A stretch of DNA of 64,000 nucleotides from Candidatus Cloacimonas acidaminovorans str. Evry (GTDB lineage: Bacteria; Cloacimonadota; Cloacimonadia; Cloacimonadales; Cloacimonadaceae): the NCBI RefSeq assembly GCF_000146065.2, contig NC_020449.1, forward strand, positions 806,001-870,000. The letters are read 5' to 3'. The notes under the pieces were generated by a model. That model did no database searches and was not told the DNA's origin. It was given only the letters and a program-made list of their open reading frames with translations. Both the position numbers and the translations under genes were made by a program. Positions 1 through 64,000 of the stretch are shown piece after piece. How positions within the stretch are numbered: the first letter of the stretch is position 1; every line of letters begins with the position of its first letter.

Positions 1-2
1 TG

Positions 3-1115
3 CATTTATGGATTAATGGGGTAAAATATAGTTTAAAAAAGGCAAATATTGCTGACAATAAGGTTATAAATTCTTTTATGTTTTATGGTGCTGGCAGTAA
101 CAATAATGTGGCTAATTGCTTTGTAGATAACATTGTTTATTCCAAAGCGCTTTATTCAAGTCCCTCTAATCAAGCGTCATTTTTTAGCAATCAAAATTGT
201 TCCTCAAATTCAATTGAGCTAACCTGGACCCCTGGTAATGGTAATAAAAGAATTGTTATTTTAAGCACAAATAGCAATATTATAGCTCCTGAGGATGGAA
301 CAGATCCGGAGGCGAATTCTGTTTTTGGCAGTAAAGGTCAGCAGGTTGTTTATAATGGCACTGGAAATTCTGTAACTGTTTCCGGTTTATCATCTTCTAC
401 GACCTATTATGCAAAGGTATTTGAAGTTAACGGTTCCGGATTTGCAACTATGTATAATACAACAGGAAATACTATTCAAATAACTACTGCGGAAGATACT
501 TTGCCGGTAGAGCTGTCCAATTTTAGGGCAGAATTAGATTATCGGAATAGGATTCAACTTATGTGGGTAACGCAATCGGAAACAAATCTTTTGGGGTATT
601 ATATTTATAGAAACGATGTAGATGATGTTACAAATGCAGAATTGGTTTCACCTTTAATTGAAGCAACGAATAATACTTCTTTGCAATTGTATATTTATAC
701 CGATGAAACAATAAACGAGGCAGGTAATTATCATTATTGGCTGCAATGTATTGATTATAACGGGAAGGAAAAGTTATTTGGTCCTTCAATTTGCAAGTAT
801 GAGTTGCCGGTAACTGTTTCAGGAGCTGAAATTCCTTTGCGGGAAGGAATAACGAGTATTTTTCCCAATCCTTTTAATCCCTGCACCACTATCAGTTATG
901 ATATGGATAATGCCGGTTTAATGGAATTGGCTATTTATAATATAAAGGGGCAGAAGGTTTGGGGAAAGATATTGGAACATAGCGGAAAAGGGAATTACAA
1001 ATATCTTTGGAATGGGTGTGATGAAAAAGGAAAGGAATGTAGTTCAGGGATTTATACTGTCATAATGCGATGTGGGGAAAGGAATTACATTAGAAAAATG
1101 ACAATACTGCAATAA
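3..1115 (+). CDS. Secreted protein with T9SS-type C-terminal sorting domain (5' partial)
   Basis: The frame is open from the window edge (first codon at 3), so the first ATG at 78 is internal and the gene starts outside the window. The visible 370 residues begin with the end of what looks like a LamG/concanavalin-type domain (WINGVKYS near the edge, VDNIVYSKAL). A fibronectin-like segment rich in Ser/Thr/Asn follows, then a module starting LPVELSNF with a WVTQSETNLLGYYIYR stretch that I recognise from Bacteroidota-type exported proteins. The last ~80 residues carry the type A sorting signature SIFPNPFNPCTTISY, an IKGQKV strand, an SSGIY turn and a basic end. Family knowledge: such domains direct outer-membrane export by the type IX system and are removed by PorU, a homologue of which lies at 33.4-37.2 kb. 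Substrate and function of the protein are unknown. Confidence 0.85.
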   Translation, partial: HLWINGVKYSLKKANIADNKVINSFMFYGAGSNNNVANCFVDNIVYSKALYSSPSNQASFFSNQNCSSNSIELTWTPGNGNKRIVILSTNSNIIAPEDGTDPEANSVFGSKGQQVVYNGTGNSVTVSGLSSSTTYYAKVFEVNGSGFATMYNTTGNTIQITTAEDTLPVELSNFRAELDYRNRIQLMWVTQSETNLLGYYIYRNDVDDVTNAELVSPLIEATNNTSLQLYIYTDETINEAGNYHYWLQCIDYNGKEKLFGPSICKYELPVTVSGAEIPLREGITSIFPNPFNPCTTISYDMDNAGLMELAIYNIKGQKVWGKILEHSGKGNYKYLWNGCDEKGKECSSGIYTVIMRCGERNYIRKMTILQ

Positions 1116-1164
1116 TATTTCACGCAGATTTCGCAGATAACGCAGATTAAAGAATTATAATATA

Positions 1165-1665
1165 ATGAATTTGAATGAGATAAGCTATCAAATTAGGGGT
1201 GCTGTTTTTGATGTATATAATGAACTGGGACCCGGATTACTGGAAAAAGTTTATGAACAAGCTCTTATTATTGAATTGCAGAATAAGGAGTTACAAGTTC
1301 AAAACCAAGTTCCTATAGAAGTTCTTTATAAAGGTTTTGATCTTGGTCTTATACTATATTTATCTTGAAAAAGACATAAATACATTACTAAACTTATATG
1401 GATTCCTACTTTCGCAGGAATGACAAGTGGCTTTTCTTTCAAGAAATAATATTCAATATCTTCTGGACTTATTTGGTAAATGAACAAGTGGTAATAGAAT
1501 TGAAATCGGTAGAAACATTATTACCTGTTCATCATAAGCAGCTAATAACATACTTGAAATTAGCAAAGAAACCTCTGGGCTTTTTTTATTAACTTCAATA
1601 CTGATTCCATCAAAGACAATATCATAAGAATAGCCAATGACAAAAATCATCCAGACCTTAAATAA
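1165..1665 (+). pseudogene. GxxExxY family gene, copy 1, disrupted
   Basis: The first 61 codons match the intact copy 2 almost exactly (MNLNEISYQIRGAVFDVYNE, LGPGLLEKVYEQAL). After FDL the frame runs into an insertion and stops at 1368. The remainder resumes around 1470 (LVNEQVVIELKSVETLLP) in another frame, and a further extra T in the T-run near 1585 shifts the frame again and removes the last ~24 residues. So there are two independent lesions. The family (GxxExxY, PF13366-like, PD-(D/E)XK fold by family knowledge) has no well established function. Probably non-functional. Confidence 0.85.
1351..1454 (+). mobile_element. MITE-like insertion in GxxExxY copy 1
   Basis: About 104 bp absent from copy 2 interrupts the gene between codons for FDL and the LVNEQ block. 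It contains a hairpin (ATTCCT...AGGAAT around CTTTCGC) and loosely inverted ends (TATCTTGAAAAAG near the left, CTTTCAAGAAATAA near the right). It carries no coding capacity. Related sequence occurs at 2400-2503, 26779-26833 and, inverted, near 4000-4075. Exact ends are uncertain by a few bases because the target is AT-rich. Confidence 0.7.
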
Positions 1666-1741
1666 TAAAATCTGCGAAATCAGCTTGAAGTGGGTTGCAC
1701 GCAGATTTCGCAGATAACGCAGATTAAAGATTTATAATATA

Positions 1742-2137
1742 ATGAATTTGAACGAGATAAGCTATCAAATTAGGGGTGCTGTTTTTGATGTATATAATGA
1801 ACTGGGACCCGGATTACTGGAAAATGTTTACGAACAAGCTCTTATTATTGAATTGCAGAATAAGGAGTTACAAGTTCAAAACCAAGTTCCTATAGAAGTT
1901 CTTTATAAAGGTTTTGATCTTGATCTTCAATATCGGTTGGATTTATTGGTAAATGAACAAGTGGTAATAGAATTGAAATCCGTAGAAACATTATTACCTG
2001 TTCATCATAAGCAGCTAATAACATATTTAAAATTAGCAAAGAAACCTCTGGGCTTTTTAATTAACTTCAATACTGATTCCATCAAAGACAATATCATAAG
2101 AATAGCCAATGACAAAAATCATCCAGACCTTAAATAA
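1742..2137 (+). CDS. GxxExxY family protein, copy 2 (intact)
   Basis: The only intact member of the tandem trio, 131 residues, about the usual family length. The N-terminal helix region has the family signature (GAVFDVYNELGPGLLENVYEQAL), and the C-terminal half has YRLDLLVNEQVVIELKSVE, where the D...ExK arrangement fits a PD-(D/E)XK nuclease-like core. It ends with a short charged tail, NDKNHPDLK. Upstream, TTATAATATAATG sits directly before the start with no good Shine-Dalgarno sequence. A more distant paralogue lies at 21457-21861. The family is widespread, often multicopy and of unknown role; I assign none. Confidence 0.85.
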   Translation: MNLNEISYQIRGAVFDVYNELGPGLLENVYEQALIIELQNKELQVQNQVPIEVLYKGFDLDLQYRLDLLVNEQVVIELKSVETLLPVHHKQLITYLKLAKKPLGFLINFNTDSIKDNIIRIANDKNHPDLK

Positions 2138-2213
2138 TAAAATCTGCGAAATCAGCTTTAAGTGGGTTGCACGCAGATTTCGCAGATAACGCAGATTAAA
2201 GATTTATAATATA

Positions 2214-2713
2214 ATGAATTTGAACGAGATAAGCTATCAAATTAGGGGTGCTGTTTTTGATGTATATAATGAACTGGGACCCGGATTACTGGAAAAAGTT
2301 TATGAACAAGCTCTTATTATTGAATTGCAGAATAAGGAGTTACAAGTTCAAAACCAAGTTCCTATAGAAGTTCTTTATAAAGGTTTTGATCTTGGTCTTA
2401 TACTATATTTATCTTGAAAAAGACATAAATACATTACTAAACTTATATGGATTCCTACTTTCGCAGGAATGACAAGTGGCTTTTCTTTCAAGAAATAATA
2501 TTCAATATCTTCTGGACTTATTTGGTAAATGAACAAGTGATAATGGAATTGAAATCGGTAGAAACATTATTACCTGTTCATCATAAGCAGCTAATAACAT
2601 ACTTGAAATTAGCAAAGAAACCTCTGGGCTTTTTAATTAACTTCAATACTGATTCCATCAAAGACAATATCATAAGAATAGCCAATGACAAAAATCATCC
2701 AGACCTTAAATAA
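2214..2713 (+). pseudogene. GxxExxY family gene, copy 3, disrupted
   Basis: Same structure as copy 1: codons 1-61 intact, stop at 2417 inside the same ~104-bp insertion, then the C-terminal half (LVNEQVIMELKSVE onward) readable to 2713 in a different frame. It lacks the extra T of copy 1, so its second half is intact and could in principle be translated from the ATG at 2447, which lies inside the insertion and would give an 88-residue protein with 22 foreign residues. I treat it as a pseudogene. Confidence 0.8.
2400..2503 (+). mobile_element. MITE-like insertion in GxxExxY copy 3
   Basis: Nearly identical to the copy 1 insertion and at exactly the same codon, offset by 1049 bp. The shared site and sequence show a single insertion followed by duplication or conversion, not two separate events. 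Confidence 0.7.
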
Positions 2714-2747
2714 TAAAATCTGCGAAATCAGCGTAATCGGCGTGAGA

Positions 2748-3914
2748 TTAATACAATTGCAGGAGGTAAATATCATTTAAATTAAGGGGATTTTGAAAAG
2801 CGGGAACGACAGCATTGATAGTTTTCAGGGCTGAATAAGAATCACATTCGGCAATAACTGAAAAGATGTCTATTCCCTTTGCTTGCAGTTGGTTAAGTGT
2901 ATTTTGATTAACGCAGGCACCTGATACATTTTCTAAATTATCATTTCCATCGCTGGCAAGAGCATAAAAAGTAATATGCTTTTTGCCGGCGATTTTTTTT
3001 GCCAGCAAAAGGGCAAGATGTGTGCAGCGTCCTCCAATTCCATTTCCGGTAACTTTCACAGGTGCTTCTCCGCCAAAGATATACATCCCTTTTTTGTCTG
3101 TGGAAAAAGCAAAATCAGCAATAAATTCTGCTACATTTTCTACATTTTCAGAAAAATATCGGGGCTGAACATAAACGGGGGGAGGAAGTTCTTTAGCTAA
3201 CTGATAGCGAAGAGAGAAGTTATCGCCTATAATAGAATAGTAAAGTTCCTGCTTGCCCTTTTTCAATTTTGCCTGATAATAATTATCTTCAATTTTTTGG
3301 GAATTAGCAGGGAAAAAACAGCCGGAAGCAATAATTTCAGGTTCATTATCCGGGACATCGGAAAGAGCATAACAATATATTTTCATAGCTTTTATATAGT
3401 TAAGTGCCTTTCCGGCTTTGACTTTGGACTTTTTAGCGCGTTCATAATTCATTTCTTTGATATTTAAGCCACTTTGCAGCAGGTTCTTATTAAAAGCAAT
3501 CAAATCCTCTAAAGTAAAACCGTTAATTGGCACTTCAAATAGAGAACTTCCTCCTCCACTAAGCAGGATTATAAGTTCTTCATTTGCATGAAGTTCCTGT
3601 AGCCAGGAAAGAATCTCCCGGCTATATTTGATAGTATTGATATCAGGAATGGGATGGCTTGCTTCTCTAACTATTAAATTGGGTATTATTCCGGTTACAT
3701 TTCCATATTTTGTAAGCAGATAGCCGGAATAATTTATTTCCCTTTTATTTAATATGTCTACACACACCTTAGCCATTGGAAAAGCACTTTTTCCGATGGC
3801 TAAAATTTTTACAGGAGGGGAAAGAGGTCTTTTTTCCAAGTCCTTTTTTAGTTCAGGCAGTGTATTTAGTTGCCTGAGAGCGCTTTCAAATGCGTTTATA
3901 ATCAGGTCTTTCAT
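2748..3914 (-). CDS. Glycerate 2-kinase (MOFRL/DUF4147 family)
   Basis: 388 residues. It phosphorylates D-glycerate to 2-phosphoglycerate with ATP, feeding serine or glycerate carbon into lower glycolysis in the cytoplasm (family knowledge). Visible family features are the glycine-rich LLSGGGSSLFEVP loop near residue 120, the conserved NLLQSGLNIKEMN segment, and the C-terminal MOFRL domain with FGGEAPVKVTGNGIGGRCTH and ALASDGNDN. The length is slightly short for the family (about 410-450). The start ATG at 3914 fits the N-terminus (MKDLIINAFESAL), although no strong ribosome site is visible. It stands alone, downstream of two small hairpins, and convergent with the GxxExxY repeats. Confidence 0.88.
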   Translation of the reverse strand: MKDLIINAFESALRQLNTLPELKKDLEKRPLSPPVKILAIGKSAFPMAKVCVDILNKREINYSGYLLTKYGNVTGIIPNLIVREASHPIPDINTIKYSREILSWLQELHANEELIILLSGGGSSLFEVPINGFTLEDLIAFNKNLLQSGLNIKEMNYERAKKSKVKAGKALNYIKAMKIYCYALSDVPDNEPEIIASGCFFPANSQKIEDNYYQAKLKKGKQELYYSIIGDNFSLRYQLAKELPPPVYVQPRYFSENVENVAEFIADFAFSTDKKGMYIFGGEAPVKVTGNGIGGRCTHLALLLAKKIAGKKHITFYALASDGNDNLENVSGACVNQNTLNQLQAKGIDIFSVIAECDSYSALKTINAVVPAFQNPLNLNDIYLLQLY

Positions 3915-3928
3915 ATTTTAATTCCGCG

Positions 3929-3982
3929 TTGCCAAATTCCAATTTGGCAGAATAATTAGGTTGCCGAATTTCGCTTCGGCAA
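3929..3982. repeat. Pair of short perfect hairpins (REP-like)
   Basis: Two adjacent palindromes: TTGCCAAATT/AATTTGGCA (3929-3949, 2-bp loop) and TTGCCGAA/TTCGGCAA (3961-3982, 6-bp loop). They lie between the minus-strand serpin-like gene and the glycerate kinase start. No T-run follows, so a simple intrinsic terminator is unlikely. Related GGCAACTTCCAATTT-type sequence is found at 30370 and 49050. Confidence 0.6.
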
Positions 3983-3999
3983 AACAGAAAAGCATATCA

Positions 4000-4075
4000 A
4001 TGTAATTATATTATTTCTGGAATGAAAAGTCCTTTGTTATTCTTGCGAAAGTAGACATCTGTATAAGATTAAAAA
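4000..4075 (-). mobile_element. MITE-like element copy, reverse orientation
   Basis: Read on the minus strand this stretch contains CTACTTTCGCAAGAATAACA followed by a CTTTTCATTCCAGAAATAATAT segment. It aligns base for base, with scattered mismatches, to the right part of the insertion at 1351-1454. It is intergenic. Its left end is not clear. Confidence 0.55.
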
Positions 4076-4183
4076 TATTTACGCAGTATCAAACATAAGC
4101 TTATATTCCAGCGGACTTTATCAAGTTTGACAAAAGAGAATTATTCACTCTAATGGTTAAATAGGATTTAGCTTAACCTTTTT

Positions 4184-5233
4184 TCAATCGGATGCTTGCA
4201 TCAATTTTGTATCACCAACTCCCAGAATAAAATAGGGATTATTGGAATTAGCCCGTTTCATAATCACCCAATAGGGCTTATCTAAGATCAGATTTTTGGG
4301 TTTATAAGCATCAGGATTTATGGAAGTTATCATTCCTATGATAGCTTCATTTTCAACGCGGGCACCTTTTTCGTCCATATCAAATTTGATAATTTCCTGC
4401 ATTAGAGCAATTTGGTAACCGTCAAGTTTTTTGTTTGTAACCTTTTTATTTAGCATTTCTTTATACTCGCGTTCATAATTTAGGTGTAAAATCGGTGCCT
4501 GAAAAATATCTTTCCGGTTCATTACAGTTCCAGGCATAAAATCTGCTTTTTCTTGAGCTGGTGCCTTTGTTTTCAGCATTTTTAAGACCTCATCGGGTTT
4601 ATCCATTGGAAATCCCTTAGCCAGAAAAATCTGGTCTTGGTTATCTTTTAATTTCAAAGCGAGCAAGAACTTATCGTCATTTTCATAAGCCAAAATATAA
4701 ACATTGGAATAGCTTTCAGCACCGGAAGTAAAACCATTAATTTTTTGATCCATAAAATTCAATTCCTGCTTTTGGAAAGCGATTGCATATTCAATTTGTT
4801 TAAGAAAATAGGCATAAGAGATAATATCTCTGTCACCTAATTTTAACTGCAAATCTGGTATGGTTTTGTCAGGAAATTTTGCCCTGCATTCATAATTGAT
4901 AAGATTAACTGTTTTTTGACCGTATCCGCTTTTCACATAATAACTTGCAGCATCTATATCGGCTTTAGAAAAAACGGGATTATTTAAGCAATACAGTGTT
5001 TTAAGTGCGGATTCATCTTTAGTATCAAGTTCAATGGGTTCACTTGTAAAACTTTCTATCAGTTCATTCCAGGCAAGATTCATTGCTCCGCCCCAAATAT
5101 AATTGTTGTGAAATTTACTGCCGGTATAATTAAAGTTTTCAGTTTCCGGAGTGATCTCTTTGGTTTTATGGTGGCAGCAAGCCGAAAATAAGAGGGCAGT
5201 TATCAGGATTATGACAATTTGATATTTCTGCAT
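4184..5233 (-). CDS. Putative lipoprotein with serpin-like C-terminus
   Basis: 349 residues. A signal peptide with lipobox LLFSAC (Cys20) predicts a lipid-anchored envelope protein. No catalytic motif is seen. Several stretches recall the serpin fold in the right order: GGAMNLAWNELIESF near the mature start (serpin helix A), APILHLNYEREYKEML (like the serpin sheet segment written PKFK...Y.L...L), then KFDMDEKGARVENEA (like the reactive-loop hinge, usually DEKGTEAAAAT) and DKPYWVIMK...NPYFILGVGD (like the final ADHPFLFFI...ILFMGRV strands). If it is a serpin, the Ala-rich hinge is replaced by bulky residues, which argues against protease inhibition. This is inference from pattern only; otherwise an uncharacterised lipoprotein. 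It is a single gene between intergenic repeats. Confidence 0.55.
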   Translation of the reverse strand: MQKYQIVIILITALLFSACCHHKTKEITPETENFNYTGSKFHNNYIWGGAMNLAWNELIESFTSEPIELDTKDESALKTLYCLNNPVFSKADIDAASYYVKSGYGQKTVNLINYECRAKFPDKTIPDLQLKLGDRDIISYAYFLKQIEYAIAFQKQELNFMDQKINGFTSGAESYSNVYILAYENDDKFLLALKLKDNQDQIFLAKGFPMDKPDEVLKMLKTKAPAQEKADFMPGTVMNRKDIFQAPILHLNYEREYKEMLNKKVTNKKLDGYQIALMQEIIKFDMDEKGARVENEAIIGMITSINPDAYKPKNLILDKPYWVIMKRANSNNPYFILGVGDTKLMQASD

Positions 5234-5545
5234 TTTTTAACCTCATTTCATCTTTTTGGCAGGATAAATTACGGGGAAATTGTGTCAATAACAATGTATA
5301 TCTTTCACGAATTATGCATATCATATAGATTTCAATTGATAATGGGCTTAGGAGGAGCAGGATTTGTGTAATTTTCTCTCTCACAGATTACACAGATAAC
5401 ACAGATATATATTAGAAAGGATTTATAATTTTCCATTCTCAATTTTTCATTAAAGCAATCACCATTTCTCTATCTTTCCCTCAAAAAACCATTGACAGCA
5501 ACAGCCAGCCCTAAAAATAAGCATTATCTTAAAGAGGAGTAATAA
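5234..5545. other. Intergenic region between divergent genes
   Basis: 312 bp separating the divergent lipoprotein and outer-membrane protein genes. It holds one copy of the dispersed CACAGATTACACAGATAACACAGAT motif near 5383-5408 and a TTGACA box at 5492-5497 whose matching -10 (AATAAG or TAAAAA) is weak. AGAGGAG at 5532-5538 is the ribosome site for the gene at 5546. Nothing else is recognised. Confidence 0.6.
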
Positions 5546-6811
5546 ATGCGAAACGGAATAAAAATTATAATAGTGTGTTTGTTTTGCACTTTAACTTGGT
5601 CAATGCAGGGGGAAACAATTTCTCCTTTTTCCTTAAAGGATAAGACATTTGAAGCAAGAGCTGATTTTGGAATTGGAACCTTGAAGAACAGGAATTTTTC
5701 TTTTTGGGAAGGCAATTCTTCCTTTCATTATCCCCAAAATATTCAAGCGGAAATGGATTATGATAGTTATTCCAGTTTTCCCGAATGGAGTAAAAATGTC
5801 ACTTTTCATTCCGCTCAGGAATTCTTGTATCTTGATGTGCCAAATAGTGGGGGAAATATTCAAGAGTTTAATTCATTTAATACTATTGGTGTAAAATCCA
5901 GATTAGCAGGAGTAGAGGTCTTTTATAACTTGATAAATAACCGTAATGATACAGATAAAAAGGCAACAAGTTATCATTTTAACAAGTATGGAATAGGTGC
6001 CGGTTTTCCTAATTCGGAATCATTACGACTTTTTGGCTGGTTAATGCATACCGATTTAAGCGATATTTATCCCGAAGTTGATTTTTCGTCCTATAAAGCT
6101 CAAATGGCTAAACGCTATAGCAGTAAAAGTCAAATAGCAGAACTGGGAATGGAATATGAATATAATGAGATACCGGATAAGGTATCAGAGGAAGAGCTAA
6201 TTAAAGTATCTGAATATTTTCCGGATGACTATCTGGATTGGACTCCTAAAAAACGGTTTAGCGCTTATGTTTACGCTTCCAGTATGCGGAATTTTTATCT
6301 GGAACCTTTTTTCCTAAATGGGCATGCTCCTGACTGCAGTCCCTTATTATTAGCCAATAAATCTGCCAGTAGTGTGTTATGCAGATTTACCACAGAAGAC
6401 AGAAAAAATGATTATGTGGATAACTCACAGATTGTTTTAGACGGCATTCTTGCCCTTAATTTCGGGAAATATTTCGGGCTTGATTTTCGCTATGATTCTG
6501 AAAAGAAAGAGGATTACAAAAACGATATAAAGGAAAATACTTACAATATTACAGGAAATATGCGGTTAAATTTTATCGGAAAGGAATCATATCGGCTAAT
6601 TGGTATTTTGGAGTATTTATACAATAAAACCAAAGGTGAAAATGCCTCTGAAAATCTTAATTTTGGATTATATGGAATTTTACGCTTGAAAAATCATTTG
6701 AATTTAATCGCCTACCTGAAACTGGATAATGAATGGCAAAGAAAGGATGATTTTTTAGAGTTTGACCACAGAGATAATAAGCTCGGAACTATCCTTTCCG
6801 TGAGATTATAG
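5546..6811 (+). CDS. Putative outer-membrane beta-barrel protein
   Basis: 421 residues with a cleavable signal peptide (IIIVCLFCTLTWSMQGE, cleavage probably after GE or earlier). The mature part is rich in aromatic residues and alternates polar and hydrophobic positions typical of beta-strands (RLNFIGKESYRLIGILEYLY, NHLNLIAYLKLDNEW). It ends in a DNKLGTILSVRL strand, resembling the last strand of a barrel although ending in Leu rather than Phe. I do not recognise a family. AGAGGAG lies 7 bp before the ATG. A promoter and the ferredoxin gene follow 60 bp downstream. Confidence 0.55.
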   Translation: MRNGIKIIIVCLFCTLTWSMQGETISPFSLKDKTFEARADFGIGTLKNRNFSFWEGNSSFHYPQNIQAEMDYDSYSSFPEWSKNVTFHSAQEFLYLDVPNSGGNIQEFNSFNTIGVKSRLAGVEVFYNLINNRNDTDKKATSYHFNKYGIGAGFPNSESLRLFGWLMHTDLSDIYPEVDFSSYKAQMAKRYSSKSQIAELGMEYEYNEIPDKVSEEELIKVSEYFPDDYLDWTPKKRFSAYVYASSMRNFYLEPFFLNGHAPDCSPLLLANKSASSVLCRFTTEDRKNDYVDNSQIVLDGILALNFGKYFGLDFRYDSEKKEDYKNDIKENTYNITGNMRLNFIGKESYRLIGILEYLYNKTKGENASENLNFGLYGILRLKNHLNLIAYLKLDNEWQRKDDFLEFDHRDNKLGTILSVRL

Positions 6812-6840
6812 TTGACATAATATTTCCAGATTTTGATATG
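6812..6840 (+). promoter_or_regulatory. Possible sigma70-type promoter for the ferredoxin/AOR operon
   Basis: TTGACA at 6812-6817 with a weak -10 candidate (TGATAT, 6834-6839) after a 16-bp spacer. It lies 30 bp before the ferredoxin start. The -35 is perfect, the -10 poor, so this is only a candidate. Confidence 0.4.
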
Positions 6841-6871
6841 GAATCATTAAAGAAAAGGGGGAATTTTTATA

Positions 6872-7255
6872 ATGAAAGTGCTAAAGACCTTTCCTGATAA
6901 ATGCATAACCTGCCATAATTGCGAAAGCGCCTGCTCCAAACTCTATTTTAAAGAGGATAATGCAGAAAAATCGTGCATAGTAATTAACGAAGAGGTTTAT
7001 CCTCCGGAAATGATTGTCTGTAATCAATGCGGGAATTGTATTGATATATGTCCTACTTTAGCATTAACCATTAATACTCAAGGGGTAGTTATGTTGAATA
7101 AATCCCTTTGTATTGGCTGTTTGATGTGCGTAGCTGCCTGTCCGAATAATGCAATGCGTTTTGCTAAAGGTGTTTATAATCCTTTTAAATGCATTGCTTG
7201 CGGAAGTTGCCCCAAAACCTGTCCCGCTGAAGCAATAGAATTAGTAACCGCTTAA
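6872..7255 (+). CDS. Polyferredoxin subunit of aldehyde oxidoreductase (four [4Fe-4S] motifs)
   Basis: 127 residues with four cysteine motifs in a row: CITCHNCESAC, CNQCGNCIDICP, CIGCLMCVAACP and CIACGSCPKTCP, giving 16 ligands for four [4Fe-4S] clusters. This is the layout of the small electron-transfer subunit (AorA type) that partners tungsten aldehyde oxidoreductases in some anaerobes (family knowledge). The next gene begins 10 bp downstream after an AAGGAG site, so the two are co-transcribed and very likely form one complex passing electrons from aldehyde oxidation to a soluble ferredoxin. AGGGGG lies upstream of the start. It is soluble and cytoplasmic, with no signal peptide. Confidence 0.85.
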   Translation: MKVLKTFPDKCITCHNCESACSKLYFKEDNAEKSCIVINEEVYPPEMIVCNQCGNCIDICPTLALTINTQGVVMLNKSLCIGCLMCVAACPNNAMRFAKGVYNPFKCIACGSCPKTCPAEAIELVTA

Positions 7256-7265
7256 GGAGAGAAAA

Positions 7266-9398
7266 ATGAACCGTAAATTAATTTCCGAATTCAAATATGA
7301 CCTGGCACCTGTTATTCGTGGCTATAATAAACGCTCATTGTATATAAATTTAAGCACTAATGAAATAAAACAAAAGCCAGTTACCGAGCTAATGATTGAT
7401 AAATTTGTTGGTGGGAAAGGTTTTGACCTTTATCTGATGTGGCATAGTGTTCAAGATGATACCAAATGGGATAGTCCCGAAAATGAAATCTGCATTTCTT
7501 TCGGTCCGCTTTGTGGAAATACTAGTTATCCAGGTAGCGGAAAATCCATTGTTACAACTATTTCGCCTTTAACGGGAATTCCTGTGGACTGTAATGTAGG
7601 TGGTCATTTTGGTCCTTATGCCAAATTTTCCGGCTGGGATGCTATTGAACTCCAAGGAATTGCCAATGAGGAAGTGATAATTTATATAGATGGTGATAAA
7701 GGCATTGTGCAAATTCTTTCCGCTCCCGACGAAGAGATTAATAGTCATATTCTTGCTGAAGAATTGATTAAAGAATTTGCCGACGGACCGGATAAATATC
7801 AATTTGTTTCTGTGGTTTCCAGTGGCAAAGCGGCAGATAATGTTTTAATCACCTGTCTGAATTTTTCCTTTTGGGATAAAAGAAGAAAAGTGGCTCGTTT
7901 GAAACAGGCAGGTAGAGGTGGAACAGGTAGTGTATTCAGGCACAAGAAAATAAAAGCATTGGTGGTAAAATATTCCGGTCTGAAAGTGGATTCTAATAAT
8001 CCCGAGGATGCTGAAACCCTTAGAATGACTGGCTTGAAACTGCATAAAGAAATAGAAGAGGGGGATGCCACTCAAAATCGGATGCGCCAAGTGGGAACTG
8101 CACATTTGATGGAAATTATGAATGATTACGATTTACTGCCTATCCGCAATTTTAAATATGGTCAAAGCCCGGAAGCGGAAGGTTTACATTCCCGCGAATT
8201 TAAGAATCTATTTACTCAAGGTATGCCAGATGGTTGTTGGTATGGTTGTTCTCTTTCCTGTTGTAAAGGTGTGGATAATTTTGAACCAAGAACCGGACCC
8301 TACAAAGGTCAAAAGGTCTGTGTGGACGGTCCTGAATATGAAACAGCTGCGGGTTGCGGAAGTAATATCGGTGTTTTCAATGCCCGGGATGTAGTAGAAA
8401 TTAATTTTTACTGTGATACTTATGGAGTGGATACAATTTCTTTTGGAACCAGCACCGCTTTTGCTATGGAATGTTATGAAAACGGTATTTTGAATAAAGA
8501 ACGCACTGGCGGACTTGAACTTACCTGGGGAAATGCAGATGCTGCCTTGGAACTTTTACATCAAATGGCTAAGGGAGAAGGTTTTGGAGTTATAGTAGGA
8601 CAAGGTGTGCGCAGAATGAAGCAGATTTTTGCAGAAAAATATGGTGCCGATCCCAATTTCCTGCAAGACATTGGTATGGAAGCAAAGGGTTTGGAATATT
8701 CACAATATATGAGTAAAGAGTCCCTGGCTCAACAGGGTGGTTATACTCTTGCCTTAAAAGGACCTCAACATGACGAGGCATGGCTTATTTTTATGGATAT
8801 GGTGAATAACCAAATTCCTACCTTTAAGGATAAAGCTGAGGCATTGCATTATTTTCCGATGTTTAGAACCTGGTTTGGTTTGCAGGGATTATGTAAACTT
8901 CCCTGGAACGATATTGAACCGGCAAATAATGCTGAAACCGATGAACCGGCAAAAGTTCCGGAACATGTTCAAAACTATGTTGATATCTATAAAGCTATAA
9001 CGGGTAAACCATTGGATAAAGTTTCTCTGATTGAACAGTCAGAAAGGGTCTATAATTTCCAGAAGGTCTTTTGTTTGCGGATGGGAAAAGGAAGAAGGAT
9101 TGATGATGTTCCACCCTATAGAGCTGTGGGTCCTGTAACTGAAGAAGAATATCTTTCCCGTCAGGAACGCTATGATCAGCAGTTGAAAGAAAAAATAGGT
9201 GTTGACCCTGAAGGGAAAAGCACTGCTGAAAAGATGGATATTTTAAGAAAATATAGAGAAGACCAATATCAGCAATTGATTGATGCTGTCTATGAAAGAA
9301 AGGGTTGGACAAAAGAAGGAGTTCCTAAAATTGAACATTTGCAAAAAATAGGAATGGACCTACCTGAGGTTGTTGAAGTAGTGAAAAGATTTCTGTAA
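7266..9398 (+). CDS. Aldehyde:ferredoxin oxidoreductase (tungsten/molybdenum pterin enzyme)
   Basis: 710 residues. Oxidises aldehydes to acids (or the reverse) with ferredoxin, at a bis-pterin tungsten centre (family knowledge). Seen here: N-terminal pterin-binding domain with VGGKGFDLYLMW, PLCGNTSYPGSGKS and SPLTGIPVDCNVGG; FSGWDAIELQG; GRGGTGSVFRHKKIKALVV; the iron-sulfur cysteines CWYGCSLSC in the middle with a probable fourth ligand in LQGLCKLPW near residue 540; and DTYGVDTISFGTS. It is longer than archaeal AOR (about 605), with a charged C-terminal extension, like the bacterial AorB/BamB-like branch. With the upstream polyferredoxin it forms a two-gene operon. A flavin subunit (AorC) is not seen. 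In an amino-acid fermenter the likely substrates are aldehydes from 2-oxo acids, but this is inference. Confidence 0.88.
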   Translation: MNRKLISEFKYDLAPVIRGYNKRSLYINLSTNEIKQKPVTELMIDKFVGGKGFDLYLMWHSVQDDTKWDSPENEICISFGPLCGNTSYPGSGKSIVTTISPLTGIPVDCNVGGHFGPYAKFSGWDAIELQGIANEEVIIYIDGDKGIVQILSAPDEEINSHILAEELIKEFADGPDKYQFVSVVSSGKAADNVLITCLNFSFWDKRRKVARLKQAGRGGTGSVFRHKKIKALVVKYSGLKVDSNNPEDAETLRMTGLKLHKEIEEGDATQNRMRQVGTAHLMEIMNDYDLLPIRNFKYGQSPEAEGLHSREFKNLFTQGMPDGCWYGCSLSCCKGVDNFEPRTGPYKGQKVCVDGPEYETAAGCGSNIGVFNARDVVEINFYCDTYGVDTISFGTSTAFAMECYENGILNKERTGGLELTWGNADAALELLHQMAKGEGFGVIVGQGVRRMKQIFAEKYGADPNFLQDIGMEAKGLEYSQYMSKESLAQQGGYTLALKGPQHDEAWLIFMDMVNNQIPTFKDKAEALHYFPMFRTWFGLQGLCKLPWNDIEPANNAETDEPAKVPEHVQNYVDIYKAITGKPLDKVSLIEQSERVYNFQKVFCLRMGKGRRIDDVPPYRAVGPVTEEEYLSRQERYDQQLKEKIGVDPEGKSTAEKMDILRKYREDQYQQLIDAVYERKGWTKEGVPKIEHLQKIGMDLPEVVEVVKRFL

Positions 9399-9591
9399 TA
9401 TATGCCCTCACAGATAACACAGATTGCACAGATATTTGGATATTTGTCGTCATAAGCCATATACACCGTCAAAGTTATCTCCAGGCTAAAAATTTATTAA
9501 GGCGCAAATGACTCCTGTCTTACATTCTCAATTGTCAATTAATTCGCTTTATCTCTCTGTGAAACAATCCTTTATTCCTTTTATGCGAAAG
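9399..9591. other. Gap between convergent AOR and radA
   Basis: 193 bp with a dispersed repeat, CACAGATAACACAGATTGCA, starting at about 9410. No clear terminator hairpin with a T-run was found on either strand. Confidence 0.5.
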
Positions 9592-10926
9592 TTATCTTAA
9601 CGCACTATATAGAGCTTTGATATCTTTTACTTTAACAACTTTTGGATTGGCTTTTACTTTAGCGTAACTGGAAATGAAGATTTTCTCATAACCCAATTTC
9701 AGAGTTTGGCTGATATGTTTATCCAATTGGGAAACAGGACGAACTTCTCCATTTAAGCCAACTTCCCCGATAAATACGGCTTTTTCAATTAGTGGTTGAT
9801 CTTTCATACTGGAAATTAGAGCAGCTAAAATAGCCAAATCCAAGGAAGGATCGGTACTGCGTATTCCACCTGTCAAATTTACAAAGACATCACAATTGCG
9901 AAGATAAAGTGAGAGGTTTTTTTCCAAGATAGCTAAAAGCATAGCCAATTTTTTTTGGTCCAGTCCTACTGCTACTCTTTGCGGAGTTCCGTAATTGGAA
10001 GCATTTACAAGTGTTTGTACTTCCACAATGAAACTGCGGCTACCTTCCATAATACAACTAATAGCAGTTCCGATGTTATTTTGTTCGTGGCTGAGAAAGA
10101 TATTATTGGGATTGGAGACCTCTATCAAACCGAGATGGGTCATTTCAAAAAGACCTATTTCGTTGGTAGAACCAAAACGATTTTTTACTGCTCGCAGAAT
10201 TTTGTATTGACTGCGTTGTTCTCCTTCAAAATAGAGAACGGTATCTACCATATGTTCAATAATTTTTGGTCCCGCAACTAATCCTTCTTTGGTTACATGA
10301 CCTACTAAAAATAGAGGTATACCTAAGTTTTTAACCGTTCGTAATAGGCGACTGGTAGTTTCTCTTAATTGAGTGACAGTTCCAGGAAGGGCATCAAGTG
10401 AAGGGATGCTTACCGATTGAATAGAATCCACAATTGCCAGATCAGGTTTATTATCTTCAATTGCTTCAATAATGTGTTCCGCATTGTTAGTACATAGCAG
10501 ATAAATATTTTCACTTGTAACTTTCAAATGTTTACTGCGTAAGCGAATTTGTTCGGCACTTTCTTCACCCGAACAATAGAGTGTTTTTTTATTCTGTTTA
10601 CCCATCCATTCAGAAAGTTGCAGCATAAGAGTAGATTTACCAATTCCGGGTTCACCGCCGATCAAAATCAGCATACCTTTTACAATTCCTCCACCCAGAA
10701 CCAGGTCAAATTCTTTTATTCCGGTCAGCAAGCGAGAAAATTCATCATATTCCAGATCAATTATTCTTTCGGGTTTACTTAGAGGTAATGTTTCTACGGG
10801 TTTATTATTTTTTCCCGTTACGCGAGTAGATTCTTTTAAAGTGCCCCAAGCTCCGCAGGCAGGGCATTTTCCACTCCATTTACCGGTTTCAAAACCGCAC
10901 TCAGTGCAGAAGAAAATAGTTGCCAT
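9592..10926 (-). CDS. radA: DNA repair protein RadA
   Basis: 444 residues, the usual RadA length. RadA is a RecA-like ATPase that drives branch migration of recombination intermediates. Seen in order: N-terminal C4 zinc finger (CTECG...CPACG), Walker A GGEPGIGKST near residue 87, Walker B LAIVDSIQS, the RadA-specific KNRFG motif near residue 245, and a C-terminal Lon-like domain (VFVNLTGGIRSTDPSLDLAIL, GEVGLNGEVRPV). It is divergent from the redox operon at 11128, with a hairpin in the gap. Single-gene unit. Confidence 0.96.
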   Translation of the reverse strand: MATIFFCTECGFETGKWSGKCPACGAWGTLKESTRVTGKNNKPVETLPLSKPERIIDLEYDEFSRLLTGIKEFDLVLGGGIVKGMLILIGGEPGIGKSTLMLQLSEWMGKQNKKTLYCSGEESAEQIRLRSKHLKVTSENIYLLCTNNAEHIIEAIEDNKPDLAIVDSIQSVSIPSLDALPGTVTQLRETTSRLLRTVKNLGIPLFLVGHVTKEGLVAGPKIIEHMVDTVLYFEGEQRSQYKILRAVKNRFGSTNEIGLFEMTHLGLIEVSNPNNIFLSHEQNNIGTAISCIMEGSRSFIVEVQTLVNASNYGTPQRVAVGLDQKKLAMLLAILEKNLSLYLRNCDVFVNLTGGIRSTDPSLDLAILAALISSMKDQPLIEKAVFIGEVGLNGEVRPVSQLDKHISQTLKLGYEKIFISSYAKVKANPKVVKVKDIKALYSALR

Positions 10927-10945
10927 AAAATCAACCTCAAATTTT

Positions 10946-10978
10946 TTGCCATAATAATCTGATGTTATTTTATGGCAA
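10946..10978. promoter_or_regulatory. Inverted repeat between radA and the redox operon
   Basis: Perfect 9-bp arms TTGCCATAA (10946-10954) and TTATGGCAA (10970-10978) with a 15-bp loop, 20 bp before the radA start on the minus strand. Could be an operator or a 5' leader hairpin. There is no T-run of terminator type on the minus strand, though a T-run flanks it at 10942-10947. Confidence 0.5.
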
Positions 10979-11080
10979 GAAAATTAAGCATCTTGCTGGA
11001 TAGTTATCTATAATAGCATTTTAAGGGTTAAGTTTTTTTACCGTTGTTCAAGCGTAATTTTTAATCGGCAAAAATATTTT

Positions 11081-11108
11081 TTGCTTTGGGGAAATTTTGC
11101 GTTATAAT
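11081..11108 (+). promoter_or_regulatory. Candidate promoter of the redox operon
   Basis: TTGCTT (11081-11086), 16-bp spacer, perfect TATAAT (11103-11108), 20 bp before the glutaredoxin start. The ribosome site GGGAG lies between. Confidence 0.55.
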
Positions 11109-11127
11109 GTGAAATAGGGAGATTAAA

Positions 11128-11394
11128 ATGTCTGCAAAAGTAATTGTATTTTCCACTCCTTCTTGTATCTGGTGCAAGAAAGCGAAGGAGTATCTGAAAT
11201 CCATAAACCAGAATTTTACAGACATAGATGTTTCCAGGGATATTGCGGCTCGTAATGATATGATCCGCAAAAGCGGACAGGAAGCTGTTCCGCAAATATG
11301 GATAAATAATATTCCAGTAGTTGGTTTTGATCTGGAAAAGATCAATCGTTTATTAAACTTATATAATACTAAAAAAGGAGAATCAAATGGCTGA
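11128..11394 (+). CDS. Glutaredoxin-like (NrdH-type) protein
   Basis: 88 residues, single thioredoxin-fold domain. Active site CIWC near residue 12 after the STPS strand, cis-proline motif AVPQIWIN (TVP-like), and a GFDLEKIN end typical of the NrdH/YruB group. Probably reduces disulfides in small thiols or enzymes using a thioredoxin reductase encoded elsewhere. GGGAG is 8 bp upstream of ATG. Its stop overlaps the start of the MarR gene by 8 bp, making it the head of a four-gene oxidative/redox operon. Confidence 0.85.
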   Translation: MSAKVIVFSTPSCIWCKKAKEYLKSINQNFTDIDVSRDIAARNDMIRKSGQEAVPQIWINNIPVVGFDLEKINRLLNLYNTKKGESNG

Positions 11395-11842
11395 TTATGC
11401 AAAAAAATTCCACGAGCTCATCACTCGCCTGCAAATGGTTTTGAGTGAAATTGACTATGCTCAAAAAGCATGCTTACAAGCAGGAAGAATGGAGTGTATG
11501 CTGCTAAACTACCTTTATAAGGTAAACGGTCCTGCCAATATGAACGAACTGGCTAAGGAACTGAATGTTTCTCATAGCCGAATTACCAGAATTATGGATA
11601 ACCTTGTTGCCAAACAACTTGTTATTCGTGAACCTTCGGAAGAAGACCGTCGTTGCTGGTTTGCCCGGATTACTGAAAAAGGTAAGAAACTGGCAGCTAA
11701 CAGCTTACAGACAGTTTTAGATCAACAGGCAAAAATACTGAAGAAAATACCTGAAAAAGATATTGAGGCAATCTATAAGGCACTTAAACTCTATGTGGAA
11801 AAATATGAAGAGGTATTGAAAGAGACAATAGCAGGATTATAA
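11387..11842 (+). CDS. MarR family transcriptional regulator
   Basis: 151 residues. Winged helix-turn-helix core: MNELAKELNVSHSRITRIMDNLVAKQLVIREP, then the wing SEEDRRCWFARITEKGK, which matches the DRR motif of MarR proteins. It carries three cysteines (two near residues 27 and 36, one in the wing), so a thiol redox switch as in OhrR-like regulators is possible, but the classic OhrR cysteine position is not confirmed. Being translationally linked with the glutaredoxin and OsmC genes, it probably regulates this operon itself. Downstream gene starts at the last base of its stop. Confidence 0.88.
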   Translation: MADYAKKFHELITRLQMVLSEIDYAQKACLQAGRMECMLLNYLYKVNGPANMNELAKELNVSHSRITRIMDNLVAKQLVIREPSEEDRRCWFARITEKGKKLAANSLQTVLDQQAKILKKIPEKDIEAIYKALKLYVEKYEEVLKETIAGL

Positions 11843-12273
11843 TGTCCACTTATGTAAAAACCGTTTGGTCTGGTGGGATGAGCTTTACAGCTGAAGTCAA
11901 CGGACATAAGCTGATTATGGATGCTGATCCCTATTTTGGCGGTACTGATCAAGGTCCGAGGCCTAAACCTTTATTGCTTGCCGCCTTAAGTGGCTGTAGC
12001 GGAATGGATATTGTTTCCATTCTGGAAAAAATGGGAATAAAGGATTATAATTTGGAAATGGATGCTCGGGGTGAATCTGCTACTGAGCATCCTATTATTT
12101 ATCATACGATAACTTTAACTTACAACTTTCAAGGCAATAACCTTCCAGCTGAAAAAATAGTAAAAGCAGTAAAACTTTCCCTGGAAAAATACTGCGCCGT
12201 GAATGCTATGTTGAAAAAAGCTGCGAAGATAATTCCCAAAATCTATATTAACAATTTGGAGGTTCCCTTATGA
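11842..12273 (+). CDS. OsmC/Ohr family protein
   Basis: 143 residues. OsmC fold with both redox cysteines in context: LSGCSGMDIVSILEKMG near residue 52 and EKYCAVNAMLKKAA near residue 117. Family members reduce organic hydroperoxides with thiols or are general stress proteins. The central HTITLTYNF strand is typical of the YhfA-type subgroup. It starts on the last base of the MarR stop codon and ends overlapping the thioredoxin-like gene by 4 bp, so all four genes are translationally linked. Confidence 0.87.
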   Translation: MSTYVKTVWSGGMSFTAEVNGHKLIMDADPYFGGTDQGPRPKPLLLAALSGCSGMDIVSILEKMGIKDYNLEMDARGESATEHPIIYHTITLTYNFQGNNLPAEKIVKAVKLSLEKYCAVNAMLKKAAKIIPKIYINNLEVPL

Positions 12274-12794
12274 AATGGTGGCTTATCATTATACTGTCTT
12301 TGTCTATAGCATTTTTAGGTTGTGAAAAAACCGATAAACCTACAATAAATGAAGATGGAACAAAAGATAACGGAAAATTAGAGTCCGGAGGAAAAAATCC
12401 TAAATCTAAAACCGGTGTGTGGCTTACTGATTGGAACGATGCAATGAAAACAGCTGATGTGTTGAATCGTCCCGTTTTTGTTGATTTTACAGGTTCTGAC
12501 TGGTGTATCTGGTGTCAAAAACTGGAGGAAGAGGTCTTCGGTAAAGGCGAATTTTTAGAGTATGCCAAAAAAAATCTCGTTTTGCTGAAAGTTGATTTTC
12601 CCCGTGATATTGAACAAAGTGAAGAATTGCAAAAATTTAATGAACAAAAAATGAAAGAATATGAGATTGAGGGTTTTCCCACCATTGTTCTCGTAAATTC
12701 TAAAGGTGAAGAAATTGCTCGCACGGGGTATAGACCCGGGGGAGCAAAAGAATATGTAAAACACTTACAGGAATTGCTACAGCCAAAAGAATAA
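12270..12794 (+). CDS. Thioredoxin-fold lipoprotein
   Basis: 174 residues with a lipoprotein signal (LSLSIAFLGC, Cys18), then a short charged linker and a thioredoxin-like domain: VFVDFTGSDWCIWCQKLEEE (active site CIWC), a LLKVDFPRD strand and cis-Pro in GFPTIVLVNSKGEE. Close to the thioredoxin_7/DUF255-like exported group. It would act on the periplasmic face as a disulfide reductase or oxidase, complementing the cytoplasmic glutaredoxin in the same operon. Last gene of the operon; a long-loop hairpin follows 40 bp later. Confidence 0.85.
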   Translation: MKWWLIIILSLSIAFLGCEKTDKPTINEDGTKDNGKLESGGKNPKSKTGVWLTDWNDAMKTADVLNRPVFVDFTGSDWCIWCQKLEEEVFGKGEFLEYAKKNLVLLKVDFPRDIEQSEELQKFNEQKMKEYEIEGFPTIVLVNSKGEEIARTGYRPGGAKEYVKHLQELLQPKE

Positions 12795-12834
12795 ATAATT
12801 ACCTGCTTAATAACAAAATCTCTTTCAATATTGG

Positions 12835-12910
12835 ACGGGGACAAAAATACTCGGTGATAAATACTCCAAACAGTAAACACAGGATAATATGATGTCCCCG
12901 TCTTTTTTTC
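12835..12910 (+). terminator. Long-loop hairpin with T-run (terminator or small structured RNA)
   Basis: Perfect 10-bp stem GACGGGGACA (12835-12844) and TGTCCCCGTC (12894-12903) followed by seven T. The stem is GC-rich and the T-run is classic, but the loop is 49 nt, much longer than in a normal intrinsic terminator. It may be the terminator of the redox operon, or a 3'-terminated small RNA. Confidence 0.6.
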
Positions 12911-13419
12911 CTTGGGAATTTTTAATGTGTAGCCGGAGGATGATGTTCTTCGGCAAAAAAACGCGGAGCTTCAACGAGCTATGGCTATACAATAAATTGT
13001 GACAACTTTAAAATTAGCAACACTGATTTAACGGATATAACGGATAAATGCAAATTAAATATTTGTAATCCCTCCTGCACTAAATATTCCTCCAAAATAG
13101 CTTAACTTTTAAAGTATCAATAAATTATCCCTTTCTTTTGTCTCCTACAATAAAATATGAGTAATTGCTTGTAACATAGTAGATTATCTAACGACTCCGT
13201 AACACTTCCGTAACACTGCAGTAGTTTCGTTACGGAGTTGTTACTTGGTTGTTACTTCAGTAATATGCAGTCAACTAAGTATGAACCTTATATTTTTGAA
13301 GCCAATCTCATTGTGCCACTCTCACAGATTATGCTCTTACTATTTTCCTACATTCCAGCTTGACAAATATAGCCATCTTCCTTTTTCTGCATAGATAAAG
13401 TTTAAAGAGAGGAGTAAAG
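12911..13419. other. Repeat-bearing intergenic region before ssnA
   Basis: No gene seen. It holds an element with CGCGGAGCTTCAACGAGCT near 12962 (related to sequences at 46140 and 53960), an AACGGATATAACGGAT copy near 13030, the GTAAC-type repeat at 13188-13264, and just before ssnA a TTGACA at 13360-13365 without a good -10. AGAGAGGAG at 13405-13413 is the ssnA ribosome site. Confidence 0.6.
13188..13264 (+). repeat. GTAAC-type dispersed repeat, copy A
   Basis: Built of short near-identical blocks (AACGACTCCGTAAC, ACTTCCGTAAC) and an inverted counterpart GTTACGGAGTTGTT (13229-13242) that pairs with AACGACTCCGTAAC (13190-13203) with one mismatch, so it can fold into a long hairpin. Related copies are at 30191-30271 (same orientation) and 46355-46427 (opposite orientation). 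All are intergenic. Confidence 0.75.
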
Positions 13420-14748
13420 ATGAATAGATACATACTGAAAGGTGGCACAATTCTAACATTTGATAGTAGCCATCCGGTTTTAGAGCAAGCAGAAATTTTA
13501 ATTGATGATGGTTATATCCTGCAAATTGGTTCAGAAAAAAGCTTTCCCGATGAGGTTTGTGAACGCATAGATGTAGAAGGCAAAATCATTATGCCCGGGC
13601 TCATAAATGCTCATCATCATTTCTATTCTACTTTTGTAACCGGCTTGGGAAAAGCTGCTCCTGCCAAAAATTTTAATGCTGTGCTGGAAAATTTGTGGTG
13701 GCGTTTGGATAAAAAACTGCTTTCTGAAGATAACTATTATAGCGCCTTAATTTCCATCCTCAGTTCCATTCGGAAAGGAACAACCACTATTATTGATCAT
13801 CATGCTTCCCCCTTTGCCGTGAAAGGTTCTCTTTCTCAAATTGCCAAAGCGGTTCAAGAAACGGGAATAAAAGCATCTTTATGCTATGAGGTTTCAGATA
13901 GAGACGGAGATAAAATTGCCCAAGAAGGAATTGAGGAAAACTATAACTGGATAAAAAATTGTCAAAACAATCCCAATCCTTATTTAAAAGGACTTTTTGG
14001 GTTACATTCCGCTTTTACGCTTTCGGACAAAACCCTATCTATTGTAGCTGATAAGGTTCGGGAACTTAACTGCGGTATTCATATTCATACTGCGGAAGCC
14101 GAATCGGATGAAAAATACAATCTGGAGCATTATGGTAAAAGAGTTGTGGAGCGCTTGAGCGATTTTAATTTGTTGAATAATAAAAGCATCCTGGCTCATT
14201 GTGTCCATTTAAGCCCTAAGGAATTGATCCTGGTGGCGGAAAAAGGGGCTGCAATTGTTACTAATCCGCAATCCAATTTGAATAATGCTGTGGGCATTGC
14301 CGATGTTTGTAAAATGACGGAATTGGGTGTAACTGTCGGTATTGGCACAGATGCAATGACCAATAATATGCTGGAAGAAGTCAGAGTTGGTATATGGGCT
14401 CAACATCTTAAACAAAATGATCCCTCGCGTGGCTTTGTTGAACTTGCCTCTGCTCTGGTTTTTAATAATCCGCTAATTGCGCAAAAATATTGGGGGGCAA
14501 AATTTGGAACAATAAATGAAGGCAGTCCTGCAGATATTATTGTGGTTGATTACATTCCGCATACTCCTTTTAATGAAGAAACATGGATGGGACATTTGAT
14601 TTACGGAATTTCCCAGGCAAATGTGGAAGCAACTATTTGTCAGGGCAAAATCCTGATGTGGAACGGAGAATTGCTGCTGGATATTGATGAACAGGAAGTT
14701 AAAGCCAAGGCAAGAGAATTAGCGGAAAAATTGTGGGACAGATTTTGA
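13420..14748 (+). CDS. ssnA: SsnA-like amidohydrolase (aminohydrolase)
   Basis: 442 residues, full length. Metal-dependent hydrolase of the amidohydrolase superfamily, SsnA branch. Metal ligands and motifs: GLINAHHHFYST (HxH-type) near residue 63, the SsnA-typical LENLWWRLDK, TTIIDHHASP, IHIHTAEAE near residue 222, LAHCVHLSP, and the late Asp in VGIGTDAMTNN. The closest namesake is E. coli SsnA, encoded in the ygeW-xdhD region and required, in published work on gut bacteria, for anaerobic purine use; its exact reaction here is inferred only. AGAGAGGAG 7 bp upstream supports this start. It heads the cluster running to YgeW. Confidence 0.85.
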   Translation: MNRYILKGGTILTFDSSHPVLEQAEILIDDGYILQIGSEKSFPDEVCERIDVEGKIIMPGLINAHHHFYSTFVTGLGKAAPAKNFNAVLENLWWRLDKKLLSEDNYYSALISILSSIRKGTTTIIDHHASPFAVKGSLSQIAKAVQETGIKASLCYEVSDRDGDKIAQEGIEENYNWIKNCQNNPNPYLKGLFGLHSAFTLSDKTLSIVADKVRELNCGIHIHTAEAESDEKYNLEHYGKRVVERLSDFNLLNNKSILAHCVHLSPKELILVAEKGAAIVTNPQSNLNNAVGIADVCKMTELGVTVGIGTDAMTNNMLEEVRVGIWAQHLKQNDPSRGFVELASALVFNNPLIAQKYWGAKFGTINEGSPADIIVVDYIPHTPFNEETWMGHLIYGISQANVEATICQGKILMWNGELLLDIDEQEVKAKARELAEKLWDRF

Positions 14749-14795
14749 AAGGCGAAATAGATTTTTTTACAAAGAGCAAAAGAGAAGAAATTAAA

Positions 14796-14897
14796 ATGAA
14801 GAATGTAAAAAAAGGAAAAATAACGCTGTGGGAATTGGAAATAAACCTCGGTATAAAAAATAAATGTGCAGAATCGGCGTTAAATTTTTTGCCGTAA
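14796..14897 (+). CDS. Possible 33-residue ORF between ssnA and ygeY
   Basis: Short frame (MKNVKKGKITLWELEINLGI...) lying in the purine-rich gap, with the ACAAAGAG-type repeat just upstream. No convincing ribosome site. It may be chance or a remnant. Confidence 0.15.
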   Translation: MKNVKKGKITLWELEINLGIKNKCAESALNFLP

Positions 14898-14916
14898 AGA
14901 CATAAGGAGATTGATA

Positions 14917-16116
14917 ATGTATAAAGAGATTTTTGCAAGGGCAAAACATTATGAAGATACCAGCACCCGTTTTTTAATGGATATGGTGAAAATACCTTCT
15001 TTCTCTACTAAAGAAAAAGAAGTTGCAGAATGTATCCTGAAAGAAATGCAGGAAATAGGAATGGACGATGCCTATATAGACCCTTTGGGTAATGTTATCG
15101 GTCGTTTGGGTTTAGGCAAAAAAGTGATTGCTTTTGACGCACATATTGATACTGTTTATCCGGGAGACCTTTCTCTTTGGGATTTTGATCCTTTTGCTGC
15201 TCACATCAAAGACGGAAAAATTTGGGGTAGAGGAACTGTTGATCAGAAAAGCGGAATGGCAAGTATGCTTACTTCTGCCCGCATAATGAAAGATTTGGAT
15301 TTGGCAAAGGAATTTAGCATTTATTTTACAGGAACAGTTATGGAAGAGGACTGCGATGGCTTATGCTGGCAGTATATTCTTCAAGAAGGAGAAATTAAAC
15401 CCGAACTTGTTGTAATTACAGAACCGACAAACCTGAATATTTATCGGGGTCATAGAGGTAGAATGGAAATGGAGGTTAGCATTAAAGGACTTTCCTGTCA
15501 TGGTTCTGCTCCTGAACGCGGAGATAATGCCATTTATAAAATTTCCCGTATTGCTTTAGAAATAGAGAAATTGCATCAAAATCTGCGTTATGACGATTTT
15601 TTGGGAAAAGGAAGTATTTGCGTAACTCAGGTCTTTTTTACAGGACCAAGCCAATGTGCTGTTCCCGATAGTGCACGCATTCATTTAGACAGACGTTTGA
15701 CCTTCGGAGAAAATAAAGAAAGCGCTGTTGCCGAAGTTCAGGATGCCTGTAAAAAAGCCGGTTATCCTGATGCCACAATAGAAATTTTAACTTATCAGGA
15801 GGCAGCATATACAGGATTTGTTTATCCTACAGAAAAATATTATCCTACTTGGGTTACACCTTTGGATTCAGTTTATGTGCAAAATGCCGCTGATGCCTAC
15901 ACAAAAACCCTGGGAACAAAGCCACTTATTGATAAATGGACTTTTTCCACTAATGGTGTTTCTATTGCAGGAATGAAAGGAATTCCCTGTATTGGATTAG
16001 GTCCCGGCAATGAAATTTATGCTCATGCACCTAATGAAGCATGCCCGATTGAACATTTAACCAAAGCTGCTGCTTTTTATGCTGCGCTGGTTTATAGATT
16101 ATCACAGGAAAAGTGA
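14917..16116 (+). CDS. ygeY: M20 family peptidase/deacetylase, YgeY-type
   Basis: 399 residues. Zinc hydrolase of the M20 family. Motifs: AFDAHIDTVYPGD (first metal His and Asp, near residue 75), GRGTVDQKSGMAS (bridging Asp), VMEEDCDG (catalytic Glu pair), ITEPTNLNIYRGHRGRM (third ligand region), dimerisation segment SCHGSAPERGDNAIY, and final His in NEIYAHAPNE. This matches the selenium-metabolism-linked YgeY group rather than ArgE or DapE. I start at ATG 14917 because AAGGAGA lies 6 bp before it; an upstream TTG in frame has no such support. In published E. coli work ygeY belongs to the anaerobic purine cluster; here it sits between ssnA and a PLP enzyme. Confidence 0.85.
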   Translation: MYKEIFARAKHYEDTSTRFLMDMVKIPSFSTKEKEVAECILKEMQEIGMDDAYIDPLGNVIGRLGLGKKVIAFDAHIDTVYPGDLSLWDFDPFAAHIKDGKIWGRGTVDQKSGMASMLTSARIMKDLDLAKEFSIYFTGTVMEEDCDGLCWQYILQEGEIKPELVVITEPTNLNIYRGHRGRMEMEVSIKGLSCHGSAPERGDNAIYKISRIALEIEKLHQNLRYDDFLGKGSICVTQVFFTGPSQCAVPDSARIHLDRRLTFGENKESAVAEVQDACKKAGYPDATIEILTYQEAAYTGFVYPTEKYYPTWVTPLDSVYVQNAADAYTKTLGTKPLIDKWTFSTNGVSIAGMKGIPCIGLGPGNEIYAHAPNEACPIEHLTKAAAFYAALVYRLSQEK

Positions 16117-16257
16117 GATGGATTTTTCCCAAAGAGAAAAAGAGAGAAAGAGAAGAATTGACAATTGAAAATTATAAAGAAGAATCTGTGTTAATTGGAA
16201 TAAATCCTGGTGCTATTCTTTTATCTGGGAAATTAGCGAAATCTATGCGAGAAATAG

Positions 16258-17436
16258 ATGAAGAGTTATTTAACTAAATACCGCTGTATTGAATGCGGAA
16301 AAGAATTTGACCCTAATGAACTGCATTATCTTTGTGATGAATGCGGCCGGGATTATCTACCAGGAATGCCGTTAAAAGGAGTTTTGGAAGCGGTTTTTAA
16401 CTATGAAGAAATTGGCAGAAAATGGAAACAAAATCCTGACCCTCTTCTTTTCAGTGCTGTAAATTCTAAATTTTATCCTCCTTTGCCTGTAGGGAACACA
16501 CCTTTTTTTAGGGTTAATATTCCTGGTTTGAAAAGCGGAGGAACGGCGTCCAACTACACAAAATTGTGGATAAAATTTGACGGTTTAAATCCTAGTGGCA
16601 GTTATAAAGATCGTGCCTCACAACTTGTTGTAGCTGATGCTTTACAAAAAGGGATTAAAGAAATTGTAACTGCTAGCACAGGAAATGCTGCTTGTTCACT
16701 TGCCTGTTTAGGTGCTTCAGCTGGCTTGAAAGTTGTTATTTTTGCTCCTCAAAATGCTCCTCCTGCTAAATTAATTCAAATTCAGGTGCATAATGCGGAA
16801 CTTCATAAGATTGATGGCAGTTATGATGATGCTTTCAAAGCCGCGTTGGAATATACAAAAACGCATAATTGTATGTGTCGGAATACGGGCTATCATCCTT
16901 TAACCATAGATGGCAAAAAAAGTGCCGGAATTGAAATTTATGTTCAAAATGGATACAAAGTTCCGGATTGGATTGTGATTCCGGTTGGCGATGGAGTTAT
17001 TTTAACAGGTATCTACAAAGCATTTTTGGACTTAAAAAAAGCCGGAATAACAGAAAAAATGCCTCATCTCTTATGTGTTCAGGCAGAAAGCAGTGATGCC
17101 ATTACTTCCTATTGGGAAACAGGAATTTATCACGATGCTGAAAACCCTATTACGATAGCCGATTCCATTAAAGTGAAGACACCTGCTTTAGCGCATTGGT
17201 CTGTTAAAGCACTTAAAGAAACAGACGGAAAATGCATCAGGGTAAGCGATAAAGAAATTCAGGAAGCTCAGTTGGAACTGGCAAAAGAAACAGGTGTTTT
17301 TAGTGAACCCTCTTCTTCAGCAACTTTGGCTGGACTAAAAAAGGTAGTAAATCATAGTTGGTTAAAAGATGCTAAGGATATTGTATTATTGATAACAGGT
17401 CACGGTTTGAAAGACCCTGGAGCTGTAAAACTATGA
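16258..17436 (+). CDS. Threonine-synthase-like PLP enzyme (fold type II)
   Basis: 392 residues. N-terminal zinc-ribbon-like segment CIECG...CDECG, then the fold type II PLP domain: NPSGSYKDRAS with the Schiff-base lysine (near residue 122), TASTGNAACSLACLGA phosphate/substrate loop, VIPVGDGVILTGIYKAF phosphate-binding region and FSEPSSSATLAG near the end. Sequence is that of threonine synthase, which makes threonine from O-phosphohomoserine. Neighbours are catabolic, however, and the homologous slot in E. coli holds YgeX, another fold type II enzyme (2,3-diaminopropionate ammonia-lyase). An ammonia-lyase role is therefore an attractive inference; ordinary threonine synthesis remains possible. 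Stop overlaps the next start by 4 bp. Confidence 0.75.
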   Translation: MKSYLTKYRCIECGKEFDPNELHYLCDECGRDYLPGMPLKGVLEAVFNYEEIGRKWKQNPDPLLFSAVNSKFYPPLPVGNTPFFRVNIPGLKSGGTASNYTKLWIKFDGLNPSGSYKDRASQLVVADALQKGIKEIVTASTGNAACSLACLGASAGLKVVIFAPQNAPPAKLIQIQVHNAELHKIDGSYDDAFKAALEYTKTHNCMCRNTGYHPLTIDGKKSAGIEIYVQNGYKVPDWIVIPVGDGVILTGIYKAFLDLKKAGITEKMPHLLCVQAESSDAITSYWETGIYHDAENPITIADSIKVKTPALAHWSVKALKETDGKCIRVSDKEIQEAQLELAKETGVFSEPSSSATLAGLKKVVNHSWLKDAKDIVLLITGHGLKDPGAVKL

Positions 17437-18530
17437 AAGCAAGCGGAATTTACGATTTCCATGTGCATATTGGTGAAACCATTGGTGGACACCTTTTAGC
17501 AGATAGTTGGAAAAGTTTCAATCTTCTTTATGAACATAACGGTTTGGAAGGAATTGGTGTTTTTGTAACCGAAAGCCAGAATGAACCGCTTTCTTCCAAA
17601 CTGGGAAGAATGCGAAAAGCGTCCCGCAGCTTTTTGGGAAAGGTTTTCTGGCATTTAACTCCCAGGCAGTTAGATATTCGCAGATTAGAAAACATTCTTA
17701 AGGAAGATACCGATTTGAAGCTCTATACTACCTATCGTGAGGCAGGGCTATATCAAAGCTATGAAAGTATTGAACACTTGATGGAAGAAATGCCTTCTCC
17801 TAAAAAAAGATTGCTGGTGCACTGTGAAGATGATGAAATTATTAGTGAATATAGTGAACGCTATCCTTTTCATAATCCTTCGGATCACTGTTTGCGGCGT
17901 CCTGAAAAGGCGGAAATTTCTGCAGTAGAAAAGTTACTTGATCTTTCTATAAAACATCATTATCCTCTTCACATAGTGCATATTTCTTCTCCTCAGGCAG
18001 CGCTTTTAGTTCAACAGGCAAAAAAAGAAGCGGATTATATTACTTGTGAAACTGCACCTCACTATTTGCTTTTGAATGAAGAGGTCTTAAATGAACCGGA
18101 AGGTCATCGTTGGCTTTGTTCTCCTCCATTACGTAGTGAAAGCAGTAGAGGTCTTTTACTGGAACTTTTACAGGATGGTGTTTTTGATATTATTGCCAGT
18201 GATCATTGTGCTTTTAGTTCTGAAACCAAAGATGTAGGAATTTTGTATCCTGCCAAAACCCCAATGGGCATTGCAGGAAGCGGAGTTCTTTTTACTTTGC
18301 TGGCAGAGCATTTGGTAGAAAAAGGCAAGCTTAGTATGGAGCAACTTTTTAATTTTATAAGTTTTAATCCAGCTAAACTGATGGGTTTTTCGGTTCAAAA
18401 TGATAAGCTTAGTTATGAACGCTTGGGAGCTCCAATTCCTGTTATTCCCAGTTGGGCAAATACACCTAATCCGTGGATTGATTTTTGGAGCTATTATGAA
18501 TTAAGGAGGCATAATAATAATGTTTACTGA
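17433..18530 (+). CDS. Dihydroorotase/hydantoinase-like cyclic amidohydrolase, short form
   Basis: 365 residues. Motifs of the dihydropyrimidinase/dihydroorotase group: DFHVHIGE (HxH), LLVHCEDD, PLHIVHISSPQAA, CETAPHYLLLNEE, SPPLRSESSR and the Asp ligand in IIASDHCAF. A lysine in DLKLYTTYREAG sits where the carboxylated bridging Lys is expected. It is about 90 residues shorter than HyuA: it begins directly at the HxH strand and so lacks the N-terminal part of the beta-sandwich domain. By position it matches hyuA of the E. coli ygeWXYZ cluster; substrate likely a cyclic ureide or amide. Overlaps the gene before by 4 bp and the gene after by 11 bp, so translation is coupled. Confidence 0.78.
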   Translation: MKASGIYDFHVHIGETIGGHLLADSWKSFNLLYEHNGLEGIGVFVTESQNEPLSSKLGRMRKASRSFLGKVFWHLTPRQLDIRRLENILKEDTDLKLYTTYREAGLYQSYESIEHLMEEMPSPKKRLLVHCEDDEIISEYSERYPFHNPSDHCLRRPEKAEISAVEKLLDLSIKHHYPLHIVHISSPQAALLVQQAKKEADYITCETAPHYLLLNEEVLNEPEGHRWLCSPPLRSESSRGLLLELLQDGVFDIIASDHCAFSSETKDVGILYPAKTPMGIAGSGVLFTLLAEHLVEKGKLSMEQLFNFISFNPAKLMGFSVQNDKLSYERLGAPIPVIPSWANTPNPWIDFWSYYELRRHNNNVY

Positions 18531-20784
18531 TGCATTTCGTAATGACGCTGCTGCTAAAGTAACAGGCAGAGCAAAATATACTGATGATTATAAACTTCCT
18601 GATATGCTTTATGCTGTTCCTTTGCATTCTCAAGTGGCAAGTGCTATAATTAAATCAATTGATTACTCTGAAGCGCTTAAGCAAAAAGGAGTAGTAGCTG
18701 TTTATACGGCAAAGGATATCCCCGGGAAGATCAAATTTGGCCAGATTATTAAAGATTGTCACACTATAATTAATAGAAGGATTCGTTCCGCGGGAGATGT
18801 TATTGCCTTAGTTGTGGCAGAAACTCGGGAAATAGCTCTTTCGGCTTTGCCTTTAATTAAAGTGGAACTGGAAGAAATTCCCGCTGTTTATAATCCAGAA
18901 GAGGCAATGCAAGGCACAAGCCCTTTGGTTAATCCTGATTTTGGCAGTAATATCTGCAACTATCATAAAGTGCGAACCGGTGATATTGAACAGGGTGAAA
19001 AAGAAGCAGATATTATTATGGAACAGGAATTTAATACTTCACGCGTAGAGCACACTTATCTGGAACCGGAAACAGCACTTTGTTATTTACGTCCTGATGG
19101 AGTTATGGAAGTTCTTGGCAGTATGCAACATCCTTTTTCTACAAGAAGATTTGTTGCTTCCACTTTGGGTTGTAAACTAAGCGCAGTGGAAGTGAAAAAT
19201 ATTCCTATGGGAGGCGGTTTTGGAGGAAAAGATGATACAGCGGCTTTGGTTTGTGCCAGAGCGGCTTTATGTGCTTACCTAACAAAGAGACCGGTAAAAT
19301 TAACTTACAGCCGGGAAATGAGTATGCGGGAAAGTTATAAACGGCATCCTTATAAACTGCAATATAGAATGGGACTGAAAAAGAACGGCAAAATCGTCTT
19401 TATCAAAGCACGTATTATTGCAGACGGTGGTGCCTATTGTAGTGTAACGCCTTGGGTAACTTGGCGTTCCACAGTTCAAAGTTGTGGCTGCTATGAAGTT
19501 CCCAATGTGCAGAGTGATGTTTATGGTGTTTATACCAACAACATTTTTTCCGGAGCTTTCAGAGGTTTTGGTTCTCCGCAGGTAAATTTTGCCATAGAAC
19601 AGTTAATAGAAATGGCTGCTCAAAAATTGAATATGGATGAAACAGAATTCCGAAAGATAAATATGGTTCATCAAGGCAGCAAGACAATTACTGATCAGAA
19701 ACTGGATAATCATACCGTTTCTTTGCAGGAGGTTATGGATAGCGTTTTAAAAGAAATTGATTACGAAAATAAAGTAAAGAAATGCAGTTTCGGCAATCCT
19801 AAGATAGATGAATGGTATGGTATCGGTTATGCAATTTCTTATCGGGGAGTTAGTTTAGGAGCAGAAGGAACCGATATGAACAGCGCTATTATTTATATTC
19901 AACCCGATGGCAGTGTTTTACTGGAAACGGGAGTTCACGAAAACGGTCAAGGAGCTCAAAGTGCAATGATCTTAATTGCATCAGAAGAACTTGGCATTCC
20001 TAAAGAGCTTATTCGTTATCGTTTACCTTCCACTTCCAATATTCCCGATGGGGGTTCTACAGTTGCTTCCAGAGGAACTATTATGGGGGGAGGAGCTGTT
20101 GTTAATGCTGCAAAAATAATTAAACAGCGCCTCTGTGAGGGAGTAGAAAAAGCTCTTGGCATAAAGGATTGCAGTTATAAAGATGGTAATGTCTATTTCG
20201 CTCAGGGAGAAAAAGTTGCGGATTACTTTGAAGCAGTTCGTTTATGTTATGATCATCAAATTTATCCCTATGCCTTCGGAGTTTTTCAGGCACCGCCAAT
20301 TAGCTGGGATGAAGAAACAGGCCATGGAAACGCTTATTTTTCCTGGGTTTACAGTTGCCAGGCAGCGGAACTAAAAGTGAATTCCCAAACAGGGAAAATC
20401 ACTTTACTGAATTTAGTTGCCGCTCACGATATTGGCAGAGCTATCAATCCTGCTTTACTGGCTGGTCAGATTTATGGTGGAATGGCAATGGGAGCGGGTT
20501 ATGCCCTATACGAAAATTTCTCCTTGGTAAATGGCGAACCAAAGGCAAGCAATTTTAACAGCTATAGAGTGATGCGAAGTACCGATTTACCGGAAATGAC
20601 GGCTATTTTTGTGGAAAATCCCGATCCCAATTCACCTTCCAAGGCAAAAGGAATTGGAGAACCGGCTTTGGAAATTACCGCTCCAGCAATTGCCAATGCC
20701 CTTTACAGAGCTACGGGAAAAAGATTTACAGACCTGCCTATGGCTCCGCAGGTTTGGGAATATGTTAAAGGAAAGCAAAAATGA
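18520..20784 (+). CDS. Xanthine dehydrogenase family, molybdopterin-binding subunit
   Basis: 754 residues. Molybdenum hydroxylase large subunit: N-terminal a/b hammerhead (GRAKYTDDYKLPDML, VVAVYTAKDIPG), then the Mo-cofactor domain with GGGFGGKDD near residue 233, GAFRGFGSPQ near residue 347, ETGVHENGQGAQ and the active-site Glu in GIGEPALEITAP near the C-terminus. Family enzymes hydroxylate purines or other heterocycles. It lacks its own iron-sulfur domain, which is encoded by the next gene; an FAD subunit (XdhB type) is not present anywhere in the window. Placed with SsnA, YgeY and YgeW it corresponds to E. coli XdhD in split form. AAGGAGG 9 bp upstream supports the start. Confidence 0.88.
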   Translation: MFTDAFRNDAAAKVTGRAKYTDDYKLPDMLYAVPLHSQVASAIIKSIDYSEALKQKGVVAVYTAKDIPGKIKFGQIIKDCHTIINRRIRSAGDVIALVVAETREIALSALPLIKVELEEIPAVYNPEEAMQGTSPLVNPDFGSNICNYHKVRTGDIEQGEKEADIIMEQEFNTSRVEHTYLEPETALCYLRPDGVMEVLGSMQHPFSTRRFVASTLGCKLSAVEVKNIPMGGGFGGKDDTAALVCARAALCAYLTKRPVKLTYSREMSMRESYKRHPYKLQYRMGLKKNGKIVFIKARIIADGGAYCSVTPWVTWRSTVQSCGCYEVPNVQSDVYGVYTNNIFSGAFRGFGSPQVNFAIEQLIEMAAQKLNMDETEFRKINMVHQGSKTITDQKLDNHTVSLQEVMDSVLKEIDYENKVKKCSFGNPKIDEWYGIGYAISYRGVSLGAEGTDMNSAIIYIQPDGSVLLETGVHENGQGAQSAMILIASEELGIPKELIRYRLPSTSNIPDGGSTVASRGTIMGGGAVVNAAKIIKQRLCEGVEKALGIKDCSYKDGNVYFAQGEKVADYFEAVRLCYDHQIYPYAFGVFQAPPISWDEETGHGNAYFSWVYSCQAAELKVNSQTGKITLLNLVAAHDIGRAINPALLAGQIYGGMAMGAGYALYENFSLVNGEPKASNFNSYRVMRSTDLPEMTAIFVENPDPNSPSKAKGIGEPALEITAPAIANALYRATGKRFTDLPMAPQVWEYVKGKQK

Positions 20785-21269
20785 AAATAACTGTAAATAA
20801 CATTGAATATACTGTGTCCGAAAACCTTGCTGAACTGAAACTTTCCTCCTATTTGCGGGAAAATCTGGATTTAACGGGAACCAAAATCGGTTGTGATATT
20901 GGTGTTTGTGGAAGTTGCACAATTCTGATAAATAATAAACCAATGCGTTCCTGCCTGCTGAAATTAAAAGATGTTGCCGATAAACAGGTCTTAACGATTG
21001 AGGGACTGGCATCTTCCGATGGAACTTTACATCCTGTTCAGCAGGCATTTATTGATGCAGGAGCAATTCAATGCGGATTTTGCACCCCGGGAATGGTTTT
21101 AACCGCTTATGCCTTTTTGCTGGAAAATAAACAGCCCACGCGGGAAGAAGCCAGAGAAGCAATTAAAGGAAATATTTGCAGATGCACAGGATACCAGCAA
21201 ATTATAGATGCTATCCTCCTTGCTGCAGAGCGGATATTTCACAAGGAGGGAAAGAGAGAAAGAGATTAA
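20781..21269 (+). CDS. [2Fe-2S] subunit of molybdenum hydroxylase
   Basis: 162 residues, usual length. First cluster (plant-ferredoxin type): GCDIGVCGSCTILINNKPMRSC; second cluster: QCGFCTPGM and NICRCTGYQQI. Carries electrons from the molybdenum site. It overlaps the large subunit by 4 bp (ATGA), so the two are made together. With no FAD subunit nearby, its electron acceptor may be ferredoxin or a flavin protein encoded elsewhere (inference). Confidence 0.9.
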   Translation: MKITVNNIEYTVSENLAELKLSSYLRENLDLTGTKIGCDIGVCGSCTILINNKPMRSCLLKLKDVADKQVLTIEGLASSDGTLHPVQQAFIDAGAIQCGFCTPGMVLTAYAFLLENKQPTREEAREAIKGNICRCTGYQQIIDAILLAAERIFHKEGKRERD

Positions 21270-21356
21270 GTTTACAAAGAGGGAAAGAGGAAAAGAGATT
21301 AATTTTACAAAGAGAGAAAGAGATTAAGTTTACAAAGAGAAAAAGAGATTATAAAT
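21237..21356 (+). repeat. Purine-rich ACAAAGAGRAAGAGATTAA tandem block
   Basis: Four or five loosely repeated units of the form ACAAAGAGAGAAAGAGATTAAG cover the end of the 2Fe-2S gene and the following gap. The same motif recurs singly at about 14769, 16129, 23266 and 23343, inverted at 22035-22065, and as a weaker relative near 46060. It therefore marks most gaps of this cluster. Confidence 0.65.
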
Positions 21357-21394
21357 TGTAAGTGAAAATAAACATTTTATCATAGGAGAAATTG

Positions 21395-21487
21395 ATGAAC
21401 CAGATAATAACAAAAGAAGAAATTGATGAACCAGATAATAATAAAAGGAGAATTTGATGAACCAGATAATAACAAAAGGAGAAATTG
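21395..21487 (+). repeat. 31-bp triplication of a translation start region
   Basis: Three consecutive 31-bp units begin with ATG at 21395, 21426 and 21457, and a fourth ATG follows at 21488. Each unit reads ATGAACCAGATAATAACAAA and ends AAGGAGAAATTG (unit 1 has AAGAAG, unit 2 AATTTG). Every unit therefore carries both a start codon and a Shine-Dalgarno sequence for the next one, and since 31 is not a multiple of 3 each start is in a different frame. Confidence 0.85.
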
Positions 21488-21861
21488 ATGAATTATGTAG
21501 TAAAATCATCGGTGCTTGCATAGAAGTTCATAAAGCATTAGGACCAGGTTTGTTAGAAAAGATTTATCACCAATGTTTAGCTCGTGAATTTGCTTTGCAG
21601 GGAATCCAGTTTCAGGATGAATATGCAATAGGTATTAGCTATAAAGGGATAAGCTTGGAATCAGAACTGAGAGCTGATTTTTTAATTGAGAACACAGTCA
21701 TTTTAGAAATAAAAGCTGTTAATTTGTGGAACCCTATTTTTGAAGCCCAACTGATAACTTATCTTAAACTTGCAGATATACCTATTGGCCTTTTGGTTAA
21801 TTTCAATGTTCAAAAGCTTAAAGAGGGAGTAAAACGCCGTTTTAATGGACAGTTAATCTAA
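21457..21861 (+). CDS. GxxExxY family protein (distant paralogue)
   Basis: 134 residues. Same family as the genes at 1.1-2.7 kb (IIGACIEVHKALGPGLLEKIYHQCL, ELRADFLIENTVILEIKAV, QLITYLKLADIPIGLLVNFN) but clearly diverged. The D...E.K core is intact. I start at ATG 21457, the third unit of a 31-bp tandem repeat, with GGAG 6 bp upstream; the two upstream ATGs give only short frames. It interrupts the purine-type cluster between the 2Fe-2S subunit and YgeW, which suggests a later insertion. Function unknown. Confidence 0.85.
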   Translation: MNQIITKGEIDELCSKIIGACIEVHKALGPGLLEKIYHQCLAREFALQGIQFQDEYAIGISYKGISLESELRADFLIENTVILEIKAVNLWNPIFEAQLITYLKLADIPIGLLVNFNVQKLKEGVKRRFNGQLI

Positions 21862-21997
21862 TTATGATGAAGATATTGAATAATAATAAAGCAAAATGCA
21901 AGCACCTTTATTTTGCCTATGAAAGCTTTAATCAATCCAATTTTCCGATATTGATGATTATTCAATATGTAAATTGTAAAAATGAAAAGGGGAAAAA

Positions 21998-22066
21998 ATG
22001 AATAGCAGTTTATACTCTAAAGATATTGTAATTTTATTCTCTTTTTCTCTTTTTCTCTTTGTTTAA
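21998..22066 (+). CDS. Possible 22-residue ORF upstream of ygeW
   Basis: AAAAGGGG followed 5 bp later by ATG, reading MNSSLYSKDIVILFSFSLFLFV. The hydrophobic end is simply the inverted ACAAAGAGAAAAAGAGA repeat read in this frame, so it may be accidental despite the good ribosome site. Confidence 0.2.
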   Translation: MNSSLYSKDIVILFSFSLFLFV

Positions 22067-22105
22067 TAATTCACTTTCACCTTTTATATAAAATAGAGGT
22101 ATAAT

Positions 22106-23269
22106 ATGGAGAAGATTAATACCCTGATTAATGAACTGGAAACCTTAAAACCGGATTTATTCGGTAAGGATTTCCTTTTAACCTGGGATAACAGTTTGGA
22201 CAGCTTGAAAGCAGTAATGCTTGTTGCTGAAATCCTGCAGAACTTTCATTGGCAAAAGAAGCCCTGGCGAATTTTTGATTATGGCTTAGCAATATCTATT
22301 TTTCGGGATAACAGCACGCGAACGCGTTTCAGTTTTGCTTCGGCAGTGAATGGTTTGGGCTTGGCTTTAGCGGAATTGGATGAAGTGAAAAGTCAAATTG
22401 CGCATGGTGAAACGGTTCGGGAAACAGCCAATATGATTTCCTTTTTAACAGAAGTAATCGGTATTCGTGATGATATGTATCCCGGAGAGGGGCATACTTA
22501 TATGTTGGAAGTTGCCAATGCTATTAGTGAAGGTTATCAACAGGGAATTTTAGCACAAAGACCTGCCGTTATAAATTTACAATGCGATTTAGACCATCCT
22601 ACGCAAGTTCTTTCCGATCTTTTGAAACTGAAGGATTATTTTGGCGGATGGGAAAATCTGAAAGGTAAGAAAATAGCTATGAGTTGGGCTTATTCTCCTT
22701 CTTATGGAAAACCGCTTTCTGTTCCGCAGGGAATAATAAATCTGATGACCCGTTTTGGGATGAATGTTGTTTTGGCTCATCCTGAGGGCTATGATTTGCT
22801 TCCGGAGACCATACAGTCGGCTTTTTCATTTGCTCAAGAGAGCGGAGGTTCATTTAGCCAAACCACTTTAATGGAAGAAGCATTCCAAAATGCCGATATC
22901 GTTTATCCTAAAAGTTGGGCACCAATGTCAGTTATGCAACAAAGAACCAAATTGCTTAAAGCCGGAGATAAACAGGGCTTGAAAGAACTGGAAATGCATT
23001 GTTTGGCTCAAAATGAAAAGTATATTGACTGGGAATGCGACGACGAGATGATGAAATTGACCAAAAACGGAAATGCGCTTTATGAACACTGTCTTCCTGC
23101 AGATATTAGCGATGTAAGTTGTGAAAATGGTGAAGTGGCAAAAAGCGTGTTTGAAAAATACCGTTTGCATACCTATCAGGAAGCGGGTTATAAGCCATTT
23201 GTGATTGCCGCGATGATTTTTATGAGTAAAGTGAAAGAGCCGGCAGCAAAGCTGAGAAGTTTTGTGTAA
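22106..23269 (+). CDS. ygeW: YgeW-type knotted carbamoyltransferase
   Basis: 387 residues. Aspartate/ornithine carbamoyltransferase superfamily: carbamoyl-phosphate loop FRDNSTRTRFSFASA near residue 68, then the YgeW-specific elongated segment with DLDHPTQVLSDLLKL (usually HPxQ in this superfamily), and a C-terminal HCLPADISDVSCENGEV motif. Unlike ATCase or OTCase the insert DDMYPGEGHTYMLEVANAI is present, as in YgeW. Natural substrate is not established in my knowledge; genetically it goes with anaerobic purine breakdown. No carbamate kinase (YqeA) is encoded in this window. GAGGTATAAT precedes the start. Confidence 0.87.
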   Translation: MEKINTLINELETLKPDLFGKDFLLTWDNSLDSLKAVMLVAEILQNFHWQKKPWRIFDYGLAISIFRDNSTRTRFSFASAVNGLGLALAELDEVKSQIAHGETVRETANMISFLTEVIGIRDDMYPGEGHTYMLEVANAISEGYQQGILAQRPAVINLQCDLDHPTQVLSDLLKLKDYFGGWENLKGKKIAMSWAYSPSYGKPLSVPQGIINLMTRFGMNVVLAHPEGYDLLPETIQSAFSFAQESGGSFSQTTLMEEAFQNADIVYPKSWAPMSVMQQRTKLLKAGDKQGLKELEMHCLAQNEKYIDWECDDEMMKLTKNGNALYEHCLPADISDVSCENGEVAKSVFEKYRLHTYQEAGYKPFVIAAMIFMSKVKEPAAKLRSFV

Positions 23270-23517
23270 CAAAGAGAAAAGTGAGTTGGTGAGGTAGCCA
23301 GTTTGCGAGATGGAATCGGAGAAGAATGTATTGTTTTTCTGTTTTACAAAGAGAGAAAGAGATTGGATTTACACAGAGGATAAGGTTATATCATTTTTTA
23401 AAGGGCTTATCATTCAAAAAATGAGGTCAGTTCATTTTACAGGAAAAACAATTGACAAGGCAGGGCAGAAAAAAAACAAGGTAATAACATAAAGTAAAAA
23501 AATAACGGAGTTAGAAG

Positions 23518-24471
23518 ATGAAAAACATTCTGGTTCTCGGAGCGGCAGGTCAAATTGGTTCGGAACTTGTTCCTTATTTGCGTAAGTTCTATGGCTCAAA
23601 TGCAGTTGTTGCTGCCTATCGTAGCACACCTTTAACAACGGAAATTCGGGAAGGCGGTCCCTGTGAAAATTTGGATGCTATGGAAGCGGATAAGATATTT
23701 GAAGTAGTTAAAAAATACAATATTGATACTATAATCAATCTGGTAGCTGTTCTTTCCGCCAAAGGGGAAGCCAATCCTGTAAAAGCATGGAACATAAATA
23801 TGGGAAGCTTGATCAATTCCCTGGAAATAATGCGTGAAGTTAAAGGTGCTGTTTTTACACCTTCTTCCATAGGTGCATTTGGTCCTTCCACGCCCTTGGA
23901 TAATACCCCCCAGGATACAATTATGCGTCCTACTACAATTTATGGCATTTCCAAAGTTGCTGCCGAACTTTGGAGCGACTATTATTTCTTAAAATATGGA
24001 GTGGATACGCGGGGAGTTCGTTATCCGGGAATTATTTCCAATGTAACTCTTCCTGGAGGAGGGACGACTGATTATGCGGTAGAGATTTATTATGAGGCAA
24101 TTAAAAATAAACATTATACCTGTTATCTGAAACCGGGAACTTATCTGGATATGATGTATATGCCGGATGCTATGCGTGCCTGTGTAGAGCTTATGGAAGC
24201 AGACCCTAAAAAGTTAAAGCACCGTAATTGTTTTAATGTTACAGCTATGAGCATTGAACCCGAAATGATTGCCAAGGAAATTAGAAAGCATATTCCCGAA
24301 TTCACAATTGACTATCAAATTGATCCTGTAAGACAATCTATAGCAGAAACCTGGCCCAATTCTATGGACCAGACAGCAGCTATGGAAGAATGGGATTGGA
24401 AACCAGAATATGACCTTCCTGCAATGACTTTAGATATGCTGAAGGTTCTTTCCCAAAAGCTTAAGAAATGA
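23518..24471 (+). CDS. tdh: L-threonine 3-dehydrogenase, SDR (epimerase-like) type
   Basis: 317 residues. Extended short-chain dehydrogenase: NAD-binding GAAGQIGSELV at the N-terminus, catalytic Ser region FTPSSIGAFGPSTP, YGISK (catalytic Tyr and Lys) near residue 142, and GVRYPGIIS, which is diagnostic of the UDP-galactose-4-epimerase-like threonine dehydrogenase group. It converts threonine to 2-amino-3-oxobutyrate, to be split by Kbl into glycine and acetyl-CoA. Kbl is not in the window. Fits amino-acid fermentation. It overlaps the next gene by 4 bp and starts an operon with it and asnS. Confidence 0.88.
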   Translation: MKNILVLGAAGQIGSELVPYLRKFYGSNAVVAAYRSTPLTTEIREGGPCENLDAMEADKIFEVVKKYNIDTIINLVAVLSAKGEANPVKAWNINMGSLINSLEIMREVKGAVFTPSSIGAFGPSTPLDNTPQDTIMRPTTIYGISKVAAELWSDYYFLKYGVDTRGVRYPGIISNVTLPGGGTTDYAVEIYYEAIKNKHYTCYLKPGTYLDMMYMPDAMRACVELMEADPKKLKHRNCFNVTAMSIEPEMIAKEIRKHIPEFTIDYQIDPVRQSIAETWPNSMDQTAAMEEWDWKPEYDLPAMTLDMLKVLSQKLKK

Positions 24472-25469
24472 TAAAAATCGGAGTTGTGGGAGTTGGCCAT
24501 TTAGGTCAACATCATGCCCAAAAGTTTCAAAACATTGATGGTGCGGAATTAGTTGGCATTTTTGACATCAATGAACAACGCGCAAAGGAAATAGCCAAAA
24601 AGCTAAATACCAGGTCTTTTAACAGCTATGAAGAGCTTTTAACTGCCTGCGATGCAATAGATATATCGGCTACAACCACAGCTCATTATGAACTTGCCAA
24701 AACTGCATTACTTGCCGGAAAGCATATTTTCGTAGAAAAGCCGATTACGAGTGAATTAGCTCAAGCGAACGACTTGCTTAAGCTTGCTTCTGAAAGGAAT
24801 CTCATTATTCAGGTGGGGCATATTGAAAGGTTCAATCCCGTTATCCTGAAAATAGAGAATGAAATCAATAACCCTCTGTTTATTGAATCGCAGAGGATTT
24901 CCACTTTTCAGCCGCGAGGAACGGATGTTCCTGTTGTGTTGGATTTAATGATTCACGATATAGACCTCATTTTAAGCTTTGTGCATAGCCCGGTTACCGA
25001 TATTAAAGCCAGTGGAGTAGGTATCTTTACTTCTACGATAGATATTGCTAATGCGCGTATTGAATTTGCCAATGGAGCTGTTGCTAATGTAACTTCTTCC
25101 CGGGTTTCCACAAAACAGGAACGCAAATTAAGATTTTTTCAGAATGATGCCTATATCAGGATGGATTTTCTGGCAAAAAATGTGCGTGTTATCAAAAAAA
25201 GTTCCGATATAAACAGTTTATTGCCTCAAATTCTAATGGGAGCTCCAAATATCAATCCGGAGCAGCTTTTGGATATTAAAAGCTACGATGCCGACGATAT
25301 TAACAAGGATGCTTTAACTATAGAACTGGAGTCCTTTATTGATTGTCTTAAAAACAATAAAAAACCGATTGTAGATGGAGAAGCGGGAACCAGAGCTTTG
25401 GAAATAGCCACTAAAATAATAAATCAAATTCAAACCCAAAATACCAGAATAAACTTATTATACAGGTAA
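24468..25469 (+). CDS. Gfo/Idh/MocA oxidoreductase, GnnA-like
   Basis: 333 residues. Rossmann motif GVVGVGHLGQHHAQ at the N-terminus, EKPITSE (catalytic Lys of the Gfo/Idh/MocA family) near residue 93, VGHIERFNPV, PRGTDVPVVLDLMIHDIDLI and NARIEFANGAVANVTSSRVS. These phrases are characteristic of GnnA-like UDP-N-acetylglucosamine 3-dehydrogenases, which prepare an aminated sugar for amide-linked lipid A. The identity is moderately sure; the partner transaminase GnnB and lpx genes are not here. It is translationally coupled to the threonine dehydrogenase upstream and 6 bp from asnS. Confidence 0.75.
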   Translation: MIKIGVVGVGHLGQHHAQKFQNIDGAELVGIFDINEQRAKEIAKKLNTRSFNSYEELLTACDAIDISATTTAHYELAKTALLAGKHIFVEKPITSELAQANDLLKLASERNLIIQVGHIERFNPVILKIENEINNPLFIESQRISTFQPRGTDVPVVLDLMIHDIDLILSFVHSPVTDIKASGVGIFTSTIDIANARIEFANGAVANVTSSRVSTKQERKLRFFQNDAYIRMDFLAKNVRVIKKSSDINSLLPQILMGAPNINPEQLLDIKSYDADDINKDALTIELESFIDCLKNNKKPIVDGEAGTRALEIATKIINQIQTQNTRINLLYR

Positions 25470-25475
25470 AAGAAA

Positions 25476-26771
25476 ATGCAAGATGTATTTGTAAAAGACA
25501 TAGAAAAGTATTTAGGACAGGAAGTTCGGCTTAAGGGCTGGGTACGCAATATTCGTCATAGCGGAAAACTGCTGTTCATAATTTTAAGGGATGGAACAGG
25601 GGAAATTCAAACCGTTGCTTTTCAACCTGATTTGGGAGAAAAAGCATTTGAAACAGCAAAACATCTCACCCTTGAATCGTCTGTAATAATTTGCGGCATT
25701 CCTAATCTCCATCCTAAACAGGAAGGGGTTTATGAACTGCAAGTTACGCAAGTTCAGCCCCTGCAAATTGCGGATGAATATCCGATTGGTAAGAAAGAAC
25801 ACGGACCCGATTTTCTTCTTTCCAACAGGCATCTTTGGATACGCTCTCAAAAGCAATGGGCTATTTTACGGATTCGGCATACTGTTTATTATGCTATTTG
25901 CAATTACTTAAATGAGCATAATTTTATTCGTTTTGATTCTCCTATTCTAACTCCTAATGCTTGTGAAGGCACTACCACACTTTTTGAACTGGATTATTTT
26001 GACGAAGGCAAAGCATACCTTTCGCAATCGGGTCAGCTCTATCTGGAAACGGGAATTATGAGTTTCGGCAGGGTCTATGATTTTGGTCCGGTATTCAGAG
26101 CAGAACGTTCCAAAACCCGTAAGCATTTAACCGAGTTTTGGATGATGGATGCCGAAGCAGCTTTTGTGGAACACGATGAGAATATGCAAATTCAGGAAGA
26201 CCTTATTCGCTATGTTATCCGAACTGTTCTCTCCGAATGTGCCCTGGAACTGCAAATTTTGGAACGAAATACGGAGTCATTAAAAGCGGCGGATGCTCCT
26301 TTTAAGCGGATGACTCATTATGAGGCAGTAGAATTGTTACGCCAGAAAGGGAGTGATATAACACATAGTAAAGATTTGGGTGCGCAAGATGAGGTCTTGC
26401 TAACGGAGGATTCGGAGGTTCCTGTTTTTGTAGAACGCTGGCCTAAAGAAATTAAGGCATTTTATATGAAACGCGATCCCTTAAATCCGAATTTGGTTTT
26501 AGGAGATGATTTAATAGCTCCTGAGGGCTTTGGAGAATTGATTGGAGGCAGCCAGCGTGAGGATGATTATGAGCTTTTACTTTCCAGAATGCAAGCGGAA
26601 AATATGCCTATAGATGATTATCAATGGTTTCTGGACTTGCGAAAATACGGTTCTGTTCCGCATAGCGGTTTTGGCGTTGGATTGGAACGACTGGTTGCCT
26701 GGTTGAGTGGAACTCCTCACATCAGAGAGACCATACCTTTTCCCCGTATGATTTACCGGATTTATCCCTGA
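25476..26771 (+). CDS. asnS: Asparaginyl-tRNA synthetase
   Basis: 431 residues, class IIb synthetase. N-terminal OB-fold anticodon domain (VRLKGWVRNIRHSGKLLFIILRDG), class II motif 2 FRAERSKTRKHLTEFWMMDAE, where the sequence after FRAE fits AsnRS better than AspRS, GGSQREDDYELL, and motif 3 GFGVGLERLVAWLSG followed by HIRETIPFPR. It charges tRNA-Asn with asparagine. Last gene of the tdh operon. Confidence 0.93.
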   Translation: MQDVFVKDIEKYLGQEVRLKGWVRNIRHSGKLLFIILRDGTGEIQTVAFQPDLGEKAFETAKHLTLESSVIICGIPNLHPKQEGVYELQVTQVQPLQIADEYPIGKKEHGPDFLLSNRHLWIRSQKQWAILRIRHTVYYAICNYLNEHNFIRFDSPILTPNACEGTTTLFELDYFDEGKAYLSQSGQLYLETGIMSFGRVYDFGPVFRAERSKTRKHLTEFWMMDAEAAFVEHDENMQIQEDLIRYVIRTVLSECALELQILERNTESLKAADAPFKRMTHYEAVELLRQKGSDITHSKDLGAQDEVLLTEDSEVPVFVERWPKEIKAFYMKRDPLNPNLVLGDDLIAPEGFGELIGGSQREDDYELLLSRMQAENMPIDDYQWFLDLRKYGSVPHSGFGVGLERLVAWLSGTPHIRETIPFPRMIYRIYP

Positions 26772-26778
26772 GTAACAG

Positions 26779-26833
26779 GATTTCTGCTTGCGCAGGAAGG
26801 GCAAAGGTCTTTTCCTGCAAGAAAGAATATTAG
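26779..26833 (+). mobile_element. MITE-like element remnant between asnS and aminotransferase
   Basis: The stretch GGATTTCTGCTTGCGCAGGA, then AGGGCAAAGG and TCTTTTCCTGCAAGAAAGAA aligns with the right two-thirds of the insertions at 1351-1454 and 2400-2503, with scattered substitutions. Only about 55 bp are recognisable. Confidence 0.6.
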
Positions 26834-26863
26834 TTCTAAAAATAAAAATATAAGGATAGAAGA

Positions 26864-28078
26864 ATGATTACGAATTACTTTTCGGAAACCACGAAAACAA
26901 TGAAATCATCGCTCATCAGAGAACTGGTAGCAACTACTAAAAATGTTCCTGATTTAATCTCTTTTGCCGGAGGTTTTCCTTCTCCGGCAACTTTTCCGAC
27001 TGAGATTTTGAGCAAACTATTTCAGGAAGTGGTTTTCCAGCAGGGCAGAGATGTTCTCCAATATGGTAACAGTGAAGGTGACGATCAACTGAAGGAGGAA
27101 ATTTTAAAGTGGGAGAATTATCCTAACCTGAATCGGAATAATCTGATTATTACCGTAGGAGCCACCAATGCCATTTATTATATGAGCAGAACTTTACTTA
27201 ATGAAGGAGATATTGTTCTTTGCGAAGCACCCAGTTTTTTGGGTTCTATTGTTGCTTTTGAAGCTGTAGGAGCAGAGGTTCATTGTGTTTCTATGGATAA
27301 TGAAGGAATTGATTTAAATCGTTTGGCAGAGAAAGTTAAACGCTTGCGCGATGCCGATAAGAAGATCAAATTTCTTTATACTATTCCCGATTTTCAAAAT
27401 CCCACAGGTATTACGATGAGTTATAAACGCCGCTATAAATTGCTAAAATACTGTGAAGCGGAAGATATTCTCATTATGGAAGATAATCCTTATTCCCGTT
27501 TAAATTTCAGCGAAGAAGAACAACCAACTTTATTACGCATCGCTCAAACTGAATTAAATAATCCCTATCTGGTGACTGAAATCGTTTCTTTTTCCAAAAT
27601 ATTGGGTCCGGGAATGCGCGTTGCCTACGCTATCGGAGCTCCGGAATTGATCAATAAAATGGTTTCCTGGCAACAGAAAGTTACTATCAGTCCCGATTGC
27701 ACAACCGAAAGAGTTGTAGCCAAATTTCTGGCTGAGGGTTATATGGAACCGCATATTAAAAACCTTTGTAAATTCTATAAACCCTATTTGGACAAGATGT
27801 TGGCTTGCCTTTCTGCCGAGATGCCTGTTTATGTGCAATGGACAAAACCTAAGGGCGGAATTTTTATCTGGCTGTGGCTGCCTGAAGATATTAATGCAGA
27901 TACCCTTTTCTATAAAGCCAAAGACCATTTGGTAACCTTCATTCCGGGTAGTAAATTCTATCCTGAGGGCCAGGAAAGATTTAACTGTATGCGTCTTAAT
28001 TATACCTATTCTACTATGGAACAAATAGAAACGGGCATCAAACGCCTGGGTGAATTGATAAAATCAATTTATGTTTGA
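26864..28078 (+). CDS. PLP-dependent aminotransferase (class I/II, 2-aminoadipate/LysN-like)
   Basis: 404 residues. Fold type I aminotransferase: VPDLISFAGGFPSPATFP near the N-terminus, LQYGNSEGDDQLKEEI, VGATNAIYYMSRTLLNEGD, YTIPDFQNPTGITMS (Asn and Asp ligands), the PLP lysine in IVSFSKILGPGMRVAYAIG near residue 245, and a conserved C-terminal Arg region (NCMRLNYTYS). These features match the 2-aminoadipate/aromatic/valine-pyruvate-like group of broad specificity. Likely role is transfer of amino groups from amino acids to 2-oxoglutarate during fermentation. Own transcription unit. Confidence 0.85.
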   Translation: MITNYFSETTKTMKSSLIRELVATTKNVPDLISFAGGFPSPATFPTEILSKLFQEVVFQQGRDVLQYGNSEGDDQLKEEILKWENYPNLNRNNLIITVGATNAIYYMSRTLLNEGDIVLCEAPSFLGSIVAFEAVGAEVHCVSMDNEGIDLNRLAEKVKRLRDADKKIKFLYTIPDFQNPTGITMSYKRRYKLLKYCEAEDILIMEDNPYSRLNFSEEEQPTLLRIAQTELNNPYLVTEIVSFSKILGPGMRVAYAIGAPELINKMVSWQQKVTISPDCTTERVVAKFLAEGYMEPHIKNLCKFYKPYLDKMLACLSAEMPVYVQWTKPKGGIFIWLWLPEDINADTLFYKAKDHLVTFIPGSKFYPEGQERFNCMRLNYTYSTMEQIETGIKRLGELIKSIYV

Positions 28079-28103
28079 CATCGGTATAATTATTGCTTAT
28101 AAT
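28075..28103 (+). promoter_or_regulatory. Consensus sigma70 promoter
   Basis: Perfect TTGACA (28075-28080), 17-bp spacer, perfect TATAAT (28098-28103). It overlaps the stop codon of the aminotransferase and lies 35 bp before the start of the small exported protein. The best promoter in the window; it would drive that gene and prepilin peptidase. Confidence 0.8.
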
Positions 28104-28138
28104 ATATATAAATCCTTTGCATCACTAAGGAGAAAAAA

Positions 28139-28582
28139 ATGAGAAAGGTCTTGCTGATTACTATGCTGTTAGTAATGCTATTACCGTTAATAGCTCAAAG
28201 TGATATTCCGCATCCAAATTTCAGTCCCTATACCAATAACGGTTCTTCGTTTCTCGGTTTGAATAAACTTTCAATGAGCCATTCCATGGGTTTTCAGGCA
28301 GGAACCAGTTCCACCGGTGAGGGGTATTATCTTTCTCTTTATACCAATCATCTTAAATATAAATTCAATCCCAAACTGGAAATGAATCTGGACTTGAATT
28401 TTGTAAACTATGGCGGTTTTGATACCGGCAGCAAATTTGAACTGGATAATGCCAATTACAGTCGTGTTATTCCTGAATTTTCCCTGCGTTACACTCCCCG
28501 GGATAACATTCAAATTCAGTTACAAATGATTAGTGGCTCTATTTTAAATCCCTATAAGAACAACTACCTGCAAAACTGGTAA
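28139..28582 (+). CDS. Small exported protein, probably beta-rich
   Basis: 147 residues. Clear signal peptide (LLITMLLVMLLPLIAQS). The mature part has alternating aromatic and polar residues (YLSLYTNHLKYKFNPKLEMN, SRVIPEFSLRYTPRDNIQIQ) as in short outer-membrane barrel or surface proteins. I do not recognise a family. Preceded by AAGGAG and a consensus promoter. Its stop lies within the ribosome site of prepilin peptidase, so the two are coupled. Confidence 0.6.
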   Translation: MRKVLLITMLLVMLLPLIAQSDIPHPNFSPYTNNGSSFLGLNKLSMSHSMGFQAGTSSTGEGYYLSLYTNHLKYKFNPKLEMNLDLNFVNYGGFDTGSKFELDNANYSRVIPEFSLRYTPRDNIQIQLQMISGSILNPYKNNYLQNW

Positions 28583-28592
28583 GGAGCATTAT

Positions 28593-29354
28593 CTGCTAAC
28601 TTTTGTAATTATTGTTATTGCTGTTTTGGGTTGTGCTTTAGGCAGTTTTTTCAATGTTTTGATTTACCGGATTCCCAAAAAGCAATCCATAATTTTCCCT
28701 GGTTCTCATTGTGAGAACTGTAAAAGACCTATTCCTTTCTATCAAAATATTCCCATTATCAGCTATATTTTACTGAAGGGAAAATGTTCCAAATGTGGAG
28801 CTAAAATTCACTGGCATCATATTGTAGTTGAAATTATAACACCTCTTTTGTTTTTAGCGTTGTTTTTCCGTTATGGTTTGCATGATTTCCGTTTCTATAA
28901 ATACATCCTGCTTTTTTCTTTTCTCATACCTATCTTTTTTATTGATGCCTTACATCAAATAATACCCAATGTGTTGTCCATTCCGTTACTGATTACCGGT
29001 ATCATCTTTGTTTTTATACCCGGAAACGATGTCGGCATCATAAATGGCTTAGTAACAGGAGCAGTGGTTTTCTGTTTGCTTCTATTTTTAGCTTGGGCTT
29101 ATCAAAAAATACGCGGAACCGAAGGATTGGGTGGGGGAGATATCTGGCTGTTTACAGCTTTGGCAACTTATTTTGGTTTAACAGGCATACCTTACATCTT
29201 TTTGCTTTCTGCTTTGATGGGGATAATCTATTTCCTTATTTTTATTAGAGATAAAAGCCAACCCTTTGCTTTTGGCACCTTTATTGCTTTAGCAGCGGTT
29301 TTATGGTCGGTAATTGGAGAAGAAATAGTTTTCCAGCTAATTAATTTTATTTAA
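28593..29354 (+). CDS. pilD: Prepilin peptidase (A24 family)
   Basis: 253 residues if begun at CTG 28593. Cleaves and methylates type IV prepilin-like proteins at the inner membrane. Seen: N-terminal ALGSFFNVLIYRIP, zinc-type cysteines CENCKRP and CSKCG, catalytic Asp in FFIDALHQIIPN and in GLGGGDIW, and about eight hydrophobic segments. The start is unusual: the only Shine-Dalgarno sequence (AAGGAG, 28581-28586) is 6 bp before CTG at 28593, and no ATG or GTG is in frame nearby; a TTG at 28626 would cut off half of the first membrane helix. No pilin genes are in this window. Confidence 0.85.
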   Translation: MLTFVIIVIAVLGCALGSFFNVLIYRIPKKQSIIFPGSHCENCKRPIPFYQNIPIISYILLKGKCSKCGAKIHWHHIVVEIITPLLFLALFFRYGLHDFRFYKYILLFSFLIPIFFIDALHQIIPNVLSIPLLITGIIFVFIPGNDVGIINGLVTGAVVFCLLLFLAWAYQKIRGTEGLGGGDIWLFTALATYFGLTGIPYIFLLSALMGIIYFLIFIRDKSQPFAFGTFIALAAVLWSVIGEEIVFQLINFI

Positions 29355-29496
29355 CCGCTTAGTTGTTTTTTCCCGCAGATTACGCAGATTATTTTTCCCG
29401 CAGATTACGCAGATTTGAATAATAGGTTTGAAAAGAAAAGGATTATGATGATAACAGGAATTTTATTGTGAATGATATGTTTTATTCCTTTTAAAA

Positions 29497-29910
29497 GCCG
29501 GTCAGGGCGATACAATGATAGCGATGGAGGCGTAAGCCCCTCGGGAAAAAAGGTTGAGAAGGTTGAGAAGGTTTAGAGGGTTGAGATTTCATCAAAGCCC
29601 GGAGGGCGACACAATGATAGCGATGGAGGCGTAAGCCCCAAGGGAAAAAAGGTTGAGAAGGTTGAGAAGGTTTAGAGGGTTGAGATTTCATCAAAGCCCG
29701 GAGGGCGACACTATGATAGCGATGGTGGCGTAAGCCCCTCGTAAAATGTAAGCCCCGACTTCTTTTTTCTTTTCATCTTCCCATTTTCCAAAAGCCCCAA
29801 AGGGCGACACAATGATAGCGATGGAGGCGTAAGCCCCTCGGAAAATATAAAATGTAGAATGTAGAATGTAGAATTAAAGAGGGTTGAGAGGGTTGAGAGG
29901 GTTGAGATGC
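29497..29910 (+). repeat. Tandem repeat of ~98-100 bp, four units
   Basis: Units start at 29497, 29597, 29696 and 29794. Each opens with a variant of GCCCGGAGGGCGACACAATG then GATAGCGATGGAGGCGTAAG. Units 1 and 2 continue with GGTTGAGAAGGTTGAGAAGG and a GATTTCATCAAA end; units 3 and 4 have different second halves, and unit 4 ends in GAGGGTTGAG repeated three times. Open frames on the minus strand here merely follow the repeat. Confidence 0.85.
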
Positions 29911-30190
29911 CCTCTGCTCTTAACCCTCTTCTCTTAGCTCTATGCCCTTTACAAAAAGCTCTGACGGGCATTTTAGAATCTCCACCTTATAAATCATCTT
30001 AACTTTCACCATCTTTTTACCCTGAAACGGAATTCGGCAAAATAACCTTCTGAAGGTTACTGAAAAAATTTCAATAATCCAAGCTAATTATCTATCTTGC
30101 TATATATTAGCACGATAAAATGTCCTTCTTTTTCCCTTCCTTATTCCGAAACTCATAACTATCCACAAATTAGTGCTTTCCTAATAGACC

Positions 30191-30271
30191 CCGTAACGAC
30201 TCCCTAACGACTCCGTAACACTTCCCTAACACTTCCCTAATTTTCGTTACAGGATTGCTACAAAATTGTTA
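30191..30271 (+). repeat. GTAAC-type dispersed repeat, copy B
   Basis: Contains CGTAACGACTCCCTAACGAC, then TCCGTAACACTTCCC twice in short form, and a degenerate right half (TTTCGTTACAGGATTGCTAC). Same orientation as copy A at 13188, more degenerate. Confidence 0.7.
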
Positions 30272-30551
30272 AAGGGCTATTAATTTGTCCAGAAAGGATA
30301 AATCCCTCTGGATTCAACTAACAAAAGCCAGCCGAATTCAATTCGGAATAATGAATAAGGAGGATAATGTTTTGGCAACTTCCAATTTACCAAAGAGTCC
30401 GCAACACTTTGAAAAAAAGCGTTCTTTTTGTCTACACCAAATAATACATTCGGTTTTTACAAAATTGAAATTAGGCAAATACAGAATACATAATTATCTT
30501 TAGAAACCTTCAGTTTCTATGATAAAGAGGAAATTGCTATCCCATTTTATG

Positions 30552-31184
30552 TTAGGAATTGATAAGCTCTTCAAGTTCTGCCAGCCATTTACGGTTAGCT
30601 GATTGAATTGCTATTGGCTGTTTGCCGGAATGTTTGCCGAAATTTTTCCGGCGGTTATCAAATAGGCATATATTTTCCTGCAAAGAGGTCATCCAGCGTT
30701 CGCTATTTAATTGCAGAATAGAAAGATAGATATTGAGAAAGAGGGTAACTGAACTCCGGAAAAATTCACCGGGAAAATCGGCAGCCCAAAACAATAAAAG
30801 ATGGGTAATATCCTTTTCCGGATAGGCAAATTCACTTTCGGCAAAGTCAATAAAATAATACTTTCCCTGGCAGAAAAGAATGTTTTTAGGCGCATTATCT
30901 ATATGGCATAAGCACTTATCGTTTTGGAGGGTAGCCCAATGAAAGTTGGCAATAGTTTCAGCAAGAAGAGCAGGTTGGAAATTTTTTAATTCATCAAGAT
31001 AGGGGATACCCGTTATTTTTTCCATTTTTATCCAGTAGGGTTCTGTATAATCCAGCAGTTTTGGCAACATCGGCAAATTTAATTGATAGGCGAAAAGTTC
31101 TGCCTGAAAGTGTTTATAGCTACTGAAGTATTTAATAACACAATCAGATAGAACAAAAACAGAGCTGAATTTATTCTTATTCAA
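30552..31184 (-). CDS. Small protein kinase-like / aminoglycoside-phosphotransferase-like protein
   Basis: About 210 residues from TTG 31184 (TTGAATAA overlap with the previous gene); an upstream TTG at 31226 is an alternative and neither has a clear ribosome site. Kinase-like fold elements: ELFAYQLNLPMLPKLLDY (C-helix Glu), WIKMEKITG hinge, catalytic loop CHIDNAPKNILF (HxD...N) and metal-binding YFIDFAESEFAYPEKDI (DFxE). This resembles the APH/Bud32/lipopolysaccharide kinase group, but the N-terminal glycine loop is not recognisable. Substrate unknown. It is the last gene of the long minus-strand unit. Confidence 0.65.
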   Translation of the reverse strand: MNKNKFSSVFVLSDCVIKYFSSYKHFQAELFAYQLNLPMLPKLLDYTEPYWIKMEKITGIPYLDELKNFQPALLAETIANFHWATLQNDKCLCHIDNAPKNILFCQGKYYFIDFAESEFAYPEKDITHLLLFWAADFPGEFFRSSVTLFLNIYLSILQLNSERWMTSLQENICLFDNRRKNFGKHSGKQPIAIQSANRKWLAELEELINS

Positions 31185-31992
31185 GCTGGAGACGAATAAT
31201 CTGATTATCGCTGAAAAGAGGGACAATCAACTGATTTGCTGGAAGATAGTAAAAAATATCCGCTGCATCTGTAATATTTTTGTAAGTAGGCAGATAGCGA
31301 TTTTGTTCCTGCGGAATTTCAAAAATCATATCCTGACCCCAACTGGTGATATAAATTCTGCCCAAATCATCAATCGCAATGCCGTCCAGGTAATCATAAA
31401 TAGTATCCTTAAAAATGCTGATGCGGTTATCTAAAGTGCTGACAGACAGAATGGGACTTTTTTCCTTAAAGCAAACCACAAACATCTGATCTCTGGGCAT
31501 ATCATAAACGATGCCGTTGGGTTTTTTCAGCAGAGGCGAAGTCAACTTTTGTATTTTATTAGCCATAGGGTCTATCACATACACACAGTCCCCACCAGTA
31601 TCCGTAGTGTAAATAATTCCTGTTTTGGTAAAAGCGAGGTCGTTTAGCATAACAGCTCCGGGAATTTTGAGGGTATCTATGATTACCGCTTTTTCCGGAT
31701 CAACAATTTTGATAGCGGTTTTATCTGCCACATACAGTTTTCCGGAATGAATGATAATCCCTCGTGGTTCTTCCAGTCCTTCATCCAAAAAGGGAGAATA
31801 TTGTTCATCCAAACTTAAGGCAATGATACTTTTACCTAAAGTATTGGAGATGAGAAAACGGTTTCCAACCTCATCAAAAGCAATACTTTCGGGTCCGTTT
31901 AACGGGTCTTTCCTGCTCAGCAAAATCAAAGTGATAATTGCAGCTACTAAAACCAGCAGGATAAGAATAAGATATAAGGTTTTAGCTTTCAT
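31177..31992 (-). CDS. Membrane-anchored NHL/SMP-30-like beta-propeller protein
   Basis: 271 residues from ATG 31992, chosen because AAAGGAG lies 5 bp before it (an ATG 21 bp earlier has none). One N-terminal membrane segment (LYLILILLVLVAAIITLILL) anchors a periplasmic domain made of repeated blades of about 45 residues: PESIAFDEVGNRFLIS, PRGIIIHSGKLYVAD, LNDLAFTKTGIIYTTD, PNGIVYDMPRDQMFVV, LDGIAIDDLGRIYITS. These are NHL/SMP-30-like. No catalytic metal site is evident. It overlaps cysS by 4 bp; ligand and role unknown. Confidence 0.75.
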   Translation of the reverse strand: MKAKTLYLILILLVLVAAIITLILLSRKDPLNGPESIAFDEVGNRFLISNTLGKSIIALSLDEQYSPFLDEGLEEPRGIIIHSGKLYVADKTAIKIVDPEKAVIIDTLKIPGAVMLNDLAFTKTGIIYTTDTGGDCVYVIDPMANKIQKLTSPLLKKPNGIVYDMPRDQMFVVCFKEKSPILSVSTLDNRISIFKDTIYDYLDGIAIDDLGRIYITSWGQDMIFEIPQEQNRYLPTYKNITDAADIFYYLPANQLIVPLFSDNQIIRLQLE

Positions 31993-33398
31993 TTTTTCTC
32001 CTTTAAAGTCCATTTAACTCCTTCGGGAGTGTCCTTGATTTCAATTCCCAACTGAGCAAGGTCATTCCTGATTTTATCGGCAAGAGCCCAATCTTTTTTG
32101 TCTCTTGCTTCCTTACGATAAGATAATATAAGACAAATAAGGTCTTTAGACAAATCCGGCATTTTCTGTTTCAATTTTGCTTCCAGATTTTGGAAAAACC
32201 CCAGAACAGAACCCAATTCCACCATTTTTATGGCAGCGGAAATTCGGTCTGCCATAGTTGCAGAGGTATTTTTTACCTTCCGATTCAGTTCAAATAAAAG
32301 AGAAATGGCTTTAGCAGTATTAAAATCATCATCCATAGCCAAAATAAATTCCTGTTCCAGATTTTGCAGTTCTTGCGCTGTTCCGCAAACAGTTGGACGC
32401 CTGTTTTCCGCATTTTCCGGATAATTGATTTCGGCAAGAGAACTATACAAATTGGCAACAGCGCGCTGTGATTCTTCCATTAACTCACGGCTAAAATCAA
32501 TGGGACTGCGATAATGCTTGGAAAGAAAGAAAAATCTGATTGATTCGGCATCATATTCAGCCAAAATATCACGGGCGGTAAAGAAATTTTTCAAGCTCTT
32601 GCTCATTTTTTCCCCGTCCACATTTAAGAAACCATTATGCATCCAGTAATTGGCTAAGGGCTTTCCACTATAAGCCATTGCCTGGGCAAGTTCGTTTTCA
32701 TGGTGCGGGAAAATGAGGTCTATTCCTCCACAATGAATATCAAATGTCTCACCAAGATATTTTTGACTCATAACTACACATTCCGTATGCCAACCGGGAC
32801 GTCCCTTTCCCCAGGGACTTTCCCAAACCGGTTCTCCAGGTTTGCCTTTTTTCCATAAAGTAAAATCTGCGGGATGCCGTTTGTTATAATTTTCCATAAC
32901 TCTTGCACCTGCCAGCTGTTCTTCCGTTTTTTTACCTGAAAGACAGCCGTAGGAAGGCAAATTTTCCGTAGCGAAATAGACATCCCCTTCCACTTCATAA
33001 GCATAACCTTTCTTTTCCAGTTCAGCAATAAAGGCAATTATATCATCCATTACTTCCGTTGCTTTAGGTTGATAGGTTGGCGGTTTAATTCCCAAAGCGG
33101 AAGTATCATCCAGAAAAGCACGGGTATATTTTTCCGCAACCAAAGTGAAACTAATATTTTCTTCATTTGCCTGAGCAATGATTTTATCGTCTATATCGGT
33201 AATATTTTGAACATAAGTAACTTCGTAACCGCGATAGGTAAAATAGCGACGAACTACATCAAAAAAAATAAAAGCGCGCGCATTACCAATATGGAAGTAA
33301 TTATAAACAGTAGGACCACAAGCATAAATGCCGACTTTTCCAGGAGTTATGGGCTGGAATTCTTCTTTTTTACGGGTTTGAGTGTTGTAAAGTAACAT
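31989..33398 (-). CDS. cysS: Cysteinyl-tRNA synthetase
   Basis: 469 residues, class I synthetase. HIGH-type motif YNYFHIGNARAF near residue 31, zinc ligands in CGPTVYN (Cys28), WHTECVVMS and CGGIDLIFPHHENE, and KMSKS motif GEKMSKSLKNFF near residue 268. C-terminal DALR-like helix bundle. Charges tRNA-Cys. Ten bp after the PorU-like gene and overlapping the propeller gene. Confidence 0.96.
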   Translation of the reverse strand: MLLYNTQTRKKEEFQPITPGKVGIYACGPTVYNYFHIGNARAFIFFDVVRRYFTYRGYEVTYVQNITDIDDKIIAQANEENISFTLVAEKYTRAFLDDTSALGIKPPTYQPKATEVMDDIIAFIAELEKKGYAYEVEGDVYFATENLPSYGCLSGKKTEEQLAGARVMENYNKRHPADFTLWKKGKPGEPVWESPWGKGRPGWHTECVVMSQKYLGETFDIHCGGIDLIFPHHENELAQAMAYSGKPLANYWMHNGFLNVDGEKMSKSLKNFFTARDILAEYDAESIRFFFLSKHYRSPIDFSRELMEESQRAVANLYSSLAEINYPENAENRRPTVCGTAQELQNLEQEFILAMDDDFNTAKAISLLFELNRKVKNTSATMADRISAAIKMVELGSVLGFFQNLEAKLKQKMPDLSKDLICLILSYRKEARDKKDWALADKIRNDLAQLGIEIKDTPEGVKWTLKEKK

Positions 33399-33408
33399 TC
33401 TATTATAC

Positions 33409-36400
33409 CTATTTATAGATTACCATTTTTTCGGTTTTTTCCACCTTTTTGCCATTGGCTGAACGGGCTTGAACTTTTACAAAATAAGTGTTATTAGCTA
33501 AAGTATCGCCTTTATCATCACGACCGTTAAAATAGACCTTATTAAATCCCTGTTTGCCATAAATCTTATTATTGGCAATGCGTTTGCCGCGAATAGTGTA
33601 AATTCCGATATTTACTTCGGCATCCAGAGAAAGCATAAAGGTTATATAACCATCTTTGGAAATAGGATTAGGATAGATCAGTAAATTTTCAATAGCCAGT
33701 TCGGAACTCTTTTTAGCCACAAAGGTGGTGGTTGCCACGGCAGGCATATTAAAATTATCAAAGGCAATAAGTTGAATTGTATGCATTCCTTCACTTAGGT
33801 CCTTCAGCGGATAAATCAAAGTTCCCGTTGTGCAGGAATTTTTATCGTAATTAAAATATTCCGTAATTGCTGTGGGCTGTAAAGAATTATCAATTACCAG
33901 AAGAATATTATGCCCCGAAGAACCGGTAATATTAATGCCGTTGGAATCGGAAATATCTGCATATAAGGTGGTATTTGTGCCAACTATATCCCCAGGACGG
34001 AAATCCTTGGAACCGAGATAAATGTTAATTTGCGGAACATCAGGATTGGCAACATCCACTGCTTCATCGCTTAACTGCAAAGGATAATAGTAATTAGAAT
34101 AGTCCTTTTTACCTGTTTCATCCCATAAATAAGCCACAATAAGTCCTGTGGAACCACCGATAATATCATCCGGCACAATGAAGGAAGAATTATAATGAGA
34201 AGAAGAAACTTCACTGCTTCCCCGATAGAATTGATTTCCCATTTTAGTAACATTAGTAGCCGGACCAAGAGAATATGCTCTTTTAGAATCAAATGTTTTT
34301 ATTTCCGTTATACCGGAAAGATTTGAATTAGCGAACGAACCGTAAATAACAGCTGTCTCACGCGAATGTAAAATATCTTCATCAGTGGAAGTTACAACCA
34401 GCATAGTGCTGTCCCGTTCCGGTGGAACAACTCTAATTACAGGATCCCCAAAAAGAATATACATTTCATTATTAGTCGCACCACCAGTATAACGAAATTT
34501 ACCTTCCATAATACAATAACCCAAAGGATTACGATTATGAGATAAGCTTTCCAATACATATTTAAGCAATATTGAGCTGTTGTCAGCAAAACTTTTGCGG
34601 GTAGCCGAAAAAGAAGCTATGGCTCCTTGATTATTCAGTAAAACTACTTTTTGGGCTAAACAATCAAAACCCCAATAATCAAATTGAGAAACCTCGCAGG
34701 CAGCGGCAATAAAGAAAGTTAGTTTACCTTCATTGGCAAATCTTCCCATATCGGTAGCTCCGTTCATATAGTCCTCGGCTCCGAGTTTATCATACGAACC
34801 ATGCCCTGTATAATGCATAAGCAATCTACCTTCATTGATGGCTTTGAATAAATCATCCCTGGCTTTGGGCTTATTTTGAAATTCATCATATTCATATTCC
34901 ATAGCAAAAATCTTATCTACCAGGTTACTGGGATGCACATCATTGCTGTTGCTTTCAGCAAATTGGGTAAGAACATACTCGTAATTCGTATCCCCGTTTG
35001 TAAGGTCATCTGCTATAAATACCATAGAGTTACGCCACCAACCCGGAGTTGGATTAAGAGTATAATTGGTAAAATTCTGCAACATAATGTTTAGCTCATT
35101 GGTGTTTTTAACAGGATACCTTCCTATAGCCAGTTCCGGATAATAACTGGTGTTAAACATTCCGAAATAATCATCAGAAACAATATAACTTCCCTGCCAA
35201 ACAATCAGTTTATTTTTAGGAGCGGAAAAGCCGGAAAAATTCCGCCAGTCCATAGTGCCAATACCTAACAAAGTTAAAGAGGTAATGCGGGGTGCAGGTA
35301 AATTAAAATAATAATACTTTAATGCCAAACGGATAGCTGCAGGGTCTATATGTCCACCATTAAATTGATTATAAATATCATCTACCAAAATGACCTTACT
35401 GCTAATTTGATAGATTTCCCTATATTTATTAGCAAGTTCCTGCGCCTGTTGTAAAAATTCTGCAGGTGCCACTATTATATTATCAAACTGACCGCTCTCA
35501 TAGGTTAAATCATTGGGTTGAACTAATTGTATTACAGAAGGTCTATATGCTTCTCCTGGTTTCAGCATAAAGTAAAATGTCTTGCTGTTACCATCGGCAA
35601 TAATACAATTATCGGCAACAGGGATTAAATCTACACTGTAAAGATTATTGATCCGAAAAACAAGGGTATTGCTGAGGTCTCCACTCAAATTGAACTTACA
35701 AATAGTGGGAAGCATAGAGTTTTTATGGAAAAATTGTTTTTGAGCATTGCCTTTATTTAAATTTTGCTGATAGCTAAAGCGATAATAATCAAAATAAAGG
35801 TTATCTTTACTATTGCGGAATACTCTTATTTTAAGAGTATTTATGCCATTAACCAGATTACTTATAGGACGATCAATATAAAAATAATTCGTTCCTGTCC
35901 AGGTAAAATCCAAAGTATGTAAATCCTGATTATTATAAACAGGCATTCCATTTACCGATATTTGAATTTTATGAACTGTTCCTTCTCCAACTGATTCCTG
36001 GCATAAACGAAGCTGAATTTTTTGATCATTACTACCAGAGACATCAGAGAGTTCCGTAGTAAGTATATAATCCGTTGTGTTATTACCAAAAAAGGTTTCA
36101 CTAAACCAGGTAAAACCATATTTTTCTCTGCGATGGGTTTCTGTTTCTATTTGTTTGATAACAGGAGTAGAAGTTAAAGAAAAATCATAAGTGCTTGGAG
36201 AAGAATCAGTTTGAATTCTTAAAGGATTTCCACTGAAGCTACCTCCGAAAGTTAGCCAGAAAACCTGATTTTGTGAATAGGGATTGTAATATAGGGGATC
36301 GGATTGAACTTCCTCATTCTGCTCATATCCATCCCGGAAACTGCCATAAAACAAAATGTAATCCTGTTCGTTAAAACTGTGGTCTGCTTCTCCTGAAATA

Positions 36401-37245
36401 TAAATAGGAATTTCCTTGAACTCGGCTCCGTTATTATTTATATTGTTACCTAAGACCTTGCCGGAAGTGCTGAAAATACGAATAGTAGTAGGATCAATAT
36501 CATTTAAAGGCAAACTGCCAAGGTCGGAATAATTAATTCTATAAATACCAGGACGATTAGTTTCTATTCTCATCCACCAGTTACTTAAACCAAAGGGAGC
36601 ATAATTTATTACGGGACGAGGATTACTACGCCAGTTTTTTGCCTGCTGGGAATTGATTAGTTGCGCCAAAAGAAGGTCTGCTCCTTTGTCGCTTTCTTCC
36701 AAACTGCGAAAATTGGTCTGACCTGAAATGTTAATTTTGATAGTAGCTTTGGTAGTTACAACAAGATTTTTATTGCCATCGTAAACAAAAGGATGAAGCG
36801 TTACCGGCACAAAATGATAACCCCGGAAGTTTGTTTCCGGAAGCTGAATAATAAATTCTCCTCTTTGGGGTTGATATGCTTCGGGAGAGATATTGTAGAG
36901 GTAATAATCTACTTCTTCACCGCTTTTTATTTCGGGAATAGGTATAAGTTTGGATTCCAAAATAATGGTAGTTGTATTACTATTCAGAACTGAACAATTG
37001 ATAGAGCCATTGGGAGGAATACCTACTTTAAATTCAGTGTATGGAATGGAAGGTGTTCCGGGAATACTGTTGTGTCCCATATTTTCAGCTATGATGCGAC
37101 TAAATTCACCTTCCGCAGTAATTTTGAAGGGTTCTATAGTATATTCCACCAATAATTCGGTTTCTGAACTGCGGATAAGGGTTATTTTGGCATTCAGAAA
37201 AGCAAGGGAAAAAACAAGAATAACCGCCAGAAAAAAGCGTTTCAA
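33409..37245 (-). CDS. porU: Gingipain-like C25 protease, PorU-type sortase
   Basis: 1278 residues. Signal peptide (FFLAVILVFSLAFLNA). Central caspase-like C25 domain with catalytic His815 in HYTGHGSYD and Cys850 in AAACEVSQFD, spaced as in gingipains, followed by LFGDPVIRV near residue 950. The C-terminal ~90 residues form a FlgD-like/sorting-type domain (LLIYPNPISKDGYITF ... NTYFVKV). Full-length C25 proteins of this size with this N-terminal extension match PorU, which cuts off C-terminal sorting domains of type IX secretion cargo at the cell surface. The start is TTG at 37245 with AAGGAG 5 bp before, overlapping the small membrane protein stop (TTGA). PorV and other Por genes are not in the window. 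Confidence 0.85.
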   Translation of the reverse strand: MKRFFLAVILVFSLAFLNAKITLIRSSETELLVEYTIEPFKITAEGEFSRIIAENMGHNSIPGTPSIPYTEFKVGIPPNGSINCSVLNSNTTTIILESKLIPIPEIKSGEEVDYYLYNISPEAYQPQRGEFIIQLPETNFRGYHFVPVTLHPFVYDGNKNLVVTTKATIKINISGQTNFRSLEESDKGADLLLAQLINSQQAKNWRSNPRPVINYAPFGLSNWWMRIETNRPGIYRINYSDLGSLPLNDIDPTTIRIFSTSGKVLGNNINNNGAEFKEIPIYISGEADHSFNEQDYILFYGSFRDGYEQNEEVQSDPLYYNPYSQNQVFWLTFGGSFSGNPLRIQTDSSPSTYDFSLTSTPVIKQIETETHRREKYGFTWFSETFFGNNTTDYILTTELSDVSGSNDQKIQLRLCQESVGEGTVHKIQISVNGMPVYNNQDLHTLDFTWTGTNYFYIDRPISNLVNGINTLKIRVFRNSKDNLYFDYYRFSYQQNLNKGNAQKQFFHKNSMLPTICKFNLSGDLSNTLVFRINNLYSVDLIPVADNCIIADGNSKTFYFMLKPGEAYRPSVIQLVQPNDLTYESGQFDNIIVAPAEFLQQAQELANKYREIYQISSKVILVDDIYNQFNGGHIDPAAIRLALKYYYFNLPAPRITSLTLLGIGTMDWRNFSGFSAPKNKLIVWQGSYIVSDDYFGMFNTSYYPELAIGRYPVKNTNELNIMLQNFTNYTLNPTPGWWRNSMVFIADDLTNGDTNYEYVLTQFAESNSNDVHPSNLVDKIFAMEYEYDEFQNKPKARDDLFKAINEGRLLMHYTGHGSYDKLGAEDYMNGATDMGRFANEGKLTFFIAAACEVSQFDYWGFDCLAQKVVLLNNQGAIASFSATRKSFADNSSILLKYVLESLSHNRNPLGYCIMEGKFRYTGGATNNEMYILFGDPVIRVVPPERDSTMLVVTSTDEDILHSRETAVIYGSFANSNLSGITEIKTFDSKRAYSLGPATNVTKMGNQFYRGSSEVSSSHYNSSFIVPDDIIGGSTGLIVAYLWDETGKKDYSNYYYPLQLSDEAVDVANPDVPQINIYLGSKDFRPGDIVGTNTTLYADISDSNGINITGSSGHNILLVIDNSLQPTAITEYFNYDKNSCTTGTLIYPLKDLSEGMHTIQLIAFDNFNMPAVATTTFVAKKSSELAIENLLIYPNPISKDGYITFMLSLDAEVNIGIYTIRGKRIANNKIYGKQGFNKVYFNGRDDKGDTLANNTYFVKVQARSANGKKVEKTEKMVIYK

Positions 37246-37394
37246 GGTTTCTCCTTAGGTCTGAATAAATGCTCCAAAGCATATATCAGCAGATAAAACA
37301 CTGCCATAAAGATAAATATCCCCAGCATACCCTGAACCAATATTCCCAGGGCAAGCGTTATATTTTCTATAGTAGAGACAAGTAACAGTAACAT
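37242..37394 (-). CDS. 50-residue single-pass membrane protein
   Basis: Short gene with GAGGAA upstream of ATG 37394, 12 bp after rlmH and ending in a TTGA overlap with the PorU-like gene. It reads MLLLLVSTIENITLALGI, then a hydrophobic stretch GMLGIFIFMAVFYLLIYALE and a basic end FRPKEKP. One or two membrane segments with a cytoplasmic tail. The QGMLGIFIFM pattern recalls small OadG-type (decarboxylase gamma) subunits, which have a similar GMG.VF.F block, but no partner decarboxylase is here. I assign no function. Overlap on both sides and the ribosome site support it being real. Confidence 0.7.
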   Translation of the reverse strand: MLLLLVSTIENITLALGILVQGMLGIFIFMAVFYLLIYALEHLFRPKEKP

Positions 37395-37406
37395 TATTTC
37401 CTCTTT

Positions 37407-37871
37407 TTATTTATGATAGTTGCGGTTATTAATTATAGTTAAAGCACGGTAAATCTGTTCACACAAAATAAGACGAACCAACCTGTGCGTAAAAGTAAAT
37501 TTGGATAAAGATAAAATACTGTTTGCCCGTTGGCGGATAGATTTATCTACACCAAAAACACCACCTGTTATAAAGACCACATTCTTTCTCTCAGATAAGC
37601 TAATCAAAAAATCGGCAAATTCAAGGGAATTTTTTTGTTCACCTTGTTCATCCAACAGAATAACATAATCCTCAGGTTTGATATATTTTAGGATAGTAGA
37701 TGCTTCTTTGGCTTTCACGCTTTCTGCATTACCTGAATGTTTGATGCTTTCATCGGGCAATTCAATAATGTCAAATTTGGCAAAGGCAGAAATCCTTTTC
37801 CGGTATTCCGAGATACCTTCCAGTAACCATTTATCCTTTGTTTTGCCAATTTGCAGAAGGGTTAATTTCAC
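37407..37871 (-). CDS. rlmH: 23S rRNA pseudouridine-1915 N3-methyltransferase
   Basis: 154 residues from GTG 37871, the normal RlmH length; a longer frame from ATG 37913 would overlap the upstream gene and add residues absent from the family. SPOUT-knot features: LLDEQGEQKNSLEFADFL, FITGGVFGVDKSIRQRA and the C-terminal LSLSKFTFTHRLVRLILCEQIYRALTI with the final NNRNYHK. Methylates pseudouridine 1915 in helix 69 using S-adenosylmethionine. Starts 8 bp after the stop of the phosphotransacylase gene. Confidence 0.95.
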   Translation of the reverse strand: MKLTLLQIGKTKDKWLLEGISEYRKRISAFAKFDIIELPDESIKHSGNAESVKAKEASTILKYIKPEDYVILLDEQGEQKNSLEFADFLISLSERKNVVFITGGVFGVDKSIRQRANSILSLSKFTFTHRLVRLILCEQIYRALTIINNRNYHK

Positions 37872-37879
37872 TGTTTTGT

Positions 37880-38779
37880 TCAGGACATTGTAGCTAAGGC
37901 AAGTGCCATACACAGCATTTTAGTTTCGCCTGAATCTGCCCGAGAGGGTATCAAAATAGGCACTTTAGTTCCGATAGTTACATGAGCAATTTTATAGTGA
38001 CAATAGTAGGTAAGCATTTTGCCATGCACATTTCCCGTTTCAATATTAGGGAAAACCAAAATATCTGCTGCTCCTGCAACTTCGGAAGTGAGACCTTTTA
38101 TGCGTGCAGCTTCTTTATCCACTGCATTATCAAAAGCTAAGGGACCTTCTATGACGCAACCGGGAATTTGACCCCTTTCATTCATTTTAGCAATCAAAGC
38201 CGCATCAATGGTAGCGGGCATTTTGGGATTGACCGTTTCTATAGCGCAAATCATAGCTACTTTAGGTTTGGGATTTCCTAAGGCATGAGCAACCTGCACA
38301 GCGTTTTTAACGATAGCTATTTTCTCATTCAGTTCGGGCAGGATATTAATTCCGCCGTCAGTTTGAATTTTTAGTCCTTCCGGATGTTCATAAACAAAAA
38401 CATCAGAAATTACCTCGCTTACTTTCAAGCCCTTTTCCTTATCCAATGCAGCTTTTAGGATAACAGAGGATTCCATTTTCCCTTTTAATATGAGGTCACC
38501 TTTTTCTTCTTTGGCTAAAGCAACGGCAGTTTCAGCTGCTTTTCTTAAATCACTGCCGGTATCAATAATTGCAAAGGCGTTTACCAGGTCGGGAGCTTTC
38601 TGTTGTATCAGACGAATAATTTCTTGTTTATCACCAACCAGGATACTTTCACATAAGCCCTCTTTTTTTGCCATAACACCTGCTTCTATGGCAGATTCAA
38701 TTTGGGCTCCGGCAATAATAGCAGTTCCTTTACGGTTTTGTTTTACATAGCTTAGCAATTCGGCAAAATTCTTAAACAT
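37880..38779 (-). CDS. Phosphate butyryltransferase/phosphotransacylase (paralogue 1)
   Basis: 299 residues, Ptb-type length. Exchanges phosphate for CoA on short acyl groups; acyl phosphate then gives ATP through a kinase. Family features: LKGKMESSVILKAALDKEKGL near residue 98, LNEKIAIVKNAVQVAHALG, a conserved IEGPLAFDNAVDKEAA near residue 209 and ADILVFPNIETGN. Unlike the other two paralogues (50.3-52.1 kb) it lies inside the operon with sigma factor and rlmH. No butyrate or acetate kinase is in the window. Confidence 0.85.
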   Translation of the reverse strand: MFKNFAELLSYVKQNRKGTAIIAGAQIESAIEAGVMAKKEGLCESILVGDKQEIIRLIQQKAPDLVNAFAIIDTGSDLRKAAETAVALAKEEKGDLILKGKMESSVILKAALDKEKGLKVSEVISDVFVYEHPEGLKIQTDGGINILPELNEKIAIVKNAVQVAHALGNPKPKVAMICAIETVNPKMPATIDAALIAKMNERGQIPGCVIEGPLAFDNAVDKEAARIKGLTSEVAGAADILVFPNIETGNVHGKMLTYYCHYKIAHVTIGTKVPILIPSRADSGETKMLCMALALATMS

Positions 38780-38853
38780 ACTGATATATCTCCTCTTTTT
38801 TAGTTAAAATGAAAAAATTATCTGCCATAACTGGGTAGAAAGAAAACAGGTGC

Positions 38854-39732
38854 TTAATAATGATACTTTTCCAGAAACCTATCTACAAATTCATCTTCTT
38901 CGGGTTTTATTTCCCGCATAATTTTCTTTAAAGCTTCCTTTTGAATTTGGCGAACTCTTTCTCTGGATAACCCTAATTTTTCAGCTATTTGGGCAAAGTT
39001 TCGGGATTCGTGGGATTCATTTAAGCCAAAATAATTCCGGATAATTTCTGCTTCACGGGCATCCAATTTACTGATCGCATTCTGAATTTTTTCCTGCATT
39101 CTTTCCTGATAGTATAAACTTTGGGGGTCTAAGGTATCTTTATCTTCCAGCAGGTCTTTAGCCGTAAAATCCTGGCTATCTGAAGTAGTAATAATATCAT
39201 CAAAAGAGCTTGTTTCCGGTAACTTGTTTTGCAGTTGTTCTATGGTTTTTTCGGCAATATTCATTTTTTCGCTTAGTTCATCGGGGGTAGCTATTTTTCC
39301 TGTTTCCGTAAAATATCTGTCTTGAGTAAGTTTAACTCTGTGAGCTGCGCTGGATTTTCCCATTGGAACGCGAATAAGAGAACTTTTTTCGCTAACGGCA
39401 AGCATTATTCTCTGTTTTATCCACCAGATAGCATAGGAAATAAGCTTAATATCTTTATCGGGATCAAATTTTTCTATAGCTTTAATCAGCCCTATATTGC
39501 CTTCGCTGATTAGTTCCGAAAGGGATAAACCCCGATTTTGATAACGTGAGGCAATTTTAACTACAAATTTCAGATTAGCCTGGATTAACTTGTTCATTGC
39601 ATCCATATCCCCGTTTTTAGCTTTAATAGCAAGGTCGTGTTCTTCCTCACGGGAAAGGGTTTTGAACTTGGAAATCTCGTTCAGATAATTTTGCAATGCT
39701 TTATCCGCAAAAACACTTTCTTTATTGCTCAT
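38854..39732 (-). CDS. rpoD: Sigma-70 family RNA polymerase sigma factor (primary type)
   Basis: 292 residues. Region 1.2 ALQNYLNEISKFKTLSREEE, region 2 with LIQANLKFVVKIASRYQNRGLSLSELISEG and FDPDKDIKLISYAIWWIKQRI (2.4), region 3 SSAAHRVKL, and region 4 helix-turn-helix FAQIAEKLGLSRERVRQIQKEALKKI. The short form lacking the long acidic region 1.1 is how primary sigma factors look in Bacteroidota and relatives; a stress-type sigma is the alternative. In an operon with a cell-wall peptidase upstream and a phosphotransacylase downstream. Ribosome site AAGGAA before ATG. Confidence 0.9.
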   Translation of the reverse strand: MSNKESVFADKALQNYLNEISKFKTLSREEEHDLAIKAKNGDMDAMNKLIQANLKFVVKIASRYQNRGLSLSELISEGNIGLIKAIEKFDPDKDIKLISYAIWWIKQRIMLAVSEKSSLIRVPMGKSSAAHRVKLTQDRYFTETGKIATPDELSEKMNIAEKTIEQLQNKLPETSSFDDIITTSDSQDFTAKDLLEDKDTLDPQSLYYQERMQEKIQNAISKLDAREAEIIRNYFGLNESHESRNFAQIAEKLGLSRERVRQIQKEALKKIMREIKPEEDEFVDRFLEKYHY

Positions 39733-39742
39733 TTTTTATTCC

Positions 39743-40951
39743 TTAGGGTAAAGGAAGAACTTTACGGGGGTTAATGGCTTTACCTTTCAAACGGTATTCA
39801 AAATGTAAATGAGTGCCTTGAGCATTGCCGGTTGAACCAACTGTACCAATTTGTTGACTTTGCTTTACTACATCATTCACATTTACCAGATTTTTCTCGT
39901 TATGAGCATAAACAGTCATCACAAAATCGGGATGTTCAATAACAATTACATTACCATAAGAACCTTGAACTCCCGAATAAACAACTGTGCCATCTAAAAC
40001 AGCATAAATTGGTGTGCCGGCTTTAGCACCTAAATCAATTCCTTTATGAGGACGACCATTGCGCAAGCCATATTCGGAAATAACTTTTCCTTCCACGGGC
40101 ATAATTAAATCAGTGCGGATTTTTTCCCTTTTCATAATCTCTTCTTCAGTTAGAACTTCCGGAGGAGTAGTTATTTCCGGACGCGGTTTACCAGAAAGAT
40201 ATAATTTCTGTCCTACTTTAATATCTGGAGAAGTTAAATTATTCAATTGCATCAGTTCTTCAACAGTCATTCCATTATTGGTGGCAATTCTGTAAAGTGT
40301 GTCTTTTTTTTGGACTACATAGACCCTTTCAATCAGCACTGTATCATTTTTGGCAGGAACCGTAGAGACGACAGGATTGGATTCTGTAATTATTTCTTCA
40401 GGAACAATTTTGGTTTCGGGTAATTCGGCAGGATTTTTAATCACCAGTTTATCACCTGGGTGAATAGGAATTGAGCTATTGGCAAGGTTATTCCAAGCAA
40501 GAAGCTCTCCTAATGTTATATTATGGTTTACAGCTATACGATAGAGGTTATCACCGGCTTTAACAGTGTAATAATAATCCGCGGGAATTTTATTGGTAGG
40601 TGAGAGGGAAGGATTAGTTTCTGCACCTGGCAAAGCGGAAATCTGTGGGGAAGAAGTCCCTCCTGAAATTTCCGGAGTAACAGGTTTGGTAACTGGAACG
40701 GGAGCAACCGGTTTAATTGGTTCCGTATCTTTCTTCACGATTAATTTTTGACCGATGGAAAGATTGTTATCGGATAAGTTATTAAGCCGTTTCAATTCAT
40801 CCACAGTTGTGCCATACCGCTTACTTAGAGAATACAGGGTATCTCCTTTTTTTATTATATGTATCTGGTCCTCCGCAGATAAACCCAAAGGTAAAATTAG
40901 CATAATCTGCATTATAACCAGCCAAAGTAATCTATCTAATTTCAAAGTCAT
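39743..40951 (-). CDS. LysM-repeat M23 metallopeptidase (NlpD/EnvC-like)
   Basis: 402 residues. Signal peptide (LLWLVIMQIMLILPLGLSA) and three LysM domains, IHIIKKGDTLYSLSKRYG, YYTVKAGDNLYRIAVNHN and VYVVQKKDTLYRIATNNG, at about residues 30-75, 125-170 and 210-255 with Pro/Thr-rich linkers. A C-terminal peptidase M23 domain carries the zinc motifs HKGIDLG and HLHFEYR, both intact, so it may be an active endopeptidase rather than a degenerate activator. Acts on peptidoglycan in the periplasm. Its start overlaps the acylphosphatase stop by 20 bp. Confidence 0.92.
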   Translation of the reverse strand: MTLKLDRLLWLVIMQIMLILPLGLSAEDQIHIIKKGDTLYSLSKRYGTTVDELKRLNNLSDNNLSIGQKLIVKKDTEPIKPVAPVPVTKPVTPEISGGTSSPQISALPGAETNPSLSPTNKIPADYYYTVKAGDNLYRIAVNHNITLGELLAWNNLANSSIPIHPGDKLVIKNPAELPETKIVPEEIITESNPVVSTVPAKNDTVLIERVYVVQKKDTLYRIATNNGMTVEELMQLNNLTSPDIKVGQKLYLSGKPRPEITTPPEVLTEEEIMKREKIRTDLIMPVEGKVISEYGLRNGRPHKGIDLGAKAGTPIYAVLDGTVVYSGVQGSYGNVIVIEHPDFVMTVYAHNEKNLVNVNDVVKQSQQIGTVGSTGNAQGTHLHFEYRLKGKAINPRKVLPLP

Positions 40952-41201
40952 TATATTTTTCTACGCTATCCAGTTTATAAATTTGCAGTTCTTTCACTTT
41001 AGCATATTTGGTTCCTTGCGAAACGATCTGATGAAAGGTCTGCAAAGTGTGTTCTTCTGCCTGGGCAACGATTTTAACCGTGCCATCCCACTGGTTTTGA
41101 ACATAACCTTTAATTCCAAGTTCGGAAGCAATTTTCCATATATAATAACGGAATCCTACTCCCTGAACTCTGCCGTTTGCATAAAGTTCCCAAGTAGGCA
41201 T
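40932..41201 (-). CDS. acyP: Acylphosphatase
   Basis: 89 residues, standard length. Signature GRVQGVGFRYYIWKIA with catalytic Arg, and the catalytic Asn in GYVQNQWDGTVKIVAQ. Hydrolyses acyl phosphates such as acetyl or carbamoyl phosphate. It stands at the head of the ten-gene minus-strand unit. Interesting next to phosphotransacylase genes, whose product it could destroy, but this may be coincidence. Confidence 0.95.
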   Translation of the reverse strand: MPTWELYANGRVQGVGFRYYIWKIASELGIKGYVQNQWDGTVKIVAQAEEHTLQTFHQIVSQGTKYAKVKELQIYKLDSVEKYNDFEIR

Positions 41202-41381
41202 ATATCACACCTTTAGATTATTTGTTCTGCATAAATTTTATGCCCGAATTTGTCAAGTATTCGTTTTCTACCATTTTTGAAAAGGTGATATTTTTCCTTA
41301 TATCAAGCAAAAATATACTTGACCATAACAGCGATGTTAAAAATATAAAGACATTATGGTTAAAAGGATTGTAATAATTGG
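41202..41381 (+). promoter_or_regulatory. Divergent promoter region, acyP operon and Na/Pi symporter
   Basis: 180 bp. On the plus strand TTGACC (41319-41324) followed by ATATAAAG at 41343-41350, spacer 18-19 bp, is a moderate promoter for the symporter. No clear operator. The acyP promoter should be here too but I cannot define it. Confidence 0.35.
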
Positions 41382-43103
41382 ATGAACTTATTGCATATCA
41401 TTAACTTAGTAGGTGGCTTGGCACTTTTTCTTTTCGGCATCAATAAAATGAGCGATAGTTTACAAGCAGTTGCCGGTTCGGAAATGCGTCGGATTTTGAA
41501 AGTGCTGATTAATACACCTTTAAAAGGGGTCTTAGTGGGTTTGGGTGTAACTGCCCTAATTCAAAGTAGTTCTGCTACTACGGTGATGATGATAGGATTA
41601 GTTAATACCGGAATTATGACTTTGAATCAGGCAGTAGGTGTAGTTATGGGAGCCAATATTGGAACCACGATTACAGCTCAGTTAATTGCATTCAATATAG
41701 GGCAGTATGCTTTTTTATTTGTTATTTTAGGGGTAATCTTACTTTTCATCCGCAAAAGCAGAGCAATGGAACATTGGAGTCAGATTCTTATTGGTTTTGG
41801 CTTGTTGTTTGTAGGGTTAAATGTGATGGCGGAGTCAGTTATTCCTTTACAAAATTCGGAAGTGGCACGGAATTTAATGATCAAATTGGCTACCAATCCC
41901 ATTTTGAGCATTTTAGTGGGAACGGCATTCACGATGTTAATTCAAAGTTCTTCTGCCTCCATAGGAATTGTTATGGTATTGGCATCAACAGGTCTGATAC
42001 CATTTGAAGGGGCTTTATATCTTGTTTTTGGAGATAATATCGGCACAACGATAACTGCCTGGTTGGCAGCATTAAGTAGCAGTAATACAGCAAAACGGGT
42101 GGCTATGGTGCATACTCTTTTCAATGTATTTGGCACCATTATTTTCGGCACTTTAACTTATTTGGGGATTTATACTCTTTTTATCAATTGGATTACTCCG
42201 GGAAATGTTTATGCCGGACAAAATATGGCGCGTCATATTGCTAATGGACATACGATGTTCAATGTGATTAATACGATATTATTTTTACCTTTTGCCAATC
42301 AGTTGGCTAAGCTGGCAACTAAAATTATTCCTCCGGATAAAGTGGAAACCATTTCTTTAGGTGAACCTAAGCATTTGAATTACACAATTATCAGCAATTC
42401 CGACCTGGCAATAAACCAGTCCATCAAAGAAATGCGCGAAATGCTACGTTTGGTTAGAATGGAACTTATGCTTGCCTATCAGGCATTTAAGGAAAAGGAT
42501 TATAAAAAACAGATGCGGGTTTCCCGAATTGAAAAAGCAATTGATAATCTGCAAAGAGAAATAACTCTTTATCTGGTAGCAGTGAATGAAAAAACCAATG
42601 CGGAAGATATTATTCATAAAATTCCGGCACTTCTGCATACCGTAAACGATATTGAAAAAATCGGTGATTTTACCGAAGAAATAAACAAAATCCTGAACGA
42701 ACAGATAATAGCTAAAAAGCATCATCTTTCTCCTAAGTTTATTTCCATAATTGATGAATTACATTCCAAACTGCTGTATATGTTGGATTTATCTATTGAC
42801 TACCTGGTAGAGCTGAAAGAAGATTATATCTATAAGATAATTGAAATGGAAGGACGCATCAATGAGACACATCATCACCTGCGTGAGGAAATTCTTTCTC
42901 AGGTTCAAAATGGAAAATGCAATGCAGCAGGGGGCTTAAATACCATTGATTATATTGATGAAGTGGAAGAAATTGCCGATAAACTGAAGAATTTGGTAAA
43001 AGCAGGAACTCATAATTTTGTTTATAATCGTAATTTTGTGAAAGAACCTGAGGAAGAAGAAGAAAAAACGGAAAACGATAAAGAATTAACCGATGTCTTT
43101 TAA
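41382..43103 (+). CDS. Na+/phosphate symporter (NptA/YjbB family) with PhoU-like domain
   Basis: 573 residues. Two inverted halves each with the family QSSSA motif: VTALIQSSSATTVMMIGLV near residue 60 and FTMLIQSSSASIGIVMVLA near residue 185. About eight to nine membrane segments occupy residues 1-310. The C-terminal ~220 residues form a cytoplasmic PhoU-like helical domain (MREMLRLVRMELMLAYQAF, LHTVNDIEKIGDFTEEI) ending in an acidic tail. Imports phosphate with sodium. Converges on kdsD with a 4-bp overlap of 3' ends. Confidence 0.92.
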   Translation: MNLLHIINLVGGLALFLFGINKMSDSLQAVAGSEMRRILKVLINTPLKGVLVGLGVTALIQSSSATTVMMIGLVNTGIMTLNQAVGVVMGANIGTTITAQLIAFNIGQYAFLFVILGVILLFIRKSRAMEHWSQILIGFGLLFVGLNVMAESVIPLQNSEVARNLMIKLATNPILSILVGTAFTMLIQSSSASIGIVMVLASTGLIPFEGALYLVFGDNIGTTITAWLAALSSSNTAKRVAMVHTLFNVFGTIIFGTLTYLGIYTLFINWITPGNVYAGQNMARHIANGHTMFNVINTILFLPFANQLAKLATKIIPPDKVETISLGEPKHLNYTIISNSDLAINQSIKEMREMLRLVRMELMLAYQAFKEKDYKKQMRVSRIEKAIDNLQREITLYLVAVNEKTNAEDIIHKIPALLHTVNDIEKIGDFTEEINKILNEQIIAKKHHLSPKFISIIDELHSKLLYMLDLSIDYLVELKEDYIYKIIEMEGRINETHHHLREEILSQVQNGKCNAAGGLNTIDYIDEVEEIADKLKNLVKAGTHNFVYNRNFVKEPEEEEEKTENDKELTDVF

Positions 43104-44068
43104 ATAACGCCAGCTGTTATCAAATCGTGCATATGTAACATTCCTACAGGGACATTATTTTCATCCACTACAGGAATCATCGTTATTTTATAGGTCTCCA
43201 TCAAATTTAATGCTTCAACAGCCAAAACCTCAGGTTTCAAGGTTTTAGGATTGGCTGTCATACAGTCCTTTGCCGTATAGCTTAAAAGAGAATTACCTTT
43301 ATTGTGCAGTTGTCTTCTTAAATCACCATCGGTTATCATTCCGGTCAATTTTCCATCTTTATTGGTAACTGCGGTACAGCCAAGTTTTTTGGAAGTCATT
43401 TCCATTATGGCTTCGGACATTTTTGCCTTTTCTTCAATAACCGGAAGTTCCTTTCCACTGTGCATTAAATCGGAAACTCTTAAAAGCAGTTTTTTACCGA
43501 TTGTACCGCCAGGATGGAACTTTGCCAAATCCTTCAGCTGGAAGTTTTTATGTTTCAGTAAGGCAATAGCTAAGGCATCTCCTACAGCAAGAGCTACAGT
43601 TGTGGAAGCAGTAGGGACCAATCCTAAGGGTTCCAGTTCTTTAGGAATATGACAATTGAGTACTACATCGGAATTTTTTGCCAGTTGTGAATTTGGCTCT
43701 CCGGTTATAGCTATTATAGGAACATAATTGAATTTTAAAAAAGGAATCAAATTTATCAGTTCCTGTGTATTTCCGCTATTGGAAACAGCAATTACTACAT
43801 CACCGGATTCAATCATACCTAAATCGCCATGAATACCTTCAGCGGCGTGTAAAAAAATGGAAGTTGTACCTGTGGAAGCTAAAGTAGCGCTAATTTTGCG
43901 GGCAATAATACCGGTTTTTCCCATTCCGGTTAAGACCACTTTTCCTTTACACTTGCAAAGAAGGTCAAAAGCTTTTTCCAAGGATTCTTTACTAAGTTGT
44001 TTTGCTACTTTTTGAATAGCGGTTGCTTCTTTAGCAAGTTCTTCCTGAACGGTTTCGTAAATATTCAT
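43100..44068 (-). CDS. kdsD: Arabinose-5-phosphate isomerase (KdsD/KpsF)
   Basis: 322 residues. SIS domain (residues ~30-180) with VVLTGMGKTGIIARKISATLASTG, EGIHGDLGMI and VIAVSNSGNTQE; metal- and active-site residues GDALAIALLK; then two CBS domains (residues ~205-320) with TDGDLRRQLH and a second MLHMHDLITAGVI. Converts ribulose-5-phosphate to arabinose-5-phosphate, first step to Kdo, which indicates an outer membrane with lipopolysaccharide. Its start overlaps the thrS stop by 4 bp (ATGA). Confidence 0.93.
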   Translation of the reverse strand: MNIYETVQEELAKEATAIQKVAKQLSKESLEKAFDLLCKCKGKVVLTGMGKTGIIARKISATLASTGTTSIFLHAAEGIHGDLGMIESGDVVIAVSNSGNTQELINLIPFLKFNYVPIIAITGEPNSQLAKNSDVVLNCHIPKELEPLGLVPTASTTVALAVGDALAIALLKHKNFQLKDLAKFHPGGTIGKKLLLRVSDLMHSGKELPVIEEKAKMSEAIMEMTSKKLGCTAVTNKDGKLTGMITDGDLRRQLHNKGNSLLSYTAKDCMTANPKTLKPEVLAVEALNLMETYKITMIPVVDENNVPVGMLHMHDLITAGVI

Positions 44069-45966
44069 AATTCTTTTCTCAAGATAGCAATTGCTGCTTC
44101 CAAATTCATAGCGCCAAGATCGCCAACAGTATGTTGACGTAAAGTGACCTGATTATTATTTTCTTCATTTTTTCCGAGAATACACATAAAAGGAATTTTA
44201 TTCTTTTCCGCAGAACGAATTTTGTAACCCATTTTTTCACTGCGTGAATCCAATTCACAACGAAAACCTTGTTCCAGTAATTGTTCTTCAATTTTGCGGG
44301 CATAGTTCAACTGAGCATCGGTTATAGGAATCAGCATTATTTGGACAGGAGCAAGCCAAAGCGGTAAATTACCGCTGTGATATTCCAGTAAAGTAGCAAA
44401 AAATCGCTCTACAGAACCCAAAACAGCTCTGTGAATCATATAAGGTCTATGCGCAGAATTATCCGCACCAATATAAGTCATATCAAATCTTTCGGGTTCA
44501 TTAAAATCAAATTGAATGGTAGTACATTGCCAAGCTCTGCCCAAAGCATCTTTAATTTTAATATCTATTTTAGGTCCGTAAAAAGCACCACCGCCTTCAT
44601 CAACTTTATATTCCAAACCCAATTTTTGTAAAGAATTAGCCAAAGAAGCGGTTGCTTTATCCCAATCCTCTTTTTCTCCAACACAATCATCCGGTTTAGT
44701 GGCAAGATAAATTAAAAATTCCTTAAAACCGAATGCCTTCAACATATCCAGAGAGAAAACAATCAATTTATCTACTTCCATATCCATCTGTTCCGGAGTG
44801 CAAATTATATGGGCATCATCTTGAGTGAAACCACGAACCCTCATTAGACCATGTAAAACACCACTTCGTTCATATCTGTAAACAGTTCCCAGTTCTGCCA
44901 GGCGGATAGGAAGTTCTCTATAGCTGTGTAAGCTGGAATTATAAATGCTAATATGAAAAGGACAATTCATCGGTTTGATGTAATAATCCTGACCTTCAAT
45001 ATCCATTTTGCTATACATATTTTCTTTATAGAAATCCAAATGACCGCTGGTTTCCCATAAATTAGCGCGTCCCAAATGAGGAGTATAAACCAATTGATAG
45101 CCCTTTTTCAGGTGCTGTTCTTTCCAGTATGTTTCAATTAAATGACGCACCATAGCTCCTTTGGGATGCCATAAAACCAAACCGGGTCCAACTTCATCGC
45201 TTATGGAGAAAAGTTCCAGGTCTTTGCCCAGTTTTCTATGATCGCGTTTACTTGCCTCTTCCAGGAAGTGAAGATAGTCCGTAAGCTCTTTTTCCGTAGG
45301 AAAACTGATTCCATATATCCGTTTCAGCATTTTGTTTTTTTCATCGCCACGCCAGTATGCACCCGAAGTTCTTAATAACTTTATGGCTTTAATTTTTCCG
45401 GTATCGGGAAGATGAGGTCCGCGACAAAGGTCAATAAAATCACCTTGACGGTAGGAACTGATGATTTCTCCTTCCGGAATATCTTCCAGAAGTTCCAGTT
45501 TGTATGTTTCGTTCATCTCGCTAAAAAGCTTTATTGCTTCTTCTTTGCTTAATTCTGTTCTGTAATAGGGAAGGGCTTGTGTGCTTAATTCTTGCATTTT
45601 TGCTTCAATTTTTTGCAAGTCCTCTTCCGTAAAGGGTTCGTCTCTATCAAAATCATAATAAAAACCCTGTTCAATAGCAGGACCGATGGCAATTTTCACT
45701 TCAGGAAACAATTGTTTCACTGCCTGAGCCATTAAATGAGCCGTACTGTGCCAATAAACCTCTTTTCCTTTTTCTGTATGGAAGGTATGAATAACTACTG
45801 TAGCATCCGTATCTATAGGATAGTTTATATCTACCATTTTGTTATTAACTTCTGCACAAATTGCCTCTTCTGCAAGTTTGGGACTAATATCTTCGGCAAT
45901 TTTTAAAGCTGTAACAGGAGCTGAATATTCTCGTATACTGCCATCTGGCAAGGTAATCTTGATCAT
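44065..45966 (-). CDS. thrS: Threonyl-tRNA synthetase
   Basis: 633 residues, standard length. N-terminal TGS domain (residues 1-60), editing domain with HSTAHLMAQAVKQLFP (HxxxH near residue 73) and its distal CRGPHLPDTG, then class II core: zinc Cys in MNCPFHISIYNS, motif 2 YRYERSGVLHGLMRVRGFTQDDAH, zinc His and motif 3 HRAVLGSVERFFATLLE, and a C-terminal anticodon domain. Transcribed before kdsD. Upstream on the minus strand, TTGACA (as TGTCAA, 46028-46033) is a possible -35. Confidence 0.97.
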   Translation of the reverse strand: MIKITLPDGSIREYSAPVTALKIAEDISPKLAEEAICAEVNNKMVDINYPIDTDATVVIHTFHTEKGKEVYWHSTAHLMAQAVKQLFPEVKIAIGPAIEQGFYYDFDRDEPFTEEDLQKIEAKMQELSTQALPYYRTELSKEEAIKLFSEMNETYKLELLEDIPEGEIISSYRQGDFIDLCRGPHLPDTGKIKAIKLLRTSGAYWRGDEKNKMLKRIYGISFPTEKELTDYLHFLEEASKRDHRKLGKDLELFSISDEVGPGLVLWHPKGAMVRHLIETYWKEQHLKKGYQLVYTPHLGRANLWETSGHLDFYKENMYSKMDIEGQDYYIKPMNCPFHISIYNSSLHSYRELPIRLAELGTVYRYERSGVLHGLMRVRGFTQDDAHIICTPEQMDMEVDKLIVFSLDMLKAFGFKEFLIYLATKPDDCVGEKEDWDKATASLANSLQKLGLEYKVDEGGGAFYGPKIDIKIKDALGRAWQCTTIQFDFNEPERFDMTYIGADNSAHRPYMIHRAVLGSVERFFATLLEYHSGNLPLWLAPVQIMLIPITDAQLNYARKIEEQLLEQGFRCELDSRSEKMGYKIRSAEKNKIPFMCILGKNEENNNQVTLRQHTVGDLGAMNLEAAIAILRKEL

Positions 45967-46559
45967 TTATATCTCCATCATATAATTCTTTGCACAATAA
46001 TAACCTTATTTTCCATAAATAATATTCTGTCAAGCTGATTAAAGGGATTTTACTTTTACCAAGAGAAAAAGAGAAAGGAGATTGGATTTTACAAAGCAAT
46101 TATTTAAGGTGTTGATGGAAGACGCTATTCCTCCACCAAAAGAAAAAAATGCGTAGCTTCAGCAAGCTCTTACTACACAATCATCACAGCTATAAAAAGT
46201 TTTCCCTCTTTATATAATTTGTGATCACGATGCAGATCCCAAAAGTTAACCTTCATCGCTTTGCGTGATAACTGCCAGCGTAGTTGTTAATCAGCTAAAA
46301 ATTATCAGGTGTAAGTTATTTCCGATTTTGTTGTTCTCTTGAATCAGTAATGATCAAGTAACAACCAAGTAACAATTCCCTAACGGAACTACGGAAGTGT
46401 TACGGAAGTGTTACGGAGTCGTTACTGAATGTTCTAAATATCAATAAGTTAGCTATCAACATTTAAGGGAGGAAGAAAAAGGACATATTATAGATTTTAT
46501 CTCTTGTATATCAATGGATTAGGGAATATTAAATCAAATAAGAATGGTTGATAAAGATG
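45967..46559. other. Repeat-bearing intergenic region
   Basis: 593 bp between two minus-strand units. Holds an ACCAAGAGAAAAAGAGAAAG stretch near 46058, a GCGTAGCTTCAGCAAGCTC element near 46151 (relatives at 12962 and 53960) and the inverted GTAAC-type repeat at 46355-46427. No gene seen. Confidence 0.6.
46355..46427 (-). repeat. GTAAC-type dispersed repeat, copy C (inverted)
   Basis: Contains ACGGAAGTGTTACGGAAGTG then TTACGGAGTCGTTAC, the exact reverse complement of the left half of copy A at 13188, plus AAGTAACAACCAAGTAACAA, the complement of its right half. Lies between thrS and the metal ATPase unit. Confidence 0.75.
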
Positions 46560-48623
46560 TCAACCATCCGGGTTTTTCATCATTCTTAAGGAATTGAAAA
46601 TAACCAGTAAAGTGACACCTACATCGGCAATTATTGCTTCCCAGAGCTGAGCCAAACCGGCAATTCCCAAAATCATCACCAGCATTTTAATGCTTAAAGC
46701 CAGGAAAATATTCTGCCAGACCATTTTATTGGTTTCTTTAGAAATGCCGAAAGCGTTTTTTAATTGTTCAGGTTTATCGTTCAGTAAAACCACATCGGCT
46801 GTTTCAATAGATGCCTGAGCGCCAATTTTTCCCATTGCGATTCCCACATCTGCTCTGGCTAAAACAGGTGCATCATTAAGACCATCACCGCAATAGGCAA
46901 CCATATCCTGGCTGGAATTAATAATCTCTTCCAGTTTGGTTAATTTACTTTCCGGGGTTAAAGCAGCATAAAAGCTATCCAAACCCAATTCTTTGGCAAC
47001 TTTTTCAACTTTGGGAATGCGGTCTCCGGATAGAACGCTCAAGTGTTTTACGCCCTTTTGTTTAAGCTCTGTTAGCACTTCTTTCATTCCTGGTTTCAAT
47101 TCATCTACAAAACTGATACAGCCCAAATAAATATCATTTTTAACGGTGTGAACTACGCTGTAATCGCCTGCATCAAGCAAATTTAGAAAACCGAAGGATT
47201 CTAAAAAGACCTCACTTCCGCAAAGATAACGGTCTTGATTATAAACCAGCAAAATTCCCTTTCCGGGAAATTCGGAAAAGGCATCTACCTTGGAGGGCTC
47301 AAATTTGTAAGAAAATGCCTTTTTAACCGCCTTCGCAAAAGGATGTGAGGAAGTCCATTCGCAAAGCCAGGTACTTAGTTTCAGTTCTTCCTGGTCAATA
47401 TCCGGAACTGTTTTTATTTCGGCAATACTCAATTCACCGGTGGTTAAGGTTCCAGTTTTATCAAAAATTAGGGTTTTAACTCTGCTAAGTAAATCCAAAT
47501 AAATGCTCCCCTTGAAAATGATACCCGATTTTGCGGACTTACCTATTCCTATATAATAAGTTAAAGGTATGGAAATGACTAAGGCACAAGGACAAGAAAC
47601 AACCAGAAAAATTAGGGCACGCTGTAACCAGATTTTGTAGGCGTAACCCAAAAGGGATGGAATAACAAAAACCAGAATTGCAGCTAAAACCACAGCAGGT
47701 GTATAATATTTAGCAAAACGGGTCATAAACTTTTCGGTATCTGACTTTTTGGCACTGGCATTTTCAATTAGTTTTATAATGCGGGAAACCATACTTTCCG
47801 CTTCACTATTTTGCACTTGAATTTCCAGAATTCCGCTGCCATTCAAAAATCCAGCAAAAACAGAGGACTTTGGTTCTACAAAAACAGGAATTGCTTCTCC
47901 CGTTAAAGTTGATGTATCAACCGTTGATTCTCCTTTTATAACAACCCCGTCCAAAGGAATTCTTTCACCTGCATAAACCAGAATAATCTGGTTTTTTTGA
48001 ATGGTATTCAGCTTGCGGTCTTCAACCCCATTTTCCGTTTTCAGATGTGCTTTTTCGGGTTTTAATGCCAGAAGCGCTTGCAAATTTTTCCGGCTTTTGG
48101 CAATAGCTCCGCTTTCCAAATATAATCCTATTTCATATAAAATCATAACTGCCGATGCCTCAATCAGTTCACCTAAATATAAAGCTCCTGCTGTAGCTAA
48201 AGTCATCAAAAAATTCTCGGTAAATATTTGGCGGGATGCTATTTCCTTCACTGCTTTTCTAATAACCCTGTGACCGGCAATAAGATAGGCAATTAACCCT
48301 AAAATAAGAGAAAAAGGACTGCTTAAAAACAAACTGAAAGTCAGCACCAAAATAGCTACAATAATAAACCACGGCTTTTTTTTCGTCCTTTCCTGTTCCC
48401 AACCTGCCAGAGTAAATTGGACATCAGGATCAATCTTGCTCGCTATGGCATTTAAGCGTTTTAGAGGATTATCTACCTTTTCAATGTATTCAATGGTGAG
48501 ATGTTTATTAATAAAATCCAAATTGGCACTTTCTACTTCCTCCAAATTGTTGATTTCAGCTTCTATTTTAGCGCCACAATCGGGACAATCAAGATTGTGA
48601 ACATCATACTCTTCAATAACCAT
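46560..48623 (-). CDS. P1B-type heavy-metal ATPase (Zn/Cd/Pb exporter)
   Basis: 687 residues. N-terminal metal-binding domain with LDCPDCGAKIE (CxxC variant DCPDC), eight membrane segments, TGEAIP actuator motif, CPC metal site SCPCALVISIPLTYY near residue 340 (the CPC form fits the Zn/Cd/Pb class; Cu pumps also have CPC), phosphorylation site DKTGTLTTGE near residue 388, HP motif SHPFAKAVKKAF, and GDGLNDAPVLARADVGIAMG. The final membrane segment has a D in AIIADVGVTLLVIFNS, where the Zn class has a conserved Asp; this supports divalent metal export. It follows the ArsR-type repressor with no gap. Confidence 0.9.
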   Translation of the reverse strand: MVIEEYDVHNLDCPDCGAKIEAEINNLEEVESANLDFINKHLTIEYIEKVDNPLKRLNAIASKIDPDVQFTLAGWEQERTKKKPWFIIVAILVLTFSLFLSSPFSLILGLIAYLIAGHRVIRKAVKEIASRQIFTENFLMTLATAGALYLGELIEASAVMILYEIGLYLESGAIAKSRKNLQALLALKPEKAHLKTENGVEDRKLNTIQKNQIILVYAGERIPLDGVVIKGESTVDTSTLTGEAIPVFVEPKSSVFAGFLNGSGILEIQVQNSEAESMVSRIIKLIENASAKKSDTEKFMTRFAKYYTPAVVLAAILVFVIPSLLGYAYKIWLQRALIFLVVSCPCALVISIPLTYYIGIGKSAKSGIIFKGSIYLDLLSRVKTLIFDKTGTLTTGELSIAEIKTVPDIDQEELKLSTWLCEWTSSHPFAKAVKKAFSYKFEPSKVDAFSEFPGKGILLVYNQDRYLCGSEVFLESFGFLNLLDAGDYSVVHTVKNDIYLGCISFVDELKPGMKEVLTELKQKGVKHLSVLSGDRIPKVEKVAKELGLDSFYAALTPESKLTKLEEIINSSQDMVAYCGDGLNDAPVLARADVGIAMGKIGAQASIETADVVLLNDKPEQLKNAFGISKETNKMVWQNIFLALSIKMLVMILGIAGLAQLWEAIIADVGVTLLVIFNSLRMMKNPDG

Positions 48624-48977
48624 TTACCGCTCCTGTAAATGCTCCAGCGCTACTTTAAAAATGCTGTTTATATGTTCATCATCCAGAGAATAATAGGTTG
48701 TAGTGCCTTCTTTGCGATATTTCACTAGACGATGCAAACGCAATAATTTAAGCTGATGCGAAATTGCCGATTGCTGCATTTGAACCAACAGGGCTAAATC
48801 CGCTACACACAATTCGTGTCTGGAAAGATAATACAATATTTTCAAACGGGTTCCATCCCCGAAAACCTTGAAAAAATCAGCCATTTTTAGGATGGTTGCA
48901 TCTTCCGGAATATGTGTTTTTATATCTTCCATTTCCTCTACGGAAATGCTTTTACATAAACAGTTTTGCCTTTTCAT
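48624..48977 (-). CDS. ArsR/SmtB family metal-responsive repressor
   Basis: 117 residues. Winged helix-turn-helix: FFKVFGDGTRLKILYYLSRHELCVADLA, recognition helix MQQSAISHQLKLLRLHRLV, wing YRKEGTTTYYSLDD. Cys in ELCVADL is at the alpha3 metal site (ELCVCDL in CadC and ArsR has one more Cys), and an N-terminal CLCKSI adds cysteines, as in CadC. The C-terminal DDEHINSIFKVALEH could give an alpha5 zinc site as in SmtB. Directly upstream of the ATPase and likely represses both, with the operator described at 48993. Confidence 0.9.
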   Translation of the reverse strand: MKRQNCLCKSISVEEMEDIKTHIPEDATILKMADFFKVFGDGTRLKILYYLSRHELCVADLALLVQMQQSAISHQLKLLRLHRLVKYRKEGTTTYYSLDDEHINSIFKVALEHLQER

Positions 48978-48992
48978 TTCAGCTCCTTTATG

Positions 48993-49010
48993 AATATATG
49001 TTCATATATT
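48993..49010. promoter_or_regulatory. ArsR/SmtB-type operator
   Basis: Perfect palindrome AATATATG-TT-CATATATT, 15 bp before the repressor start, flanked by TGA/TGA to give TGAATATATGTTCA with TGAA/TTCA arms as in SmtB-family operators. It covers the -10 region of the promoter described next. Confidence 0.75.
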
Positions 49011-49032
49011 GATAAACCCGGTTCTCTGTCAA
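49003..49032 (-). promoter_or_regulatory. Promoter of arsR-metal ATPase operon
   Basis: On the minus strand, TTGACA (complement at 49027-49032), 17-bp spacer, then ATATAT/TATATG around 49004-49009 as the -10. The palindromic operator overlaps the -10, which fits direct repression by blocking RNA polymerase. Confidence 0.6.
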
Positions 49033-49757
49033 GAAAAATCTTCGCAGGAAAAATGGGTTGGCAACTTCCTATTTGCCAAGGAGTTCGTAGCACTCAGAAA
49101 AATAAATGCCTTCTATTTATGGCGCAACATAAGTCAGGAACCAAAATGCTAAATTTGATTCTCTTTTCTCCAAGGTTAAAACCTATCGTTAATTTCTGCC
49201 GTTCCTTTGTCCTATCTGCTCAGGTAGAAATCCAGAAACAAACAATGTAGCCATATTTTTCCGCCGGGTTAAAACCCGTCGTTAATATCTGTCGTTCCTA
49301 CGGAACTCGTTCTCAAAAAAAGAGATATGCTTTATCCTATTATCTTTTCGCCGGGTTAAAACCTGGCGTTAATATCTGTCGTTCCTACGGAACTCGTTCT
49401 CAGAAAAAGAGATAATCTGTATCCTATTATCCTTTCGCCGGGTTAAAACCCGTCGTTAATATCTGTCGTTCCTACGGAACTTTTTTTCAGCAAACCTCAT
49501 ACTCTTCACCATTCACCTTTCACTATTCACCGTTCACTATTCACTATTCACCTTCGCGGAATATTTTTCCTTAAAATCCTACCCATAATGTTTCTTATGA
49601 TTAAGCTAACTTAATGCCAGTTAGATAATTAGGAAAACTCGGAAAACAAATCTTGACAGAATTAGGAATTAATAACATAAAGAACCAAATTGTTTTGAGA
49701 CGCTATGAAATGAAGTTAATTTGCCTTACTGCATACAGTTGCGCTAAAAGGAAGAAA
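49033..49757. other. Repeat-rich region upstream of the lipoprotein gene
   Basis: No gene accepted. In order: a TTGGCAACTTCCTATTTGCC element near 49058 (relative at 30374), a degenerate and then three good copies of an 87-bp REP-like unit (49171-49488), and a CACCATTCACCTTTCACTAT-style microrepeat (49505-49555). TTGACAG near 49653 may be part of a promoter for the lipoprotein. Confidence 0.6.
49171..49488 (+). repeat. 87-bp tandem REP-like repeat
   Basis: Three good units start at 49262, 49349 and 49436, exactly 87 bp apart, with a degenerate fourth at 49171. Each has two palindromes, CGGGTT-AAA-ACCCG and GTTCC-TAC-GGAAC, joined by TCGTTAATATCTGTC. In unit 2 the first arm carries compensating change (CCGGGTT/AACCTGG). 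Sequences of this kind are spread through many bacteria and are often linked to REP-associated tyrosine transposases; no such transposase is in the window. Confidence 0.8.
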
Positions 49758-50306
49758 ATGCATTTATTAAACCGAATGGTTATCTGCACTTTAACACTTT
49801 TTAGTTTTGCTTGCGCTAATATTCCAAAAAGCAGAACAGAAGAGGAAAAAAGAATTATCCTTCCGGAAGGGGAAACTTCTGCAAATTGTATTACCGTGGA
49901 AGAATTAGAATCTTTTTCTTTTAATACGCTGGAGTGTATTCAAGCATTTTTAGCGGGGGACTGGTTTACCCGTTTTGAAAAAAGTAGCAGACCGCTTATT
50001 TTTCTATGTCCTCCTGAAACAGAACCTGCTTTCCGGGAACAAGGCAAAAATTTTATAGGGTTATTTTGTGCCGACATACTGCAAACACAAGCTGTTAATC
50101 TCGTTGTTTGTGATTCAGTTTTCACTTTATCGGAAAATCGGGAAAAAATATTGCAATTGGTAAAAAAAAGTGGTGCAGATTTCTTTTTACAAAGTATAAT
50201 TGCAATGGAAGAAGGAATTCCCCTACTGAAATTGAATCTCTATAATGTTCAGAACTTGGCAATTGTTTATAATGATACCCGCAGTTTATTATTAATAAAG
50301 ATATAA
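49758..50306 (+). CDS. Putative lipoprotein of unknown function
   Basis: 182 residues from ATG 49758, which has AAAAGGAAG 4 bp upstream and begins a proper lipoprotein signal (NRMVICTLTLFSFAC). A longer in-frame start at 49653 would place the signal inside the protein. The mature part has a small alpha/beta look: RPLIFLCPPETEPAFREQGK, VNLVVCDSVFTLSENREKIL, GADFFLQSII, LLKLNLYNVQNLAIVYNDTR. This layout recalls LpoB/GNA1162-like envelope proteins but I do not claim homology. It precedes the two phosphotransacylase genes by 12 bp, so it is probably co-transcribed. Confidence 0.65.
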   Translation: MHLLNRMVICTLTLFSFACANIPKSRTEEEKRIILPEGETSANCITVEELESFSFNTLECIQAFLAGDWFTRFEKSSRPLIFLCPPETEPAFREQGKNFIGLFCADILQTQAVNLVVCDSVFTLSENREKILQLVKKSGADFFLQSIIAMEEGIPLLKLNLYNVQNLAIVYNDTRSLLLIKI

Positions 50307-50318
50307 AGGATAAAAACT

Positions 50319-51221
50319 ATGCAAATTAGCAAACTTGACCAAATGTTCGATGTTTTGGCTACCAGGCCTAAAAAGCGTCTGGTAGCTGCCTGGGGTGTTG
50401 ATTCCCATACTATTTTGGCTGCCTATATGGCTGTAGAAAAAGGGATAGTTGATGCTACCTTAGTTGGCGATGAAAAACTGATACTTTCCGTATGCCGGGA
50501 ACATAATCTTGATTGTTCTCAATTTAACATTGTCCATTGCCCTACTGATGTTAAGTCCGCTGCTTTGGCTGTAGAAATGATTAACAAGGGTGAAGGCGAT
50601 TTTTTAATGAAAGGTCTTCTTTCCACAGACCGCTATATGAAAGCAATATTGAATAAGGAATGCGGATTGATGGATCCTGGTGCTATTTTATCCCATGTAA
50701 CAGTTGCCGAACCGAGAAATTATCATAAATTACTGATTGTTGGTGATGTAGCTATTATACCTTTGCCGGATTTGAATCAGAAAATTGCCATTACCAATTA
50801 TTTAATCAAAACGGCTCATATTTTAGGGATAGAAAATCCGAAAGTAGGACTTCTTTCCGCCAGCGAACAAACCCTTCCCAAAATTCCTTCTTCCGCTGAA
50901 GCAGCTATAATTGCCAAAATGGCTCAGCGCGGTCAAATCAAAGGTGCAATTGTAGAAGGTCCTTTGGGATTTGATATGATTATTGATAGAGAAAGTGCTC
51001 TTATTAAAGGTGTAGATAGTCCTGTTTGCGGAGATGCGGATTGCATTCTCTTTCCGAATATTGAAGCAGGCAATACTTTTTATAAGACCATCATTAAACT
51101 GCTGAAAAGTGAACTGGGAGCAATAGTTATGGGTGCGCGGGTTCCCTGTGTTTTAACTTCCCGGGGTGATGGAGAACGCAGTAAATTGTATTCTATAGCT
51201 TTAGCAGCTATGTTGGCGTAA
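50319..51221 (+). CDS. Phosphate butyryltransferase-like enzyme (paralogue 2)
   Basis: 300 residues. Ptb family: FLMKGLLSTDRYMKAILNKECGL near residue 98, LNQKIAITNYLIKTAHILG, RGQIKGAIVEGPLGFDMI near residue 205 and CILFPNIEAGNTFYK. It ends with LTSRGDGERSKLYSIALAAML, as the family does. Followed after one base by paralogue 3, so the pair may form a heteromer or act on different acyl-CoA species; both are diverged from the one at 37.9 kb. Confidence 0.85.
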   Translation: MQISKLDQMFDVLATRPKKRLVAAWGVDSHTILAAYMAVEKGIVDATLVGDEKLILSVCREHNLDCSQFNIVHCPTDVKSAALAVEMINKGEGDFLMKGLLSTDRYMKAILNKECGLMDPGAILSHVTVAEPRNYHKLLIVGDVAIIPLPDLNQKIAITNYLIKTAHILGIENPKVGLLSASEQTLPKIPSSAEAAIIAKMAQRGQIKGAIVEGPLGFDMIIDRESALIKGVDSPVCGDADCILFPNIEAGNTFYKTIIKLLKSELGAIVMGARVPCVLTSRGDGERSKLYSIALAAMLA

Positions 51222-51222
51222 A

Positions 51223-52131
51223 ATGATTACCAAACTTGATGAACTGGCAGAAAAGGCTAAAAACAGCGGCAAAAAAACCCGCATTGCAGTTGCCGTTGCA
51301 GAAGATAGCAATACCATTAATGCTATTTTACGAGCTACTTATGAGGGCTTTATTTATCCTGTTCTGATTGGCAATGAGATAAAAATCAAAGAACTACTGA
51401 CCTCTAATATTGCCTCTAACCAATTTGAAATAAGGAATATAACAGAACCAAACCAAGCCGTAAAAGAAGCTGTAGGAATGGTTCGCAATAATGAAGCTGA
51501 TGTTTTAATGAAAGGTCTGATAGGAACCGATACTTTCCTGAAAGCTGTATTGGATAAGGAAAAAGGACTTTTACCTCCGAAAGCGGTTATGAGCTATACC
51601 TGTGCCATAGAAATTCCCAAATACCATAAACTGCTTTTTGTTAGCGATACAGCTGTGTTAATTTACCCAGATTTAGACCAGAAAATAGCAATGATTAATT
51701 ATAGTGTAGCTATGGCAAGGCGTTTTGGTATAGAAAAACCGAAAGTGGCATTAATATCTGCCACCGAAAAAGTTAGCCCTTCAATGCAAGAGACCTTGGA
51801 CTATGCTCTTTTATGTAAGATGGCAGAAAGAGGTCAAATAAAAAACTGCATTGTAGATGGTCCTTTAGATATTTTTCTTGCCTGCGATCCTAATTCCCTT
51901 GCTATTAAAGGAATTCAAAGTCCCTTGGAAGGGGATGCCGATATTCTTATTTTCCCTAATCTGGAAAGCGCCAATAGTTTTTATAAAGGTCTGATGCTTT
52001 TTGGAGAAGGGGAACTGGCAGGTTTAATTTGTGGAACAACAAAACCCGTTATTGTAATGAGTAGAAGCGAAAGTGAAAACTCTAAGTATTACTGTTTAGC
52101 GTTATCTTGTTTGATGGCGGAGGAAAAATGA
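51223..52131 (+). CDS. Phosphate butyryltransferase-like enzyme (paralogue 3)
   Basis: 302 residues. Ptb family: VLMKGLIGTDTFLKAVLDKEKGL near residue 97, LDQKIAMINYSVAMARRFG, RGQIKNCIVDGPLDIFLACD near residue 203 (the usual GPL is kept but the following residues differ) and DILIFPNLESANSFYKG. Likely phosphotransacylase for branched or short-chain acyl-CoA made from amino acids (inference). Starts directly after paralogue 2 and overlaps rpiB by 4 bp. Confidence 0.83.
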   Translation: MITKLDELAEKAKNSGKKTRIAVAVAEDSNTINAILRATYEGFIYPVLIGNEIKIKELLTSNIASNQFEIRNITEPNQAVKEAVGMVRNNEADVLMKGLIGTDTFLKAVLDKEKGLLPPKAVMSYTCAIEIPKYHKLLFVSDTAVLIYPDLDQKIAMINYSVAMARRFGIEKPKVALISATEKVSPSMQETLDYALLCKMAERGQIKNCIVDGPLDIFLACDPNSLAIKGIQSPLEGDADILIFPNLESANSFYKGLMLFGEGELAGLICGTTKPVIVMSRSESENSKYYCLALSCLMAEEK

Positions 52132-52559
52132 AAATAGCCATTGCTTCCGATCATGCTGGTTTTGAAATGAAAGAGGCAATCAAAAATGCTTTTCCGGAAA
52201 TTGAATTTGTGGATTTTGGCACTCATAATACAGAAAGTATGGATTATCCTGATACCGGTTTTCCTGCTGCTAAAGCGGTAGCGGAAAAACAATGTGAAAA
52301 AGGCATCTTAATTTGTGGCAGTGGAATAGGAATGAGCATTACTGCCAACAAAGTGAAAGGCATAAGAGCTGCTTTATGTGGAAATACAGATGTAGCACGC
52401 CTTTCACGGCTGCATAATGATGCCAATATTTTGGTCTTGGCAGGAAGATTTACTGCCATTCCTTACGCCATAGAAATTACTAAGGTCTGGCTAAACACCC
52501 CTTTTGAGGGAGGAAGACATTTAAATAGAATTAATAAAATACAACAAGGAGAAAGGTAA
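52128..52559 (+). CDS. rpiB: Ribose-5-phosphate isomerase B
   Basis: 143 residues. [17 protein letters not shown] at the N-terminus, catalytic Cys in [16 protein letters not shown] near residue 65, and [17 protein letters not shown]. All conserved RpiB positions are present. Start taken at ATG 52128 with GGAGGA 6 bp before; upstream residues from 52107 are not family. Interconverts ribulose-5-phosphate and ribose-5-phosphate. Its stop overlaps the glyA start by one base. Confidence 0.95.
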
Positions 52560-53851
52560 TGAACCATATTCAAAAAACCGATCCCGAAATTTATGCCGCT
52601 ATTATGAACGAACTGAAAAGAGAACGGGAAAATCTGGAACTTATTGCCAGCGAGAATTTTACTTCCCTGGCTGTGTTGGAAGCTCAAGGTTGTGTGATGA
52701 CCAATAAATATGCTGAGGGCTATCCCTATCGCTGGAGCAAAAAAACCGGAGCTATTAATTACAACCTTTACGGAAGATATTATGGCGGTTGTGAATTTAT
52801 CAACGATGCTGAACGCTTGGCAATTGAACGTGCCAAACAAATTTTTGGAGCGGAACATGCCAATGTTCAACCCCATAGCGGTTCCCAGGCAAATATGGCT
52901 GCCTATTTTACACTTGTAAAACCAGGTGACACAGTTATGGCTTTGGAACTATCCCATGGAGGTCATTTAACCCATGGCCATCCACTTTCCTTCAGTGGAC
53001 AGCTTTATAACATTGTTCCCTACACTGTTAATAAAGAAACGGAACAATTGGACTATGATGAACTGGAAGCTTTGGCAATGGAACATAAACCCCAAATGAT
53101 TTTAGCCGGCGCTTCTGCCTATCCCCGGAAATTGGATTTTGCCAGATTTCGTGAAATTGCCGATAAAGTTGGAGCTAAACTTATGGTTGATATGGCTCAT
53201 ATTGCAGGACTTGTTGCTGTAGGTTTACATCAAAGCCCTGTTCCTTATGCGGATATTGTTACTTCCACAACTCACAAAACTTTACGCGGACCTCGTGCCG
53301 GACTTATTTTATGCAAAGAAGAATTTGCCAAAGAAGTGGATAGTAAGGTTTTTCCCGGTGTGCAAGGCGGTCCTTTAATGCATATTATTGCTGCTAAAGC
53401 AGTTGCTTTTCAAGAAGCCCTGCAACCAGAATTTAAAATCTACCAGCAAAAAGTAGTGGAAAACGCTGAGACCTTAGCCAATGCCTTAATTAAAAAAGGA
53501 TTTAAACTGGTTTCAGGCGGAACTGATACTCACCTGATGCTGATTGATTTAGGTCCTGAAGTTAATGGCAGCCCCAGTGGTAAAAAAATGGAAGAAGCAC
53601 TTGATAAGGCAGGAATTACGGCTAATAAAAATACTGTTCCCTTTGATACCAGAAGTCCTTTTGTTGCCTCCGGAATTCGTTTGGGAACTCCTGCTGTAAC
53701 CACTCGCGGAATGGGAAAAGCGGAAATGGAACAGATTGCCGATTTAATTAAAAGGGTCTATGATCATATTGATAACGAAGAATACCTGCAAGAATTGAAA
53801 AAAGAAGTGCATTCCCTGACAGATAAATTTCCCCTTTACCCTGAACTGTAG
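52559..53851 (+). CDS. glyA: Serine hydroxymethyltransferase
   Basis: 430 residues. PLP enzyme converting serine and tetrahydrofolate to glycine and methylene-tetrahydrofolate. Motifs: [19 protein letters not shown] near residue 26, [25 protein letters not shown], the PLP lysine in [14 protein letters not shown] near residue 236, and GVQGGPLMH. Sits last in the operon with rpiB. The pairing rpiB-glyA occurs in other bacteria. Fits glycine/serine fermentation and one-carbon supply. Confidence 0.97.
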
Positions 53852-54209
53852 ACGGAAGACACTGTTCCTCCGCAAAAAAGGGAAAAAGTAAAAAGGTTAA
53901 AAAGTGAAAGGGTGGAAAGGTGAAAAAGTGAAACTCGGAATGAACATTATGGTAAAAAGTGCGGAGCCTCAGCGAGCTCCGATTACACTACAATTATAGA
54001 GTCGCCACTGCTTTAAGCCAGGAGTCGTCACCGACGAGATAACTTTGAACTTACTTGCAGACAATTTTGGCGGTGAGGACTCCTGACAATTTTTAGCACG
54101 CAGTTTCTTTATTGATTATAAGATAGGAGAAGAAAATGACTATAACTAAAATTTATTTAAGGATAAACAAATCCTGTATGACCTGGTTACCTTTTCACCT
54201 GTTAACCCT
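53852..54209. other. Intergenic region with repeats and a long inverted repeat
   Basis: 358 bp. Contains GACGGAAGACACTGTTCCTC (53853), a purine run of AAAAAGTGAAAGG type, GCGGAGCCTCAGCGAGCTCC (53961) and the inverted repeat at 54019-54085. A weak start region precedes the Ppx/GppA gene. No gene seen. Confidence 0.55.
54019..54085 (+). repeat. 15-bp inverted repeat
   Basis: Arms CAGGAGTCGTCACCG (54019-54033) and CGGTGAGGACTCCTG (54071-54085), one mismatch, 37-bp loop, followed by ACAATTTTTAG. A single arm of the same sequence recurs as GTGACGACTCCTGAC at 55901. Could be a terminator of the glyA operon or a dispersed element. Confidence 0.6.
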
Positions 54210-55103
54210 ATGAGCATAGCAGCAATAGATTGCGGTTCCAATTCCCTCAAATGCCTTATTGCAGAAAAGAGGGGAGAAAACTTTAATTGTTTAAAAGACC
54301 TAAGATTTCAAACCCGTCTTGCTTCTGCTCTAAATACGAATGGTTTCCTCTCTGCAACAGCCATAGAAAAGACAATTACTATTCTTAAGCATTTGCAGGA
54401 AAATGAATTCCCTGCTTACCAAATTGAAGAAATTCGCGCTGTTGGCACGGAGGCTATTCGCCAAGCCGCTAATAAACAGGAAGTTGTAGACCGCATTTTT
54501 AGGGAAACAGGTATCCAATTATCCGTTATCAATGAAGCCCAGGAAACATTTTTGGAATGGAAAGGAGTGCTTAGCGGTTTGAAAAAACCCTTACAGCCAA
54601 TAACTATTTTTGACAGCGGAGGTGCCAGCACTGAAATTATTAACGGGAACAAAGGACTTATCCATAAAGCGACCTGTTTTCCTGTAGGAGCTGTGAATTT
54701 TACCCAAAGATATGTTCATAGCGATCCGATTTCCCCAATTGACTTTGAGGAATTAGTTAGAAATATTTTCCAAAGTTTACCCCAATCCTTTATGATACAA
54801 GATACTTTTATCGGTGCTGGAGGAGGGGTATATGTATGTGCCTGTGTGGCTTCCGGAGGGAAAATTAATTCACCCGAAGAAGCCGAGGGCTATGAAATAA
54901 CATTATCCGAACTGGAAAGACAAATTAACCTCTATCAACACACCAATCTGGAACAGCGTAAACAAATTTTAGGAATGGAAAGTGAACGAGCTGATATTAT
55001 GCTGGCTGCTGTTTTGATCTATTGGACTTTACTGAAGGCAAGCGGAAAAGATAATTTTTTGGTTTCTACCCGTGGTATTAGATATGGTTTAATTGCAATA
55101 TGA
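54210..55103 (+). CDS. Ppx/GppA family phosphatase
   Basis: 297 residues, single-domain short form. Actin-like ATPase fold: AAIDCGSNSLKCLIAE at the N-terminus, RAVGTEAIRQAANKQE near residue 75, VINEAQETFLEWKGVL and the phosphate-2 motif FDSGGASTEII near residue 145, FPVGAVNFTQRY and GAGGGVYVCACV. Removes terminal phosphate from polyphosphate or pppGpp. The C-terminal HD domain of full exopolyphosphatases is missing, as in many short homologues. No clear ribosome site at the chosen ATG. Confidence 0.88.
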   Translation: MSIAAIDCGSNSLKCLIAEKRGENFNCLKDLRFQTRLASALNTNGFLSATAIEKTITILKHLQENEFPAYQIEEIRAVGTEAIRQAANKQEVVDRIFRETGIQLSVINEAQETFLEWKGVLSGLKKPLQPITIFDSGGASTEIINGNKGLIHKATCFPVGAVNFTQRYVHSDPISPIDFEELVRNIFQSLPQSFMIQDTFIGAGGGVYVCACVASGGKINSPEEAEGYEITLSELERQINLYQHTNLEQRKQILGMESERADIMLAAVLIYWTLLKASGKDNFLVSTRGIRYGLIAI

Positions 55104-55106
55104 AGC

Positions 55107-55849
55107 ACGCAGATTGCGCTGATTTATTTTTACACCGAGATCACCGAAAGCACTGAGAACACCGAGGTTTATTGATAAATCCGACGACTTTATTTTCATT
55201 ATTACATTCTTTATTACGCAGATTGCGCTAATTTATTTTTACACCGAGATCACCGAAAGCACTGAGAACACCGAGGTTTATTGATAAATCCGACGACTTT
55301 ATTTTCATTATTACATTCTTTATTACGCAGATTGCGCTGATTTATTTTTCCACCGAGATCACCGAAAACACTGAGCACACCGAGGTTTATTGATAATTCC
55401 AACGACTTTATTTTCATTATTACATTCTTTATTACGCAGATTGCGCTGATTTATTTTTCCACCGAGATCACCGAAAACACTGAGAACACCGAGGTTTATT
55501 GATAATTCCAACGACTTTATATTCATTATTACATTCTTTATTACGCAGATTGCGCTGATTTATTTTTACACCGAGATCACCGAAAACACTGAGAACACCG
55601 AGGTTTATTGATAATTCCAACGACTTTATATTCATTTTTACATTCTTTATTACGCAGATTGCGCTGATTTATTTTTACACCGAGATCACCGAAAACACTG
55701 AGAACACCGAGGTTTATTGATAATTCCAACGACTTTATATTCATTTTTACATTCTTTATTACGCAGATTGCGCTGATTTATTTTTACACCGAGATCACCG
55801 AAAACACTGAGAACACCGAGGTTTATTGATAATTACAACGACTTTGTCA
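55107..55849 (+). repeat. 109-bp minisatellite, seven units
   Basis: Units begin with ACGCAGATTGCGCT at 55107, 55216, 55325, 55434, 55543, 55652 and 55761: six complete units of exactly 109 bp and a shorter seventh. Each contains CACCGAGATCACCGAAAACA, then CTGAGAACACCGAGG, and a tail GATAATTCCAACGACTTTAT. Units differ at only a few positions (early units have AAAGCAC and AAATCCGACG, late ones AAAACAC and AATTCCAACG), showing a progression from left to right. No open frame is preserved. Confidence 0.95.
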
Positions 55850-55992
55850 AGTCCTTACTGCCAAACGAATTAGTGTATAGCGTATAAACTATATAGTCAG
55901 TGACGACTCCTGACTTTCATAAATTTATTTGAAAATTTATTCCGGTGTTCTCGGAGTTCTGAGTGTAAAAAATACAATCTGTTGCCATTCTG
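55850..55992. other. Gap after the minisatellite
   Basis: Contains a GTGACGACTCCTGAC element at 55901 and TCTCGGAGTTCTGAGTGTAA near 55950, which is a broken, inverted relative of the repeat's CACTGAGAACACCGAG segment. No gene. Confidence 0.4.
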
Positions 55993-58551
55993 TTACTCTG
56001 TTAAGTGTTTATTCGCTGATTTCCTATTAACAATAAGTTTGTATATTTCAAACCAGGCAACACTCATGTTTCCTAAAATGAGGCAGGTTAATAATTCCAT
56101 TATACTCATTGTTTCCAGGTGAAAAATATTAGTGACAGAAGGCACTTTTATCATCAGCAGGACAATGGCAAAGACACCTAAGAACAAATAAGTCATACCC
56201 TTATTGGGAGTGCGGATAATCTGGAATAAATTTTTATGCCAGCTTCTGTTTGTAGTTATCAGCATTAGATTGGAAAACACTAAGGTAGTAAAAATATGAG
56301 CTCTTAAATGATTTTCTCCCATTCCGCGGTTAATTCCCCAAAAATACATCAGCAATAACAGGATTAATACGCCTAGACCTTGTAGAAAACCGATAATTAA
56401 TCTTTTAGTGCCAAATAATTTTTCATCTACAGAGCGCGGAGGTCTTTCCATTATATCATCTTCTTCTTTTTCCATTTCAAAAACAATAGAACAAGCAGGG
56501 TCTATAATCAATTCCAGAAAAGCGATATGAACCGGAAAATAGATGATCGGATAATCGGCAAATGAAGCAGGAATCATTGCCATTCCGGCAATGGGAACAT
56601 GTAAAGAAAATACATAAGTGAAGGACTTCCGCAGGTTATCATATATCCTTCTACCCATCTTGACAGCGCTTACAATGGAAGAAAAATCATCATCGGTTAA
56701 AACAATTGCCGATGCTTCACGCGCTACATCAGTTCCTCTTAAACCCATAGAAATACCTATGTTGGCAGCTTTTAAAGCTGGAGCATCATTCACTCCGTCT
56801 CCTGTCATAGCCACGATTTCTCCGTTTGCTTTCAGTGCTTGCACAATTCTTAATTTCTGCTGTGGAACTACGCGGGCAAAAATAGAGACCTGTTTACATT
56901 TTTCTGCCAGTTCTTCATCGGACATTTGGTCTAACTCACTACCCGATATAATATTATCAACATTTTTCAGACCTATTTGTTTACCTATCGCTTTTGCCGT
57001 TCCAATATAATCACCGGTAATCATTATTACCCTGATTCCTGCTTTGTAACAGATTTTAACTGCTTCCGGAACAGTTTCTCTAATCGGGTCTGCCAGTCCG
57101 ATTAAACCCAAATAGCAGAAAGATAAGTCAGTAAGTTTTTCTGGTAAAACATCTGTTTTAATTTCACAAGAGGCAATTCCTAAAACTCTAAGCCCTTCTT
57201 CTGCTAAATCAGAAACCTGTTTCATTATGGCATTGATTTCTTCCGTATTAACACTGCAGAGTTTAATAACTGCCTCGGGTGAACCTTTTAACGCAACTGT
57301 GTAATTTGTTTTGCCGGAAATTTTCCAGACCTTTGCCATCGCTCTAAGTTCATCGGTTAAAGGGTATTCTCTAATTTCCTGGTATGTTTGCAGTTCTGCA
57401 TAAATGGAGGGATCAAGATCATTCAGAGCATTATGAATTGCTTTTTCCATCGGGTCAAAAGGTTCTCTCATACTGCCAAGGACACTATGAATAAGAGTAT
57501 TAAGAATTGGCTCTGAAAGCTTTGCCGAATTCTTTAACTCTATATTTTCGCTGTTACTGACGATTTTTTGCAAGGTCATTTTGTTGTAAGTTATTGTGCC
57601 TGTTTTATCTGTGCATAAAACTGTAGCCGAACCCAAACTTTCAATTGCCTGCAACCTTCTGACCAGCACATTTTTCTTGGACATCCTCCAAGCACCTAAC
57701 GCCATAAAAACAGTTAGAACCACGGGAAATTCTTCCGGCAAAACAGACATTGCCAAAGTGATACCTGTCAACAAAGCATTTATTAAATGCTTTCTGGTGA
57801 CATAAAAAACGATTACTACAAAAGCACAGATTAGCAATGCAAAAATAGCAAAGTATTTTACCAATCTGCCTGTCTCTTTGCTTAACCGGGTTTCCTCTTC
57901 TGTTATGGTTTCCAGGGATTTTCCTATTTTTCCCAGTTCGGTTCTTTCACCTGTGGCAAAAACCTGAGCTATACCTCTGCCACTCACAACTAAGGTTCCG
58001 GAATAAACAAAGGGTAAATCATCTCCTCCGGGAGTTGAAGGTCTTTCTTTTTTATCCCAAATCCGTTTTCTAACCGGAACCGATTCTCCTGTTAAAAGTG
58101 ATTCATCAACACTAAGTAAATCATTTTCCAGTATATAAGCATCAGCAGGAATCCTATCACCTTCAGCTAATATAATTAAATCATCAGTGACTACTTCTCT
58201 ACCTGGAATTCTGATTTGCTCACCATTCCGAATTACTAAAGCCCGCGGACTGGATAGATTCTTTAATGCTTCAAGCGCTTTTTCCGTTTTGCGTTCCTGA
58301 ATAAGTTCTATAGACATTACAATGACAACAGATGCGGTTAAAACAAGTGCTTCTTGCAAGTCCCCTAAAAAGAAATAAATAACAGCACAGGCAACTAATA
58401 GAATAAACATTGGCTCACTTATAATATCCCAAATCAGCTTGCCTAAATTACGCCCTTTTGAACCTGGAAGTTCATTATACCCTTCCCGTCTTAATTTTTC
58501 TTCCACTTCTTTTGTGGTCAATCCCTGTTTTAAATTACTATATTCCTTCAT
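55993..58551 (-). CDS. P2-type cation-transporting ATPase (Ca2+-ATPase-like)
   Basis: 852 residues from ATG 58551, which has AGAGGAT 5 bp before; an upstream ATG at 58590 has no such site. Cation ATPase N-domain (LTTKEVEEKLRREGYNELP), actuator TGESVPV, M4 motif LPEEFPVVLTVFMALGAWRMSK (PEEFP instead of SERCA PEGLP), phosphorylation site CTDKTGTITYNKM near residue 322, KGSPEAVIKLC and MTGDGVNDAPALKAANIGI. About ten membrane segments. The M4 sequence suggests calcium or another divalent ion, not Na/K. Single gene. Confidence 0.88.
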   Translation of the reverse strand: MKEYSNLKQGLTTKEVEEKLRREGYNELPGSKGRNLGKLIWDIISEPMFILLVACAVIYFFLGDLQEALVLTASVVIVMSIELIQERKTEKALEALKNLSSPRALVIRNGEQIRIPGREVVTDDLIILAEGDRIPADAYILENDLLSVDESLLTGESVPVRKRIWDKKERPSTPGGDDLPFVYSGTLVVSGRGIAQVFATGERTELGKIGKSLETITEEETRLSKETGRLVKYFAIFALLICAFVVIVFYVTRKHLINALLTGITLAMSVLPEEFPVVLTVFMALGAWRMSKKNVLVRRLQAIESLGSATVLCTDKTGTITYNKMTLQKIVSNSENIELKNSAKLSEPILNTLIHSVLGSMREPFDPMEKAIHNALNDLDPSIYAELQTYQEIREYPLTDELRAMAKVWKISGKTNYTVALKGSPEAVIKLCSVNTEEINAIMKQVSDLAEEGLRVLGIASCEIKTDVLPEKLTDLSFCYLGLIGLADPIRETVPEAVKICYKAGIRVIMITGDYIGTAKAIGKQIGLKNVDNIISGSELDQMSDEELAEKCKQVSIFARVVPQQKLRIVQALKANGEIVAMTGDGVNDAPALKAANIGISMGLRGTDVAREASAIVLTDDDFSSIVSAVKMGRRIYDNLRKSFTYVFSLHVPIAGMAMIPASFADYPIIYFPVHIAFLELIIDPACSIVFEMEKEEDDIMERPPRSVDEKLFGTKRLIIGFLQGLGVLILLLLMYFWGINRGMGENHLRAHIFTTLVFSNLMLITTNRSWHKNLFQIIRTPNKGMTYLFLGVFAIVLLMIKVPSVTNIFHLETMSIMELLTCLILGNMSVAWFEIYKLIVNRKSANKHLTE

Positions 58552-58655
58552 CTTATCCTCTTTTACAGAATATGATCTTGCTATCTGCAATAGTATTTTT
58601 AGTCAAGTAAAAACCGATTTTGAGCTGAGACAAATAGTGGAACAGCAGAATTTTT

Positions 58656-58682
58656 TTAGCACTCTCACTTTTAGATTGACAA
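58656..58682. promoter_or_regulatory. CIRCE-like inverted repeat, distal
   Basis: Left arm TTAGCACTC (58656-58664) is an exact CIRCE half-site. After a 9-bp spacer the right arm reads GATTGACAA (58674-58682), matching 6 of 9 positions of GAGTGCTAA and covering the TTGACA -35 box at 58676-58681. HrcA bound here would hide the -35. Confidence 0.5.
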
Positions 58683-58702
58683 TTTTCCAAAGTTGATTAA
58701 AT
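58676..58702 (+). promoter_or_regulatory. Candidate promoter of the hrcA operon
   Basis: TTGACA (58676-58681) with TTAAAT (58697-58702) after 15 bp as a possible -10. Short spacer makes it uncertain. A start of transcription near 58710 would lie at the proximal CIRCE. Confidence 0.45.
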
Positions 58703-58712
58703 TGTCTTTAGA

Positions 58713-58739
58713 TTAGCAGTTCATACATTGGACTGCTAA
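58713..58739. promoter_or_regulatory. CIRCE operator variant, proximal
   Basis: Arms TTAGCAGTT (58713-58721) and GACTGCTAA (58731-58739) with the classic 9-bp spacer. Compared with consensus TTAGCACTC/GAGTGCTAA, position 7 is G rather than C, and the opposite arm carries the matching C, so the symmetry is kept. It lies 20 bp before the hrcA start. Confidence 0.85.
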
Positions 58740-58759
58740 GAATATAAATGGTGGAGACA

Positions 58760-59812
58760 ATGAAAAAGAATGTACTACGACTAAATGAGACCCTTAAGGC
58801 ACTGGTGGATGAATATATTATGAGTTGTGAACCGGTGTCTTCCAGGATACTGAACGAGAAGTATCTGCGTAATGTATCCTCAGCTACATTGCGTTTAGAT
58901 TTGTTGAAACTGGAAAAGATGAATCTGATTTCCCAGCCGCATACATCGGCAGGAAGGATTCCTACAATAAAAGGTTACAGGGAATATTTAAGATTGATTG
59001 AGCCGGAAATAGAAAAGATCAGATATGAAGGAATGGACTTGCTGAGAGAGATTTTAGTGCGCAACTATAAAGATACGCCCAGAGCTTTGTATTATATAAT
59101 GGAAAATTTGGCGAAGGAGACAGACCAGCTTTCTTTTGTTGCTGAACCTGAGGTCTCCAGTGGTTATTTGGCAAAGTTGGATGTATTTTCCATAGGGGAA
59201 AACAAGCTGATATTTGTGATGAGTTTGGATTCGGGTTTGGATAAAACAGTTATTTTGAAATGCGATAATGAGTTAACTGAAGCTCAACTGAAAAAATTGG
59301 TGCGTTATTTAAATGATGAATTGGCTGGTTTACAGATTTATGATATAGCTAATAGGGTTTTAGTAGAAATGCAAGAAAATGCGGATAATGGTATGATAAG
59401 CTGGTTCTTGGCTGAATTGCATAAAGCGTTTATGGAAATAAGCGATTTCTTTATTCATTATGATGGCAGCATCAATTTTTTGGAACAAAAGGAATTTGAC
59501 GATAAAGAGAATATATTGAAGTTTATGAGTTTACTGCAACGCCAGGATTTTCTCTTAAATACGATGCGCAAACATCAAAGCGATAAAGAAGTTAATGTAG
59601 TTTTGGGTGAGGATTTAGCTAAAGGCAGCTGGTTGGATTTTGCTTTAATTTATGCCAAATATGAGGTCTTTGGCATACCTGGCTATTTAGGTGTTTTAGC
59701 ACCTGTCAGAACAGAATATCGTAAGCTCATTCCTCTTATCAGGGATGTAGCTAATACTATAACAAATACAACAAAGCGCGGAATGGTCGTGCCTCAGGAG
59801 AAAAAGGAATGA
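58760..59812 (+). CDS. hrcA: Heat-inducible transcription repressor HrcA
   Basis: 350 residues from ATG 58760 (GGAG 3 bp before it, tight spacing; ATG 58748 four codons earlier is an alternative). N-terminal winged helix: LRLNETLKALVDEYIMSCEPVSSRIL and NVSSATLRLDLLKLEKMNLISQPHTSAGRIPTIKGYREYL, which is HrcA's signature. The central GAF-like part follows, and the C-terminus has VNVVLGEDLA and FGIPGYLGVLAPVRTEYRKLIPLI. Represses chaperone genes by binding CIRCE. Overlaps grpE by 4 bp. Confidence 0.93.
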   Translation: MKKNVLRLNETLKALVDEYIMSCEPVSSRILNEKYLRNVSSATLRLDLLKLEKMNLISQPHTSAGRIPTIKGYREYLRLIEPEIEKIRYEGMDLLREILVRNYKDTPRALYYIMENLAKETDQLSFVAEPEVSSGYLAKLDVFSIGENKLIFVMSLDSGLDKTVILKCDNELTEAQLKKLVRYLNDELAGLQIYDIANRVLVEMQENADNGMISWFLAELHKAFMEISDFFIHYDGSINFLEQKEFDDKENILKFMSLLQRQDFLLNTMRKHQSDKEVNVVLGEDLAKGSWLDFALIYAKYEVFGIPGYLGVLAPVRTEYRKLIPLIRDVANTITNTTKRGMVVPQEKKE

Positions 59813-60366
59813 ATAAAAAAATACCCAAAGAACCTGAATTAGAAAAAGAAGAACTAATTACAACGGAAGTTTCAGAAGAACCGAAAGCCAAGAAGATAGA
59901 GGAACTGGAAAAAGAAGTAGCGGAATGGAAAGATAAATACCTGCGCTGTATGGCTGAATTTGAGAACTTCCGCAAAAGAACAATATCCGAAAAAGCGGAG
60001 TGGATAAGATTAGCCACGCAGAAATTTGCTTTAGAAATCTGTGATGTGCTGGATAATTTTGAAAGGGCTATCCAGCAAGCAACTGAAGAAGAAAAATCCA
60101 CTCCCTTCGGAAAAGGGGTGCTGATGATTGAACAGCAACTCCGCAAAGCCCTGGAAAAAGAAGGGGTAAAAAAAATAGAAGCACTGGGAGAACCCTTCAA
60201 TCCAGAGTTTCATGAAGCCCTTGCTCATATTCCCAGTGATCAAGAAGAAAATACCGTTACTGCCATCATCCAAAATGGTTACATAATGCACGATAAAGTG
60301 TTGCGACCTGTTAGAGTGGCAGTTTCCAACGGTTCAAAAATAAATAATGAATCCCAGGAGGAATAA
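59809..60366 (+). CDS. grpE: Nucleotide exchange factor GrpE
   Basis: 185 residues. Long N-terminal coiled coil (KKIEELEKEVAEWKDKYLRCMAEFENFRKRTISEK) with the GrpE signature, then beta-domain LGEPFNPEFHEALAHIP and VTAIIQNGYIMHDKVLRPVRVAVS. Swaps ADP for ATP on DnaK. Its stop abuts the dnaK start (GGAGGAATAAATG). Confidence 0.96.
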   Translation: MNKKIPKEPELEKEELITTEVSEEPKAKKIEELEKEVAEWKDKYLRCMAEFENFRKRTISEKAEWIRLATQKFALEICDVLDNFERAIQQATEEEKSTPFGKGVLMIEQQLRKALEKEGVKKIEALGEPFNPEFHEALAHIPSDQEENTVTAIIQNGYIMHDKVLRPVRVAVSNGSKINNESQEE

Positions 60367-62325
<1,959 letters not shown>

Positions 62326-62545
62326 ATAAAGAAAACTGATTAGAAGGATTTTAGCGGAGTAACACGGATTAAAAATAATTCCGTGTTAATCCCTCTAATC
62401 CAAAAATCGGCAAAGGAAAGAAAATAGGTTATTATAGTTTATATCTTTATATCTGTGAAATCTGTGAGAGGTAAAAAAGGAGTTATCTAAGAAATTATAA
62501 ATATTATCTGTGAAATCAGTGAAATCTGTGAGAGGTAACATATAG
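62326..62545. other. dnaK-dnaJ spacer with hairpin and direct repeats
   Basis: 220 bp, unusually long for a chaperone operon. Holds hairpin AACACGGA/TCCGTGTT (62361-62368, 62380-62387, 11-nt loop) with no T-run, which might limit read-through to dnaJ, and two copies of TCTGTGAAATCTGTGAGAGG-like sequence (62453-62472 and 62510-62537). Both carry GAGAGG and the second is close before the dnaJ start, where it serves as ribosome site. Confidence 0.55.
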
Positions 62546-63703
62546 ATGGCAAAACGCGATTATTACGAAATTCTGGGTGTAGATAGAAATGCCGATGAAG
62601 CAACTATAAAAAAGGCATACCGTAAACTGGCAATGCAGTATCATCCGGATAAAAACCCGAATAATAAAGAAGCCGAAGAGAAATTCAAAGAAGCAAGTGA
62701 AGCTTATGAAGTTCTATCGGATAAAGAAAAAAGACAGATATACGATCAATACGGTCATTCCGGATTGGAGAATCAATTTGGAGGAACAGGATTCTCTTGG
62801 GAAGAATTTATGCACCGTAGCGATCTGAATGATATTTTTGGAGATGGACTGGGCAGCATTTTTGAAACAATCTTCGGAGGCGGTTTTGGAGGTAGAAATC
62901 AACGCAGTTCAAGCAGTTCTAATAGAGGGGAAGACCTGCAAATTGAACTATCTCTGTCACTTCAGGAAATTGCCAATGGTGTAGAAAAGACCATTAAAAT
63001 AGGCATTAAAGAACCCTGTGATAAATGTGGAGGAAGCGGAAGTGCAGAAGGGAAAACAGAGACCTGCCCTAACTGTAAAGGAACAGGACAGATTCGTCAA
63101 ATTCGGCAGTCACTTTTCGGAAGGATGCAAACGGTATCCGAATGCCCTACCTGTAATGGTGAAGGAAGGATAATTAAAAATAAATGCAGTAAATGTTATG
63201 GTGAAGGACGTGTTGGAACTGTTAAGGAAATACCGATTAACATTCCTCCAGGAGTTGAAGATGGACAGTATATTCGGTTCAGGGGACAGGGCAATGCAGG
63301 ACCCCGAGGAGGAAGCAGAGGAGATCTTCTTGTTCTTATTCATCAAAAAAAGGATGATCTTTTTGAACGCGAAGGAAATAACATTATTCTGGAATATCCC
63401 ATTACTGTATCTCAAGCTGTGTTAGGTGATGAAATTATTGTACCTACTTTAACCGGTTCGGTTAAAATGAAAGTTCCACCCGGAACTCAAAGTGGCAGAT
63501 TATTCCGCTTAAAAGGACAAGGTATTCAAGGTCATAATAGTTATTCCAGAGGTGATCAAATAGTGAGAACGATTGTAGTTATTCCTACAAAACTCTCCCG
63601 GGAAGAAGTAGAACTCTATAATCGCTTAAGAGAATTTGACCGGAAAAGAGACCTGAAACCAGGGAAAAGCTTTGCTGCCAAATTAAAGAGTTACTTCAGT
63701 TAA
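62546..63703 (+). CDS. dnaJ: Chaperone DnaJ (Hsp40)
   Basis: 385 residues. J domain [33 protein letters not shown] with HPD, Gly/Phe-rich region ([10 protein letters not shown]), four CxxCxGxG zinc repeats ([32 protein letters not shown]), and C-terminal substrate domain. Stimulates DnaK ATPase. Class A DnaJ, complete. Confidence 0.98.
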
Positions 63704-63708
63704 GAAAA

Positions 63709-64000
63709 ATGCCATCTCTATATTTACCTGAATTAAGCTCGGATAAAAAGATTATAGCGGTAGAAGGAGAAGAATTCCATCATCTGATTAATGTTAAGCG
63801 AACCGCAATCGGAGAATTGGTCAAACTAAATAGTGGTTCTGGTTTAATGGCAGAGGGAAAGCTGACTGAGATTCATAAAAACTCTGCCGTTATTGAAATT
63901 ATCAAAATAGAAACATTTCCTTTTCCGGAAAGACCTTTTGCCATTGCTTTTGCCCTTATTAAAAATAAACACGATGAACTACTGATAGAAAAATGTACCG
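63709..64000 (+). CDS. rsmE: 16S rRNA (uracil-1498-N3)-methyltransferase RsmE (3' partial)
   Basis: The reading frame opens at ATG 63709, 5 bp after the dnaJ stop, and continues beyond the window; about 97 residues are visible. It matches the RsmE start: MPSLYLPELS, GEEFHHLINVKRTAIGELV (the conserved His pair and R) and FALIKNKHDELLIEKCT (corresponds to ALLKGDRxExIIQKAT). The SPOUT methyltransferase domain lies outside the window. It is common directly downstream of dnaJ. Confidence 0.85.
   Translation, partial: MPSLYLPELSSDKKIIAVEGEEFHHLINVKRTAIGELVKLNSGSGLMAEGKLTEIHKNSAVIEIIKIETFPFPERPFAIAFALIKNKHDELLIEKCT

Follow-up and report, generated by a model that had tools for sequence, protein, structure and literature searches.

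The heat-shock operator CIRCE is described as highly conserved in the passages on it in PMC3842655 and PMC545781. In the HrcA/CIRCE system of the Bacillus subtilis type (TTAGCACTC-N9-GAGTGCTAA), the operator has a 9-9-9 layout with TTAGCA outer halves and lies near the transcription start, the targets are groE and hrcA-grpE-dnaK-dnaJ, and HrcA is encoded in the operon. Promoters with tandem CIRCE have been described before: according to the parts of the sources that describe these promoters, the dnaK promoter of Lactococcus lactis is overlain by tandem CIRCE (PMC1676014), hrcA of Lactobacillus plantarum is preceded by two CIRCE (PMC3842655), and two L. plantarum CIRCE elements start 3–4 nt past the transcription start (PMC1676014).

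Here, we compare these systems with the hrcA-grpE-dnaK-dnaJ operon of Candidatus Cloacimonas acidaminovorans, which lies in a window of 64,000 nt (the whole stretch of DNA that was analysed), and with its counterparts in the order of Cloacimonas and in the outgroup families f12 and f13 of the phylum. The order is a clade-level variant of the known system. It shares the features of the B. subtilis type listed above and differs from it in that (i) its arms are relaxed at positions 7–8, with no C/C site found (the letters give position 7 of the two arms), (ii) its sites also stand before clpB, htpG and hsp20, and before groES and groEL separately, and (iii) the recognition helix of HrcA is altered in most of the order. 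Two CIRCE at a single hrcA/dnaK operon promoter are common to the order and to L. lactis and L. plantarum as portrayed in the cited passages; in the order, the distal arm and the −35 box are mostly merged, with the arm placed upstream in some genera, and the arms are non-canonical, a contrast for which Lactococcus was compared by description. A literature search of mostly open papers, with RegPrecise outside it, returned no paper holding at least three of the terms HrcA, CIRCE and the two shifted arms, and a search by the shifted-arm letters gave, among the matches listed, no title concerned with HrcA.

The tandem elements of the hrcA leader

The operon and the elements ahead of it are arranged in the window as follows.

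58656–58682, no strand: putative distal HrcA operator (CIRCE-like, from sequence), right arm overlapping the −35 box
58676–58681, plus strand: −35 box TTGACA of the hrcA operon promoter, inside the distal right arm; kept in 59/59 two-site leaders
58698–58703, plus strand: probable −10 box TAAATT, with a 16-bp spacer; TAnnTT lies 16–17 bp past TTGACA in 56/60 order leaders
58702–58706, plus strand: conserved TTGTC, which begins within the −10 box and extends beyond it; inverted repeat of the GACAA at the −35 box; 53/60 order leaders
58713–58739, no strand: putative proximal HrcA operator (CIRCE-like), G at position 7 of both arms
58750–58756, plus strand: probable Shine-Dalgarno sequence ggtggag (from sequence), for the start at 58760
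58760–59812, plus strand: hrcA (TIGR00331, PF01628), recognition helix VSSATLRLDLLKLE
59809–60366, plus strand: grpE (PF01025)
60367–62325, plus strand: dnaK (PF00012)
62546–63703, plus strand: dnaJ (PF00226, PF01556)

Both model matches of hrcA were computed from the start at 58748 proposed by the ORF program; the true start is probably 58760, because ggtggag precedes it and the N-terminus of the relatives is MKKN.

Re-reading the letters bears out the first-pass annotation, made from the sequence of the window, in its description of two CIRCE-like 27-mers before hrcA-grpE-dnaK-dnaJ with centres 57 bp apart (58669 and 58726), of an exact left half in the distal element whose partner arm contains TTGACA (58676–58681), and of a proximal element with G at position 7 of each arm where CIRCE has C. 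The distal element reads TTAGCACTC-tcactttta-GATTGACAA; its right arm, 5′ to 3′, is TTGTCAATC and departs from TTAGCACTC at 3/9 positions. The proximal element reads TTAGCAGTT-catacattg-GACTGCTAA, and its left arm carries a further change, T at position 9, which had gone unmentioned. Each element has three mismatches to CIRCE, and the proximal one has a single mismatch to TTAGCAGTC-N9-GACTGCTAA. The proximal element would start at about +1 to +3, since the transcription start is placed from the probable −10 box at 58698–58703.

We consider it very probable that this tandem HrcA operator controls hrcA-grpE-dnaK-dnaJ, that the operators of the order are relaxed, and that the distal arm doubles as the −35 box. 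Bound to the distal element, an HrcA dimer would occlude the −35 box and the DNA upstream of it, blocking RNA polymerase; a dimer bound to the proximal element would sit over the start-site region, where CIRCE is usually found. Relaxation at arm positions 7–8 would extend across the order and to all members of the regulon, with position 7 of the exact sites taken by C, G or A and never by C in both arms, and the distal right arm would be degenerate because it must also serve as the −35 box. The sites, their conservation, their gene context and the helix change can be read from the sequences, and from them we infer HrcA binding, repression, heat induction and GroE feedback in a Cloacimonadota bacterium. 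For Campylobacter jejuni HrcA, the relevant passages of PMC8533110 report DNA binding that is lost on warming and stimulated by GroE.

Leaders of hrcA were read in 69 genomes of the phylum, comprising 60 of the order (57 from nine families and three from family f10) and nine from f12 and f13; nine of 78 loci, among them the contaminant L042 of genome G037, had no match to the HrcA motif search and are left out of the leader counts, two genomes with partial HrcA (G023 and G048) were left out, and neither the leader counts nor the helix counts include family f7. At least two sites are present in 59/60 order leaders (56/57 in the nine families, 3/3 in f10), and a single site is present in 9/9 leaders of f12 and f13. 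Under a first-order Markov null, 0.0144 sites are expected per 330-bp leader at the threshold, and the probability of two or more is ~0.00014; two such CIRCE-like elements at one promoter are beyond chance. The comparison of hrcA leaders and groE operators across relatives, which had been proposed as a check, finds both tandem sites and an altered position 7 recurring across the order.

The two-site leaders form two classes. In the short class, the distal site starts exactly 20 bp before TTGACA (48/48 leaders), its left arm is perfect at seven fixed positions in 45/48, and its right arm has two to three mismatches at the seven fixed positions in 48/48. In 11 leaders, all from family f9, the distal site starts 34–36 bp ahead of TTGACA without overlapping it, and the right arm of the site is free of mismatches at the fixed positions (11/11). 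Because the right arm is intact where the distal site is clear of TTGACA, the degenerate arm looks like a compromise of operator and promoter, and this promoter-embedded half-site illustrates the trade-off between the two. The proximal site is weaker in the same 11 leaders, with two mismatches in 9/11 compared with zero or one in 9/9 other f9 leaders (Mann–Whitney P = 0.0016, uncorrected for relatedness). The best reading of these leaders is that the order mostly merges an operator arm with the −35 box and that total strength is divided between the two sites.

Read differently, the proximal element would be the sole operator, and the distal one would owe its likeness to CIRCE to a −35 box and a conserved upstream promoter element. 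The poor right arm in all short-class leaders and a T-rich distal spacer conserved in family f1 agree with such an arrangement, which we nevertheless regard as improbable: the distal left arm is almost always perfect at its fixed positions and varies between C, G and A at position 7 as operators do, and the f9 leaders show the element off the −35 box with its right arm intact.

For the tandem operator, the first-pass annotation had further suggested cooperative binding of HrcA to the two sites. The site-to-site distance is 55–58 bp in 48 leaders and 70–74 bp, on a different helical face, in 11, and TTGACA lies 35–38 bp from the proximal site in all 59 two-site leaders; the inter-site spacing is therefore explained by promoter geometry. 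Fixed helical phasing of the two sites is rejected on the two distance classes. Cooperative binding is unsupported by a spacing that varies and tracks the promoter, although flexible cooperativity is still compatible with it.

A similar arrangement occurs in leaders of Clostridia MAGs (L293, L294, L295, L298, L299, L302), which have two CIRCE-like sites, the distal one with TTGAC ending the spacer. Unlike in the order, the −35 box of these MAGs, which belong to another phylum and have Asn-type HrcA, begins within the spacer and not in the right arm, and their promoter-embedded tandem operators look like an independent origin.

Position 7 across the heat-shock regulon

We scanned the genome of the window, a single contig of 2,246,820 bp in which the window spans positions 806001–870000, for further operators. 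At up to three mismatches, the whole 2.25-Mb genome holds seven CIRCE-like places and none for the reversed-pattern control, and the shifted pattern has seven matches compared with one in its control. The seven places precede six heat-shock units, namely groEL, groES-trxA, hsp20 (the Hsp20 match in this genome lies under the NCBIfam cut-offs), htpG, clpB and, with two places, hrcA. Over their 14 arms, G is the commonest letter at position 7 (G 8, C 3, A 3). The groEL operator pairs one standard arm with one shifted arm (TTAGCACTC / TTAGCAGTC) and the arms of the groES operator are TTAGCAGTC / TTAGCAAAC; a groE operator of standard sequence in the same genome, which, together with a lack of HrcA binding to the proximal element, had been named as the finding that would speak against a shifted consensus, is not what these two operators show. 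One weak shifted-type site at contig position 1990073 (L036), in a gap between recG and trxB, neighbours that were named by eye, may be chance and was given no weight because the shifted pattern also has one control match.

Across 60 genomes, including that of the window, the control gave one to three matches in 22/60 at up to three mismatches. Because the control is not always empty at this threshold, comparisons were made on the exact pattern TTAGCANNC-N9-GNNTGCTAA, for which the reversed control is zero in all 60 genomes. There are 122 exact sites, of which 94 were context-checked (85 from the order including f10, nine from f13); the other 28 comprise 15 hrcA sites of the order, two hrcA sites of the outgroup, 10 in genomes without detected HrcA and one of the G037 contaminant. 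Within 500 bp downstream of 90/94 context-checked sites lies a heat-shock gene (28 groEL, 19 hsp20, 15 htpG, 14 groES, 12 clpB, 2 hrcA). Two of the four unassigned sites precede a Pfam HSP20 ORF, and the other two (L384 and L389; 2/94) have no heat-shock neighbour. L384 is near no recognised gene, and L389:1201-1227 (genome G057) is a C/G operator 137 bp ahead of a nitroreductase gene, the one clear non-chaperone neighbour.

These sites keep the hallmarks of CIRCE, an inverted repeat spaced 9-9-9 whose outer halves are TTAGCA and which stands close to a chaperone operon promoter. None of the 85 order sites has TTAGCACTC in both arms, as none is C/C. The position-7 pairs are CG 25, AC 21, GG 17, AG 15, AA 7 and CC 0 in the order (n = 85), and CC 7 and CG 2 in f13 (n = 9); for C/C, 0/85 versus 7/9 gives a Fisher P of 3.5e-9. 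From the arm frequencies, 6.1 C/C sites are expected in 85 and none is observed (P = 0.0001); the sites come from related sequences and the counts are not independent, and after collapsing by family, gene and arm types C/C stands at 0/46 compared with 2.6 expected (P = 0.036). With the sites beyond the context check, which were counted by eye and without the C/C site of the G037 contaminant, C/C stands at 0/110 in the order and 9/11 in f12 and f13. The 60 order leaders contain 120 sites at up to three mismatches, and C/C is absent from these as well; T occurs at position 7 in three weak proximal hrcA arms among them. All nine leader sites of the outgroup are C/C.

Of the proposal that HrcA here reads a shifted consensus, one part stands, in that position 7 is non-standard across the regulon and the order. 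The change is a relaxation with loss of C/C, and G/G makes up 17/85 sites; since the two arms differ at position 7 in most order sites, the consensus of these putative operators is relaxed and not symmetrically shifted. In the groEL site of family f1, C upstream and G downstream are kept in 13/13 while the spacers are only 45% alike, so that this asymmetry looks maintained. Both htpG sites of f13 are already C/G, and tolerance of G at position 7 may therefore be older than the order. An order in which no site of the symmetric canonical form was found, beside outgroup families that keep it, offers a natural experiment on drift of a repressor-operator code, and scans for strict CIRCE would overlook its regulon.

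The same counts bear on whether the paired change in the proximal element marks an RNA stem in the 5′ leader in place of a DNA operator. The joint change of the proximal arms and the T9/G mismatch, a U-G pair in RNA, would fit a stem. The distal site, however, lies upstream of the inferred transcript, and position 7 has the same letter in both arms in only 24/85 order sites; with most sites free of covariation we reject the stem, to which we attach next to no probability.

HrcA and its recognition helix

HrcA was detected in 79/87 genomes of the phylum, in one copy each except in G037. The HrcA of the window passes the NCBIfam equivalog model TIGR00331 (210.9 bits; cut-off 197.2), on which a Clostridium-type control, the HrcA of L042, scores 313.6 bits. 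Against the DNA-binding domain model PF03444, it scores 15.4 bits (E 0.014), under the cut-off of 21, and the control lies narrowly over it (24.4 bits). Contig C61 of G037 (L042, L152) carries this Clostridium-type hrcA with a canonical CIRCE in a Cloacimonadota MAG; the contig looks like a Clostridium-type contaminant, and the second HrcA is probably not a genuine copy.

Four genomes of f1 have sites and no detected HrcA; grpE gave no match in three of them and a chance-level match in one, and the missing HrcA is likely an assembly gap. These genomes would also fit reading of the variant sites by a regulator other than HrcA, given that binding of HrcA to the sites is predicted. Such a regulator is highly unlikely in view of the retained CIRCE layout and TTAGCA outer half, the position of the sites in front of hrcA and chaperone genes, and the presence of hrcA in 48/50 genomes with G/G sites.

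HrcA, the favoured reader of the sites, differs between these lineages in its DNA-binding region. Nine families of the order lack the Asn of the SSATIRN recognition helix: helix position 50 is Ile, Leu or Met in 57/57 of their HrcAs and Asn in the remaining 26 aligned (f10 3/3, f12 and f13 9/9, other phyla 14/14). Wing position 74 is I/L/V in the same 57/57 compared with D/E in 9/9 from f12 and f13. In the HrcA tree, where outgroup branches are long (a warning of the tool), the I/L/M sequences form one clade (support 99/81), with the Asn-bearing f10 as sister. A structure search with two HrcAs found 1stz as the sole HrcA structure, which we take to be DNA-free; helix position 50 is presumably the counterpart of DtxR Gln43, a residue that we assume faces DNA bases.

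The helix data raise the possibility of re-wired specificity, in which the change from Asn to Ile or Leu, together with the wing change from Asp or Glu to Ile, co-evolved with the operators so that C/C became unfit and G and A arms preferred. The distribution of I/L/M in a single supported clade, the wing position and the lack of C/C sites in the order point this way. Against it, f10 retains Asn, yet its leaders already carry two sites and none of its four exact sites is C/C; G/G hrcA operators go with Asn HrcAs in Dehalococcoidia, Clostridia, Uhrbacteria and an acidobacterium; and some Chloroflexota genomes hold G/G and C/C sites together. Because G/G occurs with Asn elsewhere and f10 is relaxed with Asn, the helix change is not the whole cause, which weakens it as a cause of the position-7 change, and we rate re-wiring as rather doubtful. 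Only tentatively, the HrcA/CIRCE code could have changed as follows: Asn was lost in most families, canonical CIRCE became disfavoured as too tight or unread, unlike half-sites tune each promoter in a gene-specific manner, and hrcA is held by two weakened operators, one of them in the −35 box.

G/G operators beyond the phylum

At least 117 stretches in the genome collection carry an exact G/G operator, among them stretches of other phyla, so that the idea of G at position 7 as unique to Cloacimonadota is rejected. Hosts among the matches listed include Clostridia, Chloroflexota, Patescibacteria, Xanthomonadaceae and others. Of 80 G/G loci among the matches listed, two are Cloacimonadota by title and 58 precede a heat-shock gene; the other 22 include four before or at the start of rpoH and one before ftsH. 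In an evenly drawn set of Chloroflexota, 29/53 sites are C/C and 24/53 are not (letters transcribed by hand; centre genome left out; 9/41 genomes without a site). Given the Chloroflexota counts and the G/G sites in other phyla, position 7 therefore appears as a soft spot of CIRCE more widely, of which the order of Cloacimonas is an extreme case.

In Stenotrophomonas (L407, L408 and L410, site at 1201), an exact TTAGCAGTC-N9-GACTGCTAA lies 2 bp before rpoH, and in Luteimonas (L409, site at 1201) the same G/G form lies where the longest rpoH ORF begins, though the start of this gene is uncertain; the RpoH match is over the cut-off in both loci that were run (L407 and L409). On this evidence, HrcA may control the heat-shock sigma factor in Stenotrophomonas and Luteimonas. 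A CIRCE ahead of rpoH is mentioned for Geobacter sulfurreducens in the relevant passage of PMC545781. In Oribacterium (L222:3395-3421), a G/G operator lies 115 bp ahead of a gene for an FtsH-type protease.
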